Source: Candidatus Aminicenantota bacterium
Lineage (GTDB): Bacteria; Acidobacteriota; Aminicenantia; Aminicenantales; Aminicenantaceae
NCBI GenBank assembly: GCA_011042725.1
Contig: DQWD01000213.1
Location: 1 to 37,810, forward strand
Length of the DNA: 37,810 bases
Direction: 5' to 3'
Shown one piece after another: positions 1 to 37,810 of the stretch. A program made the position numbers and the translations under genes. Below the pieces are notes generated by a model that was given only the letters and a program-made list of their open reading frames with translations, made no database searches and was not told where the DNA came from. Positions within the stretch are counted from its first letter, which is position 1. Every line of letters begins with the position of its first letter.

Positions 1-1
1 A

Positions 2-376
2 GTCATTGCCTACTCATCTCTTAAAGGCCAGGATATTGATTTAGAATTGGCCGAAGAGGCTTTAAAAGGACTTATCGACTCTGGAAGTAATGTTTTTTCA
101 ATTGAGAAAATTCAAAAAGCTGTAGCTCAACACTACAAGATAAAAATCTCGCAACTTAAATCAAAAAATAACTCTCCCAAAATTGCCTTTCCTCGGCAGG
201 TTGGAATGTATCTAGCCAAGAAACTCACCAATGCCTCTTTACCAGAGATTGGGAGAAAATTTGGTGGAAAACACCATACTACAGTTCTTCATAGCTTGCG
301 AAAAATTGAGAGATTACTCGAAGAAAGTCCTGATTTTCACAGAGAATTGAACAATTTAATCAATCATATCCGATAG
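2..376 (+). CDS. dnaA: Chromosomal replication initiator DnaA, C-terminal part (truncated by window start)
   Basis: Frame is open from base 2 (VIAYSSLKGQDIDLELAEEALKGL...). Domain IV signature FPRQVGMYLAKKLTNASLPEIGRKFGGKHHTTVLHSLRKI. Followed by dnaN. Confidence 0.97.
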   Translation, partial: VIAYSSLKGQDIDLELAEEALKGLIDSGSNVFSIEKIQKAVAQHYKIKISQLKSKNNSPKIAFPRQVGMYLAKKLTNASLPEIGRKFGGKHHTTVLHSLRKIERLLEESPDFHRELNNLINHIR

Positions 377-500
377 ATAATAAAAAGGATGATGGATATT
401 TTTCACATTTTCATTGATTTTATTATTCTTATTATTTAATCTAATTTAGAAATAACAAAAAAGAAAGAATAAGAATATAATTTAATAAAAGGTGAAAAAA

Positions 501-1598
501 ATGAAGTTCAGAACCGATAAAGATGACATAATTAAGGAACTCCAACTTCTTCAAGGAATTGTGGAGAAGAGAAATACCATGCCCATTCTGGCTAATATTT
601 TGATTAAGACTGGTCAAGATGAAATTGAACTTACGGGGACTGATCTGGAAGTGGGCCTAAAAACAAAAATACCAGCCACGATTGAAACACCAGGTTCCAT
701 AACTGTATCTGGTAAAAAGACATTTGAGATAGTGCGTTCTCTAAGAGAAAATTTAGAGATTTGTTTCCAAGTTGAAAATAAAAACACACTCTTAATTACT
801 TCTGGCTCTAGTGAATTTAAATTAGTTGGGTTACCCGAAGAAGACTATCCTCCAGTTGAAGTTTCTGCCTTTGAAAAAGGATTGGCCTTTCCCTTAAGTG
901 TTTTCCAAAAAATGATTGATCGGGTCTTATTTGCCATTGCTCAGGAGCAACGATACTACTTGAACGGGGCCTTAATGGTTCTACGGAAGAATCAAATTGA
1001 ATTGGTAAGCACCGACGGCTACCGTCTTGCGTATGTCAAGGCTTTGATTGACCAGCTTAATTTAGAAGAAGAAACTAGATGTATTGTTTCTAAAAAGGCT
1101 CTTAATGAGCTCAAGAAGTTTGATGATTCCCAAGTATCCTTTGATTTGGATGAGAGTAATCTATTCTTTAAGGTTGGTCAACGAGTATTGATTAGCCGGA
1201 TCATCGAAGGAAAATTTCCAAACTACGAAGCGGTTATTCCTACTGAGAACCCTAATAAATTGGTTGTTTCTAGAGAAGAGTTACTCCAATCTATCCGCCG
1301 GGTGGCCCTCCTTTCTTCTGATCGAACCAAAGGGGTTAAATTCAAGTTTGCTAAGGATAAAATTACTTTGTTTTCTTCTAATCCAGAAATAGGCGAGGCT
1401 AGGGACGAAGTCTCCTCTGAATATCAGGGAGAAGAATTAGAAATCGGTTTTAACGCCCAATACATCTTGGATTTTCTAACTATTACTCAAAGTGAGAAGG
1501 TTTTTCTAGAACTTAAAGATAGTAAGAATGCGGCCTTAATCAAACCTGAGGAAGAAGATCTAAATTATTTATATGTCCTGATGCCGATGAATATCTAG
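501..1598 (+). CDS. dnaN: DNA polymerase III beta subunit (sliding clamp)
   Basis: Full-length clamp (KMPILANILIKT-like N-terminus, STDGYRLAYV, YVLMPMNI C-terminus). ATG at 501 preferred over the in-frame GTG at 492. Directly downstream of dnaA. Confidence 0.97.
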   Translation: MKFRTDKDDIIKELQLLQGIVEKRNTMPILANILIKTGQDEIELTGTDLEVGLKTKIPATIETPGSITVSGKKTFEIVRSLRENLEICFQVENKNTLLITSGSSEFKLVGLPEEDYPPVEVSAFEKGLAFPLSVFQKMIDRVLFAIAQEQRYYLNGALMVLRKNQIELVSTDGYRLAYVKALIDQLNLEEETRCIVSKKALNELKKFDDSQVSFDLDESNLFFKVGQRVLISRIIEGKFPNYEAVIPTENPNKLVVSREELLQSIRRVALLSSDRTKGVKFKFAKDKITLFSSNPEIGEARDEVSSEYQGEELEIGFNAQYILDFLTITQSEKVFLELKDSKNAALIKPEEEDLNYLYVLMPMNI

Positions 1599-1637
1599 GT
1601 ACTCCATATCCTAAAATTTTCTCACCACAACAAGCTC

Positions 1638-2363
1638 TTAACCAATAATTGTATCTAGGAAGGAATTTTTCCCTTGGATTTCAACTAGAAAGTTACTTGG
1701 GGCACAAATAATTCTTTCTCCAGCGAGCCTAATAGGGGGAGAGGATACACAAATCTTATTTCGACAAGCGGAATCCAGGACAATTAGTTGTCGGTTCTGG
1801 ATGGCTAAAGTCAGCTTTCCTAGAGAGGTTGAGTATCGTCTTTCTGTGTTCATCGAGAGAGGAAGATGCTCAACTAGTTGGCCTCCAATCCAGACAGCGG
1901 CTTTCTCGCCGGGTTGCACCAGGTGTTGATTCATCGAAAATGAAACAATTGTTAATAACGATGAAGAATGATGAGCCATTTTTATCCACAAGGAACGCAA
2001 CTCGTGATGGCGGATATCGATAATTTTTCCTTTGTCAACCAAGGCGAAGGAAGCCAGAGATGGCCGGGTAAGAGTTAGCCCGGTTATCTCTACATCGGGA
2101 TATTGGTTTGCCTTGGTCCACCCTTTCTTCTGAAGAGCAAGGCCTATTTGTTCAGCTCTGGGGTGGGAGGTTGAAAAGCTCATGGCTGGGGGAGAGAATA
2201 AGGATTGTTTATTTATTTTCTCAAGAATAAAAGGCAGGTAGGTTTCTGGTTCATCGCTGAGAAGATAAAGTTGTTTCTGACCGGGATTTTTGAGACCAGA
2301 TAGAGCAAAAGGGGCTAGAGTAGGAGTAAAAACCATTGTTTTTAAAAACTTTCTTCTATCCAT
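1638..2363 (-). CDS. Exported protein with Tat-like signal and NusG domain II-like C-terminus, Rnf-associated
   Basis: MDRRKFLKTM Tat-like N-terminus; C-terminal SACRNKICVSSPPIRLAGERIICAPSNFLVEIQG resembles the NusG_II family. ATG at 2363 overlaps the stop of the RseC-like gene (ATGGATAG) and has an AGGAGT RBS. Confidence 0.72.
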   Translation of the reverse strand: MDRRKFLKTMVFTPTLAPFALSGLKNPGQKQLYLLSDEPETYLPFILEKINKQSLFSPPAMSFSTSHPRAEQIGLALQKKGWTKANQYPDVEITGLTLTRPSLASFALVDKGKIIDIRHHELRSLWIKMAHHSSSLLTIVSFSMNQHLVQPGEKAAVWIGGQLVEHLPLSMNTERRYSTSLGKLTLAIQNRQLIVLDSACRNKICVSSPPIRLAGERIICAPSNFLVEIQGKNSFLDTIIG

Positions 2364-2802
2364 TGGCGACTCCTTTAGCCAAAATTTTAACAATTATTGG
2401 CCATAAGATTTCTTGATTTCTCTTGTTTAATTTTATTTTAATCCAAAGAGCCGTGGCTAATAAAGCAATAGTCAAAGTGATAAAGATTATTAGAGAGGGA
2501 GAGAGGGTCCAGAGTAAAGATAACCCATAACCTAATCCTAACCCGAGGATAATCGCGCCAAGCAAGCTCCCAAAAATAAAGATCAAAGTGGATTGATACT
2601 TAGATTCAGGGATTTCTATTTCCACTAAATCACCAACGGAAGCCTTAATTGGGTTCTGAACAGTTAATAACTTTACCCCTGGGCTTGAGGAGGACAAACA
2701 AAGACTTTGGGCCGAACAATGTTCACATTGGGAACTAAGGGAGGTGATTTCCACGGCGGCTATTCCGTCTTTGATATTGACCACGCGCCCTCTATCTCTC
2801 AT
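2356..2802 (-). CDS. rseC: RseC/MucC-like (SoxR-reducing family) membrane protein
   Basis: N-terminal Cys cluster CEHCSAQSLC followed by two TM helices; position next to rnfB is typical. Confidence 0.75.
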   Translation of the reverse strand: MRDRGRVVNIKDGIAAVEITSLSSQCEHCSAQSLCLSSSSPGVKLLTVQNPIKASVGDLVEIEIPESKYQSTLIFIFGSLLGAIILGLGLGYGLSLLWTLSPSLIIFITLTIALLATALWIKIKLNKRNQEILWPIIVKILAKGVANG

Positions 2803-2814
2803 TGATTTTTCTTC

Positions 2815-3663
2815 TTACGGGGCAAATGCCTGCTTCTCATTTGTCTTGGCTTGTTCTTCTTCGGAGGCCCGATGAATCCGGCCGATAGCTTTAGTTGGGC
2901 ATTTTTCAATAGCTGGGATTTGCTCGGGTAATATTTTTTTATAGTCAACTATTTTTGCTAAGTTATTTTCTAAAATTATTCCCTCTGGGCAAGCTCGAAC
3001 GCAAATGCCGCAGGCGATACAAGCGTTCTTACACACCTTCCGAGCTAAAGGGCCGCGGTCGAGGGAGCGGCAAAAAACGATGATCTCCTGGTCAACAGGA
3101 TGAAGCTCGATGATATTGCGGGGGCAGGCTTCAACGCATCGTCCACAGGCAGTACATTTGTTTTCGTCGATGCGCGGAAGACCATCATCGCCCATTTCCA
3201 TGGCGTCGAAGAGACAGGCTTGAATGCAATCGCCAAAACCAAGACAGCCATAAGAGCATTGTTTTTGTCCCCCTACTAAATGGGCAGCCCTACAGGTGGT
3301 CACCCCGATGTATTCTCCGCGGTCTTTGGCCGCAGTTTTAGTGCCCCGGCAGTGGAGACGAGCCACTTTTTTAACCAAGGCTTGAGCTTCTTCTCCCAAA
3401 ATAGAGGCTACTTGGGCGGCAACTTGCTCTCCTCCTACCGGACAGCCATTGGTGGGAGCATCTCCCTTGACGACAGCTTCGGCAAAAGCCCGGCACCCAG
3501 AATAACCGCAAGCGCCACAATTTGCCTGAGGCAAGATATCAGCTATAGCCACCACTCGCGGGTCTTCTTCAACCCGAAGTTTTTTATAGGCAAACACAAG
3601 GCCGAGGGAAAAAAACAGGCCTAGTAAACCCATAGTTAGGATTGGTACAAGCACATCCATCAT
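2815..3663 (-). CDS. rnfB: Rnf electron transport complex subunit B (polyferredoxin)
   Basis: N-terminal TM, CGACGYSGC...CPVGG iron-sulfur domain and several CxxCxxCxxxC ferredoxin motifs (CTACGRCVEACP, CIACGICVRACP). Confidence 0.95.
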   Translation of the reverse strand: MMDVLVPILTMGLLGLFFSLGLVFAYKKLRVEEDPRVVAIADILPQANCGACGYSGCRAFAEAVVKGDAPTNGCPVGGEQVAAQVASILGEEAQALVKKVARLHCRGTKTAAKDRGEYIGVTTCRAAHLVGGQKQCSYGCLGFGDCIQACLFDAMEMGDDGLPRIDENKCTACGRCVEACPRNIIELHPVDQEIIVFCRSLDRGPLARKVCKNACIACGICVRACPEGIILENNLAKIVDYKKILPEQIPAIEKCPTKAIGRIHRASEEEQAKTNEKQAFAP

Positions 3664-4235
3664 TTGATCATCCCCGAAAAACCAAAGAAGCCAAGAGCCA
3701 TGATACCGGCAACAATCAGGGCAATGCCAGCCCCTTTTAATGGCTCAGGCACATCGGCCAGGTCTAGTTGTTCCCTGATTCCGGCCATGAGCACAATGGC
3801 CAGAGTAAAGCCTACGCCTGAACCCACTCCAAAAATTACGGTTTCCACAAAATTATAATTTTTCAAAGCCGCCAAGAGAGCCAGGCCCATGATGGCGCAA
3901 TTGGTAGTAATTAACGGCAGATAGATTCCCAAGGCCTGATAAAGAGGGGGGCTACTTTTGCGGATAAACATTTCAACCAGCTGAACCAGGGAAGCAATAA
4001 TCAGGATAAAAGATACTATTTGCAAGTATTCAAGGTTAAAGGGAATTAAAATCCAATGGTTAATGATCCAGGAAACAATAGCAGTGATGGTCATCACAAA
4101 GGTTACGGCTAATCCCATCGATACCGCGGAATCAATTTTCTTGCTGACGCCTAAAAAGGGACAAATACCTAAAAAATAGTGGAGGACAAAATTATTAATT
4201 AATATGGCTGAAATAAAAATTGCCAATAATTCCAC
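3660..4235 (-). CDS. rnfA: Rnf complex subunit A
   Basis: Multi-TM protein with NNFVLHYFLGICPFLGVSKK and TTNCAIMGLAL motifs. Confidence 0.95.
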   Translation of the reverse strand: MELLAIFISAILINNFVLHYFLGICPFLGVSKKIDSAVSMGLAVTFVMTITAIVSWIINHWILIPFNLEYLQIVSFILIIASLVQLVEMFIRKSSPPLYQALGIYLPLITTNCAIMGLALLAALKNYNFVETVIFGVGSGVGFTLAIVLMAGIREQLDLADVPEPLKGAGIALIVAGIMALGFFGFSGMIK

Positions 4236-4237
4236 TC

Positions 4238-4849
4238 TTATTTGCTCCTTTGGAGTTTTTGGTCAATTAAGATGATGATGCCGAGTAAGATGCCGAGGGT
4301 TAAGAAAGCTCCAGGAGGAAGAATCATAATTATCCAAGGTTCAAACCAAGAACCAAGCACTTGATGTCCCAACCAAGTTCCGGCTCCGAGAATCTCGCGG
4401 ATAGAACTTAGCACCAAAAGGGCTAACGTAAAACCCAGGCTCATGCCGAAGGCATCGATTAAAGATCGACCCACGGAATTTTTAGAAGAAAAGGCTTCCT
4501 GGCGCCCTAAGATAATGCAATTGACCACTATCAGGGGGATGTAAGGCCCCAGATTTTTAGAGATGGGAGGAAAAAAGGCAGCTAGAAAGCGGTCGGCCAT
4601 GGTGACAAAAGAGGCGATAACGACAATGTAACTGGCAATCCTGACTTGGCTAGGGATTAGCTTTTTAATGGAAGCCACGACCAGCGAGCTGAAGATGAGG
4701 ACAAAAGAAGTAGCGAGGCTCATCGCGATGCCGTTGATGACCGCGTTGGTCACGGCCAAAGTTGGGCACATTCCCAGGAGTTGTCGAAAAATAGGATTCT
4801 CTCCCCAAAGACCCTTGGTAAATTCCTGGCTAAGAGGTTTACTGGCCAT
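4238..4849 (-). CDS. rnfE: Rnf complex subunit E
   Basis: NPIFRQLLGMCPTLAVTNA and VVNCIILGRQEAFSSKN motifs; paralog of RnfA, adjacent. Confidence 0.95.
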   Translation of the reverse strand: MASKPLSQEFTKGLWGENPIFRQLLGMCPTLAVTNAVINGIAMSLATSFVLIFSSLVVASIKKLIPSQVRIASYIVVIASFVTMADRFLAAFFPPISKNLGPYIPLIVVNCIILGRQEAFSSKNSVGRSLIDAFGMSLGFTLALLVLSSIREILGAGTWLGHQVLGSWFEPWIIMILPPGAFLTLGILLGIIILIDQKLQRSK

Positions 4850-5441
4850 TATTCTCCTCGATTTGAATTGTTCCCGCTTGTATTAATGATCTTAATTTAG
4901 CTAAACTGGCGTTAACGGTAGCAAGGACGGCCTCGGACGAGATGGTCGCTCCGGTGATGGCATTCACCTCGGAAGCTCCTAATTCTTCTTGGGCAACCGG
5001 TGGTTTTTTCAACATCAAAGGATGGGAACAATCTTTATTTTCCCAATATTTTAGAAAAGCCTCCTTATCGGTAATTTTGGCCCCTAGGCCCGGGGTTTCC
5101 TTTTGGTCGAGAATAGTTAGCCGAAAGATTTTATTAATTTCGGCATCGGTGCCAAACATGAGCACAATTTTATCTTGAAAGCCTGTTCCGGCGGTATAGA
5201 TGGCAAAACCTTGGATTTGACCTTGGTCGTTCCGGGTAGTATAAACAGTGAAATCTTTTTCTTCATAAATTTTTGTATTAGTTTTGGCGCCGGGGACAAC
5301 TGTAATTATGGCTTCTTCGATTTCCCGGAGGCGATTAGCTTCAATGCGGGCTCGGGTGAGGATTCCGACCGTCGACAAGAGCCCTCCGGAGATAATTCCC
5401 ACGGCGGTTAAAACGATAACCATTCGGGAAGAAAGGCTCAT
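4839..5441 (-). CDS. rnfG: Rnf complex subunit G (FMN-binding)
   Basis: N-terminal TM, ETPGLGAKI, and covalent-FMN motif AITGATISSEAV. Confidence 0.94.
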   Translation of the reverse strand: MSLSSRMVIVLTAVGIISGGLLSTVGILTRARIEANRLREIEEAIITVVPGAKTNTKIYEEKDFTVYTTRNDQGQIQGFAIYTAGTGFQDKIVLMFGTDAEINKIFRLTILDQKETPGLGAKITDKEAFLKYWENKDCSHPLMLKKPPVAQEELGASEVNAITGATISSEAVLATVNASLAKLRSLIQAGTIQIEENNGQ

Positions 5442-6415
5442 TTCTTGGCCCTCCTTTCCCCAAGAAGGCGAGGACGAGTTGAGCGGTTGAGGAGAGGTAC
5501 TACCGTATTCATCAGTAAAATAGAATACATTACTCCTTCAGGGTATCCACCAAAGAGACGGATTAATCCTACCAAGAAACCAATCCCCAAAGCATAAATA
5601 ATTGTTCCTCGCGGGGTTATGGGCGAAGTAACCATATCTGTGGCCATAAAGAAGGCGCCGATAATCAGCCCTCCGGAAAGCAAGTGAAATAGAGGAGAAG
5701 CATATTTATCGGGCCGAGCCAACCAAAAGATCCCGGTGAAGACACTTAAAGATAAAATGATACCGGCCGGGATTTTCCAGTCGATGGTTTTCCGGGCCAC
5801 AAGATAAAGAGCTCCGATTAATAAGGCCAGAGCCGATGTTTCCCCAAGGCAGCCACCAGTATTCCCCCAGAAAAGATCTTTAAGGGGAGTCAAAGTATGT
5901 TGGGCAACAGCATTCTGAAACTTAAGATTTCCTAAGGGGGTGGCATAAGTAGCGGTGTTGATTATTTTGGTTACAGGGGGAATCCAGGTCGTCATGGCCA
6001 CCGGGAAGGCCGTTTGGAGAAAGGCTCTTCCAACCAAGGCTGGATTGAAAATGTTGTGTCCCAGCCCACCAAAAACTTGCTTTCCTAGGGCAATGGCGAC
6101 CACCGCTCCGATAACCGCTTGGTCGAGGCGCAATGAAGGAGGCAGGGTCATCGCTAGCAAGAGACCAGTAATGACGGCTGAGCCATCCAAAAGAGTGGAC
6201 AACGGTTTTTTTCGGGCCGCAAGAAAAACGGCTTCGGTGAGGATGGCTCCAGCTAAGCAGGCGAGGTAAAGAACAACAGCTCGCCAGCGGAAGAAGTAAA
6301 CAGAAGCCGCCACCGCGGGAAGAAGACTAATGATGACGGACAACATAATTTTTGGCACAGAATCAGGATGGCGAAGGTGAGGCGAGGATTTAATGATAAA
6401 AGTAGTTTCGGCCAT
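5438..6415 (-). CDS. rnfD: Rnf complex subunit D
   Basis: Multi-TM protein with GHNIFNPALVGRAFL, ATPL flavinylation region, GGCLGETSALALLIG, and FFMATDMVTSPITPRG. Confidence 0.95.
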   Translation of the reverse strand: MAETTFIIKSSPHLRHPDSVPKIMLSVIISLLPAVAASVYFFRWRAVVLYLACLAGAILTEAVFLAARKKPLSTLLDGSAVITGLLLAMTLPPSLRLDQAVIGAVVAIALGKQVFGGLGHNIFNPALVGRAFLQTAFPVAMTTWIPPVTKIINTATYATPLGNLKFQNAVAQHTLTPLKDLFWGNTGGCLGETSALALLIGALYLVARKTIDWKIPAGIILSLSVFTGIFWLARPDKYASPLFHLLSGGLIIGAFFMATDMVTSPITPRGTIIYALGIGFLVGLIRLFGGYPEGVMYSILLMNTVVPLLNRSTRPRLLGERRAKK

Positions 6416-7737
6416 TAGACTGTCTTCCGTTTTAAAGCGCTAATCGTGGCTTTGCCCAATCTTATCCACTGCACCAGAGGGATTGCCGCGGGACAAGAAT
6501 ATTGACAACAGCCACATTCCACACAGTCGAGAACTCCCCAAGCTTCAGCTTCATCCCAAAAGCCGAACTGAATGTATTTCGCCAGCTGAGTTGGTGTTAG
6601 TCCCATCGGACAATGCTCAACACAGCGGCCACAGCGGATACAATCGAAAACCTGGCTGGCCGGGGGAAGAGACCAAGCCAAGAGCCCCGAAGTCCCTTTA
6701 ATAATCGGGGCCTCGAGATTCCACTGGGTAATCCCCATCATCGGTCCACCCATGATGAGGCAATTGACGCCCTCTTTTAGTCCTCCACAAAAATCAATGA
6801 CTGTCTGCAAAGGAGTGCCGATGCGGACTAATAGGTTTTTTGGTTCAGGGATGCCCGAACCAGAGACGGTGATTACTCGCTGATAAAGAGGGCGCCCAAA
6901 CCGGACGGCTTCCCAGATGGCTTTAGTCGTGCCGACATTTTGAACCACGACCCCGACATCAAAAGGTAGGCCCCCTCGGGGGACCTCTCTTTTCAGGAGG
7001 GCTAAAATGAGGTTTTTTTCTGCTCCTTGGGGATATTTTGTTGTCAATACTTCGACGAAAATATGCTTTTCCTGAATTTTGGACGCTAAAAGTTCAGCTG
7101 CGTCCTCCTTGTTATCCTCGACACTAATAATAATTTGCTTGGCGTTGGTGGCGAGACGGATGAGTTCAGCCCCAGAGATGATTTCTTCGGGATATTCTTT
7201 CATTAAACGATAATCGGAGGTTAGGAAAGGCTCGCATTCACACCCATTAATAATGATGGTATCAATAGGCTTATCCGCTGGAGGCGCCAGTTTTACAGCC
7301 GTGGGAAAAGCCGCGCCCCCTAGACCGACAATCCCCGCTTCTTTGACGCGGCGAATAATTTCCTCAGGGGAAAGGGAGAAAGGGTCGGGGATTTCCTCTT
7401 CATCGGAGGAGGAATCCTGTCCATCATTGGCAATCGTTACGGCGAGAACTGGTTTGCCGAGAGGATGAGGATGTCCATCGACAGCGAGGACTTTACCGGA
7501 GACACTAGCGTGGACGTCAGCCGAGAAAAGAGCAGGTGCTTTGCCGATTTTCTGGCCCCGAAGAATTGTATCTCCTTTTTTAACTAAAGGTTGAGCGGGC
7601 TGACCGAAATGTTGATGGAGAGGGATATAAACTTTTTCTGGAGGCGGAAGGACTTCAATTGCTTTGTCGGCAGTCCATTCCTTCCCCCCGGGGGGGTGAA
7701 TCCCACGGGGAAAAGTCTTTTTCTTCATCTTCATCAT
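6415..7737 (-). CDS. rnfC: Rnf complex subunit C
   Basis: GGxGLGGAAFPTAVKL-type motif (VGLGGAAFPTAVKL), INGCECEPFLTSD, two ferredoxin motifs (CIRCGRCVEHCP, CVECGCCQYSCP). Exact start among several Met codons is uncertain. Confidence 0.94.
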   Translation of the reverse strand: MMKMKKKTFPRGIHPPGGKEWTADKAIEVLPPPEKVYIPLHQHFGQPAQPLVKKGDTILRGQKIGKAPALFSADVHASVSGKVLAVDGHPHPLGKPVLAVTIANDGQDSSSDEEEIPDPFSLSPEEIIRRVKEAGIVGLGGAAFPTAVKLAPPADKPIDTIIINGCECEPFLTSDYRLMKEYPEEIISGAELIRLATNAKQIIISVEDNKEDAAELLASKIQEKHIFVEVLTTKYPQGAEKNLILALLKREVPRGGLPFDVGVVVQNVGTTKAIWEAVRFGRPLYQRVITVSGSGIPEPKNLLVRIGTPLQTVIDFCGGLKEGVNCLIMGGPMMGITQWNLEAPIIKGTSGLLAWSLPPASQVFDCIRCGRCVEHCPMGLTPTQLAKYIQFGFWDEAEAWGVLDCVECGCCQYSCPAAIPLVQWIRLGKATISALKRKTV

Positions 7738-7788
7738 CGAAAGTTATTATTATTTAAGAATAATGAATAGCTGAAAAATAGAAGATTA

Positions 7789-7817
7789 AGTTTAGACGCC
7801 GAGTGGAGTTTTGTCAA
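7789..7817 (-). promoter_or_regulatory. Candidate sigma70-type promoter for the rnf operon (TTGACA-N17-TAAACT)
   Basis: Minus strand: TTGACA (7817-7812), 17-nt spacer, TAAACT (7794-7789), about 50 nt upstream of rnfC. Confidence 0.5.
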
Positions 7818-8022
7818 GTAGATTTCCAAGGAGGCGCCTTCTATATTTTTATTGATTTGGTCTCGGCAACTAGCCAGGCAAGCGTCCAGAGAAAAAGCTA
7901 AATCTTAGGTCATGACTGGGGGGTTTTTGTCTAGCTCTTTTGGCCTTTTGGGGGATCTTCCAAGAAGAATGAAAAGATAAGTTGATTTTTTTTATTGTTT
8001 GGACTATCTTTATCGGAAGCTC

Positions 8023-9147
8023 ATGGCCATCGAAATTAAACCTGTTTCTTCGCGGCGAGATTTAAAAACTTTTATCTATTTACCAGCCAAAATCCACCAA
8101 GGACATCGTTACTGGGTCCCCCCTATTTATCAGGATGAGTGGAAATACTTTGATCCCCAAAAAAATAAAGCTTTTTCCTACTGTGCGACCATTCGCCTTT
8201 TGGCCTTTCGTCAAAAAGAAGCCGTGGGCCGGATCATGGGAATCATTAATCATCGCTACAACGAATATCGCCAAGAAAAAGCAGCCCGGTTTGGGTATTT
8301 GGAAGCCGGCCCGGACAAAGAGGTGATTGCGGCCCTTTTAAAGGCCGTCGAAGACTGGGCCCGGCAGAAGGGCATGGAGAAGATTGTGGGCCCTTATGGG
8401 TTTACCGATCAGGATCCAGAGGGGTTTATGGTCAAAGGTTTTGACAATAGAGCCACAATTGCTACTTATTATAACTTTGAGTGGATGCCCAAGATGGTCG
8501 AAGAACTTGGTTACACAAAAGATATTGATTATTATGTCTATAAAGTCAACGTGCCCGATGAAATTCCTGATTTTTATCGTAAAATTTATCAACGGGTTCT
8601 AAAAAAAGGGGACTTCCGGGTTCTTGAATTCCGGAAGCGGAAAGAGCTGAAACCATGGATTAAACCGGTGTTAAGTCTGATGAATGAGTGTTATTCCCAA
8701 TCAGAAATATACGGATATACCCCTCTGGATGAGGAAGAAATGGAAGCTTTGGCCAAGCGGTATCTGCCCATTTTAAATCCCCGGTTTGTTAAGGTGGTGA
8801 TCCAAGGCGAAGAAGTAGTGGCTTTTATCGTGGGGATCCCCGATATGACGGAGGGTATTATTAAAGCCCGCGGCAAGCTTTTTCCTTTTGGCTTTATCCA
8901 TATTCTGCGCGCGGCCAAGAAAACGAAGCAGCTGGATCTCTTGTTAGGAGCCGTAAAAGAGCCTTTCCGGGGGAAAGGCTTGGACGTCCTCATGGGAATT
9001 AAGATGTTGGAATCAGCCAAGGAACTTGGGTTTGAAGTTATCGATTCTCATCATGAAATGGAAACCAATGTCCGGGTGAGAGCCGAGATGGAACGAATGG
9101 GAGGTCAAGTATATAAGAAGTTCCGCGTTTATAAAAAACAACTTTAA
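8023..9147 (+). CDS. GNAT-like acyltransferase family protein (uncharacterized, ~374 aa)
   Basis: C-terminal half has a GNAT-like pattern (VKVVIQGEEVVAFIVGIPDM...LLGAVKEPFRGKGLDVLMG...). ATG 8023 with GGAAG preferred over TTG 7999. Confidence 0.65.
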   Translation: MAIEIKPVSSRRDLKTFIYLPAKIHQGHRYWVPPIYQDEWKYFDPQKNKAFSYCATIRLLAFRQKEAVGRIMGIINHRYNEYRQEKAARFGYLEAGPDKEVIAALLKAVEDWARQKGMEKIVGPYGFTDQDPEGFMVKGFDNRATIATYYNFEWMPKMVEELGYTKDIDYYVYKVNVPDEIPDFYRKIYQRVLKKGDFRVLEFRKRKELKPWIKPVLSLMNECYSQSEIYGYTPLDEEEMEALAKRYLPILNPRFVKVVIQGEEVVAFIVGIPDMTEGIIKARGKLFPFGFIHILRAAKKTKQLDLLLGAVKEPFRGKGLDVLMGIKMLESAKELGFEVIDSHHEMETNVRVRAEMERMGGQVYKKFRVYKKQL

Positions 9148-9301
9148 CCTGTCGGCGGCCAAGAGCTTAGATTAGGGATAATAACGGCTGCTCGAGGCCA
9201 AAGAGGCGTCTTTTCTACTTGATAATTTCCAGCCAAAGCCTTAAAAAAACAAGAGCGAAGACAAGCTGGTCATTGGGATGAAGCAAGCCCAACAAGGCCG
9301 A

Positions 9302-11986
9302 TTATTTAGACTCAGCCCAATTAATACCCCAGGCTAATTTGACCTTAAGAGGCACAGCCAGGGGATAAACTTCCTCCATTTTTTCTTTAACCAGGGAAGA
9401 CATTAACTCTACTTCCGAATCGGGCACTTCAAAAACCAACTCGTCATGGACCTGGATAATCATCCGGCTAGCCAGTTTTCTCTTTTTAATTTCTTGCCAA
9501 ATATCAATCATTGCTTTCTTGATCAAATCAGCGGCGGTGCCCTGAATGGGAGTGTTCAAAGCAATGCGTTCTCCGAATTGGCGAACTTGGGCGTTTTTGT
9601 GTTTGAGCTCGGGAACAGGCCGCCGCCGTCCGAATAGGGTTTCAGCAAATCCTTTTTCGGCGGTTTGGTGGATTGATTTTTGCAAATAATTTTTGACCTC
9701 TGGAAAGCGGGCGAAATAAAGATCGATAAATTGCTGGGCTTCTCTTGGTGTAGTGCCCAATTCCCGGGCAAGAGAATAGGCCGAAGCTCCATAGATAATA
9801 CTAAAGTTTATTATTTTTGCCCGCCGGCGCTGTTCAGCTTGGTCGAGGAGATTAGTAGAGAAAAGTTGCTGGGCTATTTCAGCATGGATATCCCCGTCCT
9901 CGCGGAAGACTTTAATTAAGGCTGGATCCTGAGAAAGATGGGCCAAAACTCGCAGTTCAATTTGGGAATAATCAGCGGTTAAGAGAAGATAATTGGGCTC
10001 GGGAATAAAAGCCTGGCGAAAACGGCGTCCCCACTCTCCCCGGATGGGAATATTCTGGAGATTGGGATCGCTGCTGGAGAGGCGGCCGGTAGCGGCCACT
10101 GTTTGATTATAAGAAGTATGAATTCGTCCGGTTTGGGGATTGATGAGTTTCGGGAGAGCATCGGCATAGGCACTTTTCAATTTGGCTAGTTGGCGATATT
10201 CCAGAATTTCTTGAGCAATTGGATGTTTTTTGGCCAACTCCTCCAACACGGAGCTCCCGGTGGAGAAGCGTCGAGTGACTTTCGTCTTTTTGGAAGGGGG
10301 AAGCCGGAGGACTTCAAATAATACCCGGGAGAGTTGTTGAGGAGAGTTTAAGTTAAACTTTAAACCGCAGGCGGAAAATATTTTGTTCTCCAATTGCTGC
10401 ATTTCCTGCTTAATTTCCTGGCTGATTTTGGCTAATTGAAGACGATCAACTTTGACTCCCCACATTTCCATATCCGCCAGAACTTCGATGAGAGGCAGTT
10501 CAATTTGGCGGTAAATAGGAGATAACCCGGCTTGTTCAACTCGCGGCCAAAGAACTTGAGCTAATTGCCAGGTTAGATCAGCGTCCTGGCAGGCATAAGG
10601 AGCCACGGTTTCGATGGCGATTTTATCCATAGTTTTAGCTTGGGCTCCTTTCCCGGCAATGTCGTGATAGGAAATGGTAGAGGTCTGGAGGTAATGGGCA
10701 GCCAGCTTGTCTAAGTTGTGTTTGCCCCAGTTTGGTTCGAGGAGATAGGAAAGAATCATGGTATCGGTGTCAATTCCCTTCACCTCAAAACCCGCTCGAC
10801 GTAGGACGATGAGATCGTATTTTATGTTCTGGCCTATTTTTTTTATCTCTGGATTGGCCAGGACTCCGTGGAGAATTTCCACTGCTCGAGAGATTGGTAT
10901 TTGAGCAGGAGCTCCGGGATAGTCATGGCCTAAAGGCAGATAGAATGCTTGATGAGGAGCCCAAGTAAAGGAAATGCCGACTAAGCGGGCTCGCGTCGGG
11001 TCAGGACTGGTGGTTTCCGTGTCGATAGATAACTGTTTTTGCGCTTTAAGCTGGGGGAGGAGGCGCAGGAGCTGTTCTTCGTTGTCGACAATTTCATAAC
11101 TAAGCTTTTGCTTTTTTCCCTTCTTAACTATTTTAGCCATGGAAGCCTGGAGGAGTGAATGAAATTCAAGGTCACGATAAAATTGGATTAGTGCTTCCCC
11201 ATCTTCTTCTCGCACCCGAAATTCTTCCGGATGGAAGGGAAGCGGTATTTGGCTTTCTACCGTGACTAAGTTTTTACTTAGCTCTAATACATCAAGATTA
11301 TTGGCAATGGTGTTTTTTACCCGCGGATTTTTTAGTTTATCTAAGTTGTTGAGAAGATTAGTCAGCGAACCAAATTGCTGAATTAGTTTGCGGGCTGTTT
11401 TTAATCCAATTCCGGGCACGCCGGGGACATTGTCGGAGGAATCGCCCATTAGGGCCAAAACGTCGATGACTTGCTGGGGATAAACACCTAGCTCCTTTTT
11501 TACTTCTTCGGGGGTATACAGTTTATTTTTGACGGGATTAAAGACAAAAATATTCCTGGTGACAACTTGTAAAAGATCTTTGTCGGTAGTCACAATAACC
11601 GGTTTATAGCCGTGGGTGGCGGCTTTAATGGCGAGAGAAGCTAACACGTCATCAGCTTCAAATTTCTCTATTTCGAGGAGCTTTAGCCGCTGGGCTTGCA
11701 GAATTTTTTTCAAGAGAGGAACTTGGATGACCAAATCCTCCGGCATTGGCTTACGGTTAGCCTTGTATTCTTGGTAAGCTTCGTGGCGGATAGTCGGCCC
11801 GTGGGCATCAAAAACAATGGCTAGATACGGAGGTTTTTTTTCTTCTTTAATTTTGCCGAGAGTTTGGAGGAAGCCATAAATTGCATTGGTTGGGAAACCT
11901 TGCGAGGTAGCAAGATTGCGAATGGCATAATAGGCACGATAAAGAATAGAATTGCCATCGATTAGATAAAGGCTCTTTTCCTTCAT
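9302..11986 (-). CDS. polA: DNA polymerase I with 5'-3' exonuclease, apparently intact 3'-5' exonuclease, and polymerase domains
   Basis: YLIDGNSILYRAYYA; DTETTSPDP and CQDADLTW exonuclease motifs; DYSQIELRVLAHLS, INFSIIYGAS, VHDELVFEVP polymerase motifs. RBS AAGGAG. Confidence 0.97.
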   Translation of the reverse strand: MKEKSLYLIDGNSILYRAYYAIRNLATSQGFPTNAIYGFLQTLGKIKEEKKPPYLAIVFDAHGPTIRHEAYQEYKANRKPMPEDLVIQVPLLKKILQAQRLKLLEIEKFEADDVLASLAIKAATHGYKPVIVTTDKDLLQVVTRNIFVFNPVKNKLYTPEEVKKELGVYPQQVIDVLALMGDSSDNVPGVPGIGLKTARKLIQQFGSLTNLLNNLDKLKNPRVKNTIANNLDVLELSKNLVTVESQIPLPFHPEEFRVREEDGEALIQFYRDLEFHSLLQASMAKIVKKGKKQKLSYEIVDNEEQLLRLLPQLKAQKQLSIDTETTSPDPTRARLVGISFTWAPHQAFYLPLGHDYPGAPAQIPISRAVEILHGVLANPEIKKIGQNIKYDLIVLRRAGFEVKGIDTDTMILSYLLEPNWGKHNLDKLAAHYLQTSTISYHDIAGKGAQAKTMDKIAIETVAPYACQDADLTWQLAQVLWPRVEQAGLSPIYRQIELPLIEVLADMEMWGVKVDRLQLAKISQEIKQEMQQLENKIFSACGLKFNLNSPQQLSRVLFEVLRLPPSKKTKVTRRFSTGSSVLEELAKKHPIAQEILEYRQLAKLKSAYADALPKLINPQTGRIHTSYNQTVAATGRLSSSDPNLQNIPIRGEWGRRFRQAFIPEPNYLLLTADYSQIELRVLAHLSQDPALIKVFREDGDIHAEIAQQLFSTNLLDQAEQRRRAKIINFSIIYGASAYSLARELGTTPREAQQFIDLYFARFPEVKNYLQKSIHQTAEKGFAETLFGRRRPVPELKHKNAQVRQFGERIALNTPIQGTAADLIKKAMIDIWQEIKKRKLASRMIIQVHDELVFEVPDSEVELMSSLVKEKMEEVYPLAVPLKVKLAWGINWAESK

Positions 11987-12037
11987 CTACTATCTCCTTG
12001 TTGGAATGCCTGAGATTCTTATCCTGGGGGCTGAGCT

Positions 12038-12289
12038 TTACAGGTGATCAAACCGGCCCTCTTTAACTTGTTGGCAGATTCGCTCATGTTGTTTTTTCAC
12101 CAGAGGGGGAACAACAGTTTCTCGAGAACCCTGAGGCAAATAAGAACTATAGGCAAAGCGCCGGGTGGTGAGCACGCGACCAGAACAGTAAATTATGGTT
12201 TCAATATAATTGTAAGGGGGTCCTTTATCTTGGGTTTGGATGTGGTATTTTTTGTTGCCATGGATAATTTCGGTATTAAAACCAGACAT
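12038..12289 (-). CDS. Small conserved hypothetical protein (83 aa, 'HIQTQDKG' type)
   Basis: MSGFNTEIIHGNKKYHIQTQDKGPPYNYIETIIYCSGRVLTTRRFAY; RBS-like AGGAAAT and a TATAAT box upstream. Confidence 0.7.
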   Translation of the reverse strand: MSGFNTEIIHGNKKYHIQTQDKGPPYNYIETIIYCSGRVLTTRRFAYSSYLPQGSRETVVPPLVKKQHERICQQVKEGRFDHL

Positions 12290-12449
12290 GAGTTAATTTC
12301 CTAATATCTTCCTCATCAAATATTATATAATCACAATTATGAAGAGAGCAAGGTAGAGGCTAGGAGGGGCTGAATCTTGGTTTTAGAAGTCAAGCAAAAG
12401 GATGGGCCCTTAACTGAAAGGGCACTGCCAGGAGGGGTCTTGGCCACTA

Positions 12450-13919
12450 CTAGGCTTCCTCTTTTGGCTTTTCAGCAAAGACTTGGGCTTCAAAGGTAAA
12501 AATTTTTGCCCCCTGCCGCCAAGCATTAGGGGGAAGACCAGCTTTTAAGCAGGCTCGTCTTAGAAAAGTAAGACGATCCCAACCATTTTCCAACGCCACC
12601 TGAGGCAGCAGAAGGCCTTTTTGCCTTCCTTTTTCGATCACTAAGCCGTGTCGCCCGACTTGGATTTGGGCCGGGTTGGTGATTTTAGTTAAAGGGGTTA
12701 GGACAGAGATTTCGATCTCAACGTCCGGGAGCTCATCGAGAGAAACAGGGTTGAAGCGAACATCTTTTACGGCGGCATAAATAGCGGCTTGAATGACCGT
12801 TTGGTAAAGAGGCAGACTTGATTCGATAAAACCAATACATCCCCGCAGGCGGCCATTATGGTGGAGAGTCACGAAAACTCCTTTTTTCTCTAATAGACGA
12901 GGTGACGAGGGGGTGTAATGGGGGGGGTTTTTATTTTGGAGAAAGAGAGTGATAGCTTCCCGGGCCAGCCTCAATAACTCCTTTTTTTCTTGTTCCGTTA
13001 AGGCCTCCTCAGTTTTGCCGCCTGAGCTCGGGGGGGAGATTTCCAGGGTAGCCGCCACATAGCCGACGACTTGACTGGCTGGCCCGCCGCCGGCGGTGGA
13101 ATCCCGGTATTCTAAGATGTGGAGACGGGAGGTTTTTAATTGCTTAGCGGCTAAAAGCAGAGAACTCACCGGGCCTACCCCACACATTATATTTTCCCCT
13201 CGGGTGGCTTTCTGGAGAAGAGTCTCAGCTTGGAGATTCTCAATCAACTTAATCGTTTGGGCATCTACTTGATTGGCTTTGGCTTGAGGAAGGTAGTGAG
13301 ACAAATCAGTAGTAGCCACCACGAGCACTTGAGGATTAGCCATTATTTTCGTTAGAGCTTTCGCCATTTTTTGAACATCTTTATGACGGGGGTAACCAAA
13401 GACAACAGGTACAATCTTGGCTTGGGGCCAAGCGACTTGAATAAAGGGCAACTGGACTTCGATAGAGTGCTCTTGTTTATGAGCTTGAGGGATTGTTTTA
13501 TAGCCGGTTAATTGGGCCAATTTGGCTGCCCAAGGAGAATCCACCTCGATTAATCCGAGAGGAGTTTGGTAACGAGCATCCTGGTCGATAGAGACGCCTC
13601 GGAAGGCATAGTGATGAGCCGGCCCCATAATGATCACGGTGGAAATAGATTGACTTTTAACCTGAGCATAGGCCTTGGCGGCCACCGAGCCGGAATAAAT
13701 GTAGCCAGCATGGGGAACAATAATGGCCCGGATGTTTTTAGCCGGAGGGAGAGAAAGGGTCGCCGCAAACCACTCCTCGATTATCTGGCGGAGTTGAAGG
13801 GGATTGTCGGGGTAAAATTGCCCAGCCCAGACAGCGGGCCGAGTGGTCTGAGCCATTAAAAGAGAAGTCAGGCTAAGAACAAGGATCAGCCCACTAAACC
13901 CAAATTTTGCTTTGCTCAT
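12450..13919 (-). CDS. MEMO1-AMMECR1 fusion (AmmeMemoRadiSam system protein B/A) with N-terminal signal peptide
   Basis: Signal-like MSKAKFGFSGLILVLSLTSLLMAQ; MEMO motifs PHAGYIYSG, GPAHHY, EHSIEVQLPFI, TTDLSHY; AMMECR1 motif LRGCIGFIES. RBS AAGGAGA. Confidence 0.9.
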   Translation of the reverse strand: MSKAKFGFSGLILVLSLTSLLMAQTTRPAVWAGQFYPDNPLQLRQIIEEWFAATLSLPPAKNIRAIIVPHAGYIYSGSVAAKAYAQVKSQSISTVIIMGPAHHYAFRGVSIDQDARYQTPLGLIEVDSPWAAKLAQLTGYKTIPQAHKQEHSIEVQLPFIQVAWPQAKIVPVVFGYPRHKDVQKMAKALTKIMANPQVLVVATTDLSHYLPQAKANQVDAQTIKLIENLQAETLLQKATRGENIMCGVGPVSSLLLAAKQLKTSRLHILEYRDSTAGGGPASQVVGYVAATLEISPPSSGGKTEEALTEQEKKELLRLAREAITLFLQNKNPPHYTPSSPRLLEKKGVFVTLHHNGRLRGCIGFIESSLPLYQTVIQAAIYAAVKDVRFNPVSLDELPDVEIEISVLTPLTKITNPAQIQVGRHGLVIEKGRQKGLLLPQVALENGWDRLTFLRRACLKAGLPPNAWRQGAKIFTFEAQVFAEKPKEEA

Positions 13920-14105
13920 GGGAAATCTCCTTGCAAATAATTATACCATTTTTAAAAGTGAATCCCGAGCAAAAAAGAAAAGGTGCAAAAGTAAAAAAGT
14001 AAGACAGGACCTAAGATGCGAGAAACCAGAAAGGGGGGCTATTTTGATTTTTGGGGCCTTTATTTTTAGCGGAACTAGGAAAAGGAAAAACTCATGGGTA
14101 AAAGG

Positions 14106-14134
14106 TTGACATCAATTTTATTTATGATTAATAT
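14106..14134 (+). promoter_or_regulatory. Candidate sigma70-type promoter (TTGACA-N17-TAATAT)
   Basis: Consensus -35 at 14106-14111, 17-nt spacer, TAATAT at 14129-14134, about 23 nt before ATG 14157. Confidence 0.6.
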
Positions 14135-14156
14135 GGAAAGTCTAAGGAAGGACATC

Positions 14157-14288
14157 ATGAAAGACTTGTGGAAATCGCTATTTACGTTGCTAGCCTTTTC
14201 CTCAGCTTTTGTAATCGGTTTTTATTTAGGTAAGGAGAAGGTCTTGAAGAAGATCCCCGAGTTTCAGGAAGAATTGGAAACAAAGTAA
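14157..14288 (+). CDS. Small single-pass membrane protein (43 aa)
   Basis: MKDLWKSLFTLLAFSSAFVIGFYLGKEKVLKKIPEFQEELETK; RBS AAGGAAGGA 6 nt upstream; upstream promoter argues against the longer 14094 start. Confidence 0.6.
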   Translation: MKDLWKSLFTLLAFSSAFVIGFYLGKEKVLKKIPEFQEELETK

Positions 14289-14612
14289 ATCTGGGGGGAG
14301 AAAAAAGCCTGGGCGTTAATTGTTGGCCGACTTAAGAAATCACTATATTTTTAACCTGCTTTCAAGCTGGAAGCATTTCTAAAACCGAGAAAGCCGCGGG
14401 AGTGACCTTTAGCCTGAATTATAAATATTGGATCATCAGAAACAAATAAAGGCCGACAACTTTTTTCTTTATCATTTTTTTCTAGTGATGGGAAAAAAGG
14501 CGATAGGCACTATAATAGCCGGTGGTCCTGGAAGTGTTTCAGGCCAAAATAAGATGCCATTCACCATTTTACCATCACGGTTTTGGCAATGCTTACCTTG
14601 GGGCCGTTAATG

Positions 14613-14641
14613 TTGACGAAACTAAGGGAGAAGCTTATAAT
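14613..14641 (+). promoter_or_regulatory. Candidate strong sigma70-type promoter (TTGACG-N17-TATAAT)
   Basis: TTGACG 14613-14618, 17-nt spacer, TATAAT 14636-14641, 29 nt before ATG 14671. Confidence 0.65.
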
Positions 14642-14670
14642 AAACAAAACAAATTATGGAAAGTAATTAG

Positions 14671-15003
14671 ATGGGTTGGACACCGTATCTTATACTGATT
14701 ATTTTTGGATTGTTTGTGCTTCTTTCTATTCTCAACCCGAATTTTTCCTGTTTTGGCCGCCGTCTCAAGTCGCCTTTTTATCCTCTTTATCGAGGAAAAA
14801 AGAGGAAACAAGTGAAGACCCACGATTATGGATTTTATTTAGTGGACGATAAGGCGTCAAAAAACCAGAAGAGCTCTCCAGAGAATGTATATTTTCTAGA
14901 TGATACTTCTTCCTCTTCCCAGAAAAATTTGTCTTCCCGAAAAAAGAAGAGTTCCTCTCCTGAAGCTAATGACTTGTCTTCATACAAAGTTGACTCTGAA
15001 TAA
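14671..15003 (+). CDS. Small membrane protein with Ser/Lys-rich tail (110 aa), unknown function
   Basis: N-terminal TM (YLILIIFGLFVLLSIL) and polar low-complexity tail; strong promoter upstream. Confidence 0.55.
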   Translation: MGWTPYLILIIFGLFVLLSILNPNFSCFGRRLKSPFYPLYRGKKRKQVKTHDYGFYLVDDKASKNQKSSPENVYFLDDTSSSSQKNLSSRKKKSSSPEANDLSSYKVDSE

Positions 15004-15670
15004 TAAGTTTTCTCTTTCCCCCCGCAAGCGGGTTTTTTCCCTAGGGCTGATTATCCTGGGGATTTTTTGTCAATGTCGGGTTCCGTCTCTTTATCTGGAA
15101 CAGGTTCCTTCCCAGATTACCACCATGGAGGGCTATGCCTCTCTGGTGATTAAAGATGAAAACCATCTTTCCCGGAGTAAAGTTTCCTTTTTTGTTCTGT
15201 TGCCTGACCGGGCTCGTTTAGATATTGCCGATCCTCTTGGCCGCACCAGGGCGCAGATTTTATTTTTGTCTCCGCGGGCTTATTTAGTATTACCGGGGAA
15301 GAAAGTTTATTGGGAAGGCCGGGAAGAGGAGTTGTTTGCCAATTTCTTTGGCCTTACTTTTACCTGGCGAGAATGGAACAATTTATTGATCAATCAAGAG
15401 GCTCTGGCTGCCGATTGGCAGGTTGCCCGAGATGCGGCGGGTCGTATTCGGCAAGGAAGCCGGGAAAACCTGACTTTTGAGATCCAAAACTATGCCCAGC
15501 AAACGGCGGTGGTAACCGAGTTAAAGATTTCTTTTCCTCGCGGAGAAGTGCGGTGGAGACTGACTAAAATATTATTCAATCATCCTTCCCGGGAGGGTAT
15601 CTTTTCTTTGGACTTCATGAATCGTTATCAACGCCAGAACTGGGCCGAGATGGAAGAATTTCTCAAATGA
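14990..15670 (+). CDS. LolB/DUF4292-like outer-membrane (lipo)protein
   Basis: ITTMEGYASLVIK...VSFFVLLPDRARLDIADPLGRTRAQILFLSPRAYLVLPGKKVYWEG pattern; located directly before ispE as lolB is in gammaproteobacteria. Start uncertain (TTG 14990 or ATG 14969); no canonical lipobox. Confidence 0.6.
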   Translation: MTLNNKFSLSPRKRVFSLGLIILGIFCQCRVPSLYLEQVPSQITTMEGYASLVIKDENHLSRSKVSFFVLLPDRARLDIADPLGRTRAQILFLSPRAYLVLPGKKVYWEGREEELFANFFGLTFTWREWNNLLINQEALAADWQVARDAAGRIRQGSRENLTFEIQNYAQQTAVVTELKISFPRGEVRWRLTKILFNHPSREGIFSLDFMNRYQRQNWAEMEEFLK

Positions 15671-16542
15671 AGATATTTGCTTTAGCTAAAATAAATTTAG
15701 GGCTGGAAGTAATTAGACGGCGCGATGATGGCTACCACGAACTTAGGACTTTATTCCAAAGCCTTTCCTTGGCGGATGAACTCGAGTTTTTTCCTCGAAA
15801 TGACGACCTAATTAGGCTATCTGGCAACAAAAAATCAGTTTCATGGGGAAATGACAACTTAATTTATCAAGCCGCTCTAGCCCTAAAAAGAGCGAAACCA
15901 GGGACCTATGGAGTGGAAATTAAAGTTAGAAAAAACATCCCTCCCGGGTATGGGCTGGGTGGGGGGAGCAGTAATGCGGCGGTCACTCTCCTGTTTCTAA
16001 ATCAGCTGTGGAATTTAGGATTGGCTCCAGGCGAGCTGGTCGAAATAGGGCGCCAATTAGGAGCGGATGTCCCCTTTTTTTTTCATGGAGGGTTTTGTTT
16101 AGGGGAGGGCCGGGGAGACCTAATCCAGCCCCAGCCAGAAAAGTGGAAATGGGCGGTTTTGGTAGTGTTGCCACCCTTTTCTTTGTCTACTCGTTGGGTC
16201 TTCCAGCAAGCGAGGCTTTCCTTGACTTCAAAACCTAAAGTGAGTAAAATTAATCAGTTTTTAAAGAGCGGTTGTTTGGCGGCTTTAGAGAACGAGTTGG
16301 AAGAAGTAGTATTTTCCCGGTTTCCTCGGTTAAGAGAGATAAAAGAAGCGCTAAAAGATCAGAAAGCAGAATTGTCCTTGATGAGCGGAAGTGGATCAGC
16401 TCTCTACGGCCTCTTTGCTACTAGCCAACAGGCCGAGGAAGCAGGACGAGAGATTTCTCGTCTCTTCCCGGAAGTTGAGTTCCGGGTGTGTCAAACGGTG
16501 AAGCGCTCTCAATATTGGACAACTATTGGTGTTGGGGTGTAG
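15667..16542 (+). CDS. ispE: 4-diphosphocytidyl-2-C-methyl-D-erythritol kinase
   Basis: AKINLGLEVIRRRDDGYHEL, IPPGYGLGGGSSNAAVTL, LMSGSGSALYGLF (GHMP kinase motifs). Confidence 0.95.
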   Translation: MKIFALAKINLGLEVIRRRDDGYHELRTLFQSLSLADELEFFPRNDDLIRLSGNKKSVSWGNDNLIYQAALALKRAKPGTYGVEIKVRKNIPPGYGLGGGSSNAAVTLLFLNQLWNLGLAPGELVEIGRQLGADVPFFFHGGFCLGEGRGDLIQPQPEKWKWAVLVVLPPFSLSTRWVFQQARLSLTSKPKVSKINQFLKSGCLAALENELEEVVFSRFPRLREIKEALKDQKAELSLMSGSGSALYGLFATSQQAEEAGREISRLFPEVEFRVCQTVKRSQYWTTIGVGV

Positions 16543-16607
16543 CCAAGCGGTAAGGCAGCGGACTTTGGATCCGCCATTCGGGGGTTCGAATCCTCCCACC
16601 CCAGCCA
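16533..16607 (+). tRNA. tRNA-Gln (anticodon UUG), CCA encoded
   Basis: Acceptor stem TGGGGTG/CACCCCA, anticodon stem GCGGA/TCCGC with loop CTTTGGA, T arm GGGGGTTCGAATCCTCC, discriminator G and CCA. Confidence 0.97.
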
Positions 16608-16655
16608 TTCATTCTTTTGGGAAAGAAAACTTATCCTCCTAAAGAAGGAGCGACG

Positions 16656-17600
16656 ATGCGGAAACAAGATTTAAAGATTTTTGCCGGATCTTCAAATCGC
16701 CCATTAGCCCAGAAAATCGCTCACTATTTGGGTTTGGAGTTAGGCCGGTGTGTGCTGGAGCGCTTTAGCGATGGCGAGATTCATTTTTATATTGATGAGA
16801 ACGTTCGAGGAGAAGATGTCTTTATCATTCAGTCGGGTTCCTACGAGGCTAATTTTCACCTCATGGAACTTTTCTTGATGATTGATGCTTTCAAAAGAGC
16901 CTCGGCGGAAAGAATTACCGCCGTTATCCCTTACTATTGCTATGCGCGACAGGATTGGAAAGATAGGCCTCGTGTGCCAATTTCGGCTCGCTTAGTAGCT
17001 GATCTTTTGGAAAAAGCAGGGGCTAACCGTGTTTTAACCATGGACTTACATTCGCCCCAAATCCAAGGGTTTTTTTCAATTCCAGTAGATAATTTAATGG
17101 CGGCTCCGGTCTTAGCCAATTACATCAACAGCCTCAACCTGAAAAAGCTAACCATTGTTTCCCCTGATGCAGGGGGAGTCGGCCGAGCACGATGGTTTGC
17201 TAAGAAAATGAAAGCATCTCTGGCCATCATTGATAAACGTCGTCCTGCCCCTAATATTGCTGAGGTCCTGCATGTTATTGGGCAGGTCAAAGAAAGAGAT
17301 GTAGTTATTCTTGATGATATGGTTGACACGGCCGGTACTTTGGTTCTTAGCGTGGAAGCCTTACGCAAGGAAGGCGCCAACCGGATTTTAGCCGCCTGTA
17401 CCCATCCGGTTTTATCAGGTCAAGCCCTCCAGCGGATCCAGGACTCCCCATTGGAAGAATTGATTGTGACCAACACAATTGAAATGAGAGAGGAAGCTAA
17501 AACCATGGATAAAATCACGGTTCTTTCCGTAGCCGAGCTGTTCGGAGAGGCGGTGCGGCGGATCCATGAGGGTCAATCAGTAAGCAGTTTGTTTATTTAA
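16656..17600 (+). CDS. prs: Ribose-phosphate pyrophosphokinase
   Basis: LKIFAGSSNRPLAQKIA, YYCYARQDWKDRPRVPISA, VVILDDMVDTAGT; RBS AGAAGGAG. Confidence 0.97.
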   Translation: MRKQDLKIFAGSSNRPLAQKIAHYLGLELGRCVLERFSDGEIHFYIDENVRGEDVFIIQSGSYEANFHLMELFLMIDAFKRASAERITAVIPYYCYARQDWKDRPRVPISARLVADLLEKAGANRVLTMDLHSPQIQGFFSIPVDNLMAAPVLANYINSLNLKKLTIVSPDAGGVGRARWFAKKMKASLAIIDKRRPAPNIAEVLHVIGQVKERDVVILDDMVDTAGTLVLSVEALRKEGANRILAACTHPVLSGQALQRIQDSPLEELIVTNTIEMREEAKTMDKITVLSVAELFGEAVRRIHEGQSVSSLFI

Positions 17601-17611
17601 GGAGGCCGATA

Positions 17612-18274
17612 ATGGCAATTCAGATTAAAGCTGAGCGAAGAGAAAAAAGAGGGAAAGGGCCTGCCCGGCAATTGAGACGGGAAGGGATGATCCCCGCGGT
17701 TTTATATGGCCCAGATGTTTCAGAAGTAACCTTGGCGATCAGGAAAAAAGACGTCAATCGTATTCTTAGACAGGGAGAAAATGTGATTTTCAAGCTCAAT
17801 GACAATGAAAAGACGTGGGATGTGATGGTTAAAGAAGTTCAAGCTGATCCGGTGACTGATGAATTATACCATGTGGACCTGATCCAAGTGGCAATGAACA
17901 AACCCATCCGGGTTTTTGTGCCGATTAATCCGGTTGGAGATCCAGTTGGAGTAAAGTCTGAGGGTGGAATAGCCGATTGGATGACAAGAGAGGTGGAGAT
18001 TGAATGCTTGCCCAAAAATATTCCCGAAGCAATTGAGGTGGACATCAGCGCTTTACATGTAAATCAATCCTTGCGGGTGGAAGATTTAACTCCGCCAGAG
18101 GGAGTTAGAATAGTTACTGATTCGGAAACGGTGTTGGTGGTCATCGAATCGCCAGTGGAAGAAGAAGTGGCGGTTACCGAGGAGGAAGAAGTAATTGGAG
18201 TGGAGGAAGAACCAGAGGTCATTGGACAAGAGGAAGGGTCGAGAAAAGAGGGAGAATCCGAGGAAACAGAGTAA
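17612..18274 (+). CDS. rplY: 50S ribosomal protein bL25 (CTC/TL5 form) with acidic C-terminal tail
   Basis: AERREKRGKGPARQLRREGMIPAVLYGP; TL5-type C-terminal domain; Glu-rich tail. Confidence 0.93.
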   Translation: MAIQIKAERREKRGKGPARQLRREGMIPAVLYGPDVSEVTLAIRKKDVNRILRQGENVIFKLNDNEKTWDVMVKEVQADPVTDELYHVDLIQVAMNKPIRVFVPINPVGDPVGVKSEGGIADWMTREVEIECLPKNIPEAIEVDISALHVNQSLRVEDLTPPEGVRIVTDSETVLVVIESPVEEEVAVTEEEEVIGVEEEPEVIGQEEGSRKEGESEETE

Positions 18275-18275
18275 A

Positions 18276-18851
18276 GTGTGGGCCATTGTCGGATTGGGCA
18301 ATCCAGGTCGAGACTATGCCCGAACGAGGCATAATGCTGGATTTTTATTAGTGAGACTTTTAGCCCGGCAGTGGGAAATTAGGTTAAAAAAGCATCGGTT
18401 TAAGGCCAAAATAGGTGAAGGATTTAAAGGAGAGCAAGCGGTTATCTTGATGCTGCCGCAGACGTGGATGAACAATTCTGGGTTAGCGGTCAAGGAATTG
18501 GTTCAGCATCGAGACTTAACGTTGAACCAGCTCTTGGTTGTCTATGACGATTTAGATATTGTCTTAGGCGAAATTCGGGTTCGACCGGAAGGAAGCTCGG
18601 GTGGTCACCGGGGAGTGGAGTCGATCATTAAGGAGATTGGCGACACTCGATTTCCCCGAGTGAGGTTAGGCATTGGGCCTTTACCGGTCGGGGCCGATGC
18701 GGCGGAATATGTGTTAGCCCCCTTTACCGAAGATGAATTCAAAATAATGAAGGAAAGCTTGGCTAAAGCGGCTCAAGCCGTGGAATTGATTCTGGAAGGA
18801 AAAATTGATGAAGCTATGAGTCGCTTTAATCAGAAAATTAAGCTACAATAG
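18276..18851 (+). CDS. pth: Peptidyl-tRNA hydrolase
   Basis: IVGLGNPGRDYARTRHNAGF, LPQTWMNNSG, VYDDLDIVLGEIRVRPEGSSGGHRGVESI. GTG 18276 start just after the rplY stop preferred over the ORF-track start at 18195. Confidence 0.94.
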   Translation: MWAIVGLGNPGRDYARTRHNAGFLLVRLLARQWEIRLKKHRFKAKIGEGFKGEQAVILMLPQTWMNNSGLAVKELVQHRDLTLNQLLVVYDDLDIVLGEIRVRPEGSSGGHRGVESIIKEIGDTRFPRVRLGIGPLPVGADAAEYVLAPFTEDEFKIMKESLAKAAQAVELILEGKIDEAMSRFNQKIKLQ

Positions 18852-18874
18852 AAAAGCCAATAAAAATTTAGATG

Positions 18875-18920
18875 CTCCTTGTTCTTCCTTTTTTAAGGAA
18901 GAGCTGGCAGCCATAAGGAG
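18875..18920 (+). promoter_or_regulatory. Candidate rpsF leader structure: 10-bp hairpin plus anti-Shine-Dalgarno pairing
   Basis: GTTCTTCCTT-TTTT-AAGGAAGAGC (18881-18904, one G.U), flanked by CTCCTT (18875-18880) complementary to AAGGAG (18915-18920) in the rpsF RBS. Confidence 0.5.
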
Positions 18921-18925
18921 GTCAA

Positions 18926-19342
18926 ATGAGATTATACGAAACAGCCTTTTTAATTGCCCCTAATCTTCCCGAGGAAGAAATGGACACCCTCATTCAGGCA
19001 ATGGCCGATGTGGTCAAAGCCAAAAATGGTCGGCTGATCCGGGAAGATAGATGGGGAAAAAGAAAATTAGCTTATCCCATTAAGAAGTTTGGTGAGGCGT
19101 ACTATGTTTTCTTGTTATACGAGGGGAACCCAGATATTCCAGCTGAGTTAGAGCGACAATTCAAGCAAAAAGATGCGGTTATTCGGTTTTTGACCATTAA
19201 GCAAGATCAGCGGGAGAATGTCCGGTGGCCAAAGAAAACCAAAGCTATACCAGTTACTCCCCTTGTTGAGGAAGGGGAAGAGAAAGCTGAAGCGCCAGTT
19301 GCGTCTTCTTCAGAGAAAAAGGAGGAGGAAAACAATGAGTAG
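18926..19342 (+). CDS. rpsF: 30S ribosomal protein bS6 with acidic C-terminal extension
   Basis: [54 protein letters not shown]. Confidence 0.96.
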
Positions 19343-19595
19343 AGAATCTCGATCATCGGATAGACCAACCTATCGTCGGTTTTTTACTCCCAAGAAAAAA
19401 GTTTGCCGTTTTTGTGAGTTGAATGTTCGAGATATTGATTACAAAAATGTTGAGTTATTAAGAAAGTACACGCCCGAACGAGGCAAAATTGCTCCGCGGC
19501 GGTTAACAGGAACTTGTTCCTATCACCAGCGGCGATTATCTCGAGCGGTAAAAAGGGCTCGCATCCTCGGGTTATTGCCATTTGTGGCCGACTGA
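19335..19595 (+). CDS. rpsR: 30S ribosomal protein bS18 (cysteine-containing form)
   Basis: [56 protein letters not shown] and CSYH pairs. ATG 19335 overlaps the rpsF stop. Confidence 0.96.
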
Positions 19596-19620
19596 TCCTC
19601 AATGGAAAAGGTGGTGAATC

Positions 19621-20178
19621 ATGAAAGTCATGCTTAGGGAAAATATTGATAGTTTGGGCAAAAGAGGCGAAGTTGTGGAAGTTGCTCCCGGGTACGCCCG
19701 GAATTATCTGCTTCCTCGTGGTCTGGCAGTGGCGGTTACTTCCACCAACTTGAAGATGATTGAAATGCAGCAGAGAAAGCTCCGCAAGCAGTTAGAGAAA
19801 GAGATGTCTTCCTTTAAGGAACTAGCCCAAAAATTAAGCCAAGTCTCTTTGACTTTTTATCGTAAAGCCAGTGACAAGGACCACCTATTTGGCTCGGTGA
19901 GTGTCAATGACCTTAAGGAGGCCTTGGAAGAGCAAGGCTTTGTAGTCGACAAGAAGAAGATTCTTCTCTCTGAGCCGATAAAAAGCTTGGGCTCCTTTAA
20001 GGTTCCCATCAAAGTTTTTCAGGAAGAGAAAGCCGAAATAGAAGTCCAAGTGCTCCCGGAAGAAGCGGGGTCTACCGCCGACGAGAAAGCCCCCGCGGAG
20101 GCCGCGGATACTACGATTGCCGAGGAGAAGATCGAAACCTCCGAATCTTCAGAAGAAGAACCTCCTAGTCAATCGTAG
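19621..20178 (+). CDS. rplI: 50S ribosomal protein bL9 with acidic C-terminal extension
   Basis: MKVMLRENIDSLGKRGEVVEVAPGYARNYLLPRGLAV. Confidence 0.96.
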   Translation: MKVMLRENIDSLGKRGEVVEVAPGYARNYLLPRGLAVAVTSTNLKMIEMQQRKLRKQLEKEMSSFKELAQKLSQVSLTFYRKASDKDHLFGSVSVNDLKEALEEQGFVVDKKKILLSEPIKSLGSFKVPIKVFQEEKAEIEVQVLPEEAGSTADEKAPAEAADTTIAEEKIETSESSEEEPPSQS

Positions 20179-20199
20179 CTTTTGGGGCTTGAGGAAACA

Positions 20200-21570
20200 A
20201 TGGAACTTGATTGGTTGTTTTTGAAAAAGACTCCACCCCATAGCTTGGAGGCGGAAAAGACCGTCTTAGGGGGAATTCTTCTTAATAATAAGAATCTTAA
20301 TGTTGTGCTAGCGTTAATCAGCCCTGAAGATTTTTACAAAGAAGCCCACCGGATTATTCTGAAGAAGATAATTACCTTGGTCGATAAAGGAGTGCCAGTT
20401 GACTTAGTAACTATCAACGAGGAATTACAGAAAGCAGGGTTGTTGGAAGAAGTCGGGGGAACCAGTTATATTTCTTCCCTTCTTGATGGTGTGCCCCAAA
20501 GCTTGAATGTTGAATATTACGCCCAGATTATCCGGGAAAAAGCCCTGTTAAGGCGATTGATTATGTCTTCGGCTAAAATTATCTCGGCTAGCTATGATCA
20601 AAAAGAGGATGCCGAAGTATTATTGGCCGAGGCCCAGTCGGCTATTATCGAGGTAGCAGAACAACGAATCAAACCAGGTTTTATTAAAGTGGGAGATTTG
20701 ACCTCCCAGATGCTGGCCTCCATTAAAGCTTTGAGGGATCGAAAAGAAGTCGTCACCGGCATCCCGACTGGGTTCCGGGACTTGGATTCTTTGACTTCTG
20801 GTCTTCACCAAGCGGAGTTAATCATCGTTGCTGCCCGCCCCTCGATGGGAAAAACCGCCTTTTGTTTAAATATTGCTCAACACGTCGGAGTTAGGACCGA
20901 TTACAGTATCGGCTTTTTTACCCTGGAGATGTCCAAAGAACAGCTTTATTTGCGGCTCTTGTGTTCAGAAGCCCAGGTTGATCTCAGTAAAGTGCGCAAG
21001 GGATTTATCAGTGATTTGGAGTTTAGTCGGTTAAAGTTAGCAGCAGAAGTTCTCTCCCAAGCCAAGATTTATGTGGACGAAACACCGGCTTTGACAGTAA
21101 TGGAGATGAAGGCTAAAGCCCGGCGCTTGGGGATGGAACAAAATCTAGACCTTCTCTTTGTCGATTATATTCAGTTAATGCGGACGACCGCCCGCTTTGA
21201 GAATCGCAACCAGGAGATATCTTTTATTTCCCGTTCCCTCAAAGAATTGGCCAAGGAGCTTCAGATTCCAGTCGTGGGCATTTCTCAGCTAAGTCGAGCT
21301 CCCGAGAAAGGGCGCTCGCGGCCCATCCCTCAGCTTTCTGACCTGAGGGAATCAGGCGCCATTGAACAGGATGCAGATGTGGTTATTTTAATCTACCGGC
21401 CCGAATATTATTTTCCCGAGGATGAAAAGTTAAAGGGAATTGCCGAAGTCAACGTGGCTAAGCAACGCAATGGTCCAGTAGGGAAGGTCTCGATGGCTTT
21501 TGTTCGGGAGTACGCCCGTTTTGTTGACCTTGATTTTACCGAATTCCAAGAGCGGGTTGAGGAAGCTTAA
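20200..21570 (+). CDS. dnaB: Replicative DNA helicase
   Basis: PPHSLEAEKTVLGGILL, ARPSMGKTAFCLN Walker A, FVDYIQLM, LSDLRESGAIEQDADVV; no intein seen. Confidence 0.97.
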   Translation: MELDWLFLKKTPPHSLEAEKTVLGGILLNNKNLNVVLALISPEDFYKEAHRIILKKIITLVDKGVPVDLVTINEELQKAGLLEEVGGTSYISSLLDGVPQSLNVEYYAQIIREKALLRRLIMSSAKIISASYDQKEDAEVLLAEAQSAIIEVAEQRIKPGFIKVGDLTSQMLASIKALRDRKEVVTGIPTGFRDLDSLTSGLHQAELIIVAARPSMGKTAFCLNIAQHVGVRTDYSIGFFTLEMSKEQLYLRLLCSEAQVDLSKVRKGFISDLEFSRLKLAAEVLSQAKIYVDETPALTVMEMKAKARRLGMEQNLDLLFVDYIQLMRTTARFENRNQEISFISRSLKELAKELQIPVVGISQLSRAPEKGRSRPIPQLSDLRESGAIEQDADVVILIYRPEYYFPEDEKLKGIAEVNVAKQRNGPVGKVSMAFVREYARFVDLDFTEFQERVEEA

Positions 21571-22361
21571 TGGATTTAAATAAAAGCTGGCCAGCTCCCT
21601 TTTTATTCTTTTGGGAAAATTTAGGAGAGCTAGGTCTACTGACCTGGAAAACTTTAAAAAATGTTTTCCGCCGCCCTTGGGAAAAAAACATTTTTCTTCA
21701 ACAACTCGAGGAAGTGGGGGTTCGTTCTCTACTAGTGGTTTCTTTAACCGCAGCTTTTGGCGGGTTGGTGTTTGGTTTGCAGACTTATATTGGTTTCCAT
21801 CGCTACGTTGGCCAGGGATCGGAGGCCTACGGAGGACCGATCATCTCCCTCGGGCTCTCCAAAGAGTTGATCCCTATTTTAGTGGGACTGATGGTGGCTG
21901 GCCGAGTGGGGTCGGCCATGACCGCCGAGATCGGGACGATGAAAATAACTGAGCAGATTGATGCCCTCTTTAGCCTGGGGGCGGATCCCAATAAATATCT
22001 CGTTGTTCCCCGGACAGTAGCGGCGTTTTTCATGCTTCCTTGCTTAACCTTGTATGGGGATCTTATTGGTATAGTCGGGGGTTTTTTTTATAATATCGTC
22101 ATTATGGGGGTTAATAGTTCGATTTATCTCAAAAATACACTTTTATATTTTGAGCTGTGGGACTTGATTACTGGCTTAATCAAGGCGGCTATTTTTGGCT
22201 TGGTTATTGCGTTAGTAGGTTGTTGGCAGGGGCTGAAAGCTGAAGGAGGAGCTGCTGGGGTGGGGCGAGCCACGACAAGATCAGTGGTGATTTCGAGCAT
22301 TGTTATTTTGATTCTTAATTTCTTTTTGAGTAAAACCTTACCTGCTTCATTGAGTCGATGA
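21570..22361 (+). CDS. mlaE: MlaE family ABC transporter permease
   Basis: FGGLVFGLQTYIGF..., LVAGRVGSAMTAEIGTMKITEQIDAL-type signature. Confidence 0.93.
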   Translation: MDLNKSWPAPFLFFWENLGELGLLTWKTLKNVFRRPWEKNIFLQQLEEVGVRSLLVVSLTAAFGGLVFGLQTYIGFHRYVGQGSEAYGGPIISLGLSKELIPILVGLMVAGRVGSAMTAEIGTMKITEQIDALFSLGADPNKYLVVPRTVAAFFMLPCLTLYGDLIGIVGGFFYNIVIMGVNSSIYLKNTLLYFELWDLITGLIKAAIFGLVIALVGCWQGLKAEGGAAGVGRATTRSVVISSIVILILNFFLSKTLPASLSR

Positions 22362-23104
22362 TTAGCTTTGTAGATGTTCATAAAAGTTTTCGGGATAATC
22401 ATGTTTTGAGAGGTGTCTTTCTGGATATTGAAAAGGGAGAAACAAGAGTAATCTGTGGGCAGAGTGGTTCGGGCAAAAGTGTTTTAATTAAGAATCTCAT
22501 TGGCTTGATGAAACCGGATAAAGGGCAGATTTTTGTTGATGGCTTGGAGGTGACATCTCTTTCTGAAGAGGCTCTTTTCCAGGTGCGTCGCAAATTTGGC
22601 CTTCTTTTTCAAAATGCCGCCCTTTTTGATTCGTTAACCGTGGCGGAAAATGTAAGTTTTGGGCTGGAGCGTTACACCGACTTTTCCCCAGGGGAAATTA
22701 GGCGCCGGGTAACTGAATCCTTGGAAATGGTGGGGTTAAGGGGGGTAGAAAATCTCATGCCTCACGAGTTAAGTGGAGGCATGAAAAAAAGAGTTGGTTT
22801 AGCGCGAGCAATTGCCTATCGTCCGGAAATTATTCTCTATGATGAACCTTCCACCGGGATTGATCCGATTCGAGCAGATGCGATTAATGATTTAATTATA
22901 GCCATGAAAAAAGAAATGGGGGTAACCTCTATTGTCATTACCCATGATATGATATCGGCCTACAAAGTCGCCGATCGGATTTCCATGCTTTACCAAGGGA
23001 AAATTATTGAGACAGGCACTCCCGGGAAGATAAAGAAGTCTTCCAATCCAGTGGTCCAACAATTTATTACAGGGAGTGCTGTTGGCCCGATAAAGGAGTT
23101 TTGA
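22358..23104 (+). CDS. mlaF: MlaF family ABC transporter ATP-binding protein
   Basis: Walker A GQSGSGKSVLIK, signature LSGGMKKRVGLARAI, Walker B IILYDEPSTGIDPI. Confidence 0.93.
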   Translation: MISFVDVHKSFRDNHVLRGVFLDIEKGETRVICGQSGSGKSVLIKNLIGLMKPDKGQIFVDGLEVTSLSEEALFQVRRKFGLLFQNAALFDSLTVAENVSFGLERYTDFSPGEIRRRVTESLEMVGLRGVENLMPHELSGGMKKRVGLARAIAYRPEIILYDEPSTGIDPIRADAINDLIIAMKKEMGVTSIVITHDMISAYKVADRISMLYQGKIIETGTPGKIKKSSNPVVQQFITGSAVGPIKEF

Positions 23105-23155
23105 CCGCTAGAACTGAGAGTTATAAGCTAATAAGCTAAGTAATAGAGGGTGAAA

Positions 23156-24463
23156 ATGAGCAGAGAAATAAAAGTTGGCCTTTTTGTCAGCCTGGCCTTA
23201 TTGATTTTGATTATTTTTATTTTCGCGGTTGGGGATTTGAGCGACTATTTTCGCCCCAAAGGGTACCCCCTTTATGTTTACTTTGACTCGGCGGCCGGGT
23301 TGGAGAAAAAAACCCTGGTTCGGTTGGCCGGGGTAAAAATTGGTCGAGTTGAAGATATTCGGCTGAAAAAGAGCCAGGCCGAAATTCTTCTTTTGATTGA
23401 TAAAAAAGTGCAGGTTAGCCGCGATTCGGTAGCCACCCTAGCTGCCTTGGGCCTTTTGGGAGAAAAATATATCGAGATATTGCCAGGAAAATCTGCTGAA
23501 TATTGTCAACCGGGTGACACTTTGCAAGGGCTCACTCCAGTCAGCCTGGATCGGATTGGTGGGCAACTTCTTAGCGTCGGAGAAGAGATAAGAAAAGCGG
23601 GGGAGTTGCTCCAAGAGCTAATCGGTGGAGAGGAGACAAAGTCAAGTTTACGACAATCGTTTGAAAATATAGCCACTTTTACGGCCGAACTAAAAGATTT
23701 TTGGCATCAAAACCAAAAATCGCTGGAGATGACGGTCAACCAGTCGTCCCAACTGACCGCATCTTTAACTCGAGATCTGGAACAACTAACCCAAAATATA
23801 GACGAAACTGTGCGCCTGCTAAGAGAAGTAATTAGTGAAAATCGTGGTGATATTAAGGAACGTTTGGCCGAAATGAAATCTTTAATAGAGGAAATGGAAA
23901 AGCTGCTTCGCGAAATCAACCAAAGCTGGCAAAAGGTGAACGAAGGACAGGGGTCATTGGGGAAATTACTCCATGACCCTGGCCTTTACGATGAGGCCGA
24001 AGCCACGGTCACTCAAAGTCGCCTCATCGGCGAAAAAATTAATTCCATCCAATTCAGACCGAATTTCAGTTACCACTACCTGGGCGAATCAGGTCAAGGA
24101 CGAGGAGTGGCTTCTTTCGAGTTGAGCCTGGGTTCGCCGTCGTTCCTGCTGGCCCAAATTGTCCGCGACCCTTGGCAGGAGAAGTTTGTTTATTCTTTGC
24201 AGGGAGGGAGGCGTTTCGGACCGTTGGCGCCCCGAGTGGGACTGATTGAATCCAGATTTGGGATTGGCTTGGATTATTATGCTTGGCAAAGAAGGGCGAT
24301 TTTCCGCCTGGAAGCTTTTGATTTTAACCGCCAACCTCGTCCTCGCTGGCGAGTGTGGGGTGAACTCTGGCCTTTTTCTCGTTTTTATTTGATAATGGGA
24401 ATCGAAGATTTTACCCTGGCTCCCCGTCGCGAGCTGTTTTTTGGAGTTGGGGTCGGGCTTTAG
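23156..24463 (+). CDS. MlaD/MCE-domain protein with long coiled coil and beta-rich C-terminal domain
   Basis: N-terminal TM plus MCE domain (VYFDSAAGLEKKTLVRLAGVKIGRVEDIRL), helical middle, C-terminal alternating amphipathic strands. ATG 23156 preferred over GTG 23150. Confidence 0.88.
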   Translation: MSREIKVGLFVSLALLILIIFIFAVGDLSDYFRPKGYPLYVYFDSAAGLEKKTLVRLAGVKIGRVEDIRLKKSQAEILLLIDKKVQVSRDSVATLAALGLLGEKYIEILPGKSAEYCQPGDTLQGLTPVSLDRIGGQLLSVGEEIRKAGELLQELIGGEETKSSLRQSFENIATFTAELKDFWHQNQKSLEMTVNQSSQLTASLTRDLEQLTQNIDETVRLLREVISENRGDIKERLAEMKSLIEEMEKLLREINQSWQKVNEGQGSLGKLLHDPGLYDEAEATVTQSRLIGEKINSIQFRPNFSYHYLGESGQGRGVASFELSLGSPSFLLAQIVRDPWQEKFVYSLQGGRRFGPLAPRVGLIESRFGIGLDYYAWQRRAIFRLEAFDFNRQPRPRWRVWGELWPFSRFYLIMGIEDFTLAPRRELFFGVGVGL

Positions 24464-24464
24464 G

Positions 24465-25823
24465 ATGAAGCCTAAGGTAAGTTTTATTTGTCAGAACTGT
24501 GGCTTCCAAACTCCCAAATGGATGGGACGGTGCCCAAGCTGTGGAGAATGGAACACCTTAATCGAGGAGATTGTTGAAGAAATTCCTTCCCCCGGACTAA
24601 CCCTTTCCTCCGGGGCTCCCCTTCTTTATGAAGACATCAAGGAGATTGCTAAACAGAGGATTAAAACCAATATCCATGATTTTAATCAAGTCCTCGGAGG
24701 AGGTGTTGTCCAGGGGTCTTTAATCCTCATCGGCGGAGAACCGGGGATAGGCAAGTCAACTTTAATGCTTCAGGTGAGTCGTGATTTAGCTTCTCAAAAA
24801 AAAAGAGTTCTTTACGTTTCCGGGGAAGAATCGCTGGAACAGATTAAACTCCGTGGCGAAAGATTGGGCTTAGCCAAAGAAAAGATCTATTTCTTAGCCG
24901 AAACTATCTTGGAGCGCATCCTGCAAGCTGCCGAGCAGTTGTCTCCAGAGGTATTAATCATTGACTCGGTCCAAACGGTTTATTCCAGTCAATTAACATC
25001 TAGCCCGGGCACAATTAGTCAAGTTCGCGAAGTGACTAACCGGGTTTTCCGGTTAGCTAAAGCTCGGGAGATGGCTACTTTTCTTATTGGTCATATCACC
25101 AAGGAGGGGTCGTTAGCTGGACCCAAATCGTTGGAGCATATTGTTGATGTGGTGCTGAGTTTCGAGGGAGAAAGAGATCATAGCTATCGCGTCCTTCGAG
25201 CTTTAAAAAATAGATTTGGGCCGGTTTCGGAATTGGCAATTTTTGAAATGAGCGAGGAAGGCTTGACCAGCGTGGCCAATCCATCGGCCTTTTTCTTGCG
25301 GGAGCGACCCACTAAAGAACCCGGTAGTGTAGTGGTCTGTACTATGAAGGGAACTCGTCCTTTTCTAGCCGAGATTCAAGCTTTGGTTTCTTCTTCTTTA
25401 TTTATGGGAAATCCCCGGCGGATGACGGTAGGATTGGATCGCTTTCGAGCCGCGATGCTGATGGCCATCGCCGAAAAAAAATTGGGGTATTCCTTGGCCG
25501 GAGAAGATATTTATCTCAATGTGGCCGGCGGTCTGGAAATTGAAGAACCCGCCGCTGATGTGGGAATTATTTTAGCCCTTATTTCTTCGGTGAAAAATCG
25601 AGCTCTTCCTCCCGAAGTGGCTGTTTTTGGCGAGATTGGGTTAAGCGGGGAAATCCGCTCGGTGACGCAGCCCTTTCTGCGGGCAAAGGAAGCGGCCTCG
25701 ATGGGGTTTCGCACCGTGGTGTTGCCCCAAGGGAATAAAGACCGGGTGGAGAAAGACGGGCTAAAAGGCGTGGAGGTGGTGGGGGTTGCCAATGTGCAGC
25801 AGTTAATTGGCTTGTTTTTTTGA
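24465..25823 (+). CDS. radA: DNA repair protein RadA
   Basis: Zinc finger CQNCGFQTPKWMGRCPSCGEWNT, GGEPGIGKSTLML, KNRFG motif; Lon-like C-terminal domain. Confidence 0.97.
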   Translation: MKPKVSFICQNCGFQTPKWMGRCPSCGEWNTLIEEIVEEIPSPGLTLSSGAPLLYEDIKEIAKQRIKTNIHDFNQVLGGGVVQGSLILIGGEPGIGKSTLMLQVSRDLASQKKRVLYVSGEESLEQIKLRGERLGLAKEKIYFLAETILERILQAAEQLSPEVLIIDSVQTVYSSQLTSSPGTISQVREVTNRVFRLAKAREMATFLIGHITKEGSLAGPKSLEHIVDVVLSFEGERDHSYRVLRALKNRFGPVSELAIFEMSEEGLTSVANPSAFFLRERPTKEPGSVVVCTMKGTRPFLAEIQALVSSSLFMGNPRRMTVGLDRFRAAMLMAIAEKKLGYSLAGEDIYLNVAGGLEIEEPAADVGIILALISSVKNRALPPEVAVFGEIGLSGEIRSVTQPFLRAKEAASMGFRTVVLPQGNKDRVEKDGLKGVEVVGVANVQQLIGLFF

Positions 25824-25835
25824 TTTTTATATAAT
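25807..25835 (+). promoter_or_regulatory. Candidate promoter for the PIN-TRAM gene (TTGGCT-N17-TATAAT)
   Basis: TTGGCT 25807-25812, 17-nt spacer, TATAAT 25830-25835, about 46 nt before ATG 25882. Confidence 0.4.
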
Positions 25836-25881
25836 ATTAACAAGTTTATTAAATTATAAATTTTAATACAGGATAATAATT

Positions 25882-26871
25882 ATGGGCATTTTTCTTTTAA
25901 GACTTGTGGTTATAGCCTTAATGAGCGTAGCGGGCTACTTTTTTTCTCCTTTTCGTTTGCAACCTTACTTTGGGGCGGGGGTTGGGTTTATCCTGGCTGT
26001 TGTGATTATTTTTTTAGAAACAAAAATTCGTCAGAATCAGTTTAAGGTTATTTGGGGTTCAACCGTAGGAACCATTGGAGGAGTAGTTTTGGGCTGGCTA
26101 CTAGGGCTTATCTACCAATATGTAGCCCAAGATTCAGGAACCCAGTTGTTTATCCGGGCCTTCTTCCTGCTCATTATGCCTTATATTGGTTTTTTGGTGG
26201 GCTCAAGGAAGTATGAGTGGCTTGATCCAGCTTATGTGGCGGGATTGTTCAAAGAGAAAAGCGAGGGGCGGAGTTTTAAACTGTTGGATACAAGCGTGAT
26301 TATTGATGGCCGTATTGCAGATATTTGTAATACTTCTTTTATCGAAGGAACATTAATTGTGCCTCAGTTCATCCTTAAGGAATTACAAAGCATTGCCGAT
26401 TCTGCTGATCCCATTAAACGCCAACGAGGCCGGCGGGGATTAGATGTGCTTGACCAACTCCAGCGGTCTTCCCAAATCAAAGTCCAGATTATTGATTATG
26501 ATTTTCCTGATATCCAGGATGTTGACTCCAAGTTAATCGAATTAGCTAAACACATGGATGCCAAGATCATTACTAATGATTTTAATTTAAATAAAGTTGC
26601 TCAGCTCCAAGGCATCCCGGTCATGAATATCAACGAGTTAGCCAATGCTTTAAAGCCAACGGTCTTACCTGGAGAAACCATCAGAGTTTACATCTTGAAG
26701 GAGGGCAAGGAAAAAGATCAAGGGGTAGCTTATTTAGATGATGGCACGATGGTGGTGGTGGATAATTCCCGGAAGATGATTGGCCAAACAGTAGACATAA
26801 CGGTGACTTCCGTGTTGCAAACCACGGTGGGCAAGATGATCTTTGGGCGCTATAATGAAAACAGCAAGTGA
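25882..26871 (+). CDS. PIN/TRAM domain membrane protein (YacL-like)
   Basis: N-terminal TM helices, PIN motif LLDTSVIIDGRIADI, C-terminal TRAM domain; between radA and ispD as in many bacteria. Confidence 0.92.
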   Translation: MGIFLLRLVVIALMSVAGYFFSPFRLQPYFGAGVGFILAVVIIFLETKIRQNQFKVIWGSTVGTIGGVVLGWLLGLIYQYVAQDSGTQLFIRAFFLLIMPYIGFLVGSRKYEWLDPAYVAGLFKEKSEGRSFKLLDTSVIIDGRIADICNTSFIEGTLIVPQFILKELQSIADSADPIKRQRGRRGLDVLDQLQRSSQIKVQIIDYDFPDIQDVDSKLIELAKHMDAKIITNDFNLNKVAQLQGIPVMNINELANALKPTVLPGETIRVYILKEGKEKDQGVAYLDDGTMVVVDNSRKMIGQTVDITVTSVLQTTVGKMIFGRYNENSK

Positions 26872-27553
26872 AGAGAAAGTTGGCGCAATCATTGTGGCGG
26901 CGGGGGAAGGGAAACGCTTTGGAGGCCGGAAACAGTTTTGCTCCCTCAAGGGTCGTCCGCTCTTGCATTGGACGCTGGATAAATTTGAAAATCATCCTGA
27001 GGTAACGGATATAATCCTAGTGCTCCCCCCAAATGAGAGAAGGCCCCTTCTTTTCGAGAACTGGTCCAAGCTCCGGGCCATCGTCCCGGGGGGCCCTACC
27101 CGCCTGAGCTCGGTTCAAGCTGGGTTTCAAGCTTTAAGCTCCCAGCCTACCGGGATAGTTCTTGTCCACGATGGTGTGCGTCCTGGTCTTTCTCCTTCTT
27201 TAATTTCTCGCATCATCAACCAAGCCCGCCGAGAAGGGGCAGCTCTCCCTGTCTGGCCAATCGAGGAGACGGTAAAGGAGGTAGCCCACGAGCGAGTCTG
27301 CCGGACAATTGATCGATCTAACCTTTATGTTGCCCAAACTCCCCAGGGCTTTTCTTATTCTTTGTTAGCCAAGGCGCTGGCTTGGGCCCAAGAGCATCAA
27401 GTGGAGGCGACGGATGAGGCCAGCTTAATCGAACAGATAGGGGGGACGGTGACCACGGTGAGAGGCGAACGGCGGAATATAAAAATTACCACGGCGGAAG
27501 ATTTAATCATTATGGAGGCTTTCCTTGGAGATGAGAATCGGACTAGGCTATGA
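26855..27553 (+). CDS. ispD: 2-C-methyl-D-erythritol 4-phosphate cytidylyltransferase
   Basis: GAIIVAAGEGKRFGGRKQFCSLKGRPLL, VHDGVRPGLS, NIKITTAEDL. Confidence 0.95.
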   Translation: MKTASEEKVGAIIVAAGEGKRFGGRKQFCSLKGRPLLHWTLDKFENHPEVTDIILVLPPNERRPLLFENWSKLRAIVPGGPTRLSSVQAGFQALSSQPTGIVLVHDGVRPGLSPSLISRIINQARREGAALPVWPIEETVKEVAHERVCRTIDRSNLYVAQTPQGFSYSLLAKALAWAQEHQVEATDEASLIEQIGGTVTTVRGERRNIKITTAEDLIIMEAFLGDENRTRL

Positions 27554-28010
27554 CCTGCATCGCCTTCAAGAGGGGCGGGAACTGTGGTTAGGGGGAGTCA
27601 AGATTCCCTTTGAGGCGGGGCTTCTCGGCCATTCCGATGGGGATTGTTTGCTTCATGCTTTAATCGATGCCTTATTAGGGGCTCTTGGCGAAGGAGATAT
27701 TGGCCAACATTTCCCCAATGATGACCCTCGCTGGGCAGGAGTGTCAAGCGTAAAATTGTTAGAGGAGATTCTAGCTCTTTTCCAGGAACGCCACGGTAAA
27801 ATAATTAATATTGATGCCGTGATTATTGCCGAGCGTCCCCGACTCCAGCCTTATTTCCCTCAGCTTAAGCTTAAATTGGCGGGCTTGCTGGGAATTCCCC
27901 CTCAGCGGCTCAATTTGAAAGCCAAGACTAGTGAAGGCTTGGGTTTAATCGGCGGCGGGCAGGCCATGGCTGCCTGGGTGATTGCTTTGGTCGAGCTTCC
28001 CAATAAGTGA
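27531..28010 (+). CDS. ispF: 2-C-methyl-D-erythritol 2,4-cyclodiphosphate synthase
   Basis: RIGLGYDLHRLQEGRELWLGGVKIPFEAGLLGHSDGDCLLHALIDALLGA; overlaps the ispD end. Confidence 0.96.
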   Translation: MRIGLGYDLHRLQEGRELWLGGVKIPFEAGLLGHSDGDCLLHALIDALLGALGEGDIGQHFPNDDPRWAGVSSVKLLEEILALFQERHGKIINIDAVIIAERPRLQPYFPQLKLKLAGLLGIPPQRLNLKAKTSEGLGLIGGGQAMAAWVIALVELPNK

Positions 28011-28065
28011 AGTTATTACCAGCCCTGTCTTGTTGATGATTCATTACCGCTCTTGGTTCTGGCTA

Positions 28066-28245
28066 TTACATTAAATGAGGCAAGGGAGCAGTGGTTCGGG
28101 CCAAGTAGTTGGCGATAATTTCAAACCCCGCCTTTTTGCCGACTGTCATGAGCTCCACTGAGTTGGTTGAAGTCATGAGGTTGAAAAGTAAAAAGCTAAG
28201 AATGACCGCCACTAAAACGATGATAATTTTTACTTTAAAATTCAT
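28066..28245 (-). CDS. Small single-pass membrane protein (59 aa), not in the supplied ORF track
   Basis: Manual translation: MNFKVKIIIVLVAVILSFLLFNLMTSTNSVELMTVGKKAGFEIIANYLARTTAPLPHLM-stop; RBS AAGGAG upstream of ATG (AACAAGGAGACAACAATG). Confidence 0.6.
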   Translation of the reverse strand: MNFKVKIIIVLVAVILSFLLFNLMTSTNSVELMTVGKKAGFEIIANYLARTTAPLPHLM

Positions 28246-28526
28246 TGTTGTCTCCTTGTTATCATTTTGGTTTCTAATTGTTTAGACGAACGGTAGAGAA
28301 AAAAGGTTGCGTCAGGGCGAAAAACAACTGTGGATCGTCGAAAGTAAAGGGGTAGATGGCCTCATTTTCTTTTTAGGTTTCCCTAGGCATCTTAACGGGG
28401 CTCTTTCTTGTTGGTTATAAAAGCGAGGTCTAGAGGGAAGGTCCTCTCCTTGTTGACCAGATTTGTCTAGTGGAGTTGGTTTCCTTTTACTTGGATACTA
28501 GGTCTTAACTTGATAGAAAAGGTGGC

Positions 28527-28555
28527 TTGACTCAGGCGAAATGTGCGTTTAAGAT
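28527..28555 (+). promoter_or_regulatory. Candidate promoter immediately before gltX (TTGACT-N17-TAAGAT)
   Basis: TTGACT 28527-28532, 17-nt spacer, TAAGAT 28550-28555; would give a very short leader. Confidence 0.35.
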
Positions 28556-28564
28556 GATGGAGGA

Positions 28565-30064
28565 ATGAATAAGATGAGTAAAGTGCGAGTGAGATTTGCC
28601 CCTTCGCCGACAGGATATCTCCATGTGGGTAATGCCCGGACTGCTCTTTTTAACTGGCTGTTTGCGCGCCAAAAGAAGGGAGTTTTTATCTTGCGGGTGG
28701 AAGATACCGATATCGAAAGATCCCGACCTGAGTATTACGAGCGTCTCCTGTCGGATTTGCGATGGCTTGGTCTGGACTGGGATGAAGGACCTGACGTTGG
28801 CGGTGCCTATGGCCCCTATCTTCAATCCCAACGGATGGACCTTTATCATCGTTATGGTCAACAACTTCTGGCGGAGAGAAAAGCTTACTATTGCTTTTGT
28901 TCGCCCGAGGAATTGGAAATAGCCCGGCAAGGGGCGTTAGCAGCAGGAAAGATGCCCATCTATTCAGGCCGCTGCCGAAATATTTCTCCCGAAGAAGCAG
29001 CCGCTCGAGTAGCTCGAGGGGAGAAAGCGGCTGTGCGGCTTCGCACCCCAAACCAGGGAGAAATTGTGTTTAATGATCTTGTCCGGGGAAATCTTTGTTT
29101 CCAGTTGGAGGTTATCGGTGATCCCATTCTGATTCGTTCCAATGGGATGCCAGCTTATAATTACGCGGTGGTCATAGATGATCATTTAATGGCCGTTACC
29201 CATGTTATAAGGGGAGAAGATCATATCTCCAACACCCCGCGCCAAATCCTGGTTTATCAAGCCTTAGGGTGGGAAGCCCCTCAGTTTGCCCACTTGGCCA
29301 TGGTTATGGGAGAGGATAATACCCGCCTAAGCAAGCGCCACGGGGCAACCTCAGTCGATCAATTTGCCCAAGATGGATTTCTTCCCGAGGCTTTATTTAA
29401 TTATCTAGCCTTGCTTGGCTGGTCTCCGCCGGAAGGCCAGGAAGTTCTGGAGCCGGAAGAGTTAGTCAAGCTGTTTGATTTAACCCGGGTAAGTCGTTCA
29501 GCAGCAATTTTTGATTACCAAAAGCTCTATTGGCTCAACCGACAGCATTTGAAGAGATTATCTTCTCGAGAAAAACTGGAAAAAGCCCTTCCTTTCCTCC
29601 GGCAAGCTGGTTTGTTACCAGAGAAGTTAACCGCTGATCATCAGGCTTGGCTGGAAAGAGCTTTAGAAGCACTGGTGGAAGGAGTAGATAAGTTGTCTGA
29701 CTTGGCGGCCCAGTTTGAATTGTTTTTTACTTTCCGACTCGACCAAATGGATGAGGAGGCGCAGGCGATTCTGAAAGAGGAATCCGCCAAGAAGGTGATT
29801 CAGGCGTTGGGGGAGGAGATTGATCAGCAAGGTCGGTTAAATTTTAATGATTTTGCCGCTATCGTTCAGCGAGTACGCCAAAAAACAGGGCTTAAAGGAA
29901 GAGCTTTATTTCATCCAATCCGAGTGGCCTTGACCGGCCAAACCTCAGGCTTGGAACTGGATAAATTCATCCCCTTGATCGAGGAAGGAGCCACTTTGTC
30001 TTGGCCGCGACCAATGCTTTCTTGTCAAGCTCGATTGAACCTTGCCCAGGAGTGGTTAAGGTAA
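28565..30064 (+). CDS. gltX: Glutamyl-tRNA synthetase
   Basis: VRFAPSPTGYLHVGNARTALFNWLFAR, RLSKRHGATSV (KMSKS-like). Start 28565 or 28574. Confidence 0.96.
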   Translation: MNKMSKVRVRFAPSPTGYLHVGNARTALFNWLFARQKKGVFILRVEDTDIERSRPEYYERLLSDLRWLGLDWDEGPDVGGAYGPYLQSQRMDLYHRYGQQLLAERKAYYCFCSPEELEIARQGALAAGKMPIYSGRCRNISPEEAAARVARGEKAAVRLRTPNQGEIVFNDLVRGNLCFQLEVIGDPILIRSNGMPAYNYAVVIDDHLMAVTHVIRGEDHISNTPRQILVYQALGWEAPQFAHLAMVMGEDNTRLSKRHGATSVDQFAQDGFLPEALFNYLALLGWSPPEGQEVLEPEELVKLFDLTRVSRSAAIFDYQKLYWLNRQHLKRLSSREKLEKALPFLRQAGLLPEKLTADHQAWLERALEALVEGVDKLSDLAAQFELFFTFRLDQMDEEAQAILKEESAKKVIQALGEEIDQQGRLNFNDFAAIVQRVRQKTGLKGRALFHPIRVALTGQTSGLELDKFIPLIEEGATLSWPRPMLSCQARLNLAQEWLR

Positions 30065-30148
30065 CTAGGCGACCAGGAAGACTTGGCCTGAGAAATATAG
30101 CTGGCCTTGTGCTCGTCCCGAAGCCGGCTGCAAGGAAAGTAGCAACCA

Positions 30149-31039
30149 GTGGAAACTCTTTATCGACTTAATCCTATTTTAGAGGCCTTAAGAGCTCAGC
30201 CACGTCAAGTGGTAAAAATCTTTATCCTCAAACAGACGCCGAATCGGCGGTTAAAACAGCTTTTTCGCTTGGCGCGGGAGAAAGATGTGCCGGTATCGCT
30301 GGTGCCCCGCGCTAAGCTAGATAGGCTTTATCCGCACCATCAGGGAGCCATCGCCTGGTTAAGTCCTTTACCCTACGCTGAGCTTGATGACCTCTTGGAT
30401 AGCTCCGACTACCCTTTCTTTCTGGCTCTGGATAACATTGAAGACCCCCAGAATCTCGGGGCTATCCTGCGGAGTGCCGATGGCGGTGGAGTTGAGGCCG
30501 TCATTATTCCGGCTCGCCATACGGTGGGCTTGACTGGCAGTGTAGCCTCAGTTTCTGCCGGGGCCTGGGCGTCGGTGCCTCTCTGTCGGGTGAAAAACTT
30601 GGCTCGCACCCTGGCCGGGCTTAAGGAAAAAGGGGTCTGGATCATCGGGGCTGAGGCGAGAGCCGAGAAACTTTGGTATGAGTTTGATTATACCCAGCCC
30701 GTGGTTATTGTTTTGGGGTCTGAAGGGCAGGGTTTGCGCCCGGTGGTTCGCCAACAGTGTGATGAATTATTGTCGTTGCCGCTTGGAGGGCAAGTTTCTT
30801 CCTTGAATGTGGCCGCCACGGCGGCGGTGTTTATCTATGAAGTTGTCCGCCAGAGAGAGATGGAAAGGGGAGCTGGACGTAGGATAACTAGAGTATTGAA
30901 TAAAAATCAATCAGAGTCCGTAACTAACAATAAGAACAAGGTAAATATTAAGGGAAAAGAATCAGAGCGAAAGCGAACTAACTATGAGAGCCATAGCCGA
31001 GAAGATAAGGCTTCCTTCCCCAGGCGAAAAGATGAGTAA
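30149..31039 (+). CDS. rlmB: SpoU/TrmH-family RNA 2'-O-methyltransferase (RlmB-like) with basic low-complexity C-terminal tail
   Basis: LDNIEDPQNLGAILRSAD, VLGSEGQGL, LPLGGQVSSLNVAATAAVF; GTG start with AAGGAAAG upstream. Confidence 0.88.
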   Translation: METLYRLNPILEALRAQPRQVVKIFILKQTPNRRLKQLFRLAREKDVPVSLVPRAKLDRLYPHHQGAIAWLSPLPYAELDDLLDSSDYPFFLALDNIEDPQNLGAILRSADGGGVEAVIIPARHTVGLTGSVASVSAGAWASVPLCRVKNLARTLAGLKEKGVWIIGAEARAEKLWYEFDYTQPVVIVLGSEGQGLRPVVRQQCDELLSLPLGGQVSSLNVAATAAVFIYEVVRQREMERGAGRRITRVLNKNQSESVTNNKNKVNIKGKESERKRTNYESHSREDKASFPRRKDE

Positions 31040-31613
31040 GCAATCCGGAGAGTGGAATCAAGATTTGTCCGATGAAAAGGCAATCAGTCTGGTTAAAAGT
31101 GGCCACCGCGAAGCTTATCGAGTCATCGTTGAGCGCTACAAAAAAAGGGCTTATTATTTGGCTCTCAGTTGGGTCAAAAATCACCAGGATGCCCTTGATC
31201 TTTCCCAAGAGGCTTTTATTCACGCCTTTCGGAAATTGAAGAAATATGATGAGTCGCGACAATTTTTTCCTTGGTTCTACCAGTTATTACGCAACCTCTG
31301 TATTGATTTTTTACGGCGGCAGAAAAGGGTTAATTGTTCCTTGGTGGAATTTGTTTCCCTTAAAGAAGATCCACCGGCGCAGCGGGCCGAACTAAGCCGG
31401 GCTCTGTGGGCCGCCATCGATAAACTTTCGGGAGAACAGAGAGAAGTGATTATTTTGCGCTATTTCCAACAGTACTCTTACCAAGAAATAGCCGAGTTGA
31501 CAAATATGCCGATAGGAACGGTTATGTCAACTTTATATTATGCTAAACAGAAGCTGAGGTTATGGCTGAAGGAAGCCTGGGGAAATTATTCTCCATCTAA
31601 AGGTGAGTCATGA
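31032..31613 (+). CDS. ECF-type RNA polymerase sigma factor
   Basis: Region 2 (YYLALSWVKNHQDALDLSQEAFIHAFRKLKKYD) and region 4 (LSGEQREVIILRYFQQYSYQEIAELTNMPIGTVMSTLYYAKQKLR). ATG 31032 overlaps the rlmB end. Confidence 0.93.
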   Translation: MSKQSGEWNQDLSDEKAISLVKSGHREAYRVIVERYKKRAYYLALSWVKNHQDALDLSQEAFIHAFRKLKKYDESRQFFPWFYQLLRNLCIDFLRRQKRVNCSLVEFVSLKEDPPAQRAELSRALWAAIDKLSGEQREVIILRYFQQYSYQEIAELTNMPIGTVMSTLYYAKQKLRLWLKEAWGNYSPSKGES

Positions 31614-32056
31614 GGCATCAACAGTATAAACAATTGATTTCGGCCTACTTCGATGGTGAGCTTAGTCCCGAGCAAAAATCTCAACTAGAAGAACATCTGA
31701 AACATTGCGCCGAATGTCGGGCTGAGTTTCAAGAAGCTCGGCAATTTGAATCTTTAATGGCTACTTTTTCCTTGCCTCAACCTTCAGAGGAGGTGTGGAC
31801 AATGTACTGGTCTTCGATTTATAATCGTCTGGAGAGAAGGCTTGGTTGGATTTTCCTCTCTATTGGTGCCATTATTCTCCTTTTTTATGGTGCTTATAAG
31901 CTCGTGGAGGAGATTATTCACGACCCTTCTCTTCCCCTGGTGCTTAAGATGGGGATTTTATCCTTCTTGGGCGGGATGGTGGTTTTGTTAGTTTCCTTTT
32001 TGCGGGAAAAATTGTTTCTCCGCCAACGGGAAAGATATAAGGAGGTTGAACAATGA
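31610..32056 (+). CDS. Putative anti-sigma factor, zinc-finger (zf-HC2) with TM helices
   Basis: ISAYFDGELSPEQKSQLEEHLKHCAECRAEF, two TM segments; ATGA overlap with the sigma gene. Confidence 0.88.
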   Translation: MRHQQYKQLISAYFDGELSPEQKSQLEEHLKHCAECRAEFQEARQFESLMATFSLPQPSEEVWTMYWSSIYNRLERRLGWIFLSIGAIILLFYGAYKLVEEIIHDPSLPLVLKMGILSFLGGMVVLLVSFLREKLFLRQRERYKEVEQ

Positions 32057-32367
32057 TCGTGGTGACGACGGATTTCGTGCCGGGGAAAAAAATAGTTAAG
32101 ACTTTGGGAATTGCTAAAGGCAATACCATCCGAGCCAGGCATATTGGCCACGATTTAGCGGCTTTTCTCCGCAATTTAGTGGGAGGCGAGATACGAGATT
32201 ACACTAAGATGATGGCTGAATCGAGAGAACAGGCGATTGACCGGATGGTTGAAGATGCCCGTCAGATGGGAGCCAACGCCGTGGTCAATGTGCGTTTTAC
32301 AACTTCGATGATTATGCAAATGGCTTCGGAAATCTTGGTTTATGGGACGGCTGTCATCGTGGAATAG
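32053..32367 (+). CDS. YbjQ (UPF0145/DUF74) family protein
   Basis: VVTTDFVPGKKIVKTLGIAKGNTIRARHIGHDLAAFLRNLVGGEIRDYTKMMAESREQAIDRMVEDARQMGANAVVNVRF. Confidence 0.92.
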   Translation: MIVVTTDFVPGKKIVKTLGIAKGNTIRARHIGHDLAAFLRNLVGGEIRDYTKMMAESREQAIDRMVEDARQMGANAVVNVRFTTSMIMQMASEILVYGTAVIVE

Positions 32368-32403
32368 ACCCTCGCCGAAGGTGAGTGAAGGAGCTAGGGA
32401 ATT

Positions 32404-33072
32404 ATGAAGAAACTATTCTTAATTTTAATGCTGACCATTGCTTTTGTTGCTCTCTTTTTTATTGTCGTTCTGGGGCAACCCCGGGGAGAGAGAGAAAATA
32501 GTGGGCTATTGATTTATTTTCAAGGAGAACAAGTTGGGTTTGAAGATTTTAGTTGGCGCCAAGAGGGAGAAACTTATGTCTTGGAAGGAGAAGGGCGGTT
32601 AACTAAACCTATCCCCATGAGTATCGAGCGGTTAAGAATTGTTGTCGATTTGGCTTATATTCCCCAGCGCTTTGAATTCAAAGGCACCATCAGCGGAGTG
32701 GAGCAAGAAGTGGAGAGTGTCTTGAATGAAGGCGAGGTAACTAATCGCATTAAAGCAGCGGGGCAGGAGCAAACTCTGACTCACACAATAAAGCGTGATT
32801 CTTTTCTTCTGCCGAATCCCATTTTTGCTCCCTATGTAATTTTAGCCAAGAAATACCGTTGCCAACTCCCTAACCAGGAGAAACCTCAAGAGATTTCTAT
32901 TTACGTGATTCCTCAAGTAGAAATTCAAGGGACCATCCAACCCGATGAGACCGATCCCTGTATCTTGATCATCCACTTGGGGCCGACCGAGATTCGCCTG
33001 ACTACCAATCCCCAAGGAGAGTTAGTGTCTTTGTCGGTTCCTTCACAAAGGCTGGAGGTTGTCCGCCGTTAG
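32404..33072 (+). CDS. Predicted exported protein of unknown function (DUF3108-like pattern)
   Basis: N-terminal signal/TM MKKLFLILMLTIAFVALFFIVVLGQ, beta-rich remainder (GLLIYFQGEQVGFEDFSWRQEGETYVLEGEGRL). Confidence 0.55.
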   Translation: MKKLFLILMLTIAFVALFFIVVLGQPRGERENSGLLIYFQGEQVGFEDFSWRQEGETYVLEGEGRLTKPIPMSIERLRIVVDLAYIPQRFEFKGTISGVEQEVESVLNEGEVTNRIKAAGQEQTLTHTIKRDSFLLPNPIFAPYVILAKKYRCQLPNQEKPQEISIYVIPQVEIQGTIQPDETDPCILIIHLGPTEIRLTTNPQGELVSLSVPSQRLEVVRR

Positions 33073-33292
33073 AAAGAAGGGCCGGATTGGCCGCCAGTCA
33101 CTATCGTCAGCGAAGAAGGCCCGAAGGAGGCTTCCCACCGAAAGAGGGGCTCATCCTCTGTTCAATCCTAATTCGGGATCAACCCAAGATGATTTTCTGC
33201 CCGGCTCATCTTGAGTGAGGGAGTAAGCTTGTTGAAAGATGAGTCGTTTCTTTTTTTGCTTTTGGAAATGATCCCCTTTCCCCTTCTTTGGC

Positions 33293-33322
33293 TTGACACT
33301 TGTTTCCTTTAGCCTTTAGAAT
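33293..33322 (+). promoter_or_regulatory. Candidate promoter for accA-hisS-aspS (TTGACA-N18-TAGAAT)
   Basis: TTGACA 33293-33298, 18-nt spacer, TAGAAT 33317-33322, about 30 nt before ATG 33352. Confidence 0.55.
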
Positions 33323-33351
33323 AATCGGGTTAATGGAGGAAGTTAAGCTTG

Positions 33352-34320
33352 ATGACTGAACAGGAGAAAACATTTTACCAGTTGGAAGAGTCTATCCTAG
33401 AATTGAAGCAGAGGATAGATCAACTGGAAGAAAGCGATGACCCGAAACGCCAAGATAAGATAAAACAGCTCCGTTCTCAGATTCGAGAGAAATGGGAAAA
33501 AATTAAACCCTTGTTAACGCCCGTCCACATCGTCCAAATTGCACGTCATCCCCTCCGTCCATATACCCTGGATTACTTAGGTGCTCTTACTTCTGATTTT
33601 ATGGAGCTTCATGGTGATCGACGCGCTGGAGATGACCCGGCCATCGTGGCAGGCTTTGGGCGTTATCGCGGACAGTCGGTGGCCTTCATCGGGCATCAAA
33701 AAGGGCGGACAACCCGAGAAAGGATTGCCCGCAACTTCGGGCAGCCAAATCCCGAAGGGTATCGGAAAAGCTTACGTATCATGCAATTAGCGGAGAAATT
33801 CGATTTTCCGGTGGTTACCTTGATTGATACGCCCGGTGCTTACCCCGGAATTCAGGCTGAAGAAAGGGGACAAGCCGAAGCCATTGCCTACAATCTACGG
33901 GTGATTTCTCAATTGCGAGTACCGGTGGTCAATATTGTCATTGGCGAAGGGGGCAGCGGAGGCGCTTTGGCCATTGGAGTGGGTGATGTCATCATGATGT
34001 TGGAAAACTCCTTCTACTCAGTTATTTCTCCAGAAGGCTGTGCAGCCATTCTGTGGAAAGACCAATCAGCCGTGGCTCAAGCGGCGCAAAATTTACGCTT
34101 CTTAGCCCCTGATCTTCTCCGCTTGGGAATTGTCGACAAGATCATCCCTGAACCTCCGGGAGGGGCCCACATTGATTGGAAACAGACTTTTCGTCATGTT
34201 GACCAATATCTGAATCAGACCCTGAAACGCTTAAAACAAAAAGACAGAGACACTTTGCTGGAAGAGCGTTATCAGAAATTCCGCCAGATCGGTGTTTTTG
34301 AAGAAAGAAAAGAAAAATGA
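33352..34320 (+). CDS. accA: Acetyl-CoA carboxylase carboxyltransferase subunit alpha
   Basis: FMELHGDRRAGDDPAIVAGFGR, LIDTPGAYPGIQAEERGQAEAIA, GEGGSGGALAIGVGD. Confidence 0.97.
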   Translation: MTEQEKTFYQLEESILELKQRIDQLEESDDPKRQDKIKQLRSQIREKWEKIKPLLTPVHIVQIARHPLRPYTLDYLGALTSDFMELHGDRRAGDDPAIVAGFGRYRGQSVAFIGHQKGRTTRERIARNFGQPNPEGYRKSLRIMQLAEKFDFPVVTLIDTPGAYPGIQAEERGQAEAIAYNLRVISQLRVPVVNIVIGEGGSGGALAIGVGDVIMMLENSFYSVISPEGCAAILWKDQSAVAQAAQNLRFLAPDLLRLGIVDKIIPEPPGGAHIDWKQTFRHVDQYLNQTLKRLKQKDRDTLLEERYQKFRQIGVFEERKEK

Positions 34321-35588
34321 CCCGAGCTGCTGGGATGAAAAAGAAGGTAACAGCCATCAAAGGGACCAAGGATATTCTTCCTCCCGAAACGAGGAAATGG
34401 CAATGGGTGGAAGAGCGGGCCCGGACTGTTTTTGAAAGGTATGGGTATCGCGAACTACGGGCTCCGGTGTTTGAGGCGACCGAGCTTTTTGAGAAAGGCA
34501 CCGGAGAAAGTTCTGATATCGTTCTTAAAGAAATGTATACTTTTACGGATAAAGGAGGCCGGTCTCTTACTCTTCGTCCCGAATATACTCCTTCGGTTGT
34601 CCGGGCTATCATCGACCATCGCCTTTACCTCCAGCCCCGTCCCCTACGCTTTTACTACATCGGCCCGATGTTTCGTTATGACAAGCCCCAAAAAGGTCGC
34701 TATCGGCAGTTTCACCAGATGGATATCGAAGTTTTTGACGAAAAAGACCCGGGGATTGATGCGGAGATCATTCAAATGGCCACGGTTCTTTTAAAACAAG
34801 TGGGCGTGGCGGATTACCAGATTTTAGTTAATTCAGTCGGCTGCCCACGCTGTCGACCGAGTTATATCCAGAAATTGAGAGAAGCTGCCCAAAAAGTCAG
34901 GGAGAAGCTCTGCCCTGATTGCCAACGCCGGATAGAAATTAATCCTTTAAGGTTATTTGATTGCAAAATAGAAACTTGCCAGGCTCTGGCCGCCAATTTT
35001 CCTAAGATTACAGATAATTTGGGAGAAGAATGCCAGCAGCATTTTATTCAGTTCCAGCATTATCTTCAGGTTTTGGGAATCTCTTATCGAGTTGAACCCC
35101 GGTTGGTACGAGGTTTAGATTATTATACTCGCACCACTTTTGAATTCGTCACCTCGGCTTTGGGGGCCCAAGATGCGATTTTGGGCGGTGGCCGCTATGA
35201 TGAGATGATGAAGCAGTTTGGAGGGCCCGACTTGTGTGGTATAGGGCTTGCGGTCGGAGTTGAGCGTCTGCTGAGTTTGATCAAATTTCAACCTTCTAAT
35301 CCAGAGTTTATCTATATTATTTATTTGAGCGAAGAAGGCAAGGAAGAAGCCATGAAATTAGCCGCCGAGCTGAGAAAAGAGGTTGATTGTCTACTGGAGT
35401 ATAAGCCGAGAAGTCTTCGCAATCAACTAAGCCGGGCTAACAAGTTGGGAGCGACCTGGACCTTGATCATCGGGGAAGATGAATTGAAGACGGGTCGGTT
35501 CACCCTCAAACATATGGCCAGTGGTCACCAAGCCAGTTATTCTTCCGCCGCCCTGCTCGAGCACTTTAAGTCACGAGGAGATCAATGA
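34317..35588 (+). CDS. hisS: Histidyl-tRNA synthetase
   Basis: IKGTKDILPPE, LRPEYTPSVVRAI, GLDYYTRTTFEFV; ATGA overlap with accA (alternative start 34335). Confidence 0.96.
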   Translation: MTRAAGMKKKVTAIKGTKDILPPETRKWQWVEERARTVFERYGYRELRAPVFEATELFEKGTGESSDIVLKEMYTFTDKGGRSLTLRPEYTPSVVRAIIDHRLYLQPRPLRFYYIGPMFRYDKPQKGRYRQFHQMDIEVFDEKDPGIDAEIIQMATVLLKQVGVADYQILVNSVGCPRCRPSYIQKLREAAQKVREKLCPDCQRRIEINPLRLFDCKIETCQALAANFPKITDNLGEECQQHFIQFQHYLQVLGISYRVEPRLVRGLDYYTRTTFEFVTSALGAQDAILGGGRYDEMMKQFGGPDLCGIGLAVGVERLLSLIKFQPSNPEFIYIIYLSEEGKEEAMKLAAELRKEVDCLLEYKPRSLRNQLSRANKLGATWTLIIGEDELKTGRFTLKHMASGHQASYSSAALLEHFKSRGDQ

Positions 35589-35622
35589 CGAAGGTTAGAG
35601 GCCCGATGATTCCGAGGAAAAG

Positions 35623-37419
35623 ATGAGAGATCAAAGCCGTTGGAAGAGAACTAGTTATTGTGGTCAACTGAGAGGCGCCAATGAAGGCCAACAGGTAGTT
35701 CTAATGGGCTGGGTCTGCGGCCACCGCGACTTGGGAAATCTTCTCTTCGTGGATCTGAGAGACCGGGCCGGGATTGTTCAGTTAGTTTTTTCTTCAGAGG
35801 ATCCTTCGCTGCTGGCCCAGGCCCGGAAGTTAGGCCTCGAAGATTGTGTGGGGGTGAAAGGTCGAGTCCGGCGGCGGGAAGCCCACTTGGTTAATCCTCA
35901 ACTTTCTACGGGGGAGATAGAAGTCGTCGTAGCGGACTTAAAAGTTTTTAACCAGGCTCAAGTGCCTCCGTTTGTTGTTGTTGATCCGCCCAAAGCTTCG
36001 GAGGAATTGCGGTATCGCTACCGTTATCTGGATTTGAGACGGCCAAGCATGCAGCGTAATCTTCGTCTGCGGCATGAAGCAGCCTTGCGTATCCGGAATT
36101 TTTTTCATCGCCACGGTTTTCTGGAAATAGAAACGCCTTTTTTGACCAAGTCTACTCCCGAAGGGGCGCGAGATTATCTGGTGCCCAGTCGAATTTATAA
36201 GGGACGATTTTTTGCTCTCCCTCAGTCTCCTCAATTATTCAAGCAAATTCTGATGATAGCCGGAGTCGACCGCTATTTTCAAATTGTGAGATGTTTTCGT
36301 GACGAGGATCTGCGGGCAGATCGCCAGCCAGAGTTCACCCAAATTGACGTGGAGATGAGTTTTTTCCACCGTGAAGACCTTTTTTGTTTAATCGAAGAAA
36401 TGCTAGCTGAAGTTATGGATATCATCGGGGTTAAACTGGAACTTCCTTTCCCCCGTTTGGCTTATCATCAGTGCCTCCAGGATTATGGAACAGATAAACC
36501 CGACTTAAGGATTAAATCGAAGCTCCAGGATTTAACTTCGGCTCGAGCGTTGCGGAGAGTTCGAATTTTGGAACAAGTCCTCGAGGCAGGCGGGCAAGCC
36601 GTAGGTCTGCTGGTCCCCGGGGGAAGAAGCTATTCCCGTGGGCAGCTGGATAAATTAGCCAAGAAAGTTCAGGAATGGGGGGGCAAGGGTCTCGTCTGGA
36701 TCAAAAAGCACGAGGAGAAGGGCTGGAAAGCCTCCCTCCCCTTTTCTCCCGAAGATTGTCAAGAGCTCTGGAAAGAAACTAAAGCTGGTGAAGAAGACCT
36801 GCTTCTCTTGACGGTGGGAGAAGACAAGATGGTTCACAATATCATGGGGCGGCTCAGAGTTGAGTTGGGTTCTGAAGCTGTCGATTTAAAAAGCTCTTTT
36901 TCTTGTCTTTGGGTCACGGATTTTCCCTTGTTTGAATGGAGTGAGGAAGAAAAACGGCTGGTCTCGATGCATCATCCCTTTACCGCTCCTTACCAAGAAG
37001 ACCTCGAATTATTGGATGAAACCCCCCTTCAGGTCCGGGCGCAAGCGTATGATTTAGTCTGTAATGGCTATGAAGTCGGAGGAGGATCGATTCGAATTCA
37101 TGATCAACTTCTCCAACAGAAGATTTTTACCACCCTTGGCTTGACCCCGGAGGAAGTCCACCAAAAATTTGGCTTTTTTCTCGAAGCTCTTCGCTATGGG
37201 ACTCCTCCTCATGGAGGCATTGCTCTGGGTTTTGATCGCTTGGTCATGCTCTTAGCGGGAGAAAATTCGATTCGGGAAGTGATTCCTTTTCCCAAGACAA
37301 CCAGTTCCTTGTGTTTATTAACCGGAGCTCCGTCGCCGGTTAAACTACAACAGTTGACCGAATTGGGATTAATGGTTACCAAGGCGAAAGCTGAGGCAAC
37401 CGATCAAGAGAGAAACTAA
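35623..37419 (+). CDS. aspS: Aspartyl-tRNA synthetase (bacterial type with GAD insert)
   Basis: [75 protein letters not shown]. Confidence 0.97.
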
Positions 37420-37710
37420 GGCCCAGAGGAGAGGGCAACCTTGATAGTTTGTAGCCGCCAATTAAGCATCGTTAATATCCTCGGAATTAGCTCCTTATTC
37501 GGCTTAGAATTTAAGGTCAAGAAGGGTAGGGTAAAATTAAGGAGAGATAATTTTGCTCCTGGCCACTTTGGGCCTGATTAGCTGGAGAAGGAGGAAAACT
37601 TGTTGGGAGACGGGGCCAGTCAAAGAATAGCTATGGCGAAAGGGGGATCAGGGTCTTAAACCCTAAGAATGAATAACAACAACCAAGAATAACCTTAAAA
37701 GGAGGTCTGG

Positions 37711-37810
37711 ATGGGTAACAAGAAAGGGCGTGTTTTTTTCCGCGTAATGGCGTGGATTGGGTTAGGGTTAATCATTTTTAATTCCGCTCTCTTCAGCCAG
37801 GGATTAGAAT
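37711..37810 (+). CDS. N-terminus of an exported/membrane protein, truncated by window end
   Basis: GGAGGT RBS then ATG: MGNKKGRVFFRVMAWIGLGLIIFNSALFSQGLE... signal-peptide-like, open to window end. Confidence 0.6.
   Translation, partial: MGNKKGRVFFRVMAWIGLGLIIFNSALFSQGLE

Follow-up and report, generated by a model that had tools for sequence, protein, structure and literature searches.

In animal mitochondria, excision of tRNAs sets the 3' end of the upstream messages, which are left with an incomplete stop codon. In bacteria, the tRNA-Sec gene (selC) is nested in, or partly overlaps, selB in Alphaproteobacteria, Gammaproteobacteria and Nitrospirae, for which an either/or model has been proposed from sequence alone (Mukai, 2021, PMC8124441). 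The same paper also cites a crustacean mitochondrial case (PMC8124441). A literature search of partial coverage returned selB/selC as the only precedent and no report of ispE together with tRNA-Gln (with or without prs), so that this report of the overlap is likely new.

The window, that is, the whole stretch of 37,810 nucleotides analysed (Candidatus Aminicenantota bacterium, assembly GCA_011042725.1, contig DQWD01000213.1), carries a same-strand run of housekeeping genes: lolB-like, ispE, tRNA-Gln, prs, rplY, pth, rpsF, rpsR, rplI, dnaB and mlaE. From ispE to prs the plus strand was scanned for terminator-like sites and none was found. The order lolB-ispE-tRNA-Gln-prs-rplY-pth is known from pseudomonads and is the same in the window. 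The initial annotation, which drew this parallel, was right about the shared order, but the arrangement is not special to pseudomonads, being widespread in the window's phylum. The ispE-tRNA-Gln-prs order was absent from E. coli and from 20 Bipolaricaulota loci. The features around the junction are the following:

14900-15670, plus strand: lolB-like lipoprotein gene (weak, sub-threshold Pfam LolB match, E 0.00059; reading start uncertain)
15667-16542, plus strand: ispE, 4-diphosphocytidyl-2-C-methyl-D-erythritol kinase, 291 aa (TIGR00154, 212.8 bits; cut-off 138.7)
16504-16527, plus strand: codons of the last predicted IspE helix (residues 280-287, RSQYWTTI), the last structured part before the tRNA
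16533-16607, plus strand: tRNA-Gln(UUG), with CCA encoded at 16605-16607 (ARAGORN)
16533-16542, plus strand: 10-nt ispE/tRNA-Gln overlap, made up of the 5' strand of the acceptor stem and U8-A9-G10
16540-16542, plus strand: ispE stop codon TAG, tRNA positions 8-10
16608-16655, plus strand: spacer between tRNA-Gln and prs
16656-17600, plus strand: prs, ribose-phosphate pyrophosphokinase, ATG at 16656 (NF002320, 464.5 bits)
17612-18274, plus strand: rplY (bL25/Ctc), next in the presumed operon

The ispE stop at 16540-16542 thus falls inside the tRNA gene beginning at 16533, exactly as first annotated. The last ispE codons are GGT (16528-16530), GTT (16531-16533), GGG, GTG and TAG (16540-16542), whereby the final T of GTT is nucleotide 1 of the tRNA. 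The match to Rfam RF00005 (16533-16604) scored 65.1 bits (gathering score 29) and covered the full model with all pairs intact. The complete cloverleaf, the anticodon UUG and the CCA present in the DNA are those of a functional elongator tRNA; the acceptor stem is TGGGGTG/CACCCCA and the discriminator base is G. At its other end, ispE overlaps the stop of the lolB-like gene through an ATGA at 15667-15670.

The locus resembles selB/selC in several respects. In both, a tRNA gene lies on the same strand at the 3' end of a protein gene, nested and partial forms occur side by side, many nested forms have a stop overlapping the next start codon, processing is predicted to give a nonstop message, and the overlap is conserved yet lost in some lineages. 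The window itself has an overlap of only 10 nt rather than full nesting, which was found in 45 of its relatives. Unlike SelB, which binds Sec-tRNA and is the elongation factor of tRNA-Sec itself, IspE has no known link to its partner, an ordinary elongator tRNA. Further differences from selB/selC are that the ispE stop consists of tRNA nucleotides 8-10 and is set by nucleotide 9, and that conservation extends over a whole class, with apparently a single origin and with the genome's only copy of the tRNA involved. The likeness to mitochondrial tRNA punctuation is weaker: in mitochondria a terminal U or UA becomes UAA by the addition of A's, whereas here the cut message would end in GGU GU and the added A's would give GUA AAA, in which no stop is formed.

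The overlap is class-wide and not a local accident. In the window's class, 142 genomes from 12 families were searched, of which 130 were scorable, having both parts in reach. The ispE frame runs into tRNA-Gln in 127 of these 130, in a single phase throughout; homologous loci thus retain the overlap, and a sequencing or assembly error at the ispE 3' end, considered as a trivial cause, is ruled out by its recurrence in the same phase in 127 genomes. Three forms were found among the scorable genomes: ispE ends at tRNA positions 8-10 in 79, the window included, ends at a TAA in the D-loop in 3, and contains the entire tRNA within its open reading frame in 45 (in one of them the contig stops at the tRNA). 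The nested genomes belong to families f2, f8 and f12, and in most of them the frame first comes to a stop at the start of prs. Only 3 of the 130 have no overlap, namely two genomes of f5, with a TGA 7-8 nt before the tRNA, and one of f9, with a TAA directly before it. Outside the class, the ispE-tRNA-Gln-prs order is kept at 41 loci of the same phylum, and at 40 of them ispE stops short of the tRNA, the gap ranging from 2 nt to several hundred. The sole overlap there (G212) has its stop in the D-loop and is in a different phase. On a tree of IspE and Prs the class formed one side of a branch with a support of 100, and presence against absence of the overlap took four changes, which suggests that it originated about once, in the ancestor of the class.

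The place at which ispE ends follows the tRNA sequence. Nucleotide 9 turns the third full codon of the frame they share (T|GGG|GYG|TNG|CCA) into TAG, TCG or TGG; A9 was present in all 79 short overlaps, and the 45 nested ones all have C9 or G9. To judge from these sequences, nucleotide 9 is what decides the end of ispE, A9 giving a UAG inside the tRNA and C9 or G9 letting the frame continue. Since C9 or G9 also prevails outside the class (36 of 41 loci), a tRNA base appears to have been recruited as the ispE stop and later lost again several times. By parsimony the A9/TAG form would be the basal one within the class, but a basal branch has a support of only 76 and this order of the forms is tentative.

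The possibility that open reading frames commonly run into tRNAs by chance was examined with 28, 33 and 31 testable tRNAs in three genomes and is ruled out. In the window's genome, tRNA-Gln was the only one of the 28 entered by an upstream open reading frame of at least 100 codons, and it was the only tRNA to be entered by a recognised gene of that length in each of the three genomes. Other frames entered tRNAs once each: a HU-like one in G104 and three further ones in G123. The former (L270) is a 185-codon frame which ends at the first bases of tRNA-Val(GAC).

The geometry of the IspE C-terminus bears on why the overlap has lasted. Within the window's order the protein ends in R-x-x-Y-[W]-x-x-[LIVAF]-x-x-G-[VA], with the hydrophobic residue kept in 70 of 70 aligned rows, and this conserved end lies at most two codons upstream of the tRNA. 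In the AlphaFold2 model (mean pLDDT 92) the last helix ends five bases upstream of the tRNA, and the final residue, 291, has a pLDDT of 32. Only the codon that follows the conserved hydrophobic residue is free, because the next codon ends in T1 of the tRNA and can never be a stop. In f12 there is even less room, the conserved hydrophobic residue being encoded by the codon that straddles the tRNA boundary. Under saturation and with one free codon, a stop in that codon is expected neutrally in 2.1 of 32 genera and was seen in one (f5); with two free codons, the probability of one or no stop-bearing genus would be 0.07. As the rate of new stops fits the one-codon geometry, retention of the overlap is by itself no evidence of regulation, and its persistence may be explained without regulatory selection by there being about one codon free to become a stop. 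The single phase of all overlaps, even though frame-shifting indels in the last codons might be tolerated, hints at a further constraint. Two genomes of genus g12 (G026 and G034, loci L016 and L023) carry in-frame insertions which extend the IspE end, with the frame into the tRNA retained. At the opposite end, in genus g26 (f6; e.g., G041:C15 and G047:C123), the ispE open frame extends beyond the IspE match by about 200 codons on the upstream side and measures 510-520 aa in several genomes, either as an upstream fusion or as a GC-rich open frame.

IspE is an essential enzyme of isoprenoid synthesis (MEP pathway). Its tRNA neighbour, the reader of CAA, was found in one copy in each of 18 genomes tested, the window's included; weaker second matches to tRNA-Gln(UUG) were at most 81% identical and covered part of the query, and G000 and G104 have a separate tRNA-Gln(CUG). 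Being single-copy, tRNA-Gln(UUG) must be matured. The initial annotation had argued that RNase P cleavage before 16533 would remove the ispE stop, and this follows from the anatomy of the junction, a message ending in GGU GU being left. Since the last helix ends before the tRNA, the cut would yield a nonstop message that still encodes IspE residues 1-288, nearly the complete enzyme and the whole of its predicted fold. A tmRNA was detected in 40 of 41 genomes, in 37 of them above the cut-off, and that of the window's genome encodes the tag AETLPVAA. Co-transcription, cleavage and tmRNA rescue at this locus are what we infer from these sequences. Overall, the overlap is real, conserved and unusual, and the maturation mechanism is plausible.

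Among the genera with nested forms, 14 of 16 have their first in-frame stop beyond the tRNA at -21 to +14 nt from the prs start; where that frame closes earlier, the figure is 13 of 30 genera (Fisher p 0.004, with two other ranges giving similar results; the genera share ancestry and the range was picked after seeing the data). This clustering favours real translation across the tRNA with hand-over to prs, and in f12 ATGA is the usual form of the ispE/prs junction. The tail that the tRNA would encode in a nested relative had an AlphaFold2 confidence below 50 and is a predicted disordered segment. In most f11 and f12 genomes (e.g., L143, L146 and L161) prs starts 6-15 nt after the tRNA 3' end (generally 7-15 nt within f12, G140 with 23 nt being an exception), and no Shine-Dalgarno sequence of prs was seen at the f11/f12 loci with this short spacing; tRNA 3' processing there would leave the prs message almost leaderless. 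In a further genome additional to the scored ones (G092, f2, locus L135), ispE, tRNA-Gln and prs form one frame of 638 aa with an intact tRNA-Gln at 669-742 of the oriented stretch; a fusion, an assembly slip or mere chance might explain this.

The arrangement is most probably, with moderate confidence, a class-wide packing of ispE onto the single-copy tRNA-Gln(UUG) without spacer, locked in place by lack of room and having the nonstop message as a by-product. As the comparison of loci supports, an ancestor of the class lost the DNA between ispE and tRNA-Gln together with the ispE stop, whereupon the ispE frame entered the tRNA and came to be ended by nucleotide 9, either by the UAG at positions 8-10 (A9) or further on (C9 or G9). 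The shared transcript would then give either translated IspE, the 5' half of the tRNA being kept open by ribosomes, or, through the RNase P cut before 16533, mature tRNA-Gln. The cut would leave IspE with a nonstop message, for tmRNA to clear, that lacks the last three codons; the residues they encode are disordered in the model. Such an arrangement might last mainly for want of room, the conserved C-terminus lying directly against the tRNA so that a new stop has about one codon in which to arise, and it needs no switch. A selected switch, in which tRNA-Gln and IspE (together with Prs where nested) exclude one another and output is tied to maturation or RNase P load, seems fairly unlikely. Retention across the class in one phase and the position of nested stops near the prs start, as expected if ribosomes cross the tRNA, speak for it, as does the same model put forward for selB/selC (PMC8124441). 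Yet IspE and tRNA-Gln have no known functional link, f5 and f9 have lost the overlap, the low rate of new stops is accounted for by geometry alone, and the stop-at-prs comparison involves related genera and a range chosen post hoc. The crosstalk between IspE and tRNA-Gln supply suggested in the initial annotation is not supported, and a shortage of room for another stop can account for the persistence. It is doubtful that competition between ribosomes and RNase P acts class-wide as an either/or switch balancing tRNA maturation, isoprenoid synthesis and PRPP supply, with every transcript going either into translation across the tRNA (and on to Prs in the nested clades) or into the release of tRNA-Gln.

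The overlap would be inconsequential if a promoter of its own inside ispE supplied most of the tRNA while translating ribosomes held the tRNA unfolded in full-length ispE messages, which would then rarely be cut; this is improbable. One tRNA gene must indeed supply far more copies than there are ispE messages, and a candidate site, TTGACT-17-TAAAAT at 16222-16250 inside ispE, matches 10 of 12 positions of the E. coli consensus, against which all promoter scans were scored and which may not apply here. However, this site is about 280 nt away from the tRNA, and matches like it were only about twice as numerous as in shuffled sequence. A close tRNA promoter, which would have spoken against a shared transcript, was not apparent: the best sigma-70-like site within 200 nt before the tRNA in the window reached 8/12, and no consistent site was found within 100 nt of it across the class. 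In genera g49 and g26 third codon positions show somewhat higher conservation 33-100 codons upstream than they do further upstream, which would suit an internal promoter, but synonymous constraint near the ispE 3' end, considered as a promoter mark, was neither consistent nor sharp just upstream of the tRNA. It is very improbable that ispE in practice ends, or has its message trimmed, ahead of the tRNA, with the frame open by chance and the nested frames untranslated. In its favour, stops in the nested ispE frames between tRNA and prs were not depleted relative to the other two frames; against it, a stop-free end would be needed in each of 127 genomes without any in-frame stop before the tRNA, and nested first stops cluster at the prs start.

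At this junction the stop codon of an essential enzyme sits inside a single-copy essential tRNA nearly class-wide, and a tRNA base, nucleotide 9, fixes the end of an unrelated protein. With its natural variants (10-nt overlap, D-loop stop, full nesting and secondary separation) the locus allows a comparative test of how ribosome and RNase P compete. If an either/or switch were true, the tRNA sequence of the nested clades would also be read as about 25 protein codons. Annotation programs may misplace the ispE end in these genomes.

Folding of the junction was ordinary in the window (z -0.12). By inspection, CTCCT at 16636-16640 in the spacer is able to pair with AGGAG (16646-16650) of the prs ribosome-binding sequence AAGGAG (16645-16650), and similar short spacer hairpins seem to be present in G001 and G002. 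Elsewhere in the window, at 12450-13919 on the minus strand, a single protein combines Memo-like and AMMECR1 domains.
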